Origin: Oscillibacter sp.
Lineage (GTDB): Bacteria > Bacillota > Clostridia > Oscillospirales > Oscillospiraceae
Length of the DNA stretch: 52,713 nucleotides
NCBI GenBank assembly: GCA_022652655.1
Contig: JALCRQ010000006.1
Location: forward strand, 1-52,713
Direction of reading: 5' to 3'
Below the pieces are notes generated by a model. The model did not search any database. It was given only the letters and a program-made list of their open reading frames with translations, and was not told the origin of the DNA. Positions 1-52,713 of this stretch are shown here, piece by piece; positions within the stretch are counted from its first letter, which is position 1; every line of letters begins with the position of its first letter. Position numbers and translations under genes: made by a program.

Positions 1-88
1 AATGGCTCCGGGCGGCAGGCAAGAGCCAAAACGCGCAATCCGGCAAAAAAGCCGGAGCTTTTCGGCTGTAAAGGCTCTCCGGGCCAAA

Positions 89-124
89 AAAGAGGAGCGA
101 AGCCCGCGGGCTCCGCTCCTCTTT
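89..124 (-). terminator. Intrinsic terminator of the M23 peptidase gene
   Basis: Read on the minus strand, an 11-bp stem (AAAGAGGAGCG with CGCTCCTCTTT) closed by the self-complementary AGCCCGCGGGCT is followed by six T residues. It lies about 20 bases after the stop codon of the M23 peptidase gene. The sequence to its left (1-88) holds only a weaker hairpin around 47-68 and no gene I can support. Confidence 0.85.
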
Positions 125-145
125 GCATGCTTTGTGTCTGCCGGC

Positions 146-1963
146 CTAGCCCAGATAGTTCATGGGGTTTTTGGCCACGCCGTTGTAGTAAACGCCGAAA
201 TGGCAGTGGTTGCCGGTGGAATTGCCGGTAGAGCCCATTTTTGCCACCTGCTGGCCGCGGTAGACATGCTGGCCCACCGATACCAGAATCTTGCTGTTGT
301 GGCCGTAATACGTCTCATAGCCGTTGCCGTGGCTGATGCGCACCAGATAGCCGTAGCCGCTCATCCATCCGGCGTAGGTGACGGTGCCGCCGTCGGCGGC
401 ATAGATGGCCGTGCCGCGCCGGTTGGCAATATCAATGCCCTCGTGGTATTTGGAGGCATAGCTGTACGAGAGGTTCCGGTAGCCGAACCGGGAGGTGACG
501 TGTCCGGAGCAGGGCCAGCGGAACGAACCGGTAGCCGTCCAGGTGGGCCGGGTCTTGGTGCCCCGGGCCTGGGTCTCCGTCACCGGATCAACCAGCGTCA
601 CATAGGACAGCACGGTGCGCTTCGTCTCCTCGCCGTTGACATAGGTGGCGTTGGCCACCACGTCCGCCGCGCCGTCTTTTCCGGCGGAAATCACCTTGGT
701 GTCGCCCTTGTAGAGATACCCGCTGTCCACGTATTCGATGTCATAGGGCACATCCTCCACGTAGCGCTCCCGCTCCGTCACCGTCAAAGTCAGGTAGGGT
801 ACGGCGGCTGACAGCGTCAGCACCTCGCCCACGTTGACCCGGTCGATGTTGTAGCCGGGGTTCATGGCCAGCAGCTCCGCGGAGGTCATGTCGTGATCCT
901 CCGCGATCTCCGACCAGGTATCGCCCTTGCCCACAGTATAGGTGGCCTCTTCGGTCTTGGTGCTGTACAGCATCTGGGCCAGATAGCCCAGGTTCATAAT
1001 CTTGTCGGAGGGCACGTATTCCGCCTTGATCTCCACCTGCTCCTGAAAATCGCAGGAGATGGTATTCGCGTCGGTGACGCCCGCCTTGAGCTGCTTTAAA
1101 AGCTCATCCAGCGCGCCCTGGTACGGCGTGGCGCCCACCAGCTCGCCGTCCACATACAGCGCGTATCCGTACGTCACCAGGCCGATGTCCCCGGAGAGCT
1201 CCTCCTCGAACGTGTTTCCGTCCACCACGTCCTTGCGGGGCATCAGTCCGGAATCATACCGGATCAGGTCGGAGTCAAGGGTATAGCTGCTGCCCAGCGT
1301 CTGCCTCGTCACGTTTTCCAGCTTCCGGCAGGCGTTTCTGGCGGCCAGCTCCGAGCTGACCTTGGCGACCACGCTGCCCTTATAGGTGACGGTGGTTCCC
1401 ACGGTATAAAAGGAGGAAAGCAGCGCGATGACCGCAATGGCGCCCGCGGCGGCCAAAAAGCCCGCCGGATGGCCGCGTTTCCGCTCAAACCAGGCCCGAA
1501 TGTGGCCGAAACGGCTGATGGCCTGCCTGCGGCGGCCCCAGGTTTTCTCCCGAACCCGGCCGCCCAGCATGGGCAGCATGCCCCACGCAAAGAGCAGCAG
1601 CTGCGCCGGCAGACGGTCAGACTCCGGAAAACGCTGGTTCTTCTGCTCGTGCCGGAGGCGGTGCAGATGCGCCCGGGCGCGGCGCAGTTCCCGCCCGGCG
1701 GCGCGCCACAGCTCCGCCGCGCTGCCGGGTCTGCTCCACGTCCGGCGGCCGCTGGCGGCTTCGGGCGCCGGCTCCCCCGCCGCAGCGGAAAGTGCCGTTT
1801 TCCCAGCTCCCTGCCCGGCCTGGGCCCAGCGGAGTTTTGTCCTGCGATGCAGCAGGCGCGCCTCGGTCTCCCATCTCTCCAGCTGCTGCACCGGCGTCCG
1901 CCGGCCGGGCCGGAGAGCGGTATCATTTCCCTCCTGATTCCCTCTTTTCAGTGTGTCGTCCAT
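146..1963 (-). CDS. Membrane-anchored LysM/G5/M23 family metallopeptidase
   Basis: Predicted 605-aa cell-wall endopeptidase of the LytM/M23 type, which cuts peptide cross-bridges in peptidoglycan. An Arg-rich cytoplasmic region of about 165 residues is followed by one membrane segment (about 168-188). Then come an unassigned extracytoplasmic region, a LysM domain (about 340-385, with YTVGKGDTWSEIA), a G5-like segment (about 390-470) and a C-terminal M23 domain (about 485-600). The metal-binding motifs HEGIDIAN and HCHFGV are present, so it should be active. The ATG at 1963 has AAAGGAG seven bases upstream. The long charged N-terminus is unusual for this family and could bind a cytoplasmic partner (inference). 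It is monocistronic, divergent from pta, with its own promoter and terminator. Confidence 0.9.
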   Translation of the reverse strand: MDDTLKRGNQEGNDTALRPGRRTPVQQLERWETEARLLHRRTKLRWAQAGQGAGKTALSAAAGEPAPEAASGRRTWSRPGSAAELWRAAGRELRRARAHLHRLRHEQKNQRFPESDRLPAQLLLFAWGMLPMLGGRVREKTWGRRRQAISRFGHIRAWFERKRGHPAGFLAAAGAIAVIALLSSFYTVGTTVTYKGSVVAKVSSELAARNACRKLENVTRQTLGSSYTLDSDLIRYDSGLMPRKDVVDGNTFEEELSGDIGLVTYGYALYVDGELVGATPYQGALDELLKQLKAGVTDANTISCDFQEQVEIKAEYVPSDKIMNLGYLAQMLYSTKTEEATYTVGKGDTWSEIAEDHDMTSAELLAMNPGYNIDRVNVGEVLTLSAAVPYLTLTVTERERYVEDVPYDIEYVDSGYLYKGDTKVISAGKDGAADVVANATYVNGEETKRTVLSYVTLVDPVTETQARGTKTRPTWTATGSFRWPCSGHVTSRFGYRNLSYSYASKYHEGIDIANRRGTAIYAADGGTVTYAGWMSGYGYLVRISHGNGYETYYGHNSKILVSVGQHVYRGQQVAKMGSTGNSTGNHCHFGVYYNGVAKNPMNYLG

Positions 1964-2027
1964 ACACGGCTCCTTTGAAGTGAGATCAGATTGTTATGCC
2001 TTTGTAACTTTTTGTTACCGATTTACC

Positions 2028-2056
2028 ATGATACAATGTTTTTATGACCGCGTCAA
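2028..2056 (-). promoter_or_regulatory. Sigma-A-type promoter for the M23 peptidase gene
   Basis: On the minus strand TTGACG (2056-2051) and TATCAT (2033-2028) are separated by 17 bases. This gives a start near 2021 and a leader of about 58 bases before the ATG at 1963. Confidence 0.65.
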
Positions 2057-2156
2057 GGTTTTTTCTGTCGATTTTGCGTCTCGTGCACATTTGTCCTCTC
2101 AAAAAGGCTAAATTTGGAACAATATTGGCAAAAATGCTCCGTTTTTGCAATTTCTG

Positions 2157-2184
2157 TTGAATTTTCTGCCTGGGGGTGTATACT
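2157..2184 (+). promoter_or_regulatory. Sigma-A-type promoter for pta
   Basis: TTGAAT (2157-2162) and TATACT (2179-2184) with a 16-base spacer lie about 40 bases ahead of the pta start. The flanking sequence is AT-rich, in contrast to the coding regions. Confidence 0.7.
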
Positions 2185-2223
2185 TTTAAAGCAGTAACCC
2201 TATAAATTATCGGAGGAATGGCT

Positions 2224-3204
2224 ATGTTTAATTTTCTCATCAACAAACTGAAAGCGCATCCCCGTAAGATCGTATTTACCGAGGGCGCTGATCCCCGGAT
2301 TCTGGAGGCGTCGGCGCTGCTGCTGTCCGGCAATTTCCTGACCCCGGTACTGGTGGGCAATCCGGAGCAGATCCGCGGCATCGCCGAGAAAACCGGCTTC
2401 AACATTCGCGGCGCGGAGATTATCGACCCAGATACCTTCCCCGAGATGGAGAAGATGGTGCAGACGCTGGTGGAGCTGCGCCGGGGCAAGATGACGGAGG
2501 AGGACTGCCGCAAAAATCTCAAACGCGGCAATTACTTCGGCACCATGCTGGTCAAGATGGGCTATGCGGACGCCCTTCTGGGCGGCGCCACCTACTCCAC
2601 CGCCGACACTGTGCGTCCGGCGCTGCAGATCGTCAAGACGAAGCCCGGCAGCAAAATCGTGTCCTCCGTCTTTATCCTGGTACGCCCCTCCGCCACCGGC
2701 GACGCCGAGGTTCTGGCCATGGCGGACTGCGCCATCAACATCAAGCCCAGCGAGGATGATCTGGTGGAAATTGCGCTGCAGACGGCCGAGACCGCCAAAA
2801 TCTTCGGCATCGACCCGAAGATCGCGTTTTTGAGCTACTCCACCTTCGGCTCCGGCAAGGGCGAGGATGTGGACAAAATGCGCAACGCCTGCGCCAAGGC
2901 CAAGGCCGCCGCGCCGGATCTGTCCATTGACGGCGAGATGCAGTTCGACACCGCCGTCTCTCCCAAGGTGGCGCAGACCAAGTGCGCCCAGTCCACGGTG
3001 GCAGGGCACGCCAACACCTTCATCTTCCCGGACATCAACGCCGGCAACATCGGCTACAAGATCGCCCAGCGGCTGGGCGGCTTTGACGCGTACGGCCCCA
3101 TTCTCCAAGGCCTGAACGCGCCCATCAACGACCTCAGCCGGGGCTGCAACGCGCAGGAGGTCTACTCCATGGCCATCATCACCGCGGGCCTGCTGAACGA
3201 CTGA
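2224..3204 (+). CDS. pta: Phosphate acetyltransferase
   Basis: 326-aa enzyme interconverting acetyl-CoA and acetyl phosphate, the first step of acetate and ATP formation from the acetyl-CoA made by PFOR (encoded at 13388-17050). It matches the PTA_PTB family along its whole length: N-terminal KIVFTEGADPRILEA, central ATYSTADTVRPALQ, and C-terminal NDLSRGCNAQEVY. An ATG at 2218 is only one base after the GGAGG at 2212-2216, whereas the ATG at 2224 is seven bases away, so 2224 is preferred. No acetate kinase gene adjoins it, so the pathway genes are unlinked here. It has its own promoter and a strong terminator downstream. Confidence 0.95.
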   Translation: MFNFLINKLKAHPRKIVFTEGADPRILEASALLLSGNFLTPVLVGNPEQIRGIAEKTGFNIRGAEIIDPDTFPEMEKMVQTLVELRRGKMTEEDCRKNLKRGNYFGTMLVKMGYADALLGGATYSTADTVRPALQIVKTKPGSKIVSSVFILVRPSATGDAEVLAMADCAINIKPSEDDLVEIALQTAETAKIFGIDPKIAFLSYSTFGSGKGEDVDKMRNACAKAKAAAPDLSIDGEMQFDTAVSPKVAQTKCAQSTVAGHANTFIFPDINAGNIGYKIAQRLGGFDAYGPILQGLNAPINDLSRGCNAQEVYSMAIITAGLLND

Positions 3205-3228
3205 GCGCCCCCTCCATCATACATAAAA

Positions 3229-3262
3229 ACGGGCCCGGACGGTTCCTTCCGTCCGGGCCCGT
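3229..3262 (+). terminator. Intrinsic terminator after pta
   Basis: A 14-bp stem (ACGGGCCCGGACGG with CCGTCCGGGCCCGT) is flanked by AAAA and TTTT, so it can work in both directions. It separates pta from the convergent fluoride channel gene. Confidence 0.85.
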
Positions 3263-3309
3263 TTTCTGTCCGAAAAAAATCAGCGGCGCTTCAGCGGGGG
3301 CTGCGCCTC

Positions 3310-3678
3310 TCAGCGCACCAGCAGCTGCGCCAGCGCCACGGCCGCAATGCACGCCGCCGCGCTGACCAGGGCGTAGAGCGCGGCCAGGTCGGGCTTTCCC
3401 GCCTGAATCAGGCCCTGTGCCTCCAGAGAAAAGGTGGAGAACGTGGTAAATCCCCCGCACACGCCGGTCTTGAGGAACAGCAGCAGCCGGGGATCCGTCT
3501 CCGGACGGCGGGCGGCGCAGGCGGCGATGAGTCCGATGGCAAACGCGCCCAGCAGGTTGATGAGCAGCGTGGAGAGCGGGAAGCCGTTTTGCGGGTGCAG
3601 GGGCAAAAACCCCATCAGATACCGGCCGGCAGCGCCCAGCATACCGCCCAGTCCCACGAACACACAGTTTACAAACAT
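3310..3678 (-). CDS. fluC: Fluoride channel (CrcB/Fluc family)
   Basis: 122-aa membrane protein of the CrcB/Fluc family, which forms dual-topology dimers exporting fluoride. Four hydrophobic segments are visible, with the family motifs GGMLGAAGRYLMG near the N-terminus and GGFTTFSTFSLE in the third helix. An upstream in-frame ATG at 3693 is followed by GCGGAGGATTCAA, which is the ribosome binding site for the ATG at 3678, so 3678 is chosen. It stands alone, although many Gram-positive bacteria carry two crcB genes in tandem, so it may form a homodimer or pair with a distant copy. A fluoride riboswitch upstream independently supports the function. Confidence 0.92.
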   Translation of the reverse strand: MFVNCVFVGLGGMLGAAGRYLMGFLPLHPQNGFPLSTLLINLLGAFAIGLIAACAARRPETDPRLLLFLKTGVCGGFTTFSTFSLEAQGLIQAGKPDLAALYALVSAAACIAAVALAQLLVR

Positions 3679-3707
3679 TTGAATCCTCCGCATCTTTTTA
3701 TTTTTGC

Positions 3708-3794
3708 AAAAAAAGCCGGCGGCTCTGCCGGAACGGCAGAAGTCGTCAGCTAAAAAGCGGTTTTGGCACAGCCGTGGGAGAACTTCATTCCCAC
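3708..3794 (-). ncRNA. Fluoride riboswitch (crcB RNA) with terminator
   Basis: Reading the minus strand, P1 is GTGGGA/TCCCAC around the loop ATGAAGTTC. A short hairpin GCTTTTTAGC is followed by TGACGACTTCTGCC, matching the conserved crcB-motif 3' segment. The loop bases GAAGT pair with ACTTC, giving the diagnostic pseudoknot. An additional small hairpin (GGCTGTGCC) sits in the joining region. Next come a hairpin (TCTGCCG/CGGCAGA) and seven T residues (3714-3708), a transcription-termination platform overlapping the 3' pseudoknot strand. Fluoride binding should prevent termination and turn on the channel gene 30 bases downstream. Confidence 0.85.
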
Positions 3795-3910
3795 CCGGTA
3801 TTCAAGCCCCCCCGGGCGCACCCGCGCCCCAGGGCCGTCCCCCCCCGGAGACGCGGCCGCGCAGTTCTTGCAGCGCAGCTAAAAAAACGCAGAAAGCCCT
3901 CTGGCGGCTG

Positions 3911-4567
3911 TCAGCCCACCAGCGCAAAATCCGTAAAGACCCAGTGCCCGTCCACCAGCTCGTAGGGGAAGGAGAAGCATGTCACGCCGGTGACCGTCTG
4001 AAGATCCTCCCCCAGGTCCTCCACGGAGACGTTTACCTGATAGGCGGTGTCGCCGAGCTTTTCCACCGTTCTGGTCTCCCTGCCCCTGGTGGCGTTCTCT
4101 CTCCCGCCCACGGGCCGGGCATAAAGCGCGCCGTCCACGTCGATATAGAGCGGCGGCTGCACGGGACTGTCCAAAAGCCGCGTCACCACCGGTTCGGAAA
4201 AAAGCTCAGAAAGGCAGTCCCGCAGCTCATCCAGCGTAGCGACGCCGGGATAGTCCACCCGCTGATAGAGCGTTCCGTCCACCTTGACGCCGCTACCGGA
4301 GCAGGGCATGGCGGCCGTTTCAAACCAGCCGTAAGCCTTCACTGCCCGGTCATAGGTCAGGAGGATCTCCTCCTCTGTCAGAGGCTTGCAGTCGTTTACG
4401 GTGCTCTTTGCCTCCATAATGCCGGTTCGCCCGCTCTCCGCGGGCGCGGAAACCACCGCCTCCGCCGGCGAGGACGCAGCCGTGTCATAGGCCGCTTTTC
4501 TCTGGCCGCAGGCGCTCAAAAACAGCATCGCCGCCAAAAGCAGGACGGCGAACAGCCTTCTTTCCAT
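3911..4567 (-). CDS. IseA-like lipoprotein (putative DL-endopeptidase inhibitor)
   Basis: 218-aa exported lipoprotein. A signal peptide ends in the lipobox LSAC (about residues 17-20), followed by a low-complexity Ala/Ser/Glu linker. The folded part (about 60-218) resembles the IseA family, whose Bacillus member inhibits cell-wall DL-endopeptidases. Matching features are LTEEEILLTYDRAVKAYGWF near its start, then YQRVDYPGVATLDEL, and FPYELVDGHWVFTDFALV at the end. The assignment rests on remembered family patterns and is moderate; a plain uncharacterised lipoprotein is the alternative. The ATG at 4567 follows AGAGGGGGAGAACAG. A weak hairpin followed by seven T residues (about 3888-3908) may end the transcript. 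Confidence 0.55.
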   Translation of the reverse strand: MERRLFAVLLLAAMLFLSACGQRKAAYDTAASSPAEAVVSAPAESGRTGIMEAKSTVNDCKPLTEEEILLTYDRAVKAYGWFETAAMPCSGSGVKVDGTLYQRVDYPGVATLDELRDCLSELFSEPVVTRLLDSPVQPPLYIDVDGALYARPVGGRENATRGRETRTVEKLGDTAYQVNVSVEDLGEDLQTVTGVTCFSFPYELVDGHWVFTDFALVG

Positions 4568-4666
4568 CTGTTCTCCCCCTCTATCCGAAACGTCTCCTCT
4601 CCGTTTTTCCGCCGCAGGTGAGGGCTCTTTGTTCTCTCTAACTTTAAAATATCATATTCCTTCATC

Positions 4667-4819
4667 AAAATCCACAAAAATCTGCAAAAAAGTGGATTTT
4701 TTGTAGAAAAATCCGCCGGCTTTCGCCGACGGGTCTCCTCTATACCCGGGTTTTTGCCGCCCGGGCGTATTCTCGGCGCCAAAGCGCCGTTATCTTCGGT
4801 GCGGGCCGCTTCCGCGGCC
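4667..4819 (-). ncRNA. Run of five hairpins, candidate structured RNA
   Basis: This is part of the 760-base stretch between the IseA-like gene and the metallophosphoesterase. Five consecutive inverted repeats occur: 4804-4819 (GGCCGC/GCGGCC, four-base loop), 4774-4789 (CGGCGC/GCGCCG, four-base loop), 4745-4765 (CCCGGG/CCCGGG), 4713-4732 (8 bp with a GAAA loop on the minus strand, followed by ATTTTTC) and 4667-4700 (AAAATCCAC/GTGGATTTT). The fourth looks like a minus-strand terminator. It could be a small RNA or the leader of the IseA-like gene. It matches no RNA family I recognise. Confidence 0.35.
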
Positions 4820-4842
4820 TGTGGATTTTCCTCCAGAAAAAC

Positions 4843-4871
4843 AAAAAACCCACGCTAACCCGATAGCGTGG
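4843..4871 (-). terminator. Intrinsic terminator of the 25-codon gene
   Basis: On the minus strand CCACGCTA and TAGCGTGG form an 8-bp stem with a six-base loop, followed by GG and six T residues. It starts 14 bases after the stop codon of the small gene at 4886-4963. Confidence 0.85.
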
Positions 4872-4885
4872 TCTTGTCTTTCCGC

Positions 4886-4963
4886 TTACCGATCACTGGG
4901 AACCAGAACGCATCCGCCGTAAATCAGGTCGTCCAGATCGCAAGCTGTGAACTTGTAGGTCAT
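4886..4963 (-). CDS. 25-residue peptide gene with its own promoter and terminator
   Basis: A 26-codon frame encodes a peptide that begins MTYKFTACDL, continues DDLIYGGC and ends VLVPSDR. Two cysteines are at positions 8 and 18. AGGAGGG lies 10 bases before the ATG, a near-consensus promoter (TTGCAT, 17 bases, TATAAT) lies 40 bases before it, and a strong terminator follows. This full set of signals around so short a frame argues for a real, well-expressed gene. I do not recognise the peptide. Possibilities are a RiPP-like precursor or signalling peptide, a small regulatory protein, or a leader peptide in an attenuator (a terminator directly follows). No modification or export gene adjoins it. 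Confidence 0.6.
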   Translation of the reverse strand: MTYKFTACDLDDLIYGGCVLVPSDR

Positions 4964-5002
4964 ATTACGCTATCCCTCCTCTCATTTTCTTTTATCTTGC
5001 TT

Positions 5003-5031
5003 ATTATAGTGAAATTTTTTTAAAAATGCAA
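5003..5031 (-). promoter_or_regulatory. Strong sigma-A promoter for the 25-codon gene
   Basis: On the minus strand TTGCAT (5031-5026) and TATAAT (5008-5003) are 17 bases apart in an AT-rich context. This is among the best promoter matches in the window, and the only gene downstream of it is the 25-codon frame. Confidence 0.75.
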
Positions 5032-5205
5032 CGCGGTTTTTGCACAATAATTGCAGTTTCTGTATATCTTTTTTGTGCATATTTTTTCTTTGGCCCTCAG
5101 GACTGTTTGAGAGAGGGTTTTAGGGATTTTTTCGGGTATCTTTCCAGATTTTTTATTGTTTTTTCCTTTCTTTGTGCAAAATTTCACTCGTCAGGCCGCC
5201 GCTTC

Positions 5206-5327
5206 CTGTGATACAATAACCGCAAAGCGGCTTTGGTATCCGGGCAGCAAAACGCCCCTGCCCTTTCGCGTTTCGGCGCGGCCCGCAGCAAAACCCGCAG
5301 CCGCGGGTAAGGGAGGCGGAAGACAAC
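5206..5327 (+). promoter_or_regulatory. Extended -10 promoter and leader, copy 1 of a repeated cassette
   Basis: TGATACAAT (5209-5217) is an extended -10 element, and a hairpin (CCGCAAAGCGG) follows at the likely transcript start. The core of about 50 bases, including CCGCAAAGCGGCT and GCAGCAAAACGC, recurs with roughly 80% identity at 17280-17330 ahead of the ComM-type gene. Sequence between 5032 and 5205 is AT-rich, and I see no gene in it. Confidence 0.6.
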
Positions 5328-6185
5328 ATGACGACCGGCGGCAAACGGCACAGATTCCGCGGGGCGGGCGCGGTGCTCACCGCCCTCCTGCTTTTGACGG
5401 CCGGCGCTCTTTTTTGGAGCAACTGCGTTTTACAGGTGGAATCGTTCTCCTTTTCCTCCCCCCGCCTGCCGGACGATTTTGACGGCTACCGGCTGGCAGT
5501 GCTCTCCGATCTCCACGGGGCATCCTTTGGGAAGGACAACCGGCGGCTTCTCCGGGCCGTGACCGCGCAGAAGCCCGACGCCATTGCCGCGGCGGGCGAT
5601 CTGGTGGACCGGTTCCGGGGCGTGGACTGGGAGGAGCTGAAAACCCTGGCGGACGGCCTTTCGGCCATCGCGCCGGTCTACTATGTCACAGGCAACCACG
5701 AATGGGCCACCGGCGACGCGGCGAAGATCAAGGCGCTTTTGACCGCCGCCGGATGGACGGTTCTGTCCAACGAGTCCGCCGCGGTGCGGCGGGGCGGCGG
5801 GGAACTGGTGCTGGCCGGGATCGACGATCCCAACGGCTACGCCGATCAAAAGACGCCGGAGACGGTGGCCGCCGAGGTGCACGCCCGATACGGCAACCCC
5901 TTCTGGATTCTGCTGGCCCACCGCAACGACCGGTTTGAAACCCGTTACAGCCTGCTGGGCGCGGATCTCACTGTTTCCGGCCACGGCCACGGCGGCATGA
6001 TCCGCCTGCCGGGCACCGACGGGCTCATCGGAACCCGGCGCGACTGGTTTCCCTCCTACACCGCCGGATTTTACCGGGCCAACGGGCACACGGTGTTCGT
6101 CTCCCGGGGACTGGGAAATTCCGGCCCCTCCTTCCGCCTTTTCAACCGCCCGCAGGTGGCGGTTCTGACACTGAAAAAAGGATAG
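5328..6185 (+). CDS. Membrane-anchored metallophosphoesterase (YkuE/YaeI-like)
   Basis: 285-aa calcineurin-like phosphoesterase with an N-terminal membrane anchor (about residues 9-28), so the catalytic domain should be outside the membrane. The metal-site motifs appear in order: AVLSDLHG, AAGDLVDR, VTGNHEW, ILLAHRND and SGHGHGGMIRLP. The family usually has GHTHGGQ in the last block, so the Gly for Thr and Met for Gln changes are slight departures. YkuE/YaeI members act on phospholipid-type substrates such as UDP-2,3-diacylglucosamine or unknown envelope phosphates; the substrate here cannot be told. GGGAGG lies 13 bases before the ATG. It is followed by mnmG after 42 bases and is probably cotranscribed. 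Confidence 0.85.
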   Translation: MTTGGKRHRFRGAGAVLTALLLLTAGALFWSNCVLQVESFSFSSPRLPDDFDGYRLAVLSDLHGASFGKDNRRLLRAVTAQKPDAIAAAGDLVDRFRGVDWEELKTLADGLSAIAPVYYVTGNHEWATGDAAKIKALLTAAGWTVLSNESAAVRRGGGELVLAGIDDPNGYADQKTPETVAAEVHARYGNPFWILLAHRNDRFETRYSLLGADLTVSGHGHGGMIRLPGTDGLIGTRRDWFPSYTAGFYRANGHTVFVSRGLGNSGPSFRLFNRPQVAVLTLKKG

Positions 6186-6227
6186 CCCCGCCTGCCGCCG
6201 CGGCGGACGCGGGCGCGCAAGCTGGTT

Positions 6228-8090
6228 ATGAAGAATTTCCCGGCCGGACAATTTGATATTGCGGTGATCGGCGCCGGCCACGCCGGGATCGAGGCGGCCC
6301 TGGCCGCCGCCCGGCTGGGCATGCGCACCATCATCTTTACCATCAACCTGGACGCGGTGGGCAACATGCCCTGCAATCCCGCCATCGGCGGCACCGGAAA
6401 GGGCCATCTGGTGCGGGAGCTGGATGCTCTGGGCGGAGAGATGGCCCGGGCCGCGGACGAATGCTGCATCCAGTACCGACTTTTGAACCGGGGCAAGGGC
6501 CCCGCCGTCTGGTCTCTGCGGGCTCAGGCGGACCGGCGGCGCTACCAGGACCGCATGAAGCGCGTCCTGGAAAACCAGCCCGGGCTCAGCGTCCGCCAGG
6601 GCGAGGTCACGGAGCTTCTTCCGGAGGACGGCGGTTTCCGGGCGGTGCTCTCCACTGGGGCGGTCTTTGCCGCCCGGGCGGTAATTCTGGCCACCGGCAC
6701 CTATCTCTCCGGCCGCACCATTGTGGGGCCGTACACCCAGGCCTCCGGCCCCGACGGGCTTCACGCGGCCGCCGCCCTTACCGATTCCCTTTTGAAGCTG
6801 GGCCTGCCCCTGCGGCGGTTTAAAACCGGCACGCCGCCCCGGGTGGCCGCGGGCAGCGTGGATTTCTCCGAGATGGAGCTGCAGCGGGGCGACGAAACGC
6901 CCCTGCCCTTTTCCTTTTCCACGGCGGCGCCGCCGGAAAACCGGGCCGTGTGCCACCTGACCTGGACCACGGAGGAAACGAAGCGCATCGTCCTGCGCAA
7001 TCTGGACCGCTCCCCCCTGTACTCCGGCGAAATCACCGGCGTGGGGCCCCGGTACTGCCCCTCCTTTGAAACCAAGGTGGTGCGCTTTCCCGACAAGGAG
7101 CGCCATCAGATTTTTGTGGAGCCCATGGGGCTGGACTCCGGCGAGCTCTATATCCAGGGTCTTTCCTCCTCCATGCCGGAGGACGTGCAGCTGGAGATGC
7201 TCCACAGTATTCCCGGCCTGCGCCGGGCGGAGATGACCCGTCCGGCCTATGCCATCGAATACGAGTGCATTGATCCGCTGGCCCTGCGCCCCACGCTGGA
7301 GGTCAAGGCCGTCCCCGGCCTGTACGGGGCCGGGCAGTTTAACGGTTCCTCCGGCTATGAGGAGGCCGCTGTCCAAGGCTTCGCGGCGGGCGTCAACGCC
7401 GTGCGGAAGCTCCGGGGGCAGAGCGAATGGATCCTTCGGCGCAGCGAGAGCTATATCGGCACGCTGATCGACGATCTCGTGACCAAGGGCACAAACGAGC
7501 CCTACCGGATGATGACCTCCCGGAGCGAGTACCGGCTTTTGCTGCGGGAGGACAACGCCGACCGGCGGCTGACCCGCCGGGGCTATGAGCTGGGCTTGGT
7601 GGATGAAGCGCGGCTCCGGGCGGTGGAGGAAAAGTACGCCGCCGTGGAGCGGGAGACACAGCGATTGGGCCGCACCGGCGTGGCCCCGTCGGCGGAGCTG
7701 ACCGCCTTCCTGGCGCAAAAGGGCTCGGCCGACGTTCCCGACGGCTGCCTTCTGGCCGACCTTCTGCGGCGGCCGGAGCTGGGCTACCGGGAGCTGACAC
7801 CCTTCGATCCGGAGCGTCCGCCTCTCTCCCCCGACGCCGCGGAGGAGGTGGAGCTGGCCATCAAGTACGAGGGGTACATCCGCCGGCAGCTCCGCCAGGT
7901 GGCGGAGTTCGACCGGATGGAGCTGCGCCCCCTCCCCCCGACGCTGGACTACGGGGCCGTGGCCGGACTGCGGCTGGAGGCCCGGGAAAAGCTGGGGGCG
8001 GTTCGCCCCGCCAATCTGGGACAGGCCTCCCGCATCTCCGGCGTGTCGCCGGCGGATCTGACGGCGCTGCTGGTCTATCTCGCCAAATGA
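6228..8090 (+). CDS. mnmG: tRNA uridine-5-carboxymethylaminomethyl modification enzyme, FAD subunit
   Basis: 620-aa FAD-dependent enzyme that, with MnmE, installs the (carboxymethyl)aminomethyl group on U34 of certain tRNAs. The dinucleotide-binding motif [19 protein letters not shown] is at residues 12-30, followed by the family signatures [23 protein letters not shown]-like [14 protein letters not shown], and the C-terminal [10 protein letters not shown] region. Length is normal. The ATG at 6228 has no good Shine-Dalgarno match, so translation may depend on readthrough from the upstream gene. In most Firmicutes mnmG adjoins mnmE and rsmG near the origin; here it does not. Confidence 0.95.
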
Positions 8091-8214
8091 TCCTGCAAAG
8101 GGCCCGGTTTTCAAAAGGGCGCGATTTTGCCCCGGTGGATTTTTTCCGGACGGAATGTCCGGCGCACAAGGTATCGGCTGTCATTATTACACTCCCAAAA
8201 AGGAAGGTTTGAAT

Positions 8215-8892
8215 ATGATTATTGACCTGACCCACACCATTAAACCCGACATGCCCATGTATCCCGGTTCCCCGGCCCCGGTGATGACCACCACCGCCAC
8301 CCTGCTGCGCAACGGCTATCACGAGACGCTTATGCAGCTGTCCTCTCACGCCGGCACCCATATGGACGCGCCCTCCCATCTGCTGCAAAACGGCTTCTCC
8401 CTGGACGTGGTGCCCGTTTCGCAGTTCTACGGCCGGGCCGCCGTGCTGGATGTGTCCGAGCTGGGAGAGGGCGGCGTCATCACCGAGAAGTTCCTCCGTG
8501 CCCGCAACGAGGATCTCCTCTCCGCCGACTTTGTACTGTTCTACACCGGCTGGGAGAAAAAATGGGACAGCCCAGACTACTTCGGGAAGTTCCCCGTGCC
8601 GGACACGGACGCGGCCCGGTATCTGGTCTCCTGCGGTCTGAAGGGCATCGGCACGGACGCCCTGTCCGTGGATCCTCTGGACAGCCGGGACCTGCCCGTC
8701 CACCGGGTCTTGCTGGGCGGCGGCCTGGTGATTGTGGAGTGCCTGTGCCTGCGGAAGATCATCGGCCGGGAGGACGTCATGTTCTTCTCCCTGCCCCTGA
8801 AGTTCGGCGAGGCCGACGGCGCGCCGGTTCGGGCGGTGGCGGAGTTCCGGGACTTCACCGAGCCCGACGGGGACGAGGGGGAAGCCGAATGA
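8215..8892 (+). CDS. Cyclase-family (kynurenine formamidase-like) metal hydrolase
   Basis: 225-aa protein of the Cyclase/KynB family (PF04199), metal-dependent hydrolases that open amide or lactone-type bonds. The family metal-binding motif HAGTHMDAPSH is at about residues 46-56, and MIIDLTHTIKPDMPMYPG at the N-terminus is typical. The ATG at 8215 follows AAGGAAGG. No tryptophan catabolic genes adjoin, so kynurenine formamidase activity is not supported. Instead, its stop codon overlaps the start of the MurT-like gene (ATGA), implying translational coupling and a shared pathway with the MurT/GatD-like pair. The 124 bases upstream hold a small hairpin (CCGGAC/GTCCGG, about 8147-8163) and no clear promoter. 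Confidence 0.85.
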   Translation: MIIDLTHTIKPDMPMYPGSPAPVMTTTATLLRNGYHETLMQLSSHAGTHMDAPSHLLQNGFSLDVVPVSQFYGRAAVLDVSELGEGGVITEKFLRARNEDLLSADFVLFYTGWEKKWDSPDYFGKFPVPDTDAARYLVSCGLKGIGTDALSVDPLDSRDLPVHRVLLGGGLVIVECLCLRKIIGREDVMFFSLPLKFGEADGAPVRAVAEFRDFTEPDGDEGEAE

Positions 8893-10226
8893 GAAAGTTC
8901 CTGGCCATCCTGGTGTGCAAGCTGGGCCGCTGGGTGGGCCGTCTCATCGGGAAGGGCAGCTCCATGCCCGGTCAGGCCGCGCTGAAGATCTGCCCCGACA
9001 TCCTCAGCCGGGTGACGCTCCCCGCCCACATCATCGCTGTCACCGGCTCCAACGGCAAGACCTCCACCGTGGAGATGATCGCCGCCATCCTCCGGGCCAA
9101 CGACAAAACCGTGGTTTACAACGAGGAGGGCTCCAACCAGATCGAAGGCGTGGCGACCATGGTTCTCACCCACTCGAATTTTTCCGGAACCGTTAAGGCC
9201 GACGTGCTGCTCATCGAATCCGACGAGCGCTATGCCGCCCACAGCTTCCGGTACTTCCACCCCACGGAGTTCGTCATCACCAATCTCTACCGGGATCAGC
9301 TCACCCGCAACGGCCATCCCGAGTGGGTATACAACGCCCTGAAGCCCGCCATCTATCCGGAGACGCTGCTGGTGCTCAACGCGGACGACCCGCTGTCCTC
9401 CTGCTTCGCCATCGGCCACGAGAAGGTCAAATGGTTCGGCATGGACGAGATTCCCGGGGACACTCACGCCCCCTCCGGGGCGTACCGCGACGGGGCCTAC
9501 TGCCCCGTGTGCAAGGCCCCCATGGAGTACGACTATTTCCACTACAACCACATCGGCGCCTACCGCTGCACCGGCTGCGGCCATCAAAAGCCCAAAACCG
9601 ACTACACCGCCACCGACGTGGATCTGGACAGCGGCCGGCTGACCATCGACGGGGACGTCTCCGTCCAGCTGGCTTTCCGCAGCATCTACAATGTCTACAA
9701 CATTCTGGCGGCCTATGCCGCCTGCCGGGAGTGCGGCGTGGAGAGCGCCGCCATCGCCGGCGTCATCAACAACTATATCCTCAAAAACGGGAGAATGCAG
9801 CGCTTTACCCTGGGGGCGCACCGCGGCACGCTCCTGACCTCCAAGCACGAAAATTCCATCGCCTACGACACCAACCTGCGGTATATCGCCTCCTCCCAGG
9901 CCCCCTGCGCGGTGCTGGTGGTGGTGGACGCCATTTCGCGGAAATACTTTACCAGCGAAACCAGCTGGCTCTGGGACATTGATTTTGACCGGCTGAACTT
10001 CCCCCACGTCCGGGAAATTTTCCTGGCCGGACGGTACGCCAACGATCTGGCGGTGCGCTTCAGCTTCACCGGGATCCCCGGTGAGAAGTGGAAGAGCCGC
10101 ATTTTCCCGGACATTCGGGAGGCCTGCGCCGCCCTGGCGGAGCACGGGGACGAGGAGCTCTACGTGGTGACCTGCTTCTCCGACCGGGACAAGGTTCTCT
10201 CGCAGGTTCAAAAGGAGGCGATGTGA
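8889..10226 (+). CDS. MurT-like Mur ligase (divergent)
   Basis: 445-aa Mur-ligase-fold protein with the MurT arrangement: ATP-binding P-loop TGSNGKTST (residues 52-60), an inserted zinc ribbon with Cys 205, 208, 227 and 230, LVLNADDPLSS, and a DUF1727-type C-terminal domain. MurT with GatD amidates D-glutamate of lipid II. Where known MurT proteins have a KNPxG-type motif after the central domain, this one reads TSKHENSIAYDTN (318-330). The segment before SWLWDIDFD reads RKYFTSET rather than the usual Asp-containing stretch. The partner glutaminase also looks inactive. It may therefore be a paralogue using another substrate or free ammonia (inference). The start overlaps the cyclase stop. Confidence 0.8.
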   Translation: MRKFLAILVCKLGRWVGRLIGKGSSMPGQAALKICPDILSRVTLPAHIIAVTGSNGKTSTVEMIAAILRANDKTVVYNEEGSNQIEGVATMVLTHSNFSGTVKADVLLIESDERYAAHSFRYFHPTEFVITNLYRDQLTRNGHPEWVYNALKPAIYPETLLVLNADDPLSSCFAIGHEKVKWFGMDEIPGDTHAPSGAYRDGAYCPVCKAPMEYDYFHYNHIGAYRCTGCGHQKPKTDYTATDVDLDSGRLTIDGDVSVQLAFRSIYNVYNILAAYAACRECGVESAAIAGVINNYILKNGRMQRFTLGAHRGTLLTSKHENSIAYDTNLRYIASSQAPCAVLVVVDAISRKYFTSETSWLWDIDFDRLNFPHVREIFLAGRYANDLAVRFSFTGIPGEKWKSRIFPDIREACAALAEHGDEELYVVTCFSDRDKVLSQVQKEAM

Positions 10227-10228
10227 AA

Positions 10229-10966
10229 ATGGACATCCGGATCGTTCACTTCTATCCCGACCTGATGAGCCTCTACGGCAGCTACGCCAACGTATCGCTG
10301 CTCCGGCGGCACCTGGAGGATCTGGGCTGCGCCGTCCGGGTGGACGCCGTGCGCCCCGGACAGGACGCGGAGCTCTCCGACGCGGATTTTCTCTTTATGG
10401 GCGCCGGAACCGAGCGGAGCCAGCAGGCGGCCGCCCGGGACTTCGCCCGGTTCGGCCCGGCGGTCAAATCCGCCGCCGCGGACGGCACGGCCATGCTGTT
10501 TGCCGGAACCGCCATGGAACTGCTGGGCCGCTCCGTCACCGCCGCCGACGGCACGCAGTTCGACGGCATCGGCCTGGCGGACTTTACCTCCGTCCAGGGC
10601 TCCCGGCGCTACACGGGCGACGTGTACGGCTTTACGGAGCTCTATGCTCCGGCCGCGGTGGGCTATATCAACAAGTGCGCCGTGATCTCCGGCGTGGAAA
10701 CGCCGCTGCTGACCTCCCTGAACATGGGCTTCGGCAACGAAAGGGAGTGCGGCCCCGAGGGCTATCACGCCGGCAGCGTGTTCGCCTCGGAGCTCACCGG
10801 CCCCCTGCTGGTGAAAAACCCCCTGATGCTGGCGGCGGTCCTCTCCGCCGTCTACGCCCGGCGGGGCCAGCCGCTGCCGGCGGAGCTCCCGTCCTATCCG
10901 TACGAGGAGCAGGGCTACGCCATTACGGCCCAGCAGCTCAAGCTCCGCAGCGAAAGCAAACACTGA
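10229..10966 (+). CDS. GatD-like class I amidotransferase lacking catalytic residues
   Basis: 245-aa protein with the GatD fold and order: N-terminal IRIVHFYPDLMSLYGSYANV, then MGAGTERSQQ, then the region where GatD carries its nucleophile elbow (CGGYQxLG-type). Here that region reads FAGTAMELLG (91-100), with no cysteine. Near the C-terminus, where a catalytic His is expected in LHGPLLPKNP, the sequence is LTGPLLVKNP (Thr190). Both key glutaminase residues thus appear absent although the fold and the MurT-like neighbour are retained. It may be a structural or regulatory subunit. AGGAGG lies 11 bases before the ATG, which starts just after the MurT-like stop. Two large hairpins follow. Confidence 0.75.
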   Translation: MDIRIVHFYPDLMSLYGSYANVSLLRRHLEDLGCAVRVDAVRPGQDAELSDADFLFMGAGTERSQQAAARDFARFGPAVKSAAADGTAMLFAGTAMELLGRSVTAADGTQFDGIGLADFTSVQGSRRYTGDVYGFTELYAPAAVGYINKCAVISGVETPLLTSLNMGFGNERECGPEGYHAGSVFASELTGPLLVKNPLMLAAVLSAVYARRGQPLPAELPSYPYEEQGYAITAQQLKLRSESKH

Positions 10967-10970
10967 GCGA

Positions 10971-11062
10971 AAAAAATGCGGCCCGGACGGAGGAACCTAT
11001 CCCCGTCCGGGCCGTCCGACGCTTTGAATGCCGCCTCTCCGGTTACCCGGAGGGGCGGCATT
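10971..11062. terminator. Two back-to-back hairpins between convergent operons
   Basis: The first (10979-10990 with 11003-11014, CGGCCCGGACGG stem) is followed on the minus strand by a six-T run (10976-10971), so it terminates the sulfatase gene. The second (11027-11042 with 11047-11062) is a 16-bp stem with one wobble and a four-base loop but only a weak T tract, and could slow polymerase in both directions. Confidence 0.75.
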
Positions 11063-11092
11063 CTGGCACCCGCGCCGGAACCGGCGGGGTTT

Positions 11093-13102
11093 TTATTCGG
11101 TGTCGCTGAGCACTTCCTTGTGCATATCCACCACGCTGACCACCAGATCCTGATAATCCGACGTACCGGGATCCTCGTCGATCCGGAGCAGCTCGGGGTT
11201 GACATAGGTGGTATCCAGGATTTTCCCGTCCACCGTGATCTTGCAGTAGGGGCTGAAATTCTCGCCCCGGACATACCAGACGTCGTCCCGCTGATACATG
11301 CCCTGAATCTTGATCTTGGCAAAGCCCATCTTCATATCCGCCGGCGTATAGGGGCTCTCGCCGTCGTAGAGGTAGCTTCTGCCGTACAGCACGTCGTACT
11401 GCAGCTCCTGCAGATCGGCGCGGTAGGTGGGATCCTTTCGGCAGTACTTCTGGAATTTCAGCATCAGCCCGTCCGAAATTCCGATCTCGCCCAGCGCCTC
11501 GGCGGAGAGCTGATAGGCGTTGATATCCTGATCCTTCTGCGGAAGGCCGAAGTTGTTCCAGATCACATACTTGGTCTTGTAGAGGCTGCCGGACTTCATG
11601 TCCGTTCCCTCCAGATTCAAAGAGGGCAGATGGTCACCGTAGAGAATCAGCATGGTCTTTTCGCCCCGGTCTGACAGCGCCTTGATCAGCTCGCTGATAA
11701 ACTGGTCCATCTCGTAGATCTGATTGGCGTAATACTCCACGGCGTTGGCGTTAATGGTGCCGGGGCAGGCCTCCACCGTAATGGCCGGATCCTCGATCAC
11801 TTTTTCCGTGGGATAGCTGCCGTGGCCCTGCACGGAGACGGTAAAGACCACGTCGGACTGGTTTTCCGTGGAGTCCAGCGCCTTGGCGATCTGATCGGTA
11901 AGCACATAGTCCTTGCACCAGCCTCTGGGCGTTCTCTGCACCCAGGGCATATACTCCAGCGACGTGAAGTCGTCAAAGCCCAGATTGGCGTAAACCGTGT
12001 TGCGGGTATAGAAGGTGGCGCGGTGGTTGTGAATGGCGTGGGCCGCGTAGCCCAGGGCCTTGAGGTCGTAGGCAATGGATTCGATGGCGTTGTCCTGGAG
12101 GCAGGTCTTGTAGGGGTATTCGCCGGGGCCGAACAGCCGGCTGGACATGCCGGTAAGCACCTCAAACTCGGTATTGGCGGTTCCCGCGCCCACCACGGGC
12201 ACCCGCAGGTAGCCGGAGGTAAAATTCTTCTCCAGCGCGTGCCACGTGGGCACCGCGTCCTGGTTGAGCTGCAGTCCCTGAATCTCGGAGGGATCCATAA
12301 AGGACTCCAGCTGCACATAGACCACGTTGACGTCCGTTTGGGGATCGGTCTTTTGGGGCGCACTCTTTTCGATCTCCTGGCGGATCCGGGTCACGTCGGC
12401 GGAGGAATAGTTCACCGGCTCCCGGATGCCCTTGTTGAGCCACGTCTCCAAAAAGCAGTAGGGAAACCCGTAGTCCTCATAGGCAAAGGCCAGGTTGGGG
12501 AAGGTGGTGGACAGCTGCCCCACCCGGAGCGCCGTAACCCACACGCCGGCCAGCGCGCCGCCGGAGACCGCCAGGGCCAAAAGCCCCGTCACCATCCGCC
12601 GGCGCAGCGGCTCGCGGCTTTTGGGCCCCCGGATGGCCAGCAGCACCAGCCCCACCAGCAGTCCCACCAGCGCGATGCCCAGCAGAACAATATAGCCGGT
12701 GGACATATAGTTGGGCAGCGTGTCCAGGCCCGTATTGAGCACCGTCAGATCGGCCGTGGTAAAGGGCGTCATGCGGCTCATCAGAATAAAGCCGTTGACG
12801 CCGCCTGCGATGATCCAGACAGCGGAGACCAGCGCGCACCAGAAAACCCGGCGGCGCAGAAAAAACGCAGGCGCCAGGGTCACCAGCACCATGAAAAAAT
12901 TCACCAGAAAGGCCAGGGGAAAATACCGGAAAAACCGGATCATCGACGCAAGGCCAGACGTAAACGCCTTATGATTGAAAAGCTCAATGACGACGGTGTC
13001 CACCAGCGCCAAAATTGGAATCCAGACAAATGCAGGCAGCTTCAAGCGCCTCGCATCCGGCACTTTGGGGGCACCCGCGGAGAAATGAAACCCGATCTTC
13101 AT
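11093..13102 (-). CDS. LTA-synthase-type membrane sulfatase/phosphoglycerol transferase
   Basis: 669-aa polytopic protein of the LtaS family, which polymerises or transfers phosphoglycerol to lipids or glycans. Five membrane segments fill residues about 25-190, and the extracellular sulfatase-fold domain runs from about 260 to 565. VYVQLESFMD and the nucleophile region GAGTANTEFEVLTG (Thr) are present, as are LYGDHLPS and HNHRATFYTRNTVYANLGFDDF. The final 100 residues form an Ig/IPT-like tail not found in the shortest LtaS proteins. Whether it makes lipoteichoic acid or modifies another polymer cannot be told. GTGAGGA precedes the ATG. The gene is monocistronic. Confidence 0.88.
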   Translation of the reverse strand: MKIGFHFSAGAPKVPDARRLKLPAFVWIPILALVDTVVIELFNHKAFTSGLASMIRFFRYFPLAFLVNFFMVLVTLAPAFFLRRRVFWCALVSAVWIIAGGVNGFILMSRMTPFTTADLTVLNTGLDTLPNYMSTGYIVLLGIALVGLLVGLVLLAIRGPKSREPLRRRMVTGLLALAVSGGALAGVWVTALRVGQLSTTFPNLAFAYEDYGFPYCFLETWLNKGIREPVNYSSADVTRIRQEIEKSAPQKTDPQTDVNVVYVQLESFMDPSEIQGLQLNQDAVPTWHALEKNFTSGYLRVPVVGAGTANTEFEVLTGMSSRLFGPGEYPYKTCLQDNAIESIAYDLKALGYAAHAIHNHRATFYTRNTVYANLGFDDFTSLEYMPWVQRTPRGWCKDYVLTDQIAKALDSTENQSDVVFTVSVQGHGSYPTEKVIEDPAITVEACPGTINANAVEYYANQIYEMDQFISELIKALSDRGEKTMLILYGDHLPSLNLEGTDMKSGSLYKTKYVIWNNFGLPQKDQDINAYQLSAEALGEIGISDGLMLKFQKYCRKDPTYRADLQELQYDVLYGRSYLYDGESPYTPADMKMGFAKIKIQGMYQRDDVWYVRGENFSPYCKITVDGKILDTTYVNPELLRIDEDPGTSDYQDLVVSVVDMHKEVLSDTE

Positions 13103-13166
13103 GAAATCCTCACTTTCAGCGAAAAGGGAACGGCACTGATGAAAAGCCTTCCCCGAACGTCAAATG

Positions 13167-13195
13167 ATTATAATCTATTACCTCTCACTTTTCCA
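13167..13195 (-). promoter_or_regulatory. Candidate promoter for the LtaS-like gene
   Basis: On the minus strand TGGAAA (13195-13190) and TATAAT (13172-13167) are spaced by 17 bases. The -10 is consensus, the -35 is weak. The rest of 13103-13332 is AT-rich spacer in which I see no gene. Confidence 0.5.
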
Positions 13196-13332
13196 GTGCT
13201 TTTTACAATCTTTTTGGGATCCGCGCCGATTTTGCGCTTTGAGGATTTCTTTCAGACCAAATCGCCGCCGGGCGAATTTACGCTGCGGCCAGCTGCCCGC
13301 GGTACGCGTCCGCATTTTTTCTCTCCGGCGGC

Positions 13333-13370
13333 AAAAACCGGCCGCGGGATTTCTCCCGCGGCCGGTTTTT
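13333..13370 (-). terminator. Intrinsic terminator of the PFOR gene
   Basis: A 17-bp stem (AAAAACCGGCCGCGGGA with TCCCGCGGCCGGTTTTT) begins 17 bases after the PFOR stop. The arms end in A5 and T5, so it could act in both directions. Confidence 0.9.
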
Positions 13371-13387
13371 CAATCGTGGGAACAGGC

Positions 13388-16300
13388 TCAGTCCGCAAAC
13401 ATGGCCTTGAGCTTGATCAGATGCGCGTAGCGGTCCTTGGCAGCCTCCTCGGAGCGCTCAAAGAGCTTCGTCGCCCGCTCCGGGAACTCCCGGGTCAGAC
13501 GGCTGTACCGTGCCTCGTTCATCAGGAACTCCTGATAGCCGCCGGCCGGCTCCTTGGAATCCAGGGTAAACTTGGGGCCCTCCGCCTGGGGATTGAAGCG
13601 GAACAGGTTCCAGTAGCCGCAGTCCACGGCGCGCTTCATTTCCTTCTGGCAGTTCTGCATGCCGCCCTTGATGGAGTGCATCTCGCAGGGAGAATAGCCG
13701 ATAATCAGGGACGGGCCGGGATAGGCCTCCGCCTCGGCAATGGCCTTCAGGGTCTGGGCGGGGTTGGCGCCCATGGCCACCTGGGCCACATAGATGTAGC
13801 CGTAGGACATGGCGATCTCCGCCAGGGACTTCTTCTTGGTCTCCTTGCCGGCAGCCGCAAACTGGGCGACCTGGCCGATGTTGGAGGCCTTGGACGCCTG
13901 TCCGCCGGTGTTGGAATAAACCTCGGTGTCGAACACAAAGACGTTGATGTCGTTGTTGGAGGCCAGGACGTGATCCACGCCGCCAAAGCCGATATCATAG
14001 GCCCAGCCGTCGCCGCCGAAGACCCACACGGACTTCTTGGCCAGGAAGGTCTTGTCCGCCAGAATCTGCTTGGCCAGCGTGCAGGCCTCGCAGTCGCAGG
14101 TGGTCTTGCCGGCGGCCTTCAGTTCCTTCATATGCGCCAGCATCTTGTCGGCCTCGGCGCCCAGAGCCGCCTTGCCGGCGGGGCTGCCCATAAAGGCAAT
14201 GCCCTCGTCCACGCCCAGGATGTTCTCCTCCAGGGCGGCGATGTACGCCTTGGCGGCGTCGCCGTTGGTCTTGCCGTCGTCCATGGTGTCCAGCCACTTC
14301 TGAGCCGCTTCCTTCAGTGCGGTCACCGCATAGGGCACCGCGATCAGCTGGCGGCTGAGACCCGCCAGACGCTGACGGGCGGCGTTCTGGCCCAGATACA
14401 TGCCCAGGCCGTGCTCCGCGTTGTCCTCAAAGAGGGAGTTGGACCAGGCCGGGCCGTGGCCGTTCTTGTCGGTGCAGTACGGGGAGATGGCGCCCGGACC
14501 GCCCCAGATGGAGGAGCAGCCGGTGGCGTTGGAGATATACATCCGGTCGCCGAAGAGCTGGGTCACCAGACGGGCATAGCTGGTCTCGGCGCAGCCGGCG
14601 CAGGAGCCGGAGAACTCCAGCAGAGGCTTGCGGAACTGGCTGCCCCGGACGGTGAGATCCTGCATATCCGCCTTGTCGGAGACCTTGGCGACGCAGTAGT
14701 CGAACACATCCTGCTGGGCGGCTTCCTCGGCCTGAGGCTTCATGCTCAGCGCGCCCACGGGGCACTGGCCCACGCAGACGTTGCAGCCCATGCAGTCCAG
14801 CGGAGAGATGGCCATGGTGTACTGATAGACGCCCTTGCCCTTGCCGGCCTTGATGGGAACGATTTTGGCGGCCACGGGAGCGGCCTTGGCCTCCTCCTCG
14901 GTGAGGGCGAAGGGGCGGATGGTGGCGTGGGGGCAGACGTAGGCGCAGTTGTTGCACTGGATGCACTTCTGGGAATCCCAGGAGGGCACGGTGACGGCTA
15001 CGCCGCGCTTTTCGTAGGCGGAGGCGCCCAGCTCAAACTGGCCGTCCACATGCTTGGAGAACACGGACACCGGCAGCTCGTCGCCGTCCATATTGTCCAC
15101 AGGCAGCAGGATGTTCTTCACCTGCTCCACCAGCGCGGGCGCGCCCTTCAGGACGCGGGTGTCGGGCTGATCCTTGGCGGTGGCCCAGTCGGCGGGCACA
15201 TTGATCTTCTGATAGGCGGTGGCGCCCATGTCGATGGCCTTGTGGTTCATATCCACGATATCCTGGCCCTTTTTCAGGTAGGAATGGGTGGCGGCGTCCT
15301 TCATGTACTGGATGGCTTCCTTCTCGGGCATGACCTTGGCCAGGGAGAAGAAGGCGGACTGAAGGATGGTGTTGTTGCGCTTGCCCATGCCGATCTGGAT
15401 GGCCAGATCAATGGCGTTGATGGTATAGAGCTGGATGTTGTTCTTGGCGATGTACCGCTTGGCGGAGGCGGGCAGATGCTGTCCCAGCTCCTCCGGCGTC
15501 CACTGGCAGTTGATCATAAACGTGCCGCCGGGCCGGACATCCTCCACCATCTTGAAGCCCTTGATCACGTAGGAGGGGTTGTGGCAGGCCACAAAGTCGG
15601 CCTTCTTGATGTAGTAGGAGGACTTGATGGGCTTGTCGCCGAAGCGCAGGTGGCTGATGGTCACGCCGCCGGTCTTCTTGGAGTCATACTGGAAATACGC
15701 CTGAACGTATTTGTCGGTGTGGTCGCCGATGATCTTGATGGAGTTCTTGTTGGCGCCGACGGTGCCGTCGCCGCCCAGGCCCCAGAACTTGCAGGCGATG
15801 GTGCCCTTGGGCGCCACGTCGGGGGCGGGCTCCTCGGTCAGGGACAGATGGGTCACATCGTCGATGATGCCGATGGTGAATTCGTGCTTGGGCTCAGCCT
15901 TCTGCAGCTCGCTGTACACCGCAAACACGGAGGCGGGCGGCGTATCCTTGGAGCCCAGGCCGTAGCGGCCGCCGGTGACCCGGATGTCGCAGCGTCCGGC
16001 GTTGGCCAGGGCGGTGACCACGTCCATATACAGAGGCTCGCCCTGGGAGCCGGGCTCCTTGGTGCGGTCCAGAACGGCGATCTTCTTGCAGGTGGCGGGA
16101 ATGGCGGCGATGAGCTTGTCCGCCCGGAACGGACGGTACAGGTGCACCTTGACCATGCCCACCTTTTCGCCCTTGGCGGTGAGGTAGTCGATGACCTCCT
16201 CTGCCACGTTGCAGATGGAGCCCATGGCGATGATCACGCGGTCGGCGTCAGGCGCGCCATAGTAGTTAAAGAGCTGATAATCCGTGCCCAGCTTGGCGTT

Positions 16301-17050
16301 GATCTTGCCCATGTACTTCTCCACCACGTCGGGCAGAGCGGTATAGTACTTGTTGCAGGCCTCGCGGTGCTGGAAGAAGATGTCGCCGTTCTCGTGGCTG
16401 CCGCGCATGGCGGGCGTCTCGGGATTCAGGGCGTGGGCGCGGAACGCCGTCACGGCGTCCATGTCGCACATCTCGGCAAGATCGCTGTAATCCCAGACTG
16501 CGACCTTCTGAATTTCGTGGGAGGTGCGGAATCCGTCGAAGAAGTTGATAAAGGGAACCTGGCCTTCAATGGCGGCCAGATGGGCCACCGGCGCCAGATC
16601 CATGATCTCCTGAACGTCGTTCTCGCACAGCATGGCGAAGCCGGTCTGACGGCAGGCCATGACGTCGGAGTGATCGCCGAAAATGTTCAGCGCGTGGGTG
16701 GAAACGGTCCGCGCGGACACGTGGAACACGGCCGGCAGCATCTCAGCGGCAATCTTGTACATGTTGGGGATCATCAGAAGCAGGCCCTGAGACGCCGTAT
16801 AGGTGGTCGTCAGAGCGCCTGTGGCCAGAGAGCCGTGCACCGTGCCGGACGCGCCGGCTTCAGACTGCATTTCGCAAACCCGGACGGGCGTGCCGAAAAT
16901 GTTCTTCTGACCGGCTGCGGACCACTGGTCCACCAGGTCTGCCATGGGGGACGACGGAGTGATGGGATAAATTCCCGCCACTTCGGTAAACGCGTAGCTG
17001 ACATACGCTGCCGCGTTGTTGCCGTCCATGGACTTGAACTTTCTTGCCAT
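13388..17050 (-). CDS. nifJ: Pyruvate:ferredoxin (flavodoxin) oxidoreductase
   Basis: 1220-aa single-chain PFOR that converts pyruvate and CoA to acetyl-CoA and CO2 while reducing ferredoxin, the hub of clostridial fermentation. Domains in order: pyruvate-binding domain I (PITPSSPMADLVDQW), domain II, CoA domain, an EKR-type region, two 4Fe-4S motifs (CIQCNNCAYVCPH and CMGCNVCVGQCPVGAL), then the TPP domain with CAGCAETSYARL, ATGCSSIWGG and GDGWAYDIGFGGVDH. An upstream in-frame ATG at 17095 exists, but GGAGG lies eight bases before the ATG at 17050, and the protein starts MARKFKSMDGN as in homologues. It is monocistronic with a strong promoter. Its product feeds pta. Confidence 0.96.
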   Translation of the reverse strand: MARKFKSMDGNNAAAYVSYAFTEVAGIYPITPSSPMADLVDQWSAAGQKNIFGTPVRVCEMQSEAGASGTVHGSLATGALTTTYTASQGLLLMIPNMYKIAAEMLPAVFHVSARTVSTHALNIFGDHSDVMACRQTGFAMLCENDVQEIMDLAPVAHLAAIEGQVPFINFFDGFRTSHEIQKVAVWDYSDLAEMCDMDAVTAFRAHALNPETPAMRGSHENGDIFFQHREACNKYYTALPDVVEKYMGKINAKLGTDYQLFNYYGAPDADRVIIAMGSICNVAEEVIDYLTAKGEKVGMVKVHLYRPFRADKLIAAIPATCKKIAVLDRTKEPGSQGEPLYMDVVTALANAGRCDIRVTGGRYGLGSKDTPPASVFAVYSELQKAEPKHEFTIGIIDDVTHLSLTEEPAPDVAPKGTIACKFWGLGGDGTVGANKNSIKIIGDHTDKYVQAYFQYDSKKTGGVTISHLRFGDKPIKSSYYIKKADFVACHNPSYVIKGFKMVEDVRPGGTFMINCQWTPEELGQHLPASAKRYIAKNNIQLYTINAIDLAIQIGMGKRNNTILQSAFFSLAKVMPEKEAIQYMKDAATHSYLKKGQDIVDMNHKAIDMGATAYQKINVPADWATAKDQPDTRVLKGAPALVEQVKNILLPVDNMDGDELPVSVFSKHVDGQFELGASAYEKRGVAVTVPSWDSQKCIQCNNCAYVCPHATIRPFALTEEEAKAAPVAAKIVPIKAGKGKGVYQYTMAISPLDCMGCNVCVGQCPVGALSMKPQAEEAAQQDVFDYCVAKVSDKADMQDLTVRGSQFRKPLLEFSGSCAGCAETSYARLVTQLFGDRMYISNATGCSSIWGGPGAISPYCTDKNGHGPAWSNSLFEDNAEHGLGMYLGQNAARQRLAGLSRQLIAVPYAVTALKEAAQKWLDTMDDGKTNGDAAKAYIAALEENILGVDEGIAFMGSPAGKAALGAEADKMLAHMKELKAAGKTTCDCEACTLAKQILADKTFLAKKSVWVFGGDGWAYDIGFGGVDHVLASNNDINVFVFDTEVYSNTGGQASKASNIGQVAQFAAAGKETKKKSLAEIAMSYGYIYVAQVAMGANPAQTLKAIAEAEAYPGPSLIIGYSPCEMHSIKGGMQNCQKEMKRAVDCGYWNLFRFNPQAEGPKFTLDSKEPAGGYQEFLMNEARYSRLTREFPERATKLFERSEEAAKDRYAHLIKLKAMFAD

Positions 17051-17152
17051 AAACTTACCTCCAATTTTTTGCCGCCAGCGAGGCAGCGATTTCACAAGTT
17101 CACAAAATCTGCGGTTTTTCCGCAGAAATGCCCGCTAATTTTGCGTGAAGAC

Positions 17153-17181
17153 ATTATAACACCGAAAATCTGTCCTGTAAA
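17153..17181 (-). promoter_or_regulatory. Strong promoter for PFOR
   Basis: On the minus strand TTTACA (17181-17176), a 17-base spacer and TATAAT (17158-17153) preceded by TGT (extended -10) give one of the strongest promoters seen. The leader of about 100 bases holds one hairpin (TCTGCGG/CCGCAGA, 17108-17126) before the ribosome binding site. Confidence 0.8.
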
Positions 17182-17279
17182 TGGCAGTTTGTGATTATTT
17201 GGGCAATCTGTTCAATCCGCCCGCGGGTATTTTGCCGGCCATGCCGCGGGGCAATTTCCTGTTCCGTTTTTTTCCGGGC

Positions 17280-17400
17280 TGTGGTACAATAGCCGCAAAG
17301 CGGCTGGTTGTACCTGCGCAGCAAAGCGCGGTGCGCTTTGGCAGCGAAACTCTGTAAGATGTCTGCCGCCCCGCGGGGGCGGAAAAAGGGGGAGTCGGAC
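17280..17400 (+). promoter_or_regulatory. Extended -10 promoter and leader, copy 2 of a repeated cassette
   Basis: TGGTACAAT (17282-17290) is an extended -10, followed by the perfect hairpin AGCCGCAAAGCGGCT (17291-17305) and a GCAGCAAAGCGC segment. The first 50 bases align closely with 5206-5255 ahead of the metallophosphoesterase. The interval 17182-17279 shows nothing else I can name. Confidence 0.6.
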
Positions 17401-18918
17401 ATGGTGGTAACGGTACGCTCGCTGGGGCTCACCGGCCTGAGCGGCTACGAGGTGAAGGCGGAGTGTTTTCTCTCTGGCGGACTGCCGGCCTTCGACATCG
17501 TGGGGCTGCCCGACGCGGCCGTCCGGGAGGCCCGGGAGCGGGTGCGGGCCGCCGTGAAAAACTGCGGCGCCAAATTTCCCGTCAGCCGGATCACCGTCAA
17601 TCTGGCGCCGGCCGGCCGGAAAAAGGAGGGCACCCTGTACGACCTTCCCATCTTTGTGGGGCTTCTGGCCGCCGCGGGAGAGCTGAAGCACCTGCCGGAC
17701 GACGCGGCGTTTCTGGGCGAGCTGAGTCTCACCGGGGCGCTGCGGGGCGTCAACGGCGTGCTGCCCATGGCGCTGGCCGCCCGGGCCCGGGGCATCCGGA
17801 CGCTGTTCGTCCCGGTGGAAAACGCCCGGGAGGCCACTCTGGCCGGAGGGCTTACCGTTTACGGCGTGCCGGATGTGGGCGCCCTGGCGGCACACCTGCG
17901 GGGCGAGACAGCGCTGCCCCCGGCGCCGGACTGGACGCCGGAGACGGAGACGGAGGAGCTGCCGGATTTCCGGGATGTGATGGGCCAGGAAAACGTCAAG
18001 CGCGCCCTGGAGGTGGCCGCCGCCGGCGGACACAACGTGCTGCTCATCGGCTCCCCCGGCGCCGGAAAATCCATGATGGCCCGGCGGCTGCCCTCCATTC
18101 TCCCGGACATGACCCGGCAGGAGGCGCTGGAGGCCAGCGCCGTCTGGTCGGTGGCGGGACTGCTGGACCGCAGCCATCCCCTGCTCAGCCAGCGGCCCTT
18201 CCGCTCCCCCCACCACACCGCATCCTCCGCGGCCCTCACCGGCGGCGGCCCCGCCCTGCGGCCGGGGGAGATGTCCCTGAGCCACAACGGCGTCCTCTTT
18301 CTGGACGAGCTGCCGGAATTTCACCGGGACGTGCTGGAGGCCATGCGCCAGCCCCTGGAGGACGGCGAAGTCACCGTGGCCCGGGCCGGCGGAACGCTGC
18401 GCATGCCCGCCCGGTTTCAGCTGGTGTGCGCCATGAACCCCTGCCGGTGCGGCTGGCGGGGCCACCCCTCTGGGCGGTGTACCTGCTCCGACCGGGACGT
18501 GGCCAAATACGTGGAAAAAATCTCCGGCCCTCTGCTGGACCGGATTGATCTCCACGTCAACGTGCCCAGTGTGGAATACGACGCCCTGCGCCGCCGGGAG
18601 ACGCCGGAGTCCTCGGCGGAGATCAAGCGCCGGGTGGACGCGGCCCGGGCCGTGCAGTCCCGCCGGTTTGCCGGCACGGAAATCGCCTGCAACGCCCATA
18701 TGACCCCCGCCATGATCGGTACTTTCTGCACTCTGGACGACGCGGGCGAAACCCTGATGAAAAACGCCTTTGAGCGTCTGGGCCTCACCGCCCGCTCCCA
18801 CGACCGGATTCTCCGGGTAGCCCGCACCATCGCCGACCTGGACGGCGCGGAGCGCATCGCGCCGCCCCACCTGGCGGAGGCCATCCAGTACCGCAGCACG
18901 GAGCTGTTCAAGGGCTGA
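17401..18918 (+). CDS. comM: YifB/ComM family Mg-chelatase-like AAA ATPase
   Basis: 505-aa protein of the YifB/ComM family. ComM is a hexameric helicase-like ATPase that helps integrate incoming DNA during natural transformation. An N-terminal ChlI/S5-like domain (about 1-190) is followed by the AAA domain with Walker A IGSPGAGKSMMARRLP, Walker B LFLDELPEF, and MNPCRCGWRGHPSGRCTC, the family's cysteine-rich segment. A C-terminal Mg_chelatase_C region ends with AIQYRSTELFKG. The ATG at 17401 follows AAGGGGGAG; an upstream in-frame ATG at 17308 lies in the leader and lacks a binding site. The 505-residue length is normal. DNA-uptake context is limited to cinA at 38190. Confidence 0.9.
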   Translation: MVVTVRSLGLTGLSGYEVKAECFLSGGLPAFDIVGLPDAAVREARERVRAAVKNCGAKFPVSRITVNLAPAGRKKEGTLYDLPIFVGLLAAAGELKHLPDDAAFLGELSLTGALRGVNGVLPMALAARARGIRTLFVPVENAREATLAGGLTVYGVPDVGALAAHLRGETALPPAPDWTPETETEELPDFRDVMGQENVKRALEVAAAGGHNVLLIGSPGAGKSMMARRLPSILPDMTRQEALEASAVWSVAGLLDRSHPLLSQRPFRSPHHTASSAALTGGGPALRPGEMSLSHNGVLFLDELPEFHRDVLEAMRQPLEDGEVTVARAGGTLRMPARFQLVCAMNPCRCGWRGHPSGRCTCSDRDVAKYVEKISGPLLDRIDLHVNVPSVEYDALRRRETPESSAEIKRRVDAARAVQSRRFAGTEIACNAHMTPAMIGTFCTLDDAGETLMKNAFERLGLTARSHDRILRVARTIADLDGAERIAPPHLAEAIQYRSTELFKG

Positions 18919-19007
18919 GCGGTGCCGGGGCTTTCCCGGCCCCTTTAAAGCGCGGTTCACCGGGTCTCTGCCGGCCCGGTTCACAAAAAGAAAAGGGAGA
19001 CAGCCAC

Positions 19008-19025
19008 ATGTCCGGTTCGATTTAA
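19008..19025 (+). CDS. Five-codon leader peptide ahead of the MFS gene
   Basis: ATG-TCC-GGT-TCG-ATT-TAA encodes MSGSI. AGGGAG lies eight bases upstream (18994-18999). The stop codon runs directly into the large terminator hairpin (19024-19089), and the MFS gene starts 90 bases later. The spacing fits ribosome-mediated attenuation, in which stalling on the leader changes the folding of the hairpin, as known for several antibiotic-resistance genes. No specific promoter is obvious between 18919 and 18990. Confidence 0.45.
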   Translation: MSGSI

Positions 19026-19089
19026 AAAGCAGCAGCTTCCCTGAGAGGGACAGGCCCGCCGCCTGCCCCTTGGGGAAGCTGTGCTTTTT
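19024..19089 (+). terminator. Large terminator/attenuator hairpin before the MFS gene
   Basis: AAAAAGCAGCAGCTTCCC pairs with GGGAAGCTGTGCTTTTT (one bulge, about 17 bp), and an inner stem CAGGC/GCCTG caps it. The T5 tract makes it a good intrinsic terminator on the plus strand. It is the only hairpin of this sequence in the window, and it may belong to a palindromic repeat family. Confidence 0.7.
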
Positions 19090-19115
19090 GATGAAACGAA
19101 AGGAACCGATTTTTT

Positions 19116-20264
19116 ATGCACTGTTCGCTGAAACGCAACGTGTACCTTCTCTGCTGGGTCTCCTTTTTGCAGGGAATGGTTTTTTACGGGCCCATTGCCA
19201 CGCTCTACCGGCTCTCCGCCGGTATCTCCGTTTTCCAGATTACACTGATCGAGAGCATTTCCCTGGCGCTGTGCGTGGCGCTGGAGCTCCCCTGGGGAAT
19301 CGCGGCCGACCGGATCGGCTACAAGAACACCATGCTGGTGTGTACGGGGCTGTATTTCCTCTCCAAGATCGTCTTTTGGCGGGCCGACGGCTTCGCCATG
19401 TTCCTGCTGGAGCGGGTCATGCTCAGCGTGGTCATCGCCGGAATCTCCGGCGTGGACGTCAGCATCCTCTACCTCTCCTGCGAGCCCGGCAGCTCCCAGC
19501 GGATCTTCGGGATCTACAACGCGCTGAATACCGGGGGGCTGCTGCTGGCCTCCGGGGTCTACGCGCTGTTCATCGGCAGCAACTACCGTCTGGCCGGGTT
19601 TCTCACCGTAATCAGCTACGGCCTGGCCGCCGGAGCGGTGCCGTTTCTCCGGGAGGTTCGCCCGGCAGAGAGCCGTGCCCGCCGCCCCGGAGCGCTGCGG
19701 CGCATCCTTCGGGAGACAGTTCGGGATCGCCGCCTTCTGCTGTTTCTCATCAGCACGGCCCTTCTCAACGAGGCGCACCAGACCATCACGGTTTTTCTAA
19801 GCCAGCTGCAGTACGTTCGCTGCGGCATGGGCCCCCGGGCCATCGGCGGAGTGTGCGTCCTCGTCACTCTGGCGGGACTGACCGGCGTTCTCTCCCACCC
19901 GCTGACGAAGCGGTTGGGCTTCCGCCGGGGCGGCGCGGCGGCCTATCTCTGCTGCATCGCGGCCTGCGCCGCTCTGGCCCTGACCCGCAGCGCTCTCCTC
20001 TCCGCGGCGGCCGTCCTGGCGCTGCGGATCGCCTTCAGCCTGTTCCAGCCCCTGCAGACCGAGCTGCAAAACCGCCGGGTAACCGCCGCCGACCGGGCCA
20101 CGGCGCTGAGCGTCAACGCTCTGCTGCTGGACGGCACGGCCATCGCCACCAACCTCATCTACGGGGCCGCGGCGGAGCGGGCGCTTCCCCTGGCTCTGCT
20201 GCTGGGGGCGGGCTCCTGTGCTCTGGGGCTGGGGCTGTATCTCTGGGGCAGCGCCGACTTTTAA
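19116..20264 (+). CDS. Major facilitator superfamily transporter
   Basis: 382-aa membrane protein with about 12 hydrophobic segments and the MFS loop motif ALELPWGIAADRIGYKNT (about 62-79) between helices 2 and 3. Family features point to a proton-driven exporter or drug-efflux-like carrier, but the substrate is unknown. AAAGGAA lies about 10 bases before the ATG. Upstream are a five-codon leader frame and a terminator hairpin, suggesting antibiotic- or translation-dependent induction. After the stop, a GC-rich inverted repeat (about 20285-20326, GAGGGCC/GGCTCTC) ending in CCCCTTTT may act as a weak terminator. Confidence 0.82.
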   Translation: MHCSLKRNVYLLCWVSFLQGMVFYGPIATLYRLSAGISVFQITLIESISLALCVALELPWGIAADRIGYKNTMLVCTGLYFLSKIVFWRADGFAMFLLERVMLSVVIAGISGVDVSILYLSCEPGSSQRIFGIYNALNTGGLLLASGVYALFIGSNYRLAGFLTVISYGLAAGAVPFLREVRPAESRARRPGALRRILRETVRDRRLLLFLISTALLNEAHQTITVFLSQLQYVRCGMGPRAIGGVCVLVTLAGLTGVLSHPLTKRLGFRRGGAAAYLCCIAACAALALTRSALLSAAAVLALRIAFSLFQPLQTELQNRRVTAADRATALSVNALLLDGTAIATNLIYGAAAERALPLALLLGAGSCALGLGLYLWGSADF

Positions 20265-20369
20265 GGGCCGCCCCGGTACCTGAAAGAGGAGGGCCGCCCC
20301 GCGGCGGGATGGCTCTCCCCTTTTGATCGAATTTCCTGCCGAAACGGCAGCTTCTGTCGGGTCGGGGCG

Positions 20370-20409
20370 GTTTCGACGAAATTCGCATGTCGAAACGCAT
20401 AAAAGCGTT
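20370..20409. repeat. Inverted repeats upstream of the gap promoter
   Basis: A perfect 8-bp inverted repeat GTTTCGAC (20370-20377) and GTCGAAAC (20389-20396) with an 11-base spacer is followed at once by AACGC/GCGTT (20394-20398 and 20405-20409). They lie 60-100 bases before the gap promoter and could be an operator. No regulator gene adjoins. Confidence 0.4.
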
Positions 20410-20444
20410 ACTTAAATTTTTAACTAATTTTGCGCAATAGATGA

Positions 20445-20472
20445 TGTAAAGCGCGGCCCGCCGTGCTATAAT
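20445..20472 (+). promoter_or_regulatory. Extended -10 promoter for gap
   Basis: TGCTATAAT (20464-20472) is a full extended -10 element; TGTAAA (20445-20450) is a weak -35 with a 16-base spacer. The transcript would start about 48 bases before the gap ATG. Confidence 0.75.
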
Positions 20473-20525
20473 GAGGGTGCTGAACGCCAGAGGCGTAAAA
20501 GTTTCAAAACTGGAGGGACCTACAT

Positions 20526-21548
20526 ATGGCTATAAAAGTGGGCATCAACGGATTCGGACGGATCGGGCGGGTCGCCCTTCGCATCATGGTGGAGCGGGGC
20601 TGCAGCTCCTATCAGATCTGCGGGATCAATCTGCGCAAGGCGGATCTGGAATACATGGTCTATCAGGTGAAATACGACACGGTGTTCAAGACCTTTCAGG
20701 GAACCGTGGAGCACGACGACCGGCATCTGATCATCAACGGCAAAAAAATCCGCGTATACAGCGAGGATGACGCGGCCAATATCCCCTGGGACGACTGCGG
20801 CGCGGAGTACATTATCGAATCCACGGGTGTCTACTGCACCACGGACAAGGCCCTGGCCCACCTGAAGCACGGCGCGAAGAAGGTCGTGATCTCGGCGCCG
20901 GCCAAGGACGAACTGACGCCCACCTTCGTTATGGGCGTCAACCACAAGCTCTACACGCCGGAGATGAACGTGGTCTCCAACGCCTCCTGCACCACCAACT
21001 GCCTGGCTCCCATGGCCAAGGTCATCAACGACACCTTCGGCATCGAGCGGGCGCTGATGTCCACCATCCACTCCGCCACCGCCAAGCAGAAGGCCGTGGA
21101 CTCCCGGGCCGGCCGGGACTGGCGCACGGGCCGCTCGGTGATGGGCAACATCATCCCCTCCTCCACCGGCGCCGCCAAGGCGGTGGGCATGGTCATTCCC
21201 GAACTGAACGGCAAAATGACCGGCATGAGCTTCCGCGTCCCCACCAACGACGTATCCGTGGTGGACATGACGGCCCAGCTCCATCACCCCGCCTCCTACC
21301 ACGACGTGTGCGTGGCCATGGAGAACGCCTCCCGCAACAGCATGAAGGGCATCGTCTCCTACACCAGCGACCAGCTGGTTTCCTCCGATCTCACCGGCGA
21401 CGCCCACACCTGCATCTTCGACGAGACGGCGGGCATCATGCTGGATGACACCTTTGTGAAGCTCATCGCCTGGTACGACAACGAATGGGGCTATTCCAAC
21501 AAGCTGCTGGATCTCATCACCCACATGTACAAGGTGGATCACCAATAA
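20526..21548 (+). CDS. gap: Glyceraldehyde-3-phosphate dehydrogenase
   Basis: 340-aa glycolytic enzyme oxidising glyceraldehyde 3-phosphate to 1,3-bisphosphoglycerate with NAD. The Rossmann motif INGFGRIGR is at residues 7-15, the catalytic cysteine is in SNASCTTNCLAP, and the catalytic histidine in STIHSATAKQ. The C-terminus has WYDNEWGYSNKLLDL. Compared with common Gap proteins, the substrate loop TAKQKAVDSRAGRDWRTGRS carries small substitutions and an inserted residue. GGAGGG precedes the ATG at 20526. The gene stands alone rather than in a cggR-gap-pgk operon, with its own promoter and a strong bidirectional terminator. Confidence 0.95.
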   Translation: MAIKVGINGFGRIGRVALRIMVERGCSSYQICGINLRKADLEYMVYQVKYDTVFKTFQGTVEHDDRHLIINGKKIRVYSEDDAANIPWDDCGAEYIIESTGVYCTTDKALAHLKHGAKKVVISAPAKDELTPTFVMGVNHKLYTPEMNVVSNASCTTNCLAPMAKVINDTFGIERALMSTIHSATAKQKAVDSRAGRDWRTGRSVMGNIIPSSTGAAKAVGMVIPELNGKMTGMSFRVPTNDVSVVDMTAQLHHPASYHDVCVAMENASRNSMKGIVSYTSDQLVSSDLTGDAHTCIFDETAGIMLDDTFVKLIAWYDNEWGYSNKLLDLITHMYKVDHQ

Positions 21549-21585
21549 ATCCGTTTCGTCCGGCTTCCGGCCGGTACAGGATGAT

Positions 21586-21622
21586 AAAAAGGGTCCCCCG
21601 GCTGAGCCGGGGGACCCTTTTT
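21586..21622 (+). terminator. Bidirectional terminator between gap and the SIS gene
   Basis: A 17-bp stem (AAAAAGGGTCCCCCGGC with GCCGGGGGACCCTTTTT) and three-base loop sits between convergent genes. Confidence 0.9.
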
Positions 21623-21635
21623 ATTCGGTTTCCGA

Positions 21636-21666
21636 CAGCGCGGCGGCGCCGGAATTTTCAGCCGGC
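21636..21666. repeat. Dispersed 31-base GC-rich repeat, copy 1
   Basis: CAGCGCGGCGGCGCCGG followed by AATTTTCAGCCGGC recurs at 32409-32440 with a single extra T. This copy runs into the last codons of the SIS isomerase gene. Confidence 0.55.
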
Positions 21667-22275
21667 CGGCTCCTCCCGCAGCTGTCCCAGTTTACCGCCG
21701 GGATGGCGAAGCACGTACTCCTGAACAGAGAGTCCCCGCCGGGCCTGCAGCACCACGCTCAGCGCCTGCAGCGCCAAAAGCTCCGCCAGAACCGACGCCC
21801 GGGGCGCGCGGCCCAGGGGGCCGCCCTCCTCCCCCACGCCCGCAAAGAGGCAGGCGTCGGCCTGCCCAGCCAGCCAGCTTTGGGGATTGCCGGTGACGGC
21901 GATTACCCGGCAGCCGTTCTTTTTAACCGCGGCTACGGTGCTTTTCAGCTCCTCTGTCTCGCCGCTGTTGGAGATGCAGATTACCGCGTCTCCAGGCATC
22001 AGCTGGCCGCAGGAGCCGTGCACCGCCTCCGTCCCGTGGAGAAAGTATGCGGGTGTGCCAGTGGAGCTCAGCAGCGACGCCGTGTACGCCGCCACATGGC
22101 CGGGCTTGCCGATTCCCGTGACATGCACCCGGCCGCCGATTTTCTCGGCCGCCAGAATCAGATTTGCTGCCGCGTCGCAGGTGTCGGCTCCGATGGTTTG
22201 AGAATAGGCGTCAAATTCCCGTCTGGCCGTCTTTAGAAACTGCTCCAGCGCGGCGTTGGACCGTTCGTCGATCAT
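21658..22275 (-). CDS. SIS-domain phosphosugar isomerase (KpsF/GutQ-like, no CBS domains)
   Basis: 205-aa SIS-domain protein of the type that binds phosphosugars. The core runs from HVTGIGKPGHVAAYTASLLSS through HGSCGQLMPGDAVICISNSGETEELK, the hallmark SIS serine-rich loop, and it resembles the isomerase half of KpsF/GutQ arabinose-5-phosphate isomerases but lacks their CBS pair. The start overlaps the ribokinase stop (ATGA), so the two are translationally coupled and probably act on one sugar: phosphorylation by the kinase, then isomerisation. The C-terminus (EEPAG) is encoded within a dispersed GC-rich repeat, so the tail may have been altered by it. Confidence 0.82.
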   Translation of the reverse strand: MIDERSNAALEQFLKTARREFDAYSQTIGADTCDAAANLILAAEKIGGRVHVTGIGKPGHVAAYTASLLSSTGTPAYFLHGTEAVHGSCGQLMPGDAVICISNSGETEELKSTVAAVKKNGCRVIAVTGNPQSWLAGQADACLFAGVGEEGGPLGRAPRASVLAELLALQALSVVLQARRGLSVQEYVLRHPGGKLGQLREEPAG

Positions 22276-23309
22276 GCTCTGCCTCCGTTCCTCTCCTCCG
22301 GTTCGGCGGGCTCCAGGTTTTGCAGCGCCGCCCAGTCAAATTCCTCCAGGGCCCGCGTCCGCAGCAGCTCCACAACCTCAAAAAGCATGGGAAGGCTGGG
22401 CTGGGCGCCGGGGCGGGATACGGTAAGCGCCGCCGCGGCTGCGGCAAACTGCAGCGCCTGCCTCCGAGGCAGCCCCGCGCAAAGGCCGGTGCAAAAGGCC
22501 CCCACAAAGCTGTCTCCCGCCGCCGTGGGATCCGCCACCGCCGGCACGGCCACGCAGGGCTCGTGGGCAAATCCGTCCGCTCCGCACAGTACGGCGCCGT
22601 TTTCCCCCAGGGTAATCAGTACATTTTCCGCCCCCGCCAGGCGGAGTTTTTCGGCTGCGGCCCGAGTGTCGGATAAAAGACGCCCCCGCTCTCCTGTCCG
22701 CAGAGGCAGGCCCGTCAGTCCCGCCGCCTCGTGCTCGTTAGGCGAGAGATAGGTGACGCAGCGCAGCAGCTCCGGGGACAGAGCCGCGTACGGAGCGGGG
22801 TTGAGCATCACCGGCACGCCTGCGTCAAAGGCGTACCGGGCCGCCGCCTCGTTGACCTCCATGGGGATCTCCAACTGGAGGATCATCATATCATACCGGC
22901 CGATTTCTTCCTTTAAAAACGCCGTGTCCGCCGCTGTCAGCGTGTGATTCGCACCCGGCACCACAATAATCCGGTTGCGCACCGCCTCCCCCGGCACTGC
23001 CTCCAGCAGGATATTGCCCACCGCCGTGGGGGCGTCCGTCCGGATGGCGACGCGGTCGGTATCCACGCCGGATTTTTCCAGGGACGCCAGCAGCTCCCTT
23101 CCGAACAGGTCTTCGCCCACAGCCCCCGCCATGGAGACATCCGCCCCCAGGCGGGCGGCCTGTACCGCCTGATTGGCTCCCTTTCCGCCGGGGGCCGTGG
23201 AAAACGTCCTGCCCAGCACTGTCTCCCCGCTTTTGGGAAACCGCTCCGTGCCCACAGTCAGATCCATAACCAGGCTGCCTACCACCAGAATCCGCGGCCT
23301 TTTGCCCAT
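22272..23309 (-). CDS. rbsK: PfkB-family ribokinase
   Basis: 345-aa sugar kinase of the ribokinase branch of the PfkB family. It has the N-terminal signature GGKGANQAVQAARLG (about 41-55), MLNPAPYAAL, and the ATP/catalytic site ADPTAAGDSFVGAF (usual form DTTAAGDTF; the catalytic Asp of AGD is kept). A roughly 30-residue C-terminal extension goes beyond typical RbsK. GGGAG precedes the ATG. Coupling to the SIS isomerase suggests pentose or modified-sugar metabolism; ribose itself is not proven. It follows the M24 peptidase gene across a terminator, so it may be expressed separately from the importer genes. Confidence 0.85.
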   Translation of the reverse strand: MGKRPRILVVGSLVMDLTVGTERFPKSGETVLGRTFSTAPGGKGANQAVQAARLGADVSMAGAVGEDLFGRELLASLEKSGVDTDRVAIRTDAPTAVGNILLEAVPGEAVRNRIIVVPGANHTLTAADTAFLKEEIGRYDMMILQLEIPMEVNEAAARYAFDAGVPVMLNPAPYAALSPELLRCVTYLSPNEHEAAGLTGLPLRTGERGRLLSDTRAAAEKLRLAGAENVLITLGENGAVLCGADGFAHEPCVAVPAVADPTAAGDSFVGAFCTGLCAGLPRRQALQFAAAAAALTVSRPGAQPSLPMLFEVVELLRTRALEEFDWAALQNLEPAEPEERNGGRA

Positions 23310-23375
23310 GCTGTTTCTCCCTTCCGGTGTGCGGCCGGAAGCTCCGGCCGCCCCGTGTCGTTTTCATCCGATTGA

Positions 23376-23410
23376 AAACGCTCCGTCTCCCCTTGGACGG
23401 GAGACGGAGC
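23376..23410 (-). terminator. Terminator after the M24 peptidase gene
   Basis: A 12-bp stem (GCTCCGTCTCCC with GGGAGACGGAGC) is followed on the minus strand by four T residues. It ends the ABC importer transcript, perhaps with readthrough into rbsK. Confidence 0.75.
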
Positions 23411-23419
23411 GCAGCTGTC

Positions 23420-24616
23420 TCAGTCCCGAATCAGCCAGATCTCGGGCTGAAGCGTGCTCAAAAAGCGGCCGCCGTCCTTGCCCACCGCAACGACCTCCTC
23501 CCGGCATACCCGGCCGTGAGAGGTAATGATCGCCGGCTCCAGGGTAAAGGTCATACCCTCCAGGAAGGCGGCGTCGATCTCCGGCTCGCAGCGGGAGGTA
23601 CCGGGAGATACCACGCCGTCGTGGGCGTAGAAACCAATCTCGTGGCCGAAGCCGCCGGTGCGCTCGGGGTATCCGTTTTTCACGAAGATCTCATTGGCGT
23701 ACCGGAGAATATCGCCGGACTTTACTCCGGCCTTCATGTGGGCGCACAGCGCCGAGTTGACCTCGCCGATGGTCTCAAATGCCCGGCGCACTTCTTCGGG
23801 AGGTTCCGTCTCGCCGGGAGCCAGCGCGTAAAACGTCCGCTGGTTATCCGAGGAGGCGCCGTCCACGATGATGCCGAAATCCACGTTCACCACGTCGCCG
23901 GGCTGGATGTACACATCCTCCGGGGGCCGCTTGCACAGATAGGAGGAGCGGGTCCCGATGGAGTTGAAGGGATTGCCGTACTTGGGCCAGGAATAGCCGT
24001 AGCCCTTGGCGTCCGCCATGGACTGGAACAGACGCTGAATGTCCATTCCGCTCATGCCCAGGTGCATCTGCGGCCGCGCGGCCTGATAGATGTCCATGGA
24101 CGCCTGCACCGCCCGCCCAATGGCGGCCACTTCCTCCGCACTGCGGTTGGCTCTGAGATACTTCATCAGCATCTGGGAGGAGATTACCTCTCCCGTGAAG
24201 CCCGCGTCGGCAAAAGCTCCCTGCACCAGCTTCCAGCAGGTATAGGAGAGGCCGTCGGAGGTAGAATCTTTTTCAGAGTAGTTCAGCGCGATGGTATGGG
24301 ACGCCTGCTGGCGGATCATGTCGGCGATCACGCGGCGGACGCCGTCGTAGCCGTCTTTGTTCACCACCACGCGGCTGAAAATCCCCATGCTTTCCAGTTC
24401 CTCCGTCTCCAGCGGGGCGTTGACCGCCACGCGCTGGCCGTCCCGGGTGAGGATAATGGCCAGCGGGCCGCCCATCTCGAAGGTGACGAGATAGTTGAGC
24501 ATAGGTTCGCCCTTGTGCTGCAGGTCCCGCCCCAGGGCAATCCACATATCCACGTTCTGATCCCGCATGGCCTGAATGCCCCGGGCAATGCGCTGTTCCC
24601 GAATCAACATATCCAT
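23420..24616 (-). CDS. M24 family metallopeptidase (Xaa-Pro dipeptidase/creatinase-like)
   Basis: 398-aa pita-bread-fold enzyme with an N-terminal creatinase-type domain and a C-terminal M24 domain. All five expected metal ligands are visible in order: VNVDFGI, SSDNQRTF, GFGHEIGFY, FTLEPAI and REEVVAVG. It should be an active metallopeptidase or amidinohydrolase-type relative. It is the last gene of the dipeptide-type ABC cluster, starting four bases after the oppF-like stop, so the likely job is cleaving the imported compound, for example a proline-containing dipeptide. AAAGGAA precedes the ATG at 24616; an ATG two codons later is also possible. Confidence 0.88.
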   Translation of the reverse strand: MDMLIREQRIARGIQAMRDQNVDMWIALGRDLQHKGEPMLNYLVTFEMGGPLAIILTRDGQRVAVNAPLETEELESMGIFSRVVVNKDGYDGVRRVIADMIRQQASHTIALNYSEKDSTSDGLSYTCWKLVQGAFADAGFTGEVISSQMLMKYLRANRSAEEVAAIGRAVQASMDIYQAARPQMHLGMSGMDIQRLFQSMADAKGYGYSWPKYGNPFNSIGTRSSYLCKRPPEDVYIQPGDVVNVDFGIIVDGASSDNQRTFYALAPGETEPPEEVRRAFETIGEVNSALCAHMKAGVKSGDILRYANEIFVKNGYPERTGGFGHEIGFYAHDGVVSPGTSRCEPEIDAAFLEGMTFTLEPAIITSHGRVCREEVVAVGKDGGRFLSTLQPEIWLIRD

Positions 24617-24619
24617 TGC

Positions 24620-25591
24620 TTACGATTCCTTTCTGGCCTTGTCGCAGGCCGACCAGTGGCCGCCGCCCATGTCCCTCAGCTCCATCTTGTTTTTCCTGCA
24701 CGCTTCGCAGGCGTAGGGACAGCGGTCGTAAAACGAACAGCCTTCCGGCAGATTGATGGGACTGGGCATCTCCTTGGCCAGACGCACATGCTCCCGGCCG
24801 GACTCCAAGTCCGGATCCGGCACCGGGATGGCGGAGAGCAGAAACTCCGTGTACGGATGGTAGGGATTGCGGTAGAGCTCCGTCGAGGTGGTCAGCTCTA
24901 CAATGCGGCCCAAATACATGACGGCAATCCGGTCGGAGATGTATTTGACCATAGAGAGGTCGTGGGCGATAAAGAGATAGGTGAGGCCCAGTTTTTCCCG
25001 CAGTTCCTTAAAGAGGTTGACGATCTGGGCCTGAATGGACACGTCCAGCGCGGAGATGGGCTCGTCGCACACCAGAAACTCCGGCTCCAGAGCCAGCGCC
25101 CTGGCGATGCCCACTCTCTGGCGCTGTCCGCCGGAGAACTCGTGGGGAAACCGGTTGGCGTGCTCCTTGGAAAGGCCCACCAGATTCAAAAGCTCGATCA
25201 CCCGCTCCCTGCGGCGGGCCTCCGTGTACATGCCGTGGATCTCCATGCCCTCCGCCACGATCTCCGCCACCGTCATCCGGGGGTCCAGGGAGGAATAGGG
25301 GTCCTGGAAAATCATCTGCGCCCGCCGGGAAAATTCCCTTCGGTCGTTTTTATCCATCTGAGAGAAGGCCTTGCCGTTGAAGCGCACCTCGCCGGAGGTG
25401 GGCTTGTAGATCTGTTTTACCGTCCGGCCCAGGGTGGTCTTGCCGCAGCCGGACTCGCCCACAAGGCCCACGATTTCCCTGCGGCGGATAAAAAAGCTCA
25501 CATCGTCCACCGCCTTGAGTGTGGCGCCGCCGCCTACGGAGAAATGCTGGCAGAGATGCTCCACCTCCAGGATTAAATCATTCTGTGCCAC
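24620..25591 (-). CDS. oppF: Dipeptide/oligopeptide ABC importer ATPase, OppF/DppF type
   Basis: 323-aa nucleotide-binding subunit. It has Walker A GESGCGKTTLGR, the Q-loop region FQDPYSSLDPRM, ABC signature FSGGQRQRVGIARAL, Walker B EFLVCDEPISALD and the C-terminal oligo_HPY tail with CSFYDRCPYACEAC. The start is taken as the GTG at 25591, preceded by GAGGGTGG and overlapping the end of the oppD-like gene by 14 bases. An upstream ATG in the same frame at 25729 would need a long overlap and lacks homology to the family N-terminus. It works as a heterodimer with the OppD-type ATPase. Confidence 0.9.
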   Translation of the reverse strand: MAQNDLILEVEHLCQHFSVGGGATLKAVDDVSFFIRRREIVGLVGESGCGKTTLGRTVKQIYKPTSGEVRFNGKAFSQMDKNDRREFSRRAQMIFQDPYSSLDPRMTVAEIVAEGMEIHGMYTEARRRERVIELLNLVGLSKEHANRFPHEFSGGQRQRVGIARALALEPEFLVCDEPISALDVSIQAQIVNLFKELREKLGLTYLFIAHDLSMVKYISDRIAVMYLGRIVELTTSTELYRNPYHPYTEFLLSAIPVPDPDLESGREHVRLAKEMPSPINLPEGCSFYDRCPYACEACRKNKMELRDMGGGHWSACDKARKES

Positions 25592-26615
25592 TGTGCACCA
25601 CCCTCTCTCCGCGCAAAAAAGCTTGGGCCGTCTCGCCGGCCCGGGAATCACAGAGCCAGCAGTATGTGTCGTGTCCGTCTCCCAGCTCCGTCCGTCCGGG
25701 CATATGGCTGCGGCACACCTCCATGGCATACCGGCAGCGGGGTGCGAAGGGGCAGCCCGCGGGGGGCGCCAGCATGTCGGGCGGAGAGCCTACGATGTGC
25801 TCCAGCGGCGCGGTGCTGTCGGCGTCCAGCCGGGGTACCGCGGCCAGCAGGCTTCTGGTGTAGGGGTGGGCGGAGTGATAGAAAATATCCCGCACGGCGC
25901 CGCTTTCCACCACGCGTCCGCCGTACATCACCATGACGCGCTGAGCCATGCCGGCCACCACGCCCATGTCGTGGGTGATGAGAATCACCGCCATCCCGAG
26001 GCTCCGATTGAGATCCTTGATGGTGCCGAGAATCTGGGACTGGATGGTCACATCCAGTGCGGTGGTGGGTTCATCGGCCACCAGCAGCTGGGGCTGCATG
26101 GCGATGGCAATGGCAATCATAACGCGCTGGCGCATGCCGCCGGAAAGCTCGTGGGGATACTGCTCCATCCGCTTGTCCGGATTGGGAATACCCGCGCTGC
26201 GCAGCAGCTCCACCGCCTTGCGCCTCGCCTCCTGGCGGCTGACGGAGGCATGGGCCAGCAGCCCTTCCGTCACCTGCTTGCCGATTTTCACCGTGGGGTT
26301 GAGGCTGGTCATGGGGTCCTGAAAAATATAGGCGATCTTCTGTCCCTTGATCTGGCGGAGCTGTTTGAAGCGGTACCCCGAGATGTCCTGCCCGTCAAAA
26401 ATCACCTTGCCGGATTTGATCCGGGCGGGCGGCGCGGGAAGCAGCTTTACCAGGGACTGGGTCATCACACTTTTGCCGCTTCCGGATTCACCCACGATGG
26501 AGAGGATTTCTCCCCGGTTCAGGGCAAAGGACACGTCCCGGACGGCCTGCACCTCTCCCGCGTAGGTATCGAAGGAGACAGAAAAATGCTCCACCTTGAG
26601 AATCTGTTCGCTCAT
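25578..26615 (-). CDS. oppD: Dipeptide/oligopeptide ABC importer ATPase, OppD/DppD type
   Basis: 345-aa nucleotide-binding subunit. Walker A is GESGSGKSVMTQ, signature LSGGMRQRVMIAIAI, Walker B QLLVADEPTTALD, and the C-terminal oligo_HPY domain has GCPFAPRCRYAMEVC. GAAGGAGG lies eight bases before the ATG. It sits in the standard order B-C-D-F of group 5 (peptide, nickel or opine type) importers. Confidence 0.92.
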   Translation of the reverse strand: MSEQILKVEHFSVSFDTYAGEVQAVRDVSFALNRGEILSIVGESGSGKSVMTQSLVKLLPAPPARIKSGKVIFDGQDISGYRFKQLRQIKGQKIAYIFQDPMTSLNPTVKIGKQVTEGLLAHASVSRQEARRKAVELLRSAGIPNPDKRMEQYPHELSGGMRQRVMIAIAIAMQPQLLVADEPTTALDVTIQSQILGTIKDLNRSLGMAVILITHDMGVVAGMAQRVMVMYGGRVVESGAVRDIFYHSAHPYTRSLLAAVPRLDADSTAPLEHIVGSPPDMLAPPAGCPFAPRCRYAMEVCRSHMPGRTELGDGHDTYCWLCDSRAGETAQAFLRGERVVHSGTE

Positions 26616-26628
26616 TTTGCTACCTCCT

Positions 26629-27570
26629 TCATCGGCGCAGCTTGGGATCCAGCGCGTCCCGCAGGCCGTCCCCGATGAGCTGCAGGGAGAGCATGGTCAG
26701 GCTGATGCACACGCAGGGGATCAAAAGCCGGGTGGGGTAGGCGTAAATCTGCTTCATTCCCATGTTGACCAAAAGGCCCCAGGAGGTCTGCGGCGAGCTG
26801 ATGCCGATGCCGATAAAGCTTAAAAACGCCTCGGAGAAGATGGCTCCAGGAATGGCAAAGGTCATGTTGACAATAATGATGCCCATCATGTTGGGAATCA
26901 TATGTTTGAGAATGATCCGCCGGCTGCCGCCGCCCATGGAGGAGGCAGCCACCACATAGTCCTCGTGTTTGAGGGACAGAATCTGCCCGCGCACCAAACG
27001 CGCCATGGACAGCCAGCCCGTCAGCGTCAGAGCCAGGATCATGGGGAACACGCCGGAGCCTGTCACCATCATCAGCAGCATGACCCACACGAGATAGGGA
27101 AACGCCATCAAAAATTCCACGATCCGCATGATGATGTTGTCCACCCGTCCGCCTACAAATCCGGCGATGCTGCCGATGAGAACGCCGATGACGCCCTGCA
27201 GCAGCGCGGCCACCACGCCGATCAGAATGGACATCTGTCCGCCCTTCCAAACCCGGGCCCAGATGTCGCGGCCCAGGTCGTCGGTGCCGAACCAGTGCTG
27301 GGCAGAGACGCCCTGGTTGGCCGCCAGCAGATTGGAAGTGTTGTACTGGTAGCCGCTCAACACCGGCCCCAGAAAGGACATCACTACAAAAAAGCAGAGA
27401 ATGATCACACCGGCCACGGCCGCCTTGTTTTCCCGGAACCGGCGCATGGCGTCCTGCAGATAGGTCTGCCCCGGCCCGCCCAGGCGGTCGGCCTGATCCG
27501 GCTGCTCGCCCACAAAGGCAAACGCGTTGGGATCCGCAACCGCGGATCCATTGAGATCCATCAATTCCAT
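26629..27570 (-). CDS. oppC: ABC importer permease, OppC/DppC type
   Basis: 313-aa permease with a soluble N-terminal segment, a first membrane helix at about 50-72 and five more helices in the binding-protein-dependent transport domain. The EAA-type loop is seen as SMGGGSRRIILKHMIPNMMG. It starts five bases after the OppB-type stop, with GGTGGAG overlapping that stop as binding site. It pairs with the OppB-type permease to form the channel. Confidence 0.92.
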   Translation of the reverse strand: MELMDLNGSAVADPNAFAFVGEQPDQADRLGGPGQTYLQDAMRRFRENKAAVAGVIILCFFVVMSFLGPVLSGYQYNTSNLLAANQGVSAQHWFGTDDLGRDIWARVWKGGQMSILIGVVAALLQGVIGVLIGSIAGFVGGRVDNIIMRIVEFLMAFPYLVWVMLLMMVTGSGVFPMILALTLTGWLSMARLVRGQILSLKHEDYVVAASSMGGGSRRIILKHMIPNMMGIIIVNMTFAIPGAIFSEAFLSFIGIGISSPQTSWGLLVNMGMKQIYAYPTRLLIPCVCISLTMLSLQLIGDGLRDALDPKLRR

Positions 27571-27575
27571 CTTTT

Positions 27576-28499
27576 TTACTCCACCAGTCCGATTCGGGGA
27601 TCAATCAATGCGTACACAATATCCACCAGCAGGTTCATCAGCACGAGGAACGCCGCGAAGAAGATTGTGAGGCCCGTGATCAGCGTATAGTCAAGGCCCT
27701 GAACAGAGGTCACATAGTGCCGTCCGAGGCCGGGAATGGCAAACACATTTTCCACCACGAAGGTTCCGGTGATCACGCTGGCGATCATGGGACCCAGCAG
27801 CGTGATAATGGGCATCAGCGCGTTGCGCAGCTGATGACCGACAATGATGCGGAACTTGGACAGGCCCTTGGCGTCGGCCGTTTTGACATAGTCGGAGGAG
27901 ATGACCTCCAGCATGCTGGTGCGGGTGTATTTGGCGATGGTGGCCAGCATGCCCAGCCCCAGCGCGAAGGTAGGCAAGACCGTGTGGGCGAAGGATGTAT
28001 ACTCCGCCGGCGGAAACCACTTGAGCTTTACCGCAAAGAGGTACTGAACGAAAAAGCCCATGATAAAGGACGGTACGGAGGTGCCGATAATGGCGACGAT
28101 CATGGTAAAGGTGTCCATGGCCTTCCCCCGCTGGTAAGCCGCCACAATTCCCAACAGAAGGCCCATGGTCAGAGCAAACGCCACCGCCCGCATCCCCAGG
28201 TCCAGCGAATAGGGAAACGCCGTGCGGATGATCTCGTTGACTGTGACGCCGCGAATCTTGTAAGAGGTGCCCAGATCTCCGTGCAGAAGATTTTTCATGT
28301 AGGTGAAATACTGTTCGTAAACCGGTTTGTCCAGTCCGTAGTAGGCGTAGATCGCCGCCTTGTTGCCCGCCTGCATTTTCTCGCTGGTAAAGGGGCTTCC
28401 GGGAATGAGCTTCACCAGGAAAAACGAGATCGTCACCAGGCAGAAAATCATGATGACCGACACAACAACCCGCTTTAATATGAACTTGAGCAGCTTCAT
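27576..28499 (-). CDS. oppB: ABC importer permease, OppB/DppB type
   Basis: 307-aa permease with six membrane helices. The N-terminal RVVVSVIMIFCLVTISFF helix and LIPGSPF are typical of DppB/NikB, and the EAA loop reads AKGLSKFRIIVGHQLRNALM. The ATG at 28499 follows GGAGCGTCGAC. A stable hairpin separates it from the binding-protein gene. Confidence 0.92.
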   Translation of the reverse strand: MKLLKFILKRVVVSVIMIFCLVTISFFLVKLIPGSPFTSEKMQAGNKAAIYAYYGLDKPVYEQYFTYMKNLLHGDLGTSYKIRGVTVNEIIRTAFPYSLDLGMRAVAFALTMGLLLGIVAAYQRGKAMDTFTMIVAIIGTSVPSFIMGFFVQYLFAVKLKWFPPAEYTSFAHTVLPTFALGLGMLATIAKYTRTSMLEVISSDYVKTADAKGLSKFRIIVGHQLRNALMPIITLLGPMIASVITGTFVVENVFAIPGLGRHYVTSVQGLDYTLITGLTIFFAAFLVLMNLLVDIVYALIDPRIGLVE

Positions 28500-28521
28500 G
28501 TCGACGCTCCAATCTTAAAAT

Positions 28522-28552
28522 GTCCCTGCGCCCCGCCCCGCGGGGCGCAGGG
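28522..28552 (-). other. Intercistronic hairpin after the binding-protein gene
   Basis: A 13-bp stem (TCCCTGCGCCCCG with CGGGGCGCAGGGA) with a five-base loop lies just after the stop of the binding-protein gene and has no T tract. Such hairpins commonly stabilise the upstream message and raise binding-protein levels relative to the permeases. Confidence 0.6.
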
Positions 28553-28560
28553 AGCTGCGT

Positions 28561-30225
28561 TTAACTGAACGAGGCGTAGCGGAAATCGAACCGGGCACCG
28601 AAGGTGTTGATGGACACGTTCTTCAGTGCGGGATTGACCACGCAGGCACCGCGGGACATGTACAGGGGGATGATGGGCGCTTCGGTGAGGAGAATCTTTT
28701 CAGCCTCGAAGAACATGTCGTCCCGGGCCTTGGGATCCTTCTGCTGGTTGGCCTTGGTGATCAGCGTGTAGTAGTTCTCGCCGACCCAGCCGGTCTTGTT
28801 CCAGCCTCCGCGGCTGTCCCACATATCCAGATACGTGAAGGGATCGTCGTAGTCGGGGCCCCAGCCGGTGCGGGCAATGTCGTAGGGCGCGCCGTAGAGG
28901 TTTTCATAGTACTGCGCAAACTCCAGCTGCCGCAGGTTGGCCTTGATGCCCAGTGTCTCCAGCCAGGTATTCTGGAAGTATTCGCACAGCGTGCGCTGCT
29001 GCTCGCCGGAGGTGGTGAAGAAATCGAAGGCGGGCATGTCGGCGGGAGAGGCGTAGCCCAGCTCCTTGCAGGCCGCGGCAATGTACTTCTTCGCCGCCTC
29101 GGGATCGGCCTTCAGTTTGTGATACTGATCGGTGACGTCGTAGTTGTCGCCCCATTTGCCGCCCATTCCGTCGGCAATGCCGGGGTTGATGACGCCGGTA
29201 AAGGGCTGATAGGTGGGGAACATGGCCTTGACCAGCGCCTCGCGGTCAATGGAGGAGGACAGGGCCATCAGGAAATTGCGGTTGGAGGTGATCTTGGCGG
29301 TTTCGGCGCTGGAGCCCTTGTGGCTCAGCACGATAAAGGTAACGCCGCCGGACACGTAGTAGCTGAAATTGGGGTCCTTTTCATAGCTGGGCACCATGGC
29401 GGGATCCGTGAGATCCATGAAATAGATCTCGCCGGTATCGTACATGTTCTTCATGGTGTTGTCGTCCGACACCAGCAGCAGCGTGATCTTTTCCAGCTTG
29501 ATGGCCTGGGCATTCCAGTAGTCGGGGTTCTTCTCAAATTCCATGCGGTCGCTGTGGGACCACTTCTTGAGAATGTACGGGCCGTTGCCCACGAATTTAT
29601 CTGCCTCGGAGCCATAGGCCGTGCCGAACTTCTCCACCAGATCGCAGCGCATGGGCAGCATGGCGGAGGAGGCGAACAGGGTCACCATAAAGGGATACGC
29701 GGCTTCCAGGGTGATCTCCAGGGTCTTTTCGTCCACTGCCCGGCAGCCCAGCTCAGCCGCGTCCTTGGTTCCCTCGTTGACGGCGGCGGCGTTCTTAATG
29801 GGGAAAATCAGGTACGCCAGATCCATGGCGTCCTGCCGGGTGAGCATGCGGACATAGGTGTCCACAAAGTCCTGGGCGGTGACGGCCTTGCCGTCCTGCC
29901 ACTTGGCGTCCCGCAGATGGAAGGTGTACACCAGGCCGTCGTCGGAGACCTCATATTTCTCCGCCATACCCGGTTGCACTTCGCCGTTTACCACATTCAG
30001 CAGTCCCTCCAGCGCCAGGGACAGAGCCGTGGAGGTGTTGGAGTCGTTTCCGACATGGGGATCCATGGAAATAGGTTCCGTTTTCAGCGCGACCTTCAGG
30101 GTGTTCCCGGACGCGTCGGCGGACGAGCCGGCCGCAGAGGACCCGGAAGTCGTTTTGGTCCCGCATCCCGCCAAAAGCGTAAGGGACATTGCGACTGCTA
30201 ACATCGCTGACACAATCTTTTTCAC
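28561..30225 (-). CDS. oppA: Extracytoplasmic solute-binding lipoprotein, family 5
   Basis: 554-aa lipoprotein with a signal sequence ending in the lipobox LLAGC (about residues 17-21), a Ser/Ala-rich linker and a full SBP_bac_5 domain (LKVALKTEPISMDPHVGND to the C-terminus). This cluster-C binding-protein type carries peptides, nickel chelates or opines. GTG at 30225 is chosen: AGGAGG lies seven bases upstream and it gives a compact MKKIVSAMLAVAM signal peptide, while an ATG at 30243 lies upstream of that site. It heads the importer genes and follows the LacI-type regulator. Confidence 0.9.
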   Translation of the reverse strand: MKKIVSAMLAVAMSLTLLAGCGTKTTSGSSAAGSSADASGNTLKVALKTEPISMDPHVGNDSNTSTALSLALEGLLNVVNGEVQPGMAEKYEVSDDGLVYTFHLRDAKWQDGKAVTAQDFVDTYVRMLTRQDAMDLAYLIFPIKNAAAVNEGTKDAAELGCRAVDEKTLEITLEAAYPFMVTLFASSAMLPMRCDLVEKFGTAYGSEADKFVGNGPYILKKWSHSDRMEFEKNPDYWNAQAIKLEKITLLLVSDDNTMKNMYDTGEIYFMDLTDPAMVPSYEKDPNFSYYVSGGVTFIVLSHKGSSAETAKITSNRNFLMALSSSIDREALVKAMFPTYQPFTGVINPGIADGMGGKWGDNYDVTDQYHKLKADPEAAKKYIAAACKELGYASPADMPAFDFFTTSGEQQRTLCEYFQNTWLETLGIKANLRQLEFAQYYENLYGAPYDIARTGWGPDYDDPFTYLDMWDSRGGWNKTGWVGENYYTLITKANQQKDPKARDDMFFEAEKILLTEAPIIPLYMSRGACVVNPALKNVSINTFGARFDFRYASFS

Positions 30226-30263
30226 CAATATTCCTCCTATCATAGTCTCTTCTCATTATGAAC

Positions 30264-30283
30264 AGCTGCAGGGCCCTACAGCT
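30264..30283. repeat. 20-base near-perfect palindrome between lacI-type and oppA genes
   Basis: AGCTGCAGGGCCCTACAGCT is palindromic apart from one base pair. It has no T tract, so it is more likely an operator or message-stabilising structure than a terminator. Confidence 0.4.
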
Positions 30284-30299
30284 TTTCACACAAAAGGGG

Positions 30300-31325
30300 T
30301 CAGCCCCCGAAATCCTCCGGCGTCCCGTGAGATGCCCGGAGAATCAGAGAGGTCTCCAGCTTGACCCGGCGGTTTTCGGTCTGCCCGGCCAGTTGGTCCA
30401 TCATCATCTGGGCCGCCGCGTACCCCATCCGGTGTGCCTGCTGGCAGACCGTGGTCAGCGGCGGAGATGTGAATTTCATCCAGTCAAAATCATCGTAGCC
30501 CACGATGCCCACATCGTCGGGGATCCGCACCTGTCTGTGCTGCAGCTCCTCCACTACGCCCACCATCAGCGCGTTGTCCGCCACCAGAATGCCGTCGACG
30601 CCACGTTCCAGCAGGGTCCGCGTGGCGCTTTTGCCCCGGTCCGTGGAAAATTCGCTGACCAGCACCATCAGGTCTGTGCCGGTGTCCTGCCCCAGGGCCT
30701 CGATGGCCCTGGTGTAGCCCCGGCACCGCTCGTATCCCGAGGAATTCTGCACGCCGCCGCCGATGAGGCCGATGCGCCTGCGTCCGCAGCTGCCCAGCAG
30801 CTGCACGGCGTCGTAGGTGCCCTGCTCGTTGTCCGAGGTGACGGAGCTGTAGTCGTCCCCGTCCACCTGCCGGTCGGCCAGGACAAAGGGTACCTTCATC
30901 TCCCGCAGGGCGTCCAGCTGTGCTCTGTTTCTGGACGAGGGGACAAAAATGACGCCGTCCACCCACTGCTTTTTGAACACTTCCAGCGCGCTGAGACTCC
31001 GCTCTCCCTCGTTGGCCGCGCTGTAATTGGCCACCAGGACGCTGTATCCCGTCTCCCGCAGCTTCTGGTGGATTCCCAACAGGACGTCCATGTAGAAAAA
31101 GTTGGCGTTGCGGTCGTGTTCGTCGGTGGGAATGATGTACGCGATGGTGTTGGATTTCTGAGTGCGCAGCATTCGTGCCGCCAGATTGGGCCGGTAGCCG
31201 ATCTGCTCCGCTGCCTCCATCACCTTCTGCCGGCTGCTCTCCGATGTCGGGCGTGTGCCGTTGAGCACGTTGGACACCGTTGCGATAGACAGATTTGTCA
31301 TTTTTGCAATCTTTCGAATACTCAT
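30300..31325 (-). CDS. LacI family transcriptional regulator
   Basis: 341-aa repressor. The N-terminal helix-turn-helix (SIRKIAKMTNLSIATVSNVLNG, residues 2-23 in part) and hinge helix (AARMLRTQKS) are typical LacI/CcpA, followed by a periplasmic-binding-like effector domain (about 60-335) with SSVTSDNEQG and VGYDDFDWMKF. LacI proteins bind palindromes with a central CpG; such sites (ATAAAACGTTTTAT) lie ahead of the first gene of this cluster at 32172. It is therefore the likely local regulator. A sugar-like effector is usual for the family, which sits oddly with a peptide-type importer. Confidence 0.9.
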   Translation of the reverse strand: MSIRKIAKMTNLSIATVSNVLNGTRPTSESSRQKVMEAAEQIGYRPNLAARMLRTQKSNTIAYIIPTDEHDRNANFFYMDVLLGIHQKLRETGYSVLVANYSAANEGERSLSALEVFKKQWVDGVIFVPSSRNRAQLDALREMKVPFVLADRQVDGDDYSSVTSDNEQGTYDAVQLLGSCGRRRIGLIGGGVQNSSGYERCRGYTRAIEALGQDTGTDLMVLVSEFSTDRGKSATRTLLERGVDGILVADNALMVGVVEELQHRQVRIPDDVGIVGYDDFDWMKFTSPPLTTVCQQAHRMGYAAAQMMMDQLAGQTENRRVKLETSLILRASHGTPEDFGG

Positions 31326-31394
31326 GGCATGTTCTCCATCAGATTTTTTAAAAATTGCGCCGGCGCACCGGGGAAACAGGGCTATAAAATCGTC

Positions 31395-32153
31395 TCAGTT
31401 GCTCCCCGCCAGCCAGCTGACAATATTGTCCCAGAGCTGGGGATAGCCGTCCCATTCGCACATGGCCGCCGGCGACCAGTGGGGCGCACAGTCGGTGGTG
31501 TAGGCCATGGTACGGCCCTTCCCCCACTGTCTCACGGCAATAATCGGATCCTCCCCGCGGTGCACCAGCACCTGCGCCTCCGGGCGGGCCTGGGTCTTAT
31601 TGTAGCCCAGAATATACGGCCACAGGGCCGGCAGGCCCCGGAGCACGGGATGGGAATCCGGAACACAGGTGAGATCCACGCCCTCCGGCACCTCGCAGCG
31701 GTCGTCTCCATATTGGAGCCGGACAGGCAGTATCTCCTCCAGCGGGGAATCCTTCCACTTGCCCTTTCCCTCCATGCCCTGATAGGTCATGTATCCGCCG
31801 ATCATGCAGAAGCCGCCGCCGGCCTCCACGTACTCCCGGGTCAGGGACAGCAGGTTTACCGCCCGGCTGCCGCCCTTGACCACCTCGGGCAGAAGCAGGA
31901 AGGAATTGCTGCCCACGTCGCTGAACAGCACCGCGTCATACCGCTGCAGTTCTTCCAGCGTGCGGGGATAGCAGCGGGCGACGAGATGACATGGAATGTG
32001 CGTAACCTCGTATCCCCTGGCTGTGAGCTTCGCGATGAAGCTCTCCGCCGCCTCATGGTAATTTGTCTCCGTGAAACAGTCCAGTCCTTTGAATTCCCTC
32101 ATCGTTGCGAAGCAGGACTCCCCCACGAGAAGGACAGTTGTCTTTCTCTGCAC
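31395..32153 (-). CDS. GATase1-like (DUF1355-type) protein
   Basis: 252-aa protein with the class I amidotransferase-like fold of the GATase1_like family (PF07090). The region GGGFCMIGGYMTYQGMEGKGKW (shown in part) is the family's glycine-rich loop, where the true glutaminase cysteine is not conserved. YTTDCAPHWSP and NIVSWLAG close the domain. Members occur beside sugar and glycan uptake genes and have no established reaction. The start is taken as GTG at 32153, five bases after AGGTG. It is the first gene of the LacI/ABC cluster and lies directly behind the palindromic operators. Confidence 0.75.
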   Translation of the reverse strand: MQRKTTVLLVGESCFATMREFKGLDCFTETNYHEAAESFIAKLTARGYEVTHIPCHLVARCYPRTLEELQRYDAVLFSDVGSNSFLLLPEVVKGGSRAVNLLSLTREYVEAGGGFCMIGGYMTYQGMEGKGKWKDSPLEEILPVRLQYGDDRCEVPEGVDLTCVPDSHPVLRGLPALWPYILGYNKTQARPEAQVLVHRGEDPIIAVRQWGKGRTMAYTTDCAPHWSPAAMCEWDGYPQLWDNIVSWLAGSN

Positions 32154-32171
32154 ACGATCACCTCACAAAAT

Positions 32172-32250
32172 ATAAAACGTTTTATTATTCGCTTAAAAAA
32201 AATATGCTCCGACAAATTGCAACTTTTAACGTATGTATAACGTTTTAGTT
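32172..32250 (-). promoter_or_regulatory. LacI-type operator cluster ahead of the GATase1-like gene
   Basis: A perfect 14-base palindrome ATAAAACGTTTTAT (32172-32185) and two related half-matching sites (TTTTAACGTATG near 32224 and ATAACGTTTTAG at 32238-32249) share a central CG as LacI-family operators do. They surround a very AT-rich stretch likely to hold the promoter (TTGCAA near 32223-32218 on the minus strand). They could also affect the divergent M42 gene 300 bases away. Between them and 32400 I see no gene. Confidence 0.6.
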
Positions 32251-32408
32251 TACTTAATTATAAGGGCGGTATTTTCCGCTGTCAAGCCGCTAAATAATTT
32301 TCCCCGTTTCCTCTGATAAACATCTGTTAACTTTGGATAAACTGCACAGTCCTGTTTCCGATGCCCGGGGCGCAGGGCGTCTTTTGCTTCGGATCACACC
32401 TCCTCCGG

Positions 32409-32440
32409 CAGCGCGGCGGCGCCGGAATTTTTCAGCCGGC
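32409..32440. repeat. Dispersed 32-base GC-rich repeat, copy 2
   Basis: It matches 21636-21666 except for one additional T in the T run. It lies just before the promoter of the M42 peptidase gene, ending four bases before the -35 element. Confidence 0.55.
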
Positions 32441-32444
32441 AGCC

Positions 32445-32472
32445 TTGCTTTTTTGGGAATCTTCTGTATAAT
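32445..32472 (+). promoter_or_regulatory. Promoter for the M42 peptidase gene
   Basis: TTGCTT (32445-32450) and TATAAT (32467-32472) with a 16-base spacer, about 80 bases before the ATG. Confidence 0.7.
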
Positions 32473-32552
32473 GGGGCGCGTAAAAGCCCCCGAAAATTCC
32501 GTCCCGGGGAGCACAATCCGCGGCACGCGCTGCCCGGAAAAAGGAGAACGCC

Positions 32553-33593
32553 ATGAATCTTGCCATTTCCCAGTCCTTTCTGCGTGAAACCGTCCACGCC
32601 CTCTTTTCCGCCGACAGCCCCAGCGGATTTACCTCCCGGGCCGCGGACGCCGCCGGGGAGATCGCCCGGTCTCTGGGCTATGCGGTGTCCCGCTCCAACA
32701 AGGGCTCCGTCATCATTTCCGTGCCGGGCCGGGATCACAGCCGGACGGTGGGGCTCTGCGCCCACATCGACACGCTGGGCCTGATGGTCCGCTCCGTATC
32801 GGAGCACGGCGAGCTGTATATCACCAAAATCGGCGGCCCCATCCTCCCCACGCTGGACGGCGAGTACTGCCGGATCTACACCCGGGACGGCCGGGTCTGC
32901 ACCGGCACGATTCTCTCCCGTTCTCCCGCCGCCCACGTATTCGGCGACGCCTCCACCCGCGCCCGGGACGAGGACGACATGTATGTCCGCATTGACGAGA
33001 CGGTGGCCTCCGCCGCCGACGTCCGGGCTCTGGGCATCGAGGCGGGAGACTATATCTGCTACGATCCCAAGACCGTGATCACCGAGAGCGGCTTTCTCAA
33101 GTCCCGCTTTATCGACGACAAGGGCAGCGCCTCCTGCCTTCTGACGCTGCTGCGGCTGCTGCGGGATACGAACACCGTCCCCCGGTACGATACCGAAATC
33201 GTCTTTACCGTGTATGAGGAAGTGGGGCACGGCGGCGCAACCTTCTCCCGGAATCTCACGGAGCTGCTGGCCGTGGACATGGGCTGTGTGGGCGGAGAGC
33301 TCACCTGCACGGAGCATCAGGTCTCCATCTGCGCCAAGGACTCCTCCGGCCCCTTCGACTATGAACTGGTTTCCCGGCTCATATCGCTGGCCCGGGACAA
33401 CGGTGTGGACTACGCCGTGGACGTCTATCCCCATTATTCCTCCGACGCCGCCGTGGCCTGGAAGGCCGGGCAGGACGTCCGGGCGGCTCTCATCGGGCCG
33501 GGCGTCCAGGCCTCCCACGGCATGGAGCGCACCCACCTGGACGGCATGCGCGCCACCATCGAACTGGCCTGGCTGTACCTGGACTGCCGGTAA
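32553..33593 (+). CDS. M42 family aminopeptidase (glutamyl aminopeptidase/endoglucanase-like)
   Basis: 346-aa metallo-aminopeptidase of the M42 (TET) family, which forms self-compartmentalising dodecamers that trim short peptides. Metal and catalytic residues are visible: AHIDTLG, RFIDDKGSAS, YEEVGHGG, VDMG and SHGMERTH. GGAG lies six bases before the ATG. The gene has its own promoter and terminator. It is divergent from the LacI/ABC/M24 cluster, which suggests a shared role in peptide use (inference). Confidence 0.9.
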   Translation: MNLAISQSFLRETVHALFSADSPSGFTSRAADAAGEIARSLGYAVSRSNKGSVIISVPGRDHSRTVGLCAHIDTLGLMVRSVSEHGELYITKIGGPILPTLDGEYCRIYTRDGRVCTGTILSRSPAAHVFGDASTRARDEDDMYVRIDETVASAADVRALGIEAGDYICYDPKTVITESGFLKSRFIDDKGSASCLLTLLRLLRDTNTVPRYDTEIVFTVYEEVGHGGATFSRNLTELLAVDMGCVGGELTCTEHQVSICAKDSSGPFDYELVSRLISLARDNGVDYAVDVYPHYSSDAAVAWKAGQDVRAALIGPGVQASHGMERTHLDGMRATIELAWLYLDCR

Positions 33594-33620
33594 GGCCGCC
33601 GGATCCCGGCACAGAATCAT

Positions 33621-33656
33621 AAAACCAGCGCCGGACTTGCGTCCGGCGCTGGTTTT
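33621..33656 (+). terminator. Bidirectional terminator between M42 and anti-sigma genes
   Basis: A 16-bp stem, AAAACCAGCGCCGGAC with GTCCGGCGCTGGTTTT, and a four-base loop. Confidence 0.9.
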
Positions 33657-33675
33657 GGGTTGAGCGGTTTTCGGT

Positions 33676-34515
33676 TTATTTGAGAAGCGCCTGATAGACG
33701 CTCTTTGCGATGGTGAACTCCACCGCGCCCATGGAGCCCGGGGCCACCTCATACTCGTCAAAGGCCAGCACCAGATTGCCGTCCGCGTCGAAGTAATAGT
33801 TGCGGTCGGCGGCCACGCCGGTAAAGTCCTCCGCAAAGTAGGTCTCCCCTTCGGGCGGATGCTCCATCTGCCGCTTCACCTCGTCGGTGAGAACGGCCTG
33901 CCAGTTGGAGCCGGCCTTGAAAAGGCCGTCCAGCTTCACAACCTGATCCGTCTTTTTGTCGATGTTGTAGATTTTGCTGAACTGGTAGCCGCTGGCCTGC
34001 GTCTCCAGGGCGTCCACCCGGAGCGTAAACCAGTCCTCCGTATCGGTGACAGTCCGATAGGATACGTTCAGGCCCTCGTATGCCTCGCCCAGCTGGGCGC
34101 AGTCGGCTTTGAACTGGCCGATGAGCTGGTCGGTGTACTGCTGCACATCCGCGTTGACGGAGGCCGCCGCGCTGCCGCCCCCCTGCACCTCCGGCACGGA
34201 TACGTCCGCGTGGGCGTGCCCGTCGTCATGGGTGTAGCGGCGGAAGGTAATCACCTCCACAATGGGGCCCAGCACGGGAATCCTGGCCATGGCGGCGGCC
34301 GCCGGGGCAGAGAGATTCGGCACGGCCACAAATACGGCCAGTGCGGCGGCCACGCCGATCAGGGCGCGCCCGAAAGTCTTGTGCGTTTTTGTTTTCACGA
34401 TTTTTTCCTCCAGGGCGGCGCAGGTGGCGAACACTCTCCCGGCATAGTCCTCCGGCAGAGGAAACGCCTCCTCCCGCGCCATTCTCCTGATTCTTTCATC
34501 AAACTGATCCATCAT
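33676..34515 (-). CDS. Anti-sigma factor-like membrane protein (DUF3298, RsiV-like)
   Basis: 279-aa single-pass protein. A cytoplasmic N-terminus (about 1-45) containing MMDQFDERIRRMAREE is followed by a membrane segment (about 50-68) and an extracytoplasmic region ending in a DUF3298-type domain (about 205-279, FTIAKSVYQALLK). This is the layout of RsiV, which holds SigV until lysozyme triggers its cleavage. The first codons overlap the end of the sigma gene by 17 bases, so the two are coupled. The signal sensed here is unknown; cell-wall stress is the simplest guess. Confidence 0.8.
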   Translation of the reverse strand: MMDQFDERIRRMAREEAFPLPEDYAGRVFATCAALEEKIVKTKTHKTFGRALIGVAAALAVFVAVPNLSAPAAAAMARIPVLGPIVEVITFRRYTHDDGHAHADVSVPEVQGGGSAAASVNADVQQYTDQLIGQFKADCAQLGEAYEGLNVSYRTVTDTEDWFTLRVDALETQASGYQFSKIYNIDKKTDQVVKLDGLFKAGSNWQAVLTDEVKRQMEHPPEGETYFAEDFTGVAADRNYYFDADGNLVLAFDEYEVAPGSMGAVEFTIAKSVYQALLK

Positions 34516-35002
34516 TTGTCCCCTCTTCTCCCAGCAGAATTTTCAGCCGTTCGCGGCCCCGGTGCAGGCGGGTTTTCACCGCCGCCTGACTCAGCCCCAA
34601 AACGCCGCCGATCTGCCGGATATTCAGGTCCTCATAGTAAAAAAGGGTAATCACGGTGCGGAAATCCGGCGGAAGCTGCTCCACCGCCTGCCAGAGAGAC
34701 AGTCGCTCCGTGCAGTCCGTCCCGGACGCGGGAATTACTTCCTCCACGTCGGACAGGGCCACGGATGGGTGGGATTTGCGGCAGACGTCGTAGCATTTAT
34801 TGGTGAGAATCCGCAGAATCCAGGGCTTGAACTTCTCCGGCTCACGCAGCGCCGCAAGACTTGCGTAAGCGGAGAGAATTGCCTCCTGGACGGCGTCCTC
34901 GGCGTCCTGATCGCTTTTCAGAATTGTGCGCGCCGTACGGAACAGAGCCGTCTGGCAGCGCACAACCTGGCCGCTGAACCAATCTCTCGTCATGGCGGGC
35001 AA
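34499..35002 (-). CDS. ECF-type RNA polymerase sigma factor
   Basis: Sigma factor of about 167 residues with only regions 2 and 4, as in the ECF group. Region 2 includes SDQDAEDAVQEAILSAYASL and the -10 recognition helix PEKFKPWILRILTNKC; region 4 has LPPDFRTVITLFYYEDL and the helix-turn-helix LGLSQAAVKTRLHRGRERLK. AAGGAGG (35017-35011) lies eight bases before a TTG at 35002 but 17 before the next ATG at 34993, so TTG is the preferred start. It is cotranscribed with the downstream anti-sigma gene. The upstream 130 bases carry TATAAG-like sequence and a large inverted repeat. Confidence 0.88.
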   Translation of the reverse strand: MPAMTRDWFSGQVVRCQTALFRTARTILKSDQDAEDAVQEAILSAYASLAALREPEKFKPWILRILTNKCYDVCRKSHPSVALSDVEEVIPASGTDCTERLSLWQAVEQLPPDFRTVITLFYYEDLNIRQIGGVLGLSQAAVKTRLHRGRERLKILLGEEGTNDGSV

Positions 35003-35112
35003 GGGCCGCACCTCCTTCGTGTTTCCGCCGCGCCTGGGGCGCGGCTTTCTGACCGGTCATACTTATAGATGGATTCCCCCCGGCAAAGGTGACAGCGGGC
35101 GAGAAATTATTT

Positions 35113-35145
35113 GCGCCGGGGCGGAAATCTTCTCCGCTCCGGCGC
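35113..35145. repeat. Inverted repeat between MATE and sigma genes
   Basis: GCGCCGG (35113-35119) and CCGGCGC (35139-35145) extend with further pairing to a stem of about 13 bp. It lies just after the MATE stop and has no T tract, so it is a weak terminator at best. Confidence 0.45.
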
Positions 35146-35152
35146 ACGGCGG

Positions 35153-36511
35153 TTATACGCCGTCGGGAAGCTCTGCCGCCTCCCGGCGGGTTTTGCACGC
35201 CCGCGCAAAAAAGAAGGCGCACAGCAGAATCTGCACCGCCGTGGCGCAGGGAGCCGCCATCCCCAGATAAAGAAGGGAGACGGGCCAGCGCCGGCTCATG
35301 GCAAGGGTAACGGGGATGCGGACGGCGGCGATCCCCGCGATGCTCTGCAAAAGAAGGAATCTCGTCCGGCCGCAGCCGTCAAAGTAGCCGATAAAGCTGA
35401 ACAGGATCGACGAGAGAAGCAGATCAACCGCGTGGGCCCGGAGATATTCCCAGGCGCCCGCCGTAACAGCCGGGGCCGTTTTTCCAAAAAGGGCGATCAG
35501 GCCGTCGCCCCGGAAGAACAGCATCCAGGACGCCGCGGCGTCCGCCAGGAGGAAAATTCCCATTCCCATCCACAGCGCCCGGTGCGCCCGGTCATATCGC
35601 CCCGCGCCCACATTCTGCGCGGTGAAGGCCGACAGCGACTGTGCGCAGGCCATGGGCACCAGCGCCGCAAAGGTACAGAGCTTCTCCGCCGCGCCGACGG
35701 AGGCGGCCGCCGTTACGCCCAGCGTGTTGATAATGGGCAGCGTCGCCATAAACGCCATGCCGGACAGCGCGTTCTGCAGGGCCACGGGCGCTCCCAGCCG
35801 GAGTGTCTGCAGCGCGATCCGGCGCCGGAACCGAACGTCCCTTCTGCGCAGAGGGAGCTTTTTCCGCTGCGCCCAGAGCAGACACAGCCCCACGCTGACC
35901 GCCTGTGCCAAAACCGTGGCGCAGGCGGCGCTGAAAACCGGCTGCCCGAAAAAGTGCTCAAAGGACAGATCTGCGGCAATATTGAAGATGCACGCCAGCG
36001 CCGCCGCGGCCAGCGGGACCCGGGCGTTTCCCATTCCGCGGAACACGCTGCCCAGAAAGTTGTAGGCCACCGTGCACACAAAGCCGGCGGAGCAGATCCG
36101 CACATACGTTACGGTCTGCCGGAAGATCCCGGCCGGCACCCGCATCAGCGACACCACCAGCCCGGCGCATACCGTCAGTACCACGGTCACCGCGGCGCCC
36201 GCCGCCAGAAAAAGGTACATTCCGCCGCCGATCACCGGCCCGGCCCGATTCTCCTCGCCCCGGCCTACGATCCGGCCCAGCAGCACGGTGGTGCCCGTGG
36301 TCAGTCCCGCGGTAATCAGCGTGAGCAGCTCCATAATCTGGCTTCCCGTGGAAACCGCCGCCACATCCGCAGCCGTCCCGAAGCGCGCCACAATCACCAG
36401 GTCGGCCGCGCCGTACAGATCCTGCAGGCACACGGCCAGAAGAACCGGCAGGGCAAAGCGCAGAAGATGCCGGAGGATCGGGCCCTCGGTGAGATTCTGT
36501 TCTTCGCGCAT
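35153..36511 (-). CDS. MATE family efflux transporter
   Basis: 452-aa exporter with about 12 hydrophobic helices in two MatE repeats. The first repeat contains ALPVLLAVCLQDLYGAADLV and TTGTTVLLGRIVGRGEE, and the second QNALSGMAFMATLPIINTLG. MATE carriers export drugs or metabolites using sodium or proton gradients; the substrate is not evident. GGAGGGAAGG precedes the ATG at 36511. A longer frame to 36640 overlaps the promoter and is rejected. Expression comes from a near-perfect promoter with a 95-base leader that may contain an attenuator. Confidence 0.88.
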   Translation of the reverse strand: MREEQNLTEGPILRHLLRFALPVLLAVCLQDLYGAADLVIVARFGTAADVAAVSTGSQIMELLTLITAGLTTGTTVLLGRIVGRGEENRAGPVIGGGMYLFLAAGAAVTVVLTVCAGLVVSLMRVPAGIFRQTVTYVRICSAGFVCTVAYNFLGSVFRGMGNARVPLAAAALACIFNIAADLSFEHFFGQPVFSAACATVLAQAVSVGLCLLWAQRKKLPLRRRDVRFRRRIALQTLRLGAPVALQNALSGMAFMATLPIINTLGVTAAASVGAAEKLCTFAALVPMACAQSLSAFTAQNVGAGRYDRAHRALWMGMGIFLLADAAASWMLFFRGDGLIALFGKTAPAVTAGAWEYLRAHAVDLLLSSILFSFIGYFDGCGRTRFLLLQSIAGIAAVRIPVTLAMSRRWPVSLLYLGMAAPCATAVQILLCAFFFARACKTRREAAELPDGV

Positions 36512-36611
36512 ATCCTTCCCTCCCGTAAAAAGAAAAAGCCGGGCAGCGGGCGCGTGTCCTTCTGTCGGCTCTTGCGGGCGCTGTGCTCGGCGCAGCGCTT
36601 TTGTTTTTTTA

Positions 36612-36640
36612 ATTGTATCGGGCGCGGCATTTTTTGTCAA
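36612..36640 (-). promoter_or_regulatory. Near-consensus promoter for the MATE gene
   Basis: On the minus strand TTGACA (36640-36635), a 17-base spacer and TACAAT (36617-36612). It is back to back with the thiI promoter. The leader holds a hairpin (GCGCTG/CAGCGC) and a T-rich run just before the ribosome binding site. Confidence 0.8.
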
Positions 36641-36675
36641 GCCGGCAGCCGGCGCTTTTATTTTTCCGGGGGGTG

Positions 36676-36684
36676 TGCTATGAT
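36676..36684 (+). promoter_or_regulatory. Extended -10 promoter for thiI
   Basis: TGCTATGAT is an extended -10 element, 62 bases before the thiI ATG. The -35 region (TTTTAT near 36656) is poor. Confidence 0.6.
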
Positions 36685-36745
36685 AACATCACGAAAATGG
36701 AAAGAAATCCGCGCGGATTGCTCCGCGCGATGGTCGGAGGTTGCA

Positions 36746-37948
36746 ATGGCGGAGGAAAAGCGGCAGGAAATCCTGCTTCTGAAACTGGGCGAGGTGGTTT
36801 TAAAGGGCCTCAACCGCAATGTGTTTGAGGACAAGCTGGTGGCCAACGTGGGACGGCACGTCCGCCCCTTCGGGCGCTTTCAGGTCTATACGAAGCAGAG
36901 CACCATCTACGTGGAGCCCCGGAGCCCGGAGTGCGATCTGGACGGGGCGTACCGGGCCTGTCTCCAGGTGTTCGGCGCGGTGGCCGTGGCCCGGGCGCTC
37001 CCCTGCGAGAAAACCGTGGAGGCCATCTCCCAAACCGCCAGAACCTATCTCGCCGGTGCTTTTGCCCGGGCCGGGAGCTTCAAGGTGGAATCCCGGCGGG
37101 CGGACAAGCAGTTCCCCATGACCTCCATCCAGCTCTCCCAGGCCGTGGGCGGCGACCTGGCGGAGGCGTTTCCCAATGTGCGCGTAGACGTCCACCACCC
37201 CGATCTCACCGTCTATGTGGAGATCCGGGAACGGGCCGCCTACGTTCACATGCCCCCGGCGGAGGGCGCAGGGGGGCTCCCCGTGGGCTGCGGCGGCCGG
37301 GCCGTGTCGCTGCTCTCCGGCGGAATCGACAGCCCCGTGTCCTCCTGGATGATGGCCCGCCGGGGCGTCTGGCTGGAGATGGTGCACTTTGCCTCCCCGC
37401 CCTACACCTCCCAGCAGGCGCTGGACAAGGTGCTGGAGCTGGCGAAGCTGCTGGTTCCCTGGTGCGGGCAGCTGGTGGTGCACGTGATTCCCTTTACCCA
37501 GATTCAGGAGGAGATCCGCCGGAGCTGTCCCGAGGAGTACTTCACCCTGATTATGCGCCGGTTTATGATGCGTCTGGCCGACGCCGTGGCTAGGAAGGCC
37601 GGAGCCGGGGCGCTGGTCACCGGCGAATCCCTGGGTCAGGTGGCCAGTCAGACCATGCTCTCCCTGGCCGTCACCGGAGAGGTGACGGCGCTGCCCGTGC
37701 TGCGCCCCCTCATCGGTATGGACAAGGCGGAGATCGTCAGGCTCTCCCGCCGGATCGGCACCTACGAGACCTCCATCCTCCCCTATGAGGACTGCTGCAC
37801 GGTCTTTACGCCCCGCCATCCCAACACCCGGCCCGTCCCGGAGGCCGTCCGGGCGGCGGAGAGCGCTCTGGACGTTCAGGCGCTGACGGACGCGGCCCTG
37901 GCGGGCAGGCGCCGCTACCGCATCAAAAGCGACGGGAGCATCAGCTGA
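36746..37948 (+). CDS. thiI: tRNA 4-thiouridine sulfurtransferase
   Basis: 400-aa enzyme that adenylates U8 of tRNA and inserts sulfur; in many bacteria it also supplies sulfur for thiazole synthesis. An N-terminal ferredoxin-like and THUMP region (about 1-170) is followed by the PP-loop domain with SLLSGGIDSPVSSWMM and the conserved PYEDCCTVF near the C-terminus. There is no rhodanese domain, as expected in Firmicutes. CGGAGG lies five bases before the ATG at 36746; longer upstream readings cross the promoter. No cysteine desulfurase gene (nifZ/iscS) adjoins, although that pairing is common. Its TGA overlaps the ATG of the small membrane protein. Confidence 0.94.
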   Translation: MAEEKRQEILLLKLGEVVLKGLNRNVFEDKLVANVGRHVRPFGRFQVYTKQSTIYVEPRSPECDLDGAYRACLQVFGAVAVARALPCEKTVEAISQTARTYLAGAFARAGSFKVESRRADKQFPMTSIQLSQAVGGDLAEAFPNVRVDVHHPDLTVYVEIRERAAYVHMPPAEGAGGLPVGCGGRAVSLLSGGIDSPVSSWMMARRGVWLEMVHFASPPYTSQQALDKVLELAKLLVPWCGQLVVHVIPFTQIQEEIRRSCPEEYFTLIMRRFMMRLADAVARKAGAGALVTGESLGQVASQTMLSLAVTGEVTALPVLRPLIGMDKAEIVRLSRRIGTYETSILPYEDCCTVFTPRHPNTRPVPEAVRAAESALDVQALTDAALAGRRRYRIKSDGSIS

Positions 37949-38148
37949 TGAAAAAGGGCAAGCTGGATTATAAGGTCACGGCGGTCATCCTCTTTGTCGC
38001 GTCGGTTTTCTGGCTGGCCGACGCCGCGCTGGCGCGTCAGGTGCTCTCCGGCGCGGTGGGCGTGGCCTGCCTGGCGGCGGCCGCCGTCAATGTGCTCTAC
38101 TGCCGGAAATGCGGCAGGGAGCAGGAGGATAAAAAGGATCAGAAATAA
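37948..38148 (+). CDS. Small membrane protein of unknown function
   Basis: 66-aa protein with two hydrophobic segments (about 10-26 and 31-50), a Cys pair YCRKCGRE (about 52-59) and a lysine-rich tail. It begins on the last base of the thiI stop codon (TGATG), so it is translationally coupled to thiI. I do not recognise a family. The paired cysteines next to the membrane could bind metal or form a disulfide. Confidence 0.7.
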   Translation: MKKGKLDYKVTAVILFVASVFWLADAALARQVLSGAVGVACLAAAAVNVLYCRKCGREQEDKKDQK

Positions 38149-38189
38149 GTGTTCCGCCGGCGTCGGCAGCGGACTGGAGGGGAATCTCT

Positions 38190-39452
38190 ATGGCACATCA
38201 GGCTGAAATCATCGCCGTGGGCACCGAACTGCTGCTGGGCAACATCGCCAACACCGACGCCCAGTATCTCTCCGGAGAGCTGAGCTCTCTGGGCATCGGC
38301 GTCTACTGGCACACCGTGGTGGGCGACAACCCGCGCCGCCTCCGGGACGCGCTGGCCGTGGCCCGGAGCCGGGCCGACCTGCTGATCGTCACCGGGGGGC
38401 TGGGCCCCACCTACGACGATCTCACCAAGCAGGTACTCTGTCAGGCCTTCGGCCTCCCGCTGGAGCTGCATGAGGATATTCTGGAGGGCATCCGGCTTTT
38501 CTACCGGGAATCTCTGCACCGGGAGATGCCGGAGAACAACGTCAGCCAGGCCATGCTGCCCGTGGGCTGCACCGTCTTTCCCAACGCCGTGGGCACGGCC
38601 CCGGGCTGCGGTTTTGAAAAGGACGGCGTCCGGGTGCTGATGCTCCCCGGCCCGCCCTTTGAACTGAAAACCATGTACCGCCGCTGCGCGGAGCCCTATC
38701 TCCGGGGCCTTTCCCGGGAGGTCATCGTCTCCCGGGACATCCTGTGCTTCGGTCTGGGGGAGTCCTCGGTGGAGGAGCTGCTTCACGACCGGATGACGGA
38801 GATGGAAAATCCCACTCTGGCCACCTACGCCAAATCCGCGGAGGTCCGGCTCCGGGCCACCGCCCGGGCGGCCTCCCGAAAAGAGGCGGAGGCCATGCTG
38901 GCTCCCGTGGAGGCGGAGGTGCGGGCCGCGCTGGGCAGCTATGTCTACGGCACGGACGTGTCCGGCCTGCCGGAGCAGTGCCTGCGCCTGCTGAGCGGGC
39001 GGCAGCTGACCTTCGCCACCGCCGAAAGCTGCACCGGCGGGCAGATCGCCGCGGAATTTACCGCCCTGCCCGGCGCGTCCGCCGCCTACCGGGGCGGCGT
39101 GGTGTCCTACTGGACCAGCGTCAAGCACGACGTGCTGGGGGTGGAGCAATCGCTTCTGGACCGGTACGGCGCCGTGTCGGACCCCGTGGCCCGGGCCATG
39201 GCCCAGTCCGCCCGGCGGATCACCGGCGCCGATCTGGCCGTCTCCGTCACCGGCGTGGCGGGGCCCGACCGGGACGAGCGGGGCAATCCCGTGGGGCTGG
39301 TATTTGTGGGCCTTGCCGCGCCGGAGAACACCTTCTGCCGCCGGCTGGAGCTGGGACAGCGCCGCCGGGACCGCATCCGCGGCGTGTCCGTGAACCACGC
39401 CTTCGACATGCTCCGCCGGTATCTCACCGGCATTCCCGTGGAGGAGCTCTGA
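38190..39452 (+). CDS. cinA: CinA family protein (nicotinamide-nucleotide amidase/ADP-ribose hydrolase)
   Basis: 420-aa two-domain CinA. The N-terminal MoCF-like domain has AVGTELLLGNIANTDAQYLS and TGGLGPTYDDLTKQVL; CinA COG1058 domains hydrolyse ADP-ribose. The C-terminal domain has TAESCTGGQIAAEFTALPGA, SYWTSVKHDVLGV and VTGVAGPDRDE, the pyridine-nucleotide deamidase core with its catalytic Ser. It recycles nicotinamide mononucleotide. GGAGGGGAATCTCT precedes the ATG. In many Firmicutes cinA lies beside recA; here it follows thiI. Confidence 0.93.
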   Translation: MAHQAEIIAVGTELLLGNIANTDAQYLSGELSSLGIGVYWHTVVGDNPRRLRDALAVARSRADLLIVTGGLGPTYDDLTKQVLCQAFGLPLELHEDILEGIRLFYRESLHREMPENNVSQAMLPVGCTVFPNAVGTAPGCGFEKDGVRVLMLPGPPFELKTMYRRCAEPYLRGLSREVIVSRDILCFGLGESSVEELLHDRMTEMENPTLATYAKSAEVRLRATARAASRKEAEAMLAPVEAEVRAALGSYVYGTDVSGLPEQCLRLLSGRQLTFATAESCTGGQIAAEFTALPGASAAYRGGVVSYWTSVKHDVLGVEQSLLDRYGAVSDPVARAMAQSARRITGADLAVSVTGVAGPDRDERGNPVGLVFVGLAAPENTFCRRLELGQRRRDRIRGVSVNHAFDMLRRYLTGIPVEEL

Positions 39453-39480
39453 CCCGGGGCGGGAAAAGTTCTCCCGAGGC

Positions 39481-39509
39481 TTGCAATCGCCCGCAGGGCG
39501 CGGTATACT
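39481..39509 (+). promoter_or_regulatory. Promoter for the guanine deaminase transcript
   Basis: TTGCAA (39481-39486), a 17-base spacer and TATACT (39504-39509). The transcript would begin near 39516, some 60 bases before the riboswitch aptamer. That interval contains a GC-rich hairpin (about 39531-39552). Confidence 0.75.
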
Positions 39510-39577
39510 GTAAAAAGTGCGGCGCGTTCCGCCCGCCGCGGAGGCGGCGGAGTCTGCGTCCGCCCGACTGCTGTCAG

Positions 39578-39709
39578 GCTCATATAGTTCCGCTGAAGGT
39601 CCGCCCTCCGGGGCGGCGCGGCGCGGAAGTTTCTACGGGGCCGCCCAAGGTCCCGGCTATGAGCGTCTGAACGGAGAGAAGTCTCCGTCCGGGCGCTCAT
39701 TTTATTTTT
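39578..39709 (+). ncRNA. Variant purine (guanine-class) riboswitch with ON-type terminator
   Basis: P1 pairs GCTCATA (39578-39584) with TATGAGC (39658-39664). The purine-aptamer core is clear: ATATAGTT for J1/2, AAGTTTCTACG for J2/3, and GGCTATGAG for J3/1. The base aligned with position 74 is C, which specifies guanine-like ligands. P2 (TTCCGC/GCGGAA) carries a long inserted hairpin (CCGCCC/GGGCGG), and J1/2 has G where A is usual. A terminator (ATGAGCG 39659-39665 with CGCTCAT 39694-39700, an inner 7-bp stem, then T-rich sequence to 39709) uses the P1 3' strand. Ligand binding should block termination and switch on guanine deaminase. Confidence 0.8.
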
Positions 39710-39756
39710 CCGCGGACACGCCCAAAGCGGCAGATTGAAGAAATGAGGTGCAAGCG

Positions 39757-41034
39757 ATGAGCACGCTGATTCTGAAGGGAACTCTGATCTCCGCTCCCGC
39801 GCCGGGGAAGCTGGACATTCTGGAGGGGGGCTATCTGGCGGTGGAGGACGGCTGTGTGGAGGGCGTCTACCCCCGCCTGCCGGAGCGGTATCAAAACGCC
39901 CCGCTGGAGGATTTCGGCCGGTGCCTGATTCTCCAGTCTTTTACGGATCTCCACCTCCACGCGCCCCAGTATCCCATGCTGGGCACGGGGATGAATCTGC
40001 CGCTGCTGGAGTGGCTCTCCGCCTGCACCTATCCGGCGGAGGCCCGGTTCGCGGATGCGGAATACGCCCGAACCGTCTCCCGGGCGCTGGCCCGGGAGCT
40101 CATCGAAAACGGCACCACCCGGGTGTGCATGTTCTCCTCCCTCCACCGCCCCGCCACGCTGATTTTGATGGAGGAGCTGGAGCGCGCCGGCGTGACGGGC
40201 TTTGTGGGCAAGGTCAACATGGACCGCAACGGCTCCCCCGACCTGCAGGAGACCACAGAGGAATCCCGGCGGGAGACTCTGGCCTGGCTGGATCAATCGA
40301 AGGCTTTCCCCCACATCCGGCCCATTCTCACGCCCCGGTTCACCCCCTCGTGCACCGATGAGCTGCTGCGCTTTCTGGGAAAGCTGGCCTTGGAGCGGAA
40401 TCTCCCCGTTCAGTCCCATCTCTCCGAGAACACCGGCGAGCTCCAGTGGGTGCGCACCCTTCACCCCGAGTGCGCCCGGTACTGGGAGACTTACGACGAG
40501 TACGGCCTGTGGACAGACCGCACCGCCATGGCCCACTGTGTCTGGTCCGACGCGGCGGAGCGGCAGGCTATGATCCGCGCCGGCGTCACCGCCGTCCACT
40601 GTCCCGCCTCCAACCGCAACCTCTGCTCCGGCGTGGCGCCGGTGCGGGTGATGCTGTCGGAGGGCGTGAAGGTGGCGCTGGGCACCGACATTGCCGGCGG
40701 CGACAGCGTGCACATGTTCGACGCGGTGGCGGACGCCGTCCGGGCCTCCAAGGACCGGCGTATTCTGGACGGCTGGAAGACGGAGGCCCTGTCCGTGGCA
40801 GAGGCATGGTATCTGGGCACCTCCGCCGGAGCGTCGTTCTTCGGCGATGCGCCGGGCTTTGTTCCCGGCCAGCGGCTTCACGCCATGGCGGTGGACGACT
40901 CCCGCCTGCCGCCCTCCCCCCATCCTCTCAGCGCGGCGGAGCGGTTTGAACGGTGCGTGTACCGCCGCCAGAGCGGCGCCATCCGGGCCGTGTGGAGCGA
41001 CGGGCGGAAGGTTTTCTCCCGTTCCCCGGATTAA
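39757..41034 (+). CDS. guaD: Guanine deaminase
   Basis: 425-aa amidohydrolase converting guanine to xanthine. Metal and catalytic motifs run in order: DLHLHAPQYPMLG (the guanine deaminase form of HxH), LPVQSHLSENTGE, TAMAHCVWSD and GTDIAGGDSVHM. FTDLHLHAPQ and the HLSEN block separate it from other amidohydrolases. GAGGTG lies six bases before the ATG at 39757. A variant guanine riboswitch heads the transcript, consistent with substrate-induced catabolism. No xanthine dehydrogenase or purine permease adjoins. Confidence 0.92.
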   Translation: MSTLILKGTLISAPAPGKLDILEGGYLAVEDGCVEGVYPRLPERYQNAPLEDFGRCLILQSFTDLHLHAPQYPMLGTGMNLPLLEWLSACTYPAEARFADAEYARTVSRALARELIENGTTRVCMFSSLHRPATLILMEELERAGVTGFVGKVNMDRNGSPDLQETTEESRRETLAWLDQSKAFPHIRPILTPRFTPSCTDELLRFLGKLALERNLPVQSHLSENTGELQWVRTLHPECARYWETYDEYGLWTDRTAMAHCVWSDAAERQAMIRAGVTAVHCPASNRNLCSGVAPVRVMLSEGVKVALGTDIAGGDSVHMFDAVADAVRASKDRRILDGWKTEALSVAEAWYLGTSAGASFFGDAPGFVPGQRLHAMAVDDSRLPPSPHPLSAAERFERCVYRRQSGAIRAVWSDGRKVFSRSPD

Positions 41035-41048
41035 TGCCCCACTCCGGG

Positions 41049-41094
41049 GCAAAAAAAAGAGCCGTCCCGGGTAAAGCCCGGAACGGCTCTTTTC
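41049..41094 (+). terminator. Bidirectional terminator between guaD and the COG2426 gene
   Basis: A stem of about 16 bp (AAAAGAGCCGT...CCGGG with the reverse complement ending in CTTTT) with an A8 run on one side and T4 on the other, between convergent genes. Confidence 0.85.
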
Positions 41095-41104
41095 ACACGT
41101 GCGG

Positions 41105-41575
41105 CTAGAAAAGCGACACGACGCCGCAGGTTACGGCCAGCGTAATTCCCCCCGCGATGAGAACGCCCGTGAAAATGGCCCCGACGGCGTTCCGCGCGCG
41201 GATATTCAGAATGTCCGCCACCAGCGCGCCCGTCCAGGCGCCGGTGCCGGGCAGCGGGATCGCCACCAGCAGAATGAGCCCCGGCAGGCGGTACTTCCGC
41301 ACCATCTGTCCCTTGAGATGCGCCCGCTGCTCCAGGCGCTGAATCCGGGGGCCCCAGCGCTTTCCCTTCCGCAGCCAGTCAAAAACCTGCCGCACCAGCA
41401 GCAGCACCAGAGGCACCGGCAGCATATTGCCGATCACCGCCGCCGTATACGCCTCCCACGGGGACAGCCCCGCGGAAATTCCAATGGGAATTGCTCCCCG
41501 CAGCTCCAAAACCGGAACCGCGGCAATCCCCGCGGTCATCAGCCATCGTCCTGCAACTGTCTCCAAAAATGCCAT
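41105..41575 (-). CDS. COG2426/Sm_multidrug_ex family membrane protein
   Basis: 156-aa protein with four to five hydrophobic helices of the PF06695 family, annotated elsewhere as small multidrug export protein without firm biochemical proof. Family features are the N-terminal PVLELRGAIPIGISAGL and the re-entrant-like IPLPGTGAWTGALVAD. The 66 bases between it and the ABC permease gene hold a 15-bp inverted repeat (41602-41616 with 41622-41636) with a T6 run on the plus strand. Confidence 0.8.
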   Translation of the reverse strand: MAFLETVAGRWLMTAGIAAVPVLELRGAIPIGISAGLSPWEAYTAAVIGNMLPVPLVLLLVRQVFDWLRKGKRWGPRIQRLEQRAHLKGQMVRKYRLPGLILLVAIPLPGTGAWTGALVADILNIRARNAVGAIFTGVLIAGGITLAVTCGVVSLF

Positions 41576-41642
41576 GAACTGCCCTCCCCGGCACGCCCGC
41601 AGGGCAGCCGGGACGGCAAAACCGCCCCGGCTGCCCGGTTTT

Positions 41643-42422
41643 TTACTCCAGATTCAAATGGCGCTTGAGCATAAATGTGGTAATCAGATAGAAGATCACG
41701 CCCACCGCCGCGCAGGAGGCAATCATGATCCACAGTGCGGCATGGATCGCCGCCGCGCCGCCGAAGTTGAAGCCCTCAAAGGAAAAGGCGCCGGAGAGTC
41801 CCAGAAACTGCAGCGCGAACTGGAACACGAAGAAGAACACTACGCTCAGAAGGCTCTTGTGGCCGACAAAGCTGTGGCCCACGGCCATGGCCGCGTAAAA
41901 CTGCAGGCAGAAGGCCGCGCAGGAGATCAGCAGCAGCGCCAGGGCCTCCAGTGCGAAGGCCGCGCCGTTGATGGCATAGTAGCTGGTGATCTGACGAAAG
42001 ATCATTTCCAGCCAGCGGAAAAAGTCATTCACATAGTCCACCCGGAAAACCGTAATGCCCGCCGCCAGGAAAACCGCGGCGCCGGAGGCAATGCTCCAGA
42101 CGGTGGAGACGATGATCTTGCTCCAGACCTGCTGGTGGACGGAGGCAGGCAGCGTAAACATCACATAGCCCTCGTCGCCCAGGAGATTGGTGCGGAAGCG
42201 GTTGATCATCAGCACCAGGGTGACGATGCACACCGCCATGATGCCCACAAAGAACAGCACCATCACAAGGCCGCCGAAAATGTTGAGCATGGTGCTTCCG
42301 GAGGTGCCCAGCAGCCGGACGGATACGTTGGCGCAGATGCTCAGCACCAGCAGAATGAGATACAGCGGGCCCATAATCCGGCCCGTGGCGCGGAATTCGT
42401 GCTTCAAAAGTTTCCTCAGCAT
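41643..42422 (-). CDS. ABC transporter permease (ABC-2-like)
   Basis: 259-aa integral membrane protein with six hydrophobic helices and an N-terminal LRKLLKHEFRATGRIMGPLY typical of permeases paired with YtrB/BcrA-type ATPases. It overlaps the ATPase gene by seven bases and is the last gene of a regulator-ATPase-permease operon. Such systems usually respond to cell-envelope antibiotics; the substrate is unknown. Confidence 0.82.
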   Translation of the reverse strand: MLRKLLKHEFRATGRIMGPLYLILLVLSICANVSVRLLGTSGSTMLNIFGGLVMVLFFVGIMAVCIVTLVLMINRFRTNLLGDEGYVMFTLPASVHQQVWSKIIVSTVWSIASGAAVFLAAGITVFRVDYVNDFFRWLEMIFRQITSYYAINGAAFALEALALLLISCAAFCLQFYAAMAVGHSFVGHKSLLSVVFFFVFQFALQFLGLSGAFSFEGFNFGGAAAIHAALWIMIASCAAVGVIFYLITTFMLKRHLNLE

Positions 42423-43111
42423 TTGAATACCTCCCGGAACAGGGCGTCCACGCTCATGCCCTTCTCCTCCCGGATCTGATCCACGGAGGACTGGAGCGCA
42501 ACCTGGCCCTGATTGATAAAGATCACGTCGTCCAGCACCTTCTCCACATCGGAGATCAGGTGCGTGGAAATCACCACCGCGGCATCTGGATTATAGTTGC
42601 TGATGATGGTGTTGAGAATGTAGTCCCGCGTGGCGGGATCCACGCCGCCGATGGGCTCATCCAGCAGGTACAGCCGGGCCGCCCGGCTCATCACCAGGAT
42701 GAGCTGCACCTTTTCCCGGGTGCCCTTGGACATCTGCTTGATGGTCTGCTTTTGGGGAATGTTCAGGTGCTCCAGCATCTGCTCCGCCGCATCCCGGCGG
42801 AAATCCGCGTAAAAGTCGCCGTAAAAATCCAGCAGCCGCGCCGCCGTCATCCAGGTGGGAAGGCACGTGCGGTCGGGCAGGTACGAAACCTCCGACCGGG
42901 TCTGCTTGCCCGGGGCCGCGCCGTCGATGAGAATCTGTCCCTCGCTGGGAGTCAAAAGGCCGTTGGCCAGCTTGATGAGGGTCGTTTTCCCGCTGCCGTT
43001 GGGGCCCAGCAGCCCCACGATCCGCCCCGGCTCTACGCTCAGATTGATCCCATTCAGGGCCGGCGTGTTTCCAAAGCGTTTGCTCAGATCTCTGCACTCC
43101 AAAATTGCCAT
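42416..43111 (-). CDS. ABC transporter ATPase (YtrB-like)
   Basis: 231-aa nucleotide-binding protein with Walker A GLLGPNGSGKTTLIKLA, a signature region QMSKGTREKVQLILVMSRA (SKG in place of SGG, common in this group) and Walker B LYLLDEPIGGVDP. It starts one base after the GntR-type stop, with GAGGAGG eight bases before the ATG. It works with the adjacent permease. Confidence 0.9.
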   Translation of the reverse strand: MAILECRDLSKRFGNTPALNGINLSVEPGRIVGLLGPNGSGKTTLIKLANGLLTPSEGQILIDGAAPGKQTRSEVSYLPDRTCLPTWMTAARLLDFYGDFYADFRRDAAEQMLEHLNIPQKQTIKQMSKGTREKVQLILVMSRAARLYLLDEPIGGVDPATRDYILNTIISNYNPDAAVVISTHLISDVEKVLDDVIFINQGQVALQSSVDQIREEKGMSVDALFREVFKC

Positions 43112-43112
43112 G

Positions 43113-43484
43113 TCAGTCCTCCTCCCGGGCGGTATCCCGGCGCACCAGCTCCAGTATTTCGCCCTTTTTAAACCCCAGGCGGGACATGGCGTCCAAAAAT
43201 GCCTGCACCTGTGTCTCCGCCAGGGTTTTTTTCACACTTTCGATCATCGTCTGATCCTCCGTCACATATCTTCCCGCAGTCCGCTGGCTGTATACCAATC
43301 CGTCCCGTTCCAGCTCTGCCAGCGCCCGCTGCATGGTGTTGGGATTGACCCCTGCCTCCGTGGCCATCTCCCGCACCGACGGCAGCCGCTCACCGGGCGG
43401 AAACGCGCCGGCGATAATTCCCTGTTTGATCTGGTCGATCAGCTGGGAATAAATCGGCGCATCGGCGTTAAAACCCCACTCCAT
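43113..43484 (-). CDS. GntR family regulator (YtrA subfamily)
   Basis: 123-aa short GntR regulator with an N-terminal winged helix (PIYSQLIDQIKQGIIAGAFP, then LPSVREMATEAGVNPNTMQR) and a short C-terminal dimerisation helix bundle, as in YtrA. GGAGG lies eight bases before the ATG at 43484, preferred over an upstream in-frame ATG at 43523 that lies in the operator. It probably represses its own operon through the inverted repeat at 43511-43532. Confidence 0.9.
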   Translation of the reverse strand: MEWGFNADAPIYSQLIDQIKQGIIAGAFPPGERLPSVREMATEAGVNPNTMQRALAELERDGLVYSQRTAGRYVTEDQTMIESVKKTLAETQVQAFLDAMSRLGFKKGEILELVRRDTAREED

Positions 43485-43510
43485 TCGTCTAGCCTCCCGT
43501 TTCTGTGTTG

Positions 43511-43556
43511 TTGTCTTAAGCAATTAATACAATAGCACAGTTCTGAGATTTGTCAA
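43511..43556 (-). promoter_or_regulatory. Promoter and operator of the YtrA-like operon
   Basis: On the minus strand TTGACA (43556-43551), 16 bases, then TGC plus TATTGT (43534-43529, extended -10). Overlapping the -10 is an inverted repeat, TTGTCTTAA (43511-43519), four bases, TTAATACAA (43524-43532), matching in eight of nine positions. This is placed for repression by the GntR-type protein. Confidence 0.7.
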
Positions 43557-43606
43557 TCCCTTTTTTAAAAAAATTTTTGCGGCGGACGGATTTTTTTCGC
43601 ACAGAC

Positions 43607-43639
43607 ACAAAAAAAGCGGCGGGAGCATCGTCCCGCCGC
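43607..43639 (-). terminator. Terminator of the HAD phosphatase gene
   Basis: GCGGCGGGA (43616-43624) pairs with TCCCGCCGC (43631-43639), followed on the minus strand by a long T run (43615-43607). Confidence 0.85.
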
Positions 43640-43676
43640 GCTTCCGGCAAAGGTCCCGGGGCGCCTGAAGCCCGGT

Positions 43677-44519
43677 TTAATACCGCTGATCCAGACGGGC
43701 GATGACATCGGCCACGGCGTCCTCCCGGGCGTCGGCCACGATGGTGGCACCGCTGTCCCGCACCAGGGGAATACAGTTGGCCGGGGCGAAGCCCTCCCGG
43801 GCGGCCCGGAGCATGGGCAGGTCGTTGGACTCGTCGCCGATGCAGTAGAGCCCCTCCGGCGCCACGCCCAGCAGCTCCGCCAGGCGGAGGACCATGCAGC
43901 CCTTGTTGGCGCCGGTGCGGGTCAGCTCCAGCAGAAACTGCCCGGAGAACACCAGCTCATAGTCCTGTGCCCAGCCCTGTTCGTCCAGAAACGTGCGAAT
44001 CTCCTCCAGCACCGGGCGCCGCGCCTCAAAAAGGAGCTTTCCCACGGGCAGCGGCACCTCCCGGAGGGACGGCACTTCCGCCACGCCCACATGGGTGATG
44101 TGCTGATGCTGCCGGGTAAACGCGTTGGGCCGGACGGCGTGAATCACGTTGTCGGTGTGATAAACCTCGCAGGCGGCGGAGGGAAACGCATCCAGCACCG
44201 CCTGACCCCGCTCCAGGGCCAGCTCGTCCAGCAGGGCGAACTCCAGATACTCCCCCCTGGCAAAATCGTAAATGGCGGCGCCGTTGCACACCACGCCGGG
44301 GGCATTCATGGGAATCCCCGCCGCATACCTGGACACGGCGGCCAGCGCCCGGCCCGTGGACAGGCCGAACCGGCCGCCCTCTCCCATAAAATACTCCAGC
44401 GCGGCGCGGTTTCCCGGGGACAGCGGCGGCACTTCGGCCCCGCTGCGCAGCGCATCCTCCGTATAGATCAGCGTATTGTCGAAATCGCTGGCCAGTAAAA
44501 CACCGTCAAATTTTCCCAT
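43677..44519 (-). CDS. HAD superfamily phosphatase (Cof-like)
   Basis: 280-aa HAD hydrolase. Motif I is ASDFDNTLIYTED, motif II GLSTGRALAAV, and motif IV YCIGDESNDLPML, with a Cof-type C2 cap in between. Members dephosphorylate sugar phosphates or nucleotides; the substrate is not predictable. AAGGAGG lies five bases before the ATG. It follows the ricT terminator and is probably expressed by itself or by readthrough. Confidence 0.88.
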   Translation of the reverse strand: MGKFDGVLLASDFDNTLIYTEDALRSGAEVPPLSPGNRAALEYFMGEGGRFGLSTGRALAAVSRYAAGIPMNAPGVVCNGAAIYDFARGEYLEFALLDELALERGQAVLDAFPSAACEVYHTDNVIHAVRPNAFTRQHQHITHVGVAEVPSLREVPLPVGKLLFEARRPVLEEIRTFLDEQGWAQDYELVFSGQFLLELTRTGANKGCMVLRLAELLGVAPEGLYCIGDESNDLPMLRAAREGFAPANCIPLVRDSGATIVADAREDAVADVIARLDQRY

Positions 44520-44560
44520 GGATCCTCCTTGGTGATAATCGATTGCGTCTGGTTTTTAAA

Positions 44561-44590
44561 AACGGGGAGAGGACTGCTCCTCTCCCCGCG
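44561..44590 (-). terminator. Terminator of the holB-ricT transcript
   Basis: CGGGGAGAGGA and TCCTCTCCCCG form an 11-bp stem with a four-base loop, followed on the minus strand by five T residues. Confidence 0.85.
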
Positions 44591-44593
44591 GAC

Positions 44594-45871
44594 TCACTCC
44601 TGCTTGGGCGGAGAATTCGGCGTCTCCGGTCCGGCGCCGCTGCCGCGATGGCGGCGGCCGCCCCGGTGATGCGGTCTGCGGCGCTTGGCGGCGTCCCCCT
44701 CGTCCTGCTCGGGCCGACGCGCCTCCTGGGGCGGCGCAGGCTTTTTCTCCCGGACGGGGCGGGGCGGCTCCTGCTGCTTCCGGGCGGGATCCTCCGCCGG
44801 ACGGCGATCCGTCTCCCGGGGGGCGGCTCCCTCCGTGCGGGCGCCGGGCCGGCGTCCGCGGCTGCGTCTGCGGCGGCGGGGCTTGTCCCCCTCCGCCGGA
44901 ACAGGCGTCTCCGCCGCCGGCCGTTCCTCCGGGGCGGGGGCGGTGTCAAAGCCAAAGCCGAAGCCCACCGCCGGGGGGATCAGTTCGCTGTCCTCTTTTT
45001 TCTCGGGAATAAAACGCGCCGGGCGCTCGGCCGGAATGTCGATGCCCTCCCTGGTGCCCTTGCCGTTGCGCAGAACGCACAGCTCGCACCGCTGGTAGCA
45101 TTTAAACGGCTCCGGCGCGGAATCCAGGCTCACCTTGGCCTGCTCCCGGAGCAGATCCACGCTCTTCACATTTCCCGGCCCGTCGGGAGTCAGGACGAAG
45201 GACTCGCTCTTGGGCATCCGCTTGGCGGCGTCCTCATAGGCATTCTGCTCATATTTGAGGCAGCACATGAGCCGCCCGCAGGTACCGGAAATCTTGGTGG
45301 GGTTCAAACTGAGATTCTGGGTCTTGGCCATCTTAATGGAGACCGGCAGAAACCCGTCCAGAAACTGCGAGCAGCAGAAGGGCCGCCCGCAGATGCCCAG
45401 GCCCCCGATCATCTTGGCCTCGTCCCGGACGCCGATCTGGCGCAGCTCGATCCGGGCGCGGAACACCCCCGCCAGATCCCGCACCAGCTCCCGGAAGTCC
45501 ACCCGGCCGTCGGCGGTGAAGAAAAAGATGATCTTGCTGCCGTCGAAGCTGCAGCTGACGCTGACCAGCTTCATCTCCAGGCCGTGATCCGCAATCTTTT
45601 TCTCGCAGATGTCAAATGCCTCGTTTTCCCGCTTGCGGCTGTACTCCGCCGCGGCGCGGTCAGCGGCCGTGGCCATGCGCACCACGGAGCACAGGGGCCG
45701 TACCACGGCGCTGTCCTCCACCTCGTGGTTGGCCTCGGTGCAGATGGCAAATTCCGGCCCCTGGGCCGTCTCCACGATCACCTGGTCGCCCAGCTTCACC
45801 TGATTGCCGCCGGGATCAAAAAAATAGTTCTTGCATCCGCTGCGAAAGCGGACGCTGATTACTTCAGTCAA
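44594..45871 (-). CDS. ricT: RicT/YaaT PSP1-domain protein with long disordered tail
   Basis: 425-aa RicT homologue. In Bacillus the Ric (YlbF-YmcA-YaaT) complex carries iron-sulfur clusters and helps RNase Y mature messages. The PSP1 domain spans about 1-270 with the cysteines GLGICGRPFCCSQF and GTCGRLMCCLKYE. After about residue 290 comes an Arg/Pro/Glu-rich disordered tail of some 130 residues (RRRRRSRGRR, PRPVREKKPAPP) that Bacillus YaaT lacks and that may bind RNA. The start is a TTG at 45871 overlapping the holB stop, with GGAGGGTATCC before it. Order holB-ricT is conserved in Firmicutes. Confidence 0.9.
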   Translation of the reverse strand: MTEVISVRFRSGCKNYFFDPGGNQVKLGDQVIVETAQGPEFAICTEANHEVEDSAVVRPLCSVVRMATAADRAAAEYSRKRENEAFDICEKKIADHGLEMKLVSVSCSFDGSKIIFFFTADGRVDFRELVRDLAGVFRARIELRQIGVRDEAKMIGGLGICGRPFCCSQFLDGFLPVSIKMAKTQNLSLNPTKISGTCGRLMCCLKYEQNAYEDAAKRMPKSESFVLTPDGPGNVKSVDLLREQAKVSLDSAPEPFKCYQRCELCVLRNGKGTREGIDIPAERPARFIPEKKEDSELIPPAVGFGFGFDTAPAPEERPAAETPVPAEGDKPRRRRRSRGRRPGARTEGAAPRETDRRPAEDPARKQQEPPRPVREKKPAPPQEARRPEQDEGDAAKRRRPHHRGGRRHRGSGAGPETPNSPPKQE

Positions 45872-46722
45872 AGGATACCCTCCAATTCGGCGGCCAGCGC
45901 GCCCAGCGTCTGGCCGGAGTTCACGTTGTAACGGCAGTCCTGCCGGTATTTTTGCAGCAGTTCTATTGTGCGCACAATTTGCCTTTTTGTCAAGTTTTTC
46001 GCGAGATACGCCGCTGTTTTGTCCCCTTCCGGTTTGGCCGGGACCCCGCATTTTTCCGCCAGCGCACCGACGCAGAGGCGGTAGGCCCCGTCCAGCATGT
46101 GCAGCACGTCCTCCCGGGAGGCCTTGGCCCGTTCCATGCGGATCAGCACCTCCGTGGGGCCGCAGCGCTTTCCCGCGGCCAGGCTGCGGCACAGCGCCAG
46201 CGTTTCCTCCGGCGTTTCGGCGTCCGCCTCCGCCGCAGGCCGCAGCGGCACCTCCACACACCGGGAGCGGAGGGTGGGCAGCACCGACGCCGGGTTCTCC
46301 GCGCAGAAGATAAACGCCGCGTAGGCCGGCCCCTCCTCCACGATCTTCAAAAGCACGTTCTGATCCTGCTCGGTCAGCAAGGCGCAGTCGGGGAACACAT
46401 AGACCTTCCCCGCGGCCTCGTTGGGGCGGATATAGGCGTCCGCCCGGGCGGAGCGGATGATCTCCACCGCCACATTTTTGTGCTCCTCGTCCCGCACGCT
46501 CACCACGTCCGGGTGGATGCCCCGGCGCACCTTCCGGCAGTCCCCGCACGCCCCGCAGGGCTTTTCCCCAGGCGCGGTGCACACAAACGCGGCCGCCGCA
46601 AACTCCGCCGCCGCGGCCAGATCGCCGCTGCCGGTAAACAGCAGGGCATGGGCCAGCGCGCCCCGCGCCGCCGCCTCCCGCAGCCGGTCAGCGGCGGACT
46701 CGTTTCCGCTCAGCGTCCACAT
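45868..46722 (-). CDS. holB: DNA polymerase III delta' subunit
   Basis: 284-aa clamp-loader subunit, somewhat shorter than the usual 320 or so. The N-terminal AAA-like domain has HALLFTGSGDLAAAAEF where a Walker A would be, with no GKT/S, so nucleotide binding is unlikely, as is common for delta'. The zinc module CGACGDCRKVRRGIHPDV and sensor-type NVLLKIVEEGPAYAAFIF are present. GGGAGG lies nine bases before the ATG. Its stop overlaps the TTG start of ricT. Confidence 0.88.
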   Translation of the reverse strand: MWTLSGNESAADRLREAAARGALAHALLFTGSGDLAAAAEFAAAAFVCTAPGEKPCGACGDCRKVRRGIHPDVVSVRDEEHKNVAVEIIRSARADAYIRPNEAAGKVYVFPDCALLTEQDQNVLLKIVEEGPAYAAFIFCAENPASVLPTLRSRCVEVPLRPAAEADAETPEETLALCRSLAAGKRCGPTEVLIRMERAKASREDVLHMLDGAYRLCVGALAEKCGVPAKPEGDKTAAYLAKNLTKRQIVRTIELLQKYRQDCRYNVNSGQTLGALAAELEGIL

Positions 46723-46754
46723 CGGTGCAGTCCTCCCTGTGAAAATTTTTTAAA

Positions 46755-46783
46755 ATTATATCATAAAGGAATAAAAAAAGGAA
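46755..46783 (-). promoter_or_regulatory. Promoter for holB-ricT
   Basis: On the minus strand TTCCTT (46783-46778), a 17-base spacer and TGATATAAT (extended -10, TATAAT at 46760-46755), 33 bases before the holB ATG. Confidence 0.65.
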
Positions 46784-46888
46784 GAACGCTCCATGCTTTT
46801 TCCGTTAAAAAGTTTGAAATATTTACTGTTTTATAAAATAGGTGTATTTTCACCAAGGGAATTTGCTTTTTCTTATCTAAATCATGTA

Positions 46889-46917
46889 TTGTTTTTCTAC
46901 CAGAGACACATTATAAT
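46889..46917 (+). promoter_or_regulatory. Promoter for ppdK
   Basis: TTGTTT (46889-46894), a 17-base spacer and TATAAT (46912-46917) in AT-rich DNA. The transcript starts near 46924 and has a 66-base leader. Confidence 0.75.
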
Positions 46918-46930
46918 CGTTATGCTAAAA

Positions 46931-46972
46931 TTGTAAACGTTTAACAATTATTTCTGCAGGGCTGCAGAAAAA
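46931..46972 (+). promoter_or_regulatory. cre/LacI-type site and hairpin in the ppdK leader
   Basis: TTGTAAACGTTTAACAA (46931-46947) is near-palindromic around AAACGTTT and matches 12 of 14 positions of the catabolite-responsive element consensus. It lies just downstream of the predicted transcript start, where CcpA-type proteins block elongation. A hairpin TTTCTGCA/TGCAGAAA follows at 46951-46971. Confidence 0.5.
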
Positions 46973-46989
46973 AAGTACGGAGGTCAACC

Positions 46990-49620
46990 ATGAGCAAAAA
47001 ATACTGCTATCTTTTCACTGAGGGCAACGCCGGCATGCGGGAGCTGCTGGGCGGCAAAGGCGCCAATCTGGCGGAGATGACCCACATCGGACTTCCTGTC
47101 CCCCAGGGCTTCACCATCACCACGGAAGCCTGCACCCAGTATTACGAGGATGGCCGTCAGATCAACCCCGGCATTCTGTCGGAAATCATGGAGTACATTG
47201 AGAAGATGGAGCAGATCACCGGGAAGAAGTTCGGTGATCACAACAATCCCCTTCTGGTATCCGTCCGTTCCGGCGCCCGGGCTTCCATGCCCGGCATGAT
47301 GGACACCATTCTGAACCTGGGCCTCAACGAGCAGGTGGTGGAAGTCCTGGCCAAAAAATCCGGGAATCCCCGCTGGGCCTGGGACTGCTATCGCCGGTTT
47401 ATCCAGATGTATTCCGACGTCGTCATGGAAGTCGGAAAGAAATATTTTGAACAGCTCATCGACAAAATGAAAGCCGCCCGGGGCGTCACTCTGGACGTGG
47501 AGCTCACCGCCGCCGATCTTCAGGAGCTGGCCGGCCAGTTCAAGGCCGAATACAAGAACAAGATCGGCCAGGAATTCCCCTCTGATCCCAAGGCTCAGCT
47601 CACCGGCGCCATCACGGCCGTGTTCCGCTCCTGGGACAATCCCCGGGCCAATGTCTATCGCCGGGACAACGACATCCCCTACTCCTGGGGCACCGCCGTC
47701 AACGTGCAGATGATGGCCTTCGGCAACATGGGTGACGACTGCGGCACTGGCGTTGCGTTTACCCGGAATCCCGCCACCGGCGAGAAGAAGCTCTTCGGCG
47801 AATTTTTGACCAACGCCCAGGGCGAGGATGTGGTGGCCGGTGTCCGGACGCCCATGCCCATCAGCCAGATGGCCGAGAAATTCCCCGCCGCCTTCGCCCA
47901 GTTTGAGGGCGTGTGCAAGACGCTGGAGGATCACTATCACGACATGCAGGACATGGAGTTCACCGTGGAAAACGGCAAGCTCTATATGCTCCAGACCCGC
48001 AACGGCAAGCGCACCCCCGCCGCCGCGCTGAAAATCGCCTGCGACCTGGTGGACGAGGGACAGATCGACGAAAAGCAGGCCGTCCTGATGATCGAACCCC
48101 GCTCCCTGGACGCGCTGCTCCATCCTCAGTTTGACGGCGCGGCTGTCAAGTCCACCCAGCCTCTGGCCCGGGCGCTGGCCGCCTCTCCCGGCGCCGCCTC
48201 CGGCAAGATCGTCTTTACCGCCGAGGACGCCAAGGATTGGGCCGCCCGGGGTGAAAAGGTGGTTCTGGTCCGTCTGGAGACCTCTCCCGAGGATATTGAG
48301 GGCATGAAAGCCGCCCAGGGCATTCTCACCGTTCGGGGCGGCATGACCTCTCACGCCGCCGTGGTGGCCCGCGGCATGGGCAAGTGCTGCGTGTCCGGCT
48401 GCTCCGCCATCAAGATGGACGAGGAGAACAAGAAGTTTGAACTGGCCGGCAAGACCTTCCGGGAGGGCGACTGCCTGTCCATCGACGGCTCTACCGGCTG
48501 CGTCTACCAGGGCCTGATCCCCACGGTGGAGGCTACCATCGGCGGCGAATTCGGCCGCGTGATGGGCTGGTGCGACAAGTACCGGCGCCTGCAGATCCGC
48601 ACCAACGCGGATACGCCCCACGATGCCGCCCAGGCCTATAAATTCGGCGCCCAGGGCATCGGCCTGTGCCGCACCGAGCATATGTTCTTCAACGCCGACC
48701 GCATTCCCGCCATCCGGGAGATGATCTGCTCCGACACGGTGGAGGAGCGCAAGCGCGCGCTCACCAAGCTGGCTCCTATGCAGCAGGGCGACTTTGAGGC
48801 CATTTACGAGGCCATGGAGGGCTGCCCCGTCACCATCCGCTTCCTGGATCCCCCCCTGCATGAATTTGTGCCCACCGAGGAGGGCGACATCGTGCATCTG
48901 GCCCGGGATATGGGCAAATCGGTGGCCGACATCAAGCTGATCATCGCCGATCTCCACGAATTCAATCCCATGATGGGCCACCGCGGCTGCCGTCTGACCG
49001 TCACCTATCCCGAGATCGCGGAGATGCAGACCACCGCCGTCATCAAGGCCGCTCTGGCCGTTCAGAAGCGCCATCCCGAATGGAAGATGGTGCCCGAGAT
49101 CATGATTCCGCTGGTGGGCGAGGTCAAGGAGCTGGCCTATGTCAAGCACGTGGTCACCTCCACCGCCGACGCCATTTTGAAGGCCGCCGGCTCCGACATG
49201 CGCTACAAAGTCGGCACCATGATCGAGATCCCCAGAGCCGCCCTCACCGCGGACGAGATTGCCGCCGAAGCGGAGTTCTTCTCCTTTGGCACCAACGATC
49301 TCACCCAGATGACCTTCGGCTTCTCCCGGGACGATGCGGGCAAGTTCCTGGGCGCCTATTACGACAAGAAGATCTACGAGAGCGATCCCTTTGCCAAGTT
49401 GGATCAAAAGGGCGTGGGCAGGCTCATTGAGACGGCCTGCCGGCTGGGCCGCCAGACCCGCCCCGACCTGCACCTGGGCGTCTGCGGCGAACACGGCGGC
49501 GATCCCTCCTCTGTGGAGTTCTTTGACCGGACGGGCCTGGACTATGTCTCCTGCTCCCCCTTCCGCGTGCCCATCGCCCGGATTGCCGCGGCGCAGGCTG
49601 CCATCAAAAACTCCAAGTAA
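46990..49620 (+). CDS. ppdK: Pyruvate, phosphate dikinase
   Basis: 876-aa enzyme interconverting pyruvate, ATP and phosphate with phosphoenolpyruvate, AMP and pyrophosphate; in anaerobes it often replaces pyruvate kinase or serves gluconeogenesis. The N-terminal ATP-grasp domain begins LLGGKGANLAEM. The swivelling domain carries the phosphorylated histidine in TVRGGMTSHAAVVARGMGK. The C-terminal PEP/pyruvate domain includes GLCRTEHMFF, FGTNDLTQMTFGFSRDD and CGEHGGDPSS with the catalytic cysteine. Length matches bacterial PPDK. CGGAGG lies seven bases before the ATG. The usual adjacent regulatory protein gene is absent. Confidence 0.96.
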   Translation: MSKKYCYLFTEGNAGMRELLGGKGANLAEMTHIGLPVPQGFTITTEACTQYYEDGRQINPGILSEIMEYIEKMEQITGKKFGDHNNPLLVSVRSGARASMPGMMDTILNLGLNEQVVEVLAKKSGNPRWAWDCYRRFIQMYSDVVMEVGKKYFEQLIDKMKAARGVTLDVELTAADLQELAGQFKAEYKNKIGQEFPSDPKAQLTGAITAVFRSWDNPRANVYRRDNDIPYSWGTAVNVQMMAFGNMGDDCGTGVAFTRNPATGEKKLFGEFLTNAQGEDVVAGVRTPMPISQMAEKFPAAFAQFEGVCKTLEDHYHDMQDMEFTVENGKLYMLQTRNGKRTPAAALKIACDLVDEGQIDEKQAVLMIEPRSLDALLHPQFDGAAVKSTQPLARALAASPGAASGKIVFTAEDAKDWAARGEKVVLVRLETSPEDIEGMKAAQGILTVRGGMTSHAAVVARGMGKCCVSGCSAIKMDEENKKFELAGKTFREGDCLSIDGSTGCVYQGLIPTVEATIGGEFGRVMGWCDKYRRLQIRTNADTPHDAAQAYKFGAQGIGLCRTEHMFFNADRIPAIREMICSDTVEERKRALTKLAPMQQGDFEAIYEAMEGCPVTIRFLDPPLHEFVPTEEGDIVHLARDMGKSVADIKLIIADLHEFNPMMGHRGCRLTVTYPEIAEMQTTAVIKAALAVQKRHPEWKMVPEIMIPLVGEVKELAYVKHVVTSTADAILKAAGSDMRYKVGTMIEIPRAALTADEIAAEAEFFSFGTNDLTQMTFGFSRDDAGKFLGAYYDKKIYESDPFAKLDQKGVGRLIETACRLGRQTRPDLHLGVCGEHGGDPSSVEFFDRTGLDYVSCSPFRVPIARIAAAQAAIKNSK

Positions 49621-49651
49621 TCTCCCGCCGCTCCGGCATACAGCATAGAAT

Positions 49652-49703
49652 ACGGCTCCCCTGCGGATTTTAAAGCCTGGAATCCGCGGGGGAGCCGTCT
49701 TTT
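49652..49703 (+). terminator. Terminator of ppdK
   Basis: ACGGCTCCCCTGCGGATT (49652-49669) pairs with AATCCGCGGGGGAGCCGT (49681-49698, one mismatch) and is followed by a T-rich run. Confidence 0.85.
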
Positions 49704-49726
49704 GTCCGCAGGAAGCAGGCGGAACA

Positions 49727-49753
49727 TTAGCACTCTCGTAATGTGAGTGCTAA
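49727..49753 (+). promoter_or_regulatory. CIRCE operator (HrcA-binding site)
   Basis: TTAGCACTC, nine bases, GAGTGCTAA is a perfect match to the CIRCE consensus. It places the downstream hsp20 gene in the HrcA heat-shock regulon. I could not assign a convincing -35/-10 pair next to it. TTATAG at 49803 is a candidate -10 without a good -35. Confidence 0.92.
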
Positions 49754-49825
49754 TATTTACAGTTTCTTCAAATTCCGGACACAAAAAAGAGGAAATTGCG
49801 CGTTATAGTAAAGCCGTAAAAAAGA

Positions 49826-49908
49826 GTTGGGCCCGTGAGGGCCCCGGGCGCGGAGACACCCGGCCGGGCCGCCGGTCTCCGCGCTTGAAACCCGGGCCCG
49901 CGCAAAAT
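49826..49908 (+). other. Highly structured GC-rich leader of hsp20
   Basis: CGCGGAGA and TCTCCGCG form a stem around a GC-rich loop. Flanking GGGCCC-type arms (near 49829-49850 and 49892-49902) can pair around it. The ribosome binding site CAAGGAGG just downstream is outside the main stem. A thermosensor role is possible but not shown. Confidence 0.4.
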
Positions 49909-49927
49909 TTTTCAAGGAGGAATTGTT

Positions 49928-50374
49928 ATGTTTGAAATGAGTCCGTATCGCAGAAATCAGGGAAGTCTCTGGAATCCGTTTTCCGACATGGAGGCGATGG
50001 AAAAGCGCTTTTTCGACAACGACTTCTTCTCCTCCCGCGGACTTGCGGAATTTAAGACCGATATTACCGACGAGGGCGACCACTACGAGCTGAAGGCCGA
50101 TCTCCCCGGCTTCAAGAAAGAGGACATTCACCTGGATCTGGACGGCGACACGCTGAGCATCCGGGCGGAGCGCCACTCGGAGCATGAGGACAAGGACAAG
50201 CGCGGCAAGTTCGTCCGCTGCGAGCGCTCCTACGGCTCCTACAACCGGAGCTTCGACATATCCGGCATCAAGGCCGACGCCATCAAGGCCGGGTACGACG
50301 GCGGCGTGCTGACGCTGCAGCTTCCCAAGCAGGATACCCGGGTGGAGACCACCCGCCATCTGGAAATCGAGTAA
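49928..50374 (+). CDS. hsp20: Hsp20/alpha-crystallin small heat-shock protein
   Basis: 148-aa ATP-independent chaperone that holds unfolding proteins. An N-terminal arm (MFEMSPYRRNQGSLWNPFSD) precedes the alpha-crystallin domain (about 40-140), with YELKADLPGFKKEDIHLDLD and GGVLTLQLPK. The C-terminal IxI anchor motif is not evident; the protein ends HLEIE. AAGGAGG lies seven bases before the ATG. A CIRCE site 175 bases upstream implies heat-induced expression through HrcA. It is monocistronic with a strong terminator. Confidence 0.94.
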   Translation: MFEMSPYRRNQGSLWNPFSDMEAMEKRFFDNDFFSSRGLAEFKTDITDEGDHYELKADLPGFKKEDIHLDLDGDTLSIRAERHSEHEDKDKRGKFVRCERSYGSYNRSFDISGIKADAIKAGYDGGVLTLQLPKQDTRVETTRHLEIE

Positions 50375-50399
50375 TCCCCCTTTTGCGCGCACTCTTCCG

Positions 50400-50434
50400 A
50401 AAGAGGCGCCGGCTAAAAAGCCGGCGCCTCTTTC
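50400..50434 (+). terminator. Terminator of hsp20
   Basis: AAAGAGGCGCCGGC pairs with GCCGGCGCCTCTTT (14 bp) around a six-base loop; a T-rich stretch follows. Confidence 0.9.
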
Positions 50435-50441
50435 TTGTTGT

Positions 50442-50469
50442 TGCAAGCGGCCCCCTCCTCCGCTATAAT
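50442..50469 (+). promoter_or_regulatory. Promoter for the PAS protein gene
   Basis: TTGCAA (50442-50447), a 16-base spacer and TATAAT (50464-50469), about 80 bases before the ATG. Confidence 0.7.
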
Positions 50470-50549
50470 GGAAAGGACATTCCGCCGGAGAGCCCGGCGT
50501 CCATCAAAAGGCCCCGGGCAATCCGTCCCGGGCGGAGAGGAGACTGTGC

Positions 50550-52100
50550 ATGGCCAGCCGGTACGAGAAGTTTACAAATCCATACGCCCACAGCCAAATT
50601 CCGTTTCTTTTGGCGGAGGTGCTCACCGACGGCAGCGGAAAAATGGTGGATCTCGTCTGCCGGGACGCCAACGCGGCGGCGGCTTCGCTGCTGAGCACAA
50701 CGCCGGCGGATTTAAAAAACCGGCGGTTCTGCCGCTCCTTCCCCGCGGAGCGGCTGGAGGGGCTGGCGCCCCTGGGAAAGGTGGCGTTTTCCGGCTCTGC
50801 CGCCTCCGTCTCCTACACCACTGTCCGGGGGAAGAAGCTGACCGTCACCTGCTACCAGCTGATGTACGGATTGATTGCCTGCCTTCTGGACGGGCCGTCC
50901 CCCTCCGGCTTTAAAGGGCAGGCGGTGCTGCCGGTTCCGGAGCAGCCCGGCTGCACCGCCGTGCTGGAGGTGGGCCGGGGCGGCGTCCGCTGTCTCGCCT
51001 TCAGCCCCGGATTCAGCGTGCTGACCGGCTATCCCCAGCGGGAGCTTCTCAACCGGCTGGCGCCGGATCTCTCCCCCCTCATCGTCCCGGAGGACTGGCC
51101 GGAGCTTTTGCAGGGCCTGCTGGACTCCGCCCGCAGCGGGCAGACCATCAGCCGGGAGCTTCGGCTCCTGTGCGCCGGCGGACAGGAGCGGTGGGCTCTC
51201 CTCTGGGCCGGCCCCATCTCCGGGAAAGACTCCGGCGCGCTGTTCTCCGCGTCCTTTCTGGACATCGACCTGCAAAAAAAGCTCCAGTTCAAGCTGGACG
51301 CCGCCCAGGTCGAGCTGGACTCCTTCCGCACCCAGGTGCGCCAGCTGATGGACTGCCTGCCGGGCGGCTGGATTGTGCGGCTGGATTCGGAGCTGCAGCA
51401 TCCGACGCTGCTGCACATTAGCGGCAGCTTCGCGGAGCTTCTGCACTGTTCCAGCCGGGAGCTATCGGAGGAAATCGGCGGGGATCCCCTGAAAGTCGTC
51501 TTACCCCAGGATCTCCCGGGCCTCCGGGCGACGCTGAAGGCGGCCCTGGCCTCGTCTCTGCCCTGCCGCACCGTCTTTCGCGTACAGCGGCGCGGCGGCG
51601 GCGCGCCTTTGCGGCTGGGCGCGGTGATCACCGCCGCCCCCCAGGAAAACGGCGATCTTCTGGCATGCGGCACCTGCTCCGACAGTACCCGGGAGCAGGA
51701 CGTGGAGGCGACTTTGCAGCTGCACTCCAGCCTGATGGACCTCTTTCTCTCCCGGCCCGGCTCCCTGTGCCTCGACTACGATCCCCATACCGACGTGGCG
51801 AAGCTGACCTCCATCCGCAGCGGCCGGCGGCAGTCCCGCACCGTGGAGGACTACCGTCTCTCCCTGTCCACCTCGCCCCTCATCCACCCGGACGACCGCA
51901 AGGCGGTGCTCACCGCTCTGCGGCGTGCCTGCGCCCGGCCCGGAAAGGCTTTCTGCGAATATCAGGCCCGCTACGTCGGTGAAAACTACTGCCGCTACCG
52001 GCTCTCCTTTTTGAGTCTGGCGGATAGGACCGGCGCCGTGGTCCGGGTGACGGGACTGGCAAGCTCTCTGGACAGCGCCGCCGCCGTAGGGCGGGAATAA
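50550..52100 (+). CDS. PAS-domain-type protein without recognisable output domain
   Basis: 516-aa soluble protein that seems to consist of three or four PAS-like modules. One is near 135-235 (FSPGFSVLTGYPQRELL and LIVPEDWPELLQGL), one near 270-390 (GGWIVRLDSELQHPTLLHIS) and one near 400-505 (SPLIHPDDRKAVLTAL). A short coiled-coil-like stretch (about 240-265, LQKKLQFKLDAAQVELDSF) links them. No kinase, GGDEF, EAL, HD or HTH domain and no membrane helix is visible. It may bind a ligand and act on a partner. GGAGAGGAG precedes the ATG. It has its own promoter, and the function is unknown. Confidence 0.75.
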   Translation: MASRYEKFTNPYAHSQIPFLLAEVLTDGSGKMVDLVCRDANAAAASLLSTTPADLKNRRFCRSFPAERLEGLAPLGKVAFSGSAASVSYTTVRGKKLTVTCYQLMYGLIACLLDGPSPSGFKGQAVLPVPEQPGCTAVLEVGRGGVRCLAFSPGFSVLTGYPQRELLNRLAPDLSPLIVPEDWPELLQGLLDSARSGQTISRELRLLCAGGQERWALLWAGPISGKDSGALFSASFLDIDLQKKLQFKLDAAQVELDSFRTQVRQLMDCLPGGWIVRLDSELQHPTLLHISGSFAELLHCSSRELSEEIGGDPLKVVLPQDLPGLRATLKAALASSLPCRTVFRVQRRGGGAPLRLGAVITAAPQENGDLLACGTCSDSTREQDVEATLQLHSSLMDLFLSRPGSLCLDYDPHTDVAKLTSIRSGRRQSRTVEDYRLSLSTSPLIHPDDRKAVLTALRRACARPGKAFCEYQARYVGENYCRYRLSFLSLADRTGAVVRVTGLASSLDSAAAVGRE

Positions 52101-52149
52101 CCGGCCGTTTTTCAAGCCCGCTCTGCGGAGCATTTAAAAAAAGAAGGAA

Positions 52150-52695
52150 GTGTTTTTTACGGAACCGCTCTTTGAAAATTCCTTCCCCATGACGCTGGAT
52201 CGATACCTCTATTTCTGCGATCACCCGGTAGGCGCCGGGGCAAAAAAGCAGCTTCGCCGCTGGCGGACGGTCAACACCGTCTTTCTCGTGCTGATGCCCA
52301 TCGCCTTCCTGTTCTCGGCGCTGGCCGGACAGCAGACTGCCTCCGGACTGTTCGTGTTTTTCACGCTGGTCTTTGCCTACAAGCTCTTCTGCCAGCGCAA
52401 GGCCGCCAATTCCAAGCAGTACAAGAAAATCCGCCAGGCCCAGACCACCGAGGACTGGATCCGCACCGCGTCCTTTTCCGACGTGATCCGCCTCCGGGAC
52501 GCCAACAGCGAGAGCGTCTACCACTACGGGGATTTTCGGACATTTTCCGAAGCCGACGGCTGCTTCTACCTCTGGCGGGACGCCGATCTGGTGGTGCGCC
52601 TGCCCCGGGACTGCTTTACCGTGGGCAGCGCCGAGGATTTTCCCGCCTTCATCCGGGAAAAGATGGCGGAGGCCGGCGCAGAAGCCTCCCAATAA
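52150..52695 (+). CDS. YcxB-like membrane protein
   Basis: 181-aa protein with two membrane helices (about 43-60 and 64-80) followed by a soluble domain with YHYGDFRTFSEADGCFYLWRDADLVVRLPRDCF, here quoted only in part as the YcxB-like (PF14317) core. No function is established for the family. The start is uncertain: GTG at 52150 gives the N-terminal FENSFPMTLDRY motif found in relatives but sits too close to AAGGA, while ATG at 52189 has no binding site. The first 50 bases after the PAS gene hold no promoter, so it is probably cotranscribed. Confidence 0.7.
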   Translation: MFFTEPLFENSFPMTLDRYLYFCDHPVGAGAKKQLRRWRTVNTVFLVLMPIAFLFSALAGQQTASGLFVFFTLVFAYKLFCQRKAANSKQYKKIRQAQTTEDWIRTASFSDVIRLRDANSESVYHYGDFRTFSEADGCFYLWRDADLVVRLPRDCFTVGSAEDFPAFIREKMAEAGAEASQ

Positions 52696-52713
52696 TCCCT
52701 GCGGACGCAAAAG

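Follow-up and report, generated by a model that had tools for sequence, protein, structure and literature searches.

A gene pair resembling murT and gatD, found in Oscillibacter sp. within a stretch of 52,713 nucleotides (the window), encodes a GatD-like protein without the catalytic Cys and His of the glutaminase (Table 1), and very probably retains its ligase activity after the loss of glutamine hydrolysis. Our leading proposal, which we put forward tentatively, is that this is a MurT/GatD pair whose GatD glutaminase has been permanently lost, and which uses free ammonia to amidate the D-Glu of lipid II. Amidation of D-Glu sets cell-wall cross-linking and what immune receptors see and, to our knowledge, depends on a glutaminase in the species that have been characterised. 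Here, a common gut lineage gave up the glutaminase yet keeps the MurT/GatD complex, and many gut relatives of Oscillibacter carry the conserved look-alike in place of the usual pair. Within the listings and abstracts of the open-licence literature, we found no description of a GatD that naturally lacks both residues.

Table 1. Coordinates of the genes and of the codons discussed in the text (positions within the window).
Feature	Position	Strand	Basis
Cyclase gene	8215-8892	+	PF04199, 114.7 bits, above Pfam cut-off
MurT-like ligase gene, 445 aa	8889-10226	+	PF08245, 48.1 bits, and PF08353, 71.6 bits, above Pfam cut-offs
MurT Arg114 codon, beside Mg-binding Asp112-Glu113; mark of the dead clade	9228-9230	+	Row counts
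MurT His143 codon, proposed ammonia-channel loop; Glu in canonical MurT	9315-9317	+	Row counts
MurT Glu357 codon, aligned with S. aureus Asp349 and S. pneumoniae Asp355	9957-9959	+	Alignment
GatD-like gene, 245 aa, proposed scaffold subunit	10229-10966	+	PF07685, 44.2 bits, above Pfam cut-off
GatD Gly93 codon, catalytic Cys column (S. aureus C94)	10505-10507	+	Alignment
GatD Arg127 codon, retained, column of glutamine-capturing Arg (S. aureus R128)	10607-10609	+	Alignment
GatD Thr190 codon, catalytic His column (S. aureus H189)	10796-10798	+	Alignment

The GatD-like subunit lacks the glutaminase residues

Gene pair, gene order and domains (MurT_C and GATase_3, by Pfam) are as in the canonical MurT/GatD lipid II isoglutaminyl synthases of S. 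aureus, S. pneumoniae and S. pyogenes, with which the window pair also shares the zinc-ribbon cysteines, the P-loop, the acceptor and Mg residues and the GatD fold. Unlike these enzymes, however, it has neither catalytic residue in GatD, carries Glu (Asn in the sister clade) for the Asp349 of MurT, has a two-residue insertion at KN together with new Arg114, Asn141 and His143 residues, and scores far below the NCBIfam equivalog cut-offs for both MurT (204.5 against 800 and 200 against 800) and GatD (87.6 against 400 and 87.3 against 450).

A reading of this DNA from its letters alone (the sequence-only reading) had proposed that GatD lacks its Cys at FAGTAMELLG and its His at LTGPLLVKNP. HMMER alignments with four distinct solved GatD sequences bear this out, placing Gly93 and Thr190 under the catalytic Cys and His (FAGTAMELLG against TICGGYQFLG; LTGPLLVKN against LHGPILPKN). 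An alignment of 79 rows combined the window with those named relatives, 78 of 80, whose GatD could be located. Gly occupies the Cys column throughout (79/79), and Thr the His column in 78 rows with a gap in the remaining one, so that these substitutions are not a matter of chance. The same reading had held that another Cys/His pair in the active site would speak against the loss, and none is conserved throughout the dead lineage. The window GatD has Cys at 34, 150 and 174 and His at 7, 28, 180 and 245; position 150 is Cys in 71, Ser in 6, Arg in 1 and a gap in 1 of the 79 rows, and is Cys in 0/32 rows of the sister clade, while His7 (76/79 rows) is equally common in canonical GatDs (39/45). 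The canonical Glu-Asn-His stretch (147-149) is altered in both dead clades, the oxyanion-side motif is also changed and, judged by conservation, an active site based on Cys150 is unlikely. By comparison, Arg127 is kept in 55/59 dead rows; its column is that of R128, described as the glutamine-capturing Arg of S. aureus GatD in PMC5871853. The AF2 model of GatD (pLDDT 97.5) matches S. aureus GatD (6h5e_A) in Foldseek with a TM (query) of 0.90, and the predicted fold is thus intact.

The MurT-like partner keeps its core and carries clade-specific residues

As the sequence-only reading had noted, the window MurT retains its P-loop and the four zinc-ribbon cysteines, has KHENS in place of KNPxG (here with a two-residue insertion), and is altered in the segment ahead of SWLWDIDFD. 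For comparison, rows were sorted into group A with 15, group B with 32 and the canonical group C with 45 members, leaving aside 12 dead rows (L033, L051, L055, L059, L073, L091, L092, L185, L186, L187, L192 and L204), 3 canonical rows (L177, L196 and L200), 7 partial rows and 9 rows without GatD. Asn83, Glu110, Asp112, Glu113, Asn132, Asp136, Arg140 and Lys319 are invariant in all 92 rows of the three groups, which also share the N-terminal consensus G(K/R)G(S/T)xxPGxxALKICP. The P-loop Lys, the acceptor Asn85, the Mg-binding Asp112-Glu113 and the zinc-ribbon Cys4 are all present, and the column of S. pneumoniae Asn270 varies, not every row having the asparagine. Since most of the ATP and acceptor residues are kept, a purely regulatory role, one of the options raised in the sequence-only reading, has become less likely; the ammonia-dependent and re-purposed ligases that it also proposed are both still live.

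The third triad residue, Asp349 in S. aureus and Asp355 in S. pneumoniae, faces the GatD site and is Glu357 in the window MurT. Its column is Glu in 15/15 rows of group A, Asn in 31/32 of group B and Asp in 45/45 canonical rows. In S. aureus MurT, D349N abolishes or severely reduces activity, whereas the D355A mutation in S. pneumoniae MurT reduces it only.

Two further substitutions mark the dead clade when all 123 rows (59 dead and 64 others) are counted, as was also done for GatD Arg127: MurT Arg114 is present in 55/59 dead rows and His143 in 51/59, against 0/64 others in each case. Together with Asn141, these residues stand beside the acceptor site. The loop that contains Glu143 in S. pneumoniae has been proposed to form an ammonia channel (PMC6085368), and replacing this Glu by Ala has minor effects. 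Losing Cys or His does not by itself call for Arg114 and His143, since rows outside the clade that have lost one or the other (L025, L028, L195 and L204) have a MurT with neither of these two residues. The window's clade has new invariant charged MurT residues (His320, Glu321, Arg351 and Lys352) and conserves Ser350-Arg351-Lys352-Tyr353 and Glu357, and its sister clade has a different set. The DNAAD segment of canonical MurT, linked to the stem peptide in papers on the S. aureus enzyme, is replaced. Solved MurT chains are the best Foldseek matches of the AF2 model (pLDDT 91.4), with a TM (query) of 0.73 for S. pyogenes and 0.52 for S. aureus; the latter value counts against our main reading.

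An old clade that replaces the canonical pair

We call a pair dead when, by its GatD letters, GatD has neither the catalytic Cys nor the His. The family was sampled with 150 genomes. MurT_C occurs in 95, of which 52 carry a dead pair, 36 a canonical pair and none both (102 of 103 MurT_C places examined, G081:C50 being the one left out; GatD was missed beside 8 of the family's MurT loci). MurT_C had no match in the other 55/150, suggesting that the role of MurT can be dispensed with. Two genera are split, with a dead pair in one species and a canonical pair in another (g34, G033/G124; g42, G041/G130). The MurT of one genome counted as dead (G083, L219) scores with canonical MurTs and probably reflects a separate loss. 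In the wider phylum sample, 12 automatically selected and 20 chosen loci were read.

The sequence-only reading had called for a search for a second, canonical murT-gatD pair, and the Oscillibacter genome itself (63 contigs, 94% complete) has none: its one MurT_C match and one GATase_3 match are both the window pair. Ten named relatives, including the cultured species O. valericigenes (Sjm18-20, titled a complete genome), in which it belongs to a dead pair, likewise have one MurT_C each, and we therefore rejected a canonical second pair elsewhere in these genomes.

In an unrooted tree built by a quick method, which left out the partial L055 and L091 and also L210-L220, 55/57 dead rows fall in one clade (SH-aLRT 98), and tblastn confirmed 401 stretches of relatives, of which 80 were kept. 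A recently decayed gene was rejected on the grounds of this deep clade and of the hundreds of relatives. For GatD, the 8 pairs with the smallest dS give a dN/dS of 0.09-0.35, and its median is 0.39 for GatD (1909 pairs) against 0.29 for MurT, although with a simple method and non-independent pairs only the closest ones carry weight. Constraint is weaker on GatD than on MurT, and the dead lineage is an ancient clade, conserved and evolving under purifying constraint.

Ammonia as the donor, and competing readings

Because the ammonia-releasing half has no catalytic residues, free ammonia or another amine is probably used. The acceptor is likely to be a lipid-linked wall precursor and, given such an acceptor, we lean towards free ammonia as the donor. 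MurT would still phosphorylate a carboxylate (most probably that at the alpha position of the lipid II D-Glu, on which canonical MurT acts), which would then be amidated with free ammonia taken up directly, with GatD staying as a structural subunit that MurT needs; Arg114, Asn141 and His143, near the acceptor and the channel loop, may favour the capture of ammonium at neutral pH.

The closest precedent is a laboratory mutant. According to PMC3266927, S. aureus GatD C94G with MurT uses no glutamine and keeps NH3-dependent amidation of lipid II in vitro at pH 8.5, MurT alone is inactive, and NH3 is not used by the complex at pH 7.5. The mutant shares with the window pair the Gly for Cys and the presence of a GatD partner, and its behaviour is, by analogy, what we propose for the natural pair, but it is a single mutation with His189 and MurT Asp349 still in place and uses NH3 at pH 8.5 only. 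Mammalian CPS1 is, as described in PMC4655335, an ammonia-using enzyme in which a glutaminase-like domain has been kept but inactivated by loss of the nucleophilic Cys; it differs in its unrelated synthetase half, in Ser rather than Gly at the Cys, in its fused chain and in having no cell-wall role. Archaeal MurT-like proteins, as described in PMC11915815, are relatives of MurT that do without a glutaminase, but these have no GatD, whereas the window pair keeps a GatD-shaped partner. If the pair uses ammonia directly, it would be the cell-wall counterpart of CPS1 and would link wall chemistry to gut ammonia. The replacement of canonical by dead pairs suggests the same function for both, although it could be an effect of lineage.

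Some features speak against a mere exchange of glutamine for ammonia, under which Arg127 need not have stayed and many new invariant charged residues need not have appeared; these features would fit a site for an amine or amino acid as well or better. A possible, if doubtful, alternative is direct ligation of a primary amine, be it an amino acid or some other small amine, to the D-Glu alpha-carboxyl of the wall precursor, as in walls that bear a substituent there; a GatD rebuilt to bind the incoming molecule would explain the kept Arg127. It would accommodate the newly conserved His320/Glu321, Ser350 to Tyr353 and Glu357, with their different counterparts in the sister clade, and the residues beside the acceptor site, as well as the genes adjoining sister-clade pairs, namely ATP-grasp (PF14397) in L043, L044, L046 and L087 and alanine racemase in L043 and L044. 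However, PF14397 has no match in the Oscillibacter genome itself, we found no such D-Glu substituent reported for these genera (the wall type of Oscillibacter is blank in the table of PMC11382707), and the NH3 precedent requires no new chemistry. It is unlikely, more specifically, that this is a new kind of wall ligase, in which GatD, no longer a source of ammonia, would capture through its kept Arg an amine other than ammonia from glutamine, possibly an amino acid, for MurT to join to the D-Glu alpha-carboxyl of lipid II. Were amine ligation nevertheless true, the two sister clades, with their different donor-side motifs, would use two different amines, and this new peptidoglycan modification would be an undescribed chemistry in gut Oscillospiraceae. 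Whether ammonia or another amine is used, many genomes would be wrongly annotated by the label "glutamine-dependent amidotransferase".

Less likely still is that a different carboxylate is amidated or ligated, either on another wall or envelope precursor or on a small molecule on which the cyclase would act. The replaced DNAAD segment points this way, as do the hydrolase genes directly upstream of many pairs (the cyclase, or an alpha/beta hydrolase in L049 and L069), but the acceptor residues Asn83, Asp112 and Glu113 have been retained along with the N-terminal segment, a genome has either a dead or a canonical pair in place of the other, and the cyclase is often absent. That the pair has no ligase activity, being a regulator or on its way out, is very improbable: triad residues are lost from both subunits, but the P-loop persists through the groups, as do most of the residues for ATP, Mg and acceptor binding, dN/dS is low in close pairs and both folds are intact in the predicted models. 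The least credible reading is that Cys150 or another residue took over glutamine hydrolysis, for although Cys150 is common in the window's clade and Arg127 is kept, position 150 is Ser or Arg in 7/79 rows and never Cys in the sister clade, and the neighbouring Glu-Asn-His stretch has changed as well.

The upstream cyclase and the gene neighbourhood

The sequence-only reading had treated cyclase, MurT and GatD as a coupled trio, and suggested a survey of their gene order. The trio does exist outside this one genome, with the cyclase adjoining MurT in 37/80 named Oscillibacter-type loci, but in another 37/80 no cyclase was found upstream (it is incomplete in two more, and the upstream sequence is too short in four), and some dead-pair members have another gene at this position. 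An obligatory trio was accordingly rejected, and the conserved unit is MurT and GatD, whose coupling and order hold; the cyclase, adjoining MurT in just those 37 loci, is taken as accessory. This metal-dependent hydrolase keeps the HxGTHxDAPxH metal-site stretch and resembles the kynurenine formamidase/isatin hydrolase family (PF04199) in family and metal site, but scores below the cut-off for arylformamidase KynB (TIGR03035, 98.6 bits against 223.05). For the suggestion that it opens or closes a lactam for the ligase we found no evidence; in the ammonia-dependent scheme that we prefer, it would be an accessory hydrolase.

Among five Mur_ligase_M matches in the genome, one is the window MurT and one has the DNPR motif, which we take to mark the meso-DAP-adding MurE. 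The promoter scan found no promoter-like site on the + strand in 8000-11150, and the cyclase stop and MurT-like start overlap as ATGA. Terminator-like sites lie on both strands at 10979-11086.

Loss of the glutaminase triad from a MurT/GatD-like pair

Gene positions and domain matches bore out the sequence-only reading of this stretch as three genes, a cyclase followed by MurT-like and GatD-like genes, which are tightly packed on the forward strand of the window (see table). Almost the whole of the window GatD could be aligned with each of the four different GatD sequences of known structure (E-values from 2.7e-23 to 7.4e-20), and this alignment placed Gly93 and Thr190 opposite the catalytic Cys and His, confirming the earlier claim that both residues are missing. 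Since Glu357 of MurT aligned with the last member of the triad (Asp349 in S. aureus), all three triad positions are changed. Arg127 of GatD is kept, at the place of the Arg described as capturing glutamine (PMC5871853), and the Glu-Asn-His stretch of canonical GatD (positions 147-149) is changed in the window-like and sister clades alike.

The predicted GatD structure (pLDDT 97.5) matched S. aureus GatD with a TM score of 0.90. For the MurT model (pLDDT 91.4), solved MurT chains ranked first among structure matches; the TM score was 0.52 against the S. aureus chain and reached 0.73 against S. pyogenes MurT, with pseudomurein ligase C at 0.68. The pair plainly belongs to the MurT/GatD lineage, whereas, compared with the well-described canonical pairs, it lacks what defines the glutamine-dependent enzyme, having neither Cys, His nor Asp349 and scoring below the NCBIfam cut-offs. 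Among the listings and abstracts of an open-licence library, our literature search found no description of GatD proteins that naturally lack the catalytic residues, and the distribution statements in PMC6085368 and PMC11915815 do not mention a Cys-less GatD.

Features of the window and of related loci
Feature	Position	Strand	Basis or source
PF04199 cyclase	8215-8892	+	Pfam domain match
MurT-like ligase	8889-10226	+	domain matches
GatD-like protein	10229-10966	+	domain match
Alpha/beta hydrolase directly upstream of MurT, in the cyclase's place	L049:7308-8006; L069:7307-7960		
Short cyclase-like open frame (78 codons) upstream of intact MurT/GatD	L098:5796-6032; L068:7256-7492		Pseudoflavonifractor phocaeensis

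Distribution and clade structure of dead pairs

MurT_C was present, with bimodal scores, in 95 of 150 sampled genomes of the window's family, and 102 of the 103 matching places were read for their GatD letters. By these letters, 51 of the 95 genomes carry only pairs lacking both Cys and His (dead pairs), 34 carry only canonical pairs, two have pairs that lost Cys alone, and in five the only MurT had no detectable neighbouring GatD; MurT without an adjacent GatD accompanies a canonical pair in two further genomes and a dead pair in one. Canonical and dead pairs occurred together in none of the 95, and two genera (g34 and g42) have the dead pair in one species and the canonical pair in another. 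MurT_C proteins with no recognisable adjacent GatD (L034, L035, L037, L040, L058, L193, L194, L199, L202 and L215-L217), several of which retain the Asp of the DxSW motif and three of which (L215-L217) have canonical-type scores, may be GatD-free or may have GatD encoded elsewhere.

In an unrooted tree of 121 MurT rows, built by a quick method with marker columns excluded and having many weak inner branches, 55 of 57 dead rows grouped on the same side of a branch whose SH-aLRT support is 98; the other two, L192 and L204, were placed elsewhere. The dead pairs are a clade and no accident of one genome. Three rows from outside the family (L185, L186, L187; phylum sample) group with this dead clade. 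Scanning genomes with an alignment of window-like MurT sequences gave 401 confirmed stretches, of which 80 were kept, with titles naming Oscillibacter, Dysosmobacter, Pseudoflavonifractor, Oscillospiraceae, Enterenecus and uncultured Clostridia. In 78 of these a GatD was identified; together with the window, the Cys column is Gly in 79/79 rows, the His column Thr in 78 (one gap) and position 127 Arg in 77 (one Gln, one gap). Ten named relatives, including O. valericigenes Sjm18-20, each have exactly one MurT_C.

A few canonical-type rows (L025, L028, L195) lost Cys alone, so single loss also occurs. Outside the main dead clade, Cys was apparently lost separately in these three and in L204 and L219, the last two having lost His as well, which suggests that glutaminase loss recurs. 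Five phylum-sample rows of one family (L188-L192) seem to hold another kind of pair, with deeper changes: the GatD Cys column is Gly, His is kept in four of five, the Arg127 column is changed, and MurT has an altered Asp112-Glu113 (KDI, SDI, KDP) and an RDQ loop.

Retained and clade-specific MurT residues

We compared 92 rows, 15 of them window-like, 32 from the sister clade and 45 canonical, leaving out 12 dead, three canonical and seven partial rows and nine without GatD. Residues important in S. pneumoniae MurT by mutation or structure, as described in PMC6085368, are mostly kept across all three groups: P-loop Lys57, Asn83 (the acceptor residue Asn85 of S. pneumoniae), Glu110, Asp112, Glu113, Asn132, Asp136, Arg140, hinge Arg302 and Lys319, as well as the four zinc Cys. 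The N-terminal stretch is alike throughout, and the adenine-side Asn (S. pneumoniae Asn270) is not invariant. New in the dead clade are Asn141 (47/47 rows, 0/45 canonical) and a two-residue insertion following Lys319; Arg114 and His143 occur in 55 and 51 of 59 dead rows, respectively, and in none of 64 others. The Asp349 place is Glu in 15/15 window-like and Asn in 31/32 sister-clade rows, and the remaining donor side differs between the two (for instance, KHENS and SRKYxTxETSW versus KxxNA and xxNxxWLYD).

A possible ammonia-dependent amidating enzyme

Judging from the replacement pattern and the retention of acceptor residues, the pair probably still acts on the wall precursor. In S. aureus, MurT is reported to require GatD even with ammonia supplied, and MurT with GatD C94G, which has the same Gly as dead-clade GatD, amidated lipid II from NH3 at pH 8.5, not at 7.5 (PMC3266927). 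CPS1, whose glutaminase-like domain has lost its Cys and which is described as taking ammonia from outside (PMC4655335), is an evolutionary precedent for such a domain in an ammonia-using enzyme. On these grounds we tentatively favour, at somewhat less than even odds for the whole chain, an enzyme in which MurT would amidate lipid II with ammonia and no glutamine-derived supply, and GatD would serve as its scaffold. Arg114 and His143 might help such an enzyme use ammonium near neutral pH. Against this last role, the single-loss rows lack both residues, and Ala at Glu143 of S. pneumoniae MurT is reported to have little effect (PMC6085368).

The main rival, less probable than the ammonia-dependent enzyme, is a ligase that attaches an amino acid or other amine to D-Glu. 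The retained Arg127 and the new invariant charged residues of the donor side are what binding of a larger molecule than ammonia would lead one to expect. The ATP-grasp and alanine racemase genes near sister-clade pairs weakly hint at amino-acid chemistry, but PF14397, confirmed for the ATP-grasp of L043 and L046, has no match in the window's own genome; a 2024 review table leaves the wall type of Oscillibacter blank (PMC11382707).

Cyclase and gene neighbourhood

The cyclase adjoins MurT in 37 of the 80 named loci, with identical spacing in 27 of those; 37 have no cyclase directly upstream, two have an incomplete one and four too little upstream sequence. Among the loci sampled from the family, it is the gene immediately before MurT in the window, L076 and sister-clade L046, its place elsewhere being taken by an alpha/beta hydrolase or a cluster 2 gene, presumably MnmG. 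The window cyclase keeps the metal-site stretch and scores below the arylformamidase cut-off (98.6 versus 223 bits). In Pseudoflavonifractor phocaeensis the cyclase is apparently broken, judging from the open frames at L098 and L068, two loci whose contigs are equally long and which may be one genome.

Sugar-transfer-associated ATP-grasp genes (cluster 7) adjoin dead pairs in L043, L044, L046, L048 and L087, with an alanine racemase gene beside them in L043 and L044. In the window, a strong terminator-like hairpin of 14 pairs (10979-11014) lies between gatD and an opposite-strand gene (11093-13102), which we take to encode an LtaS-type sulfatase-fold protein.
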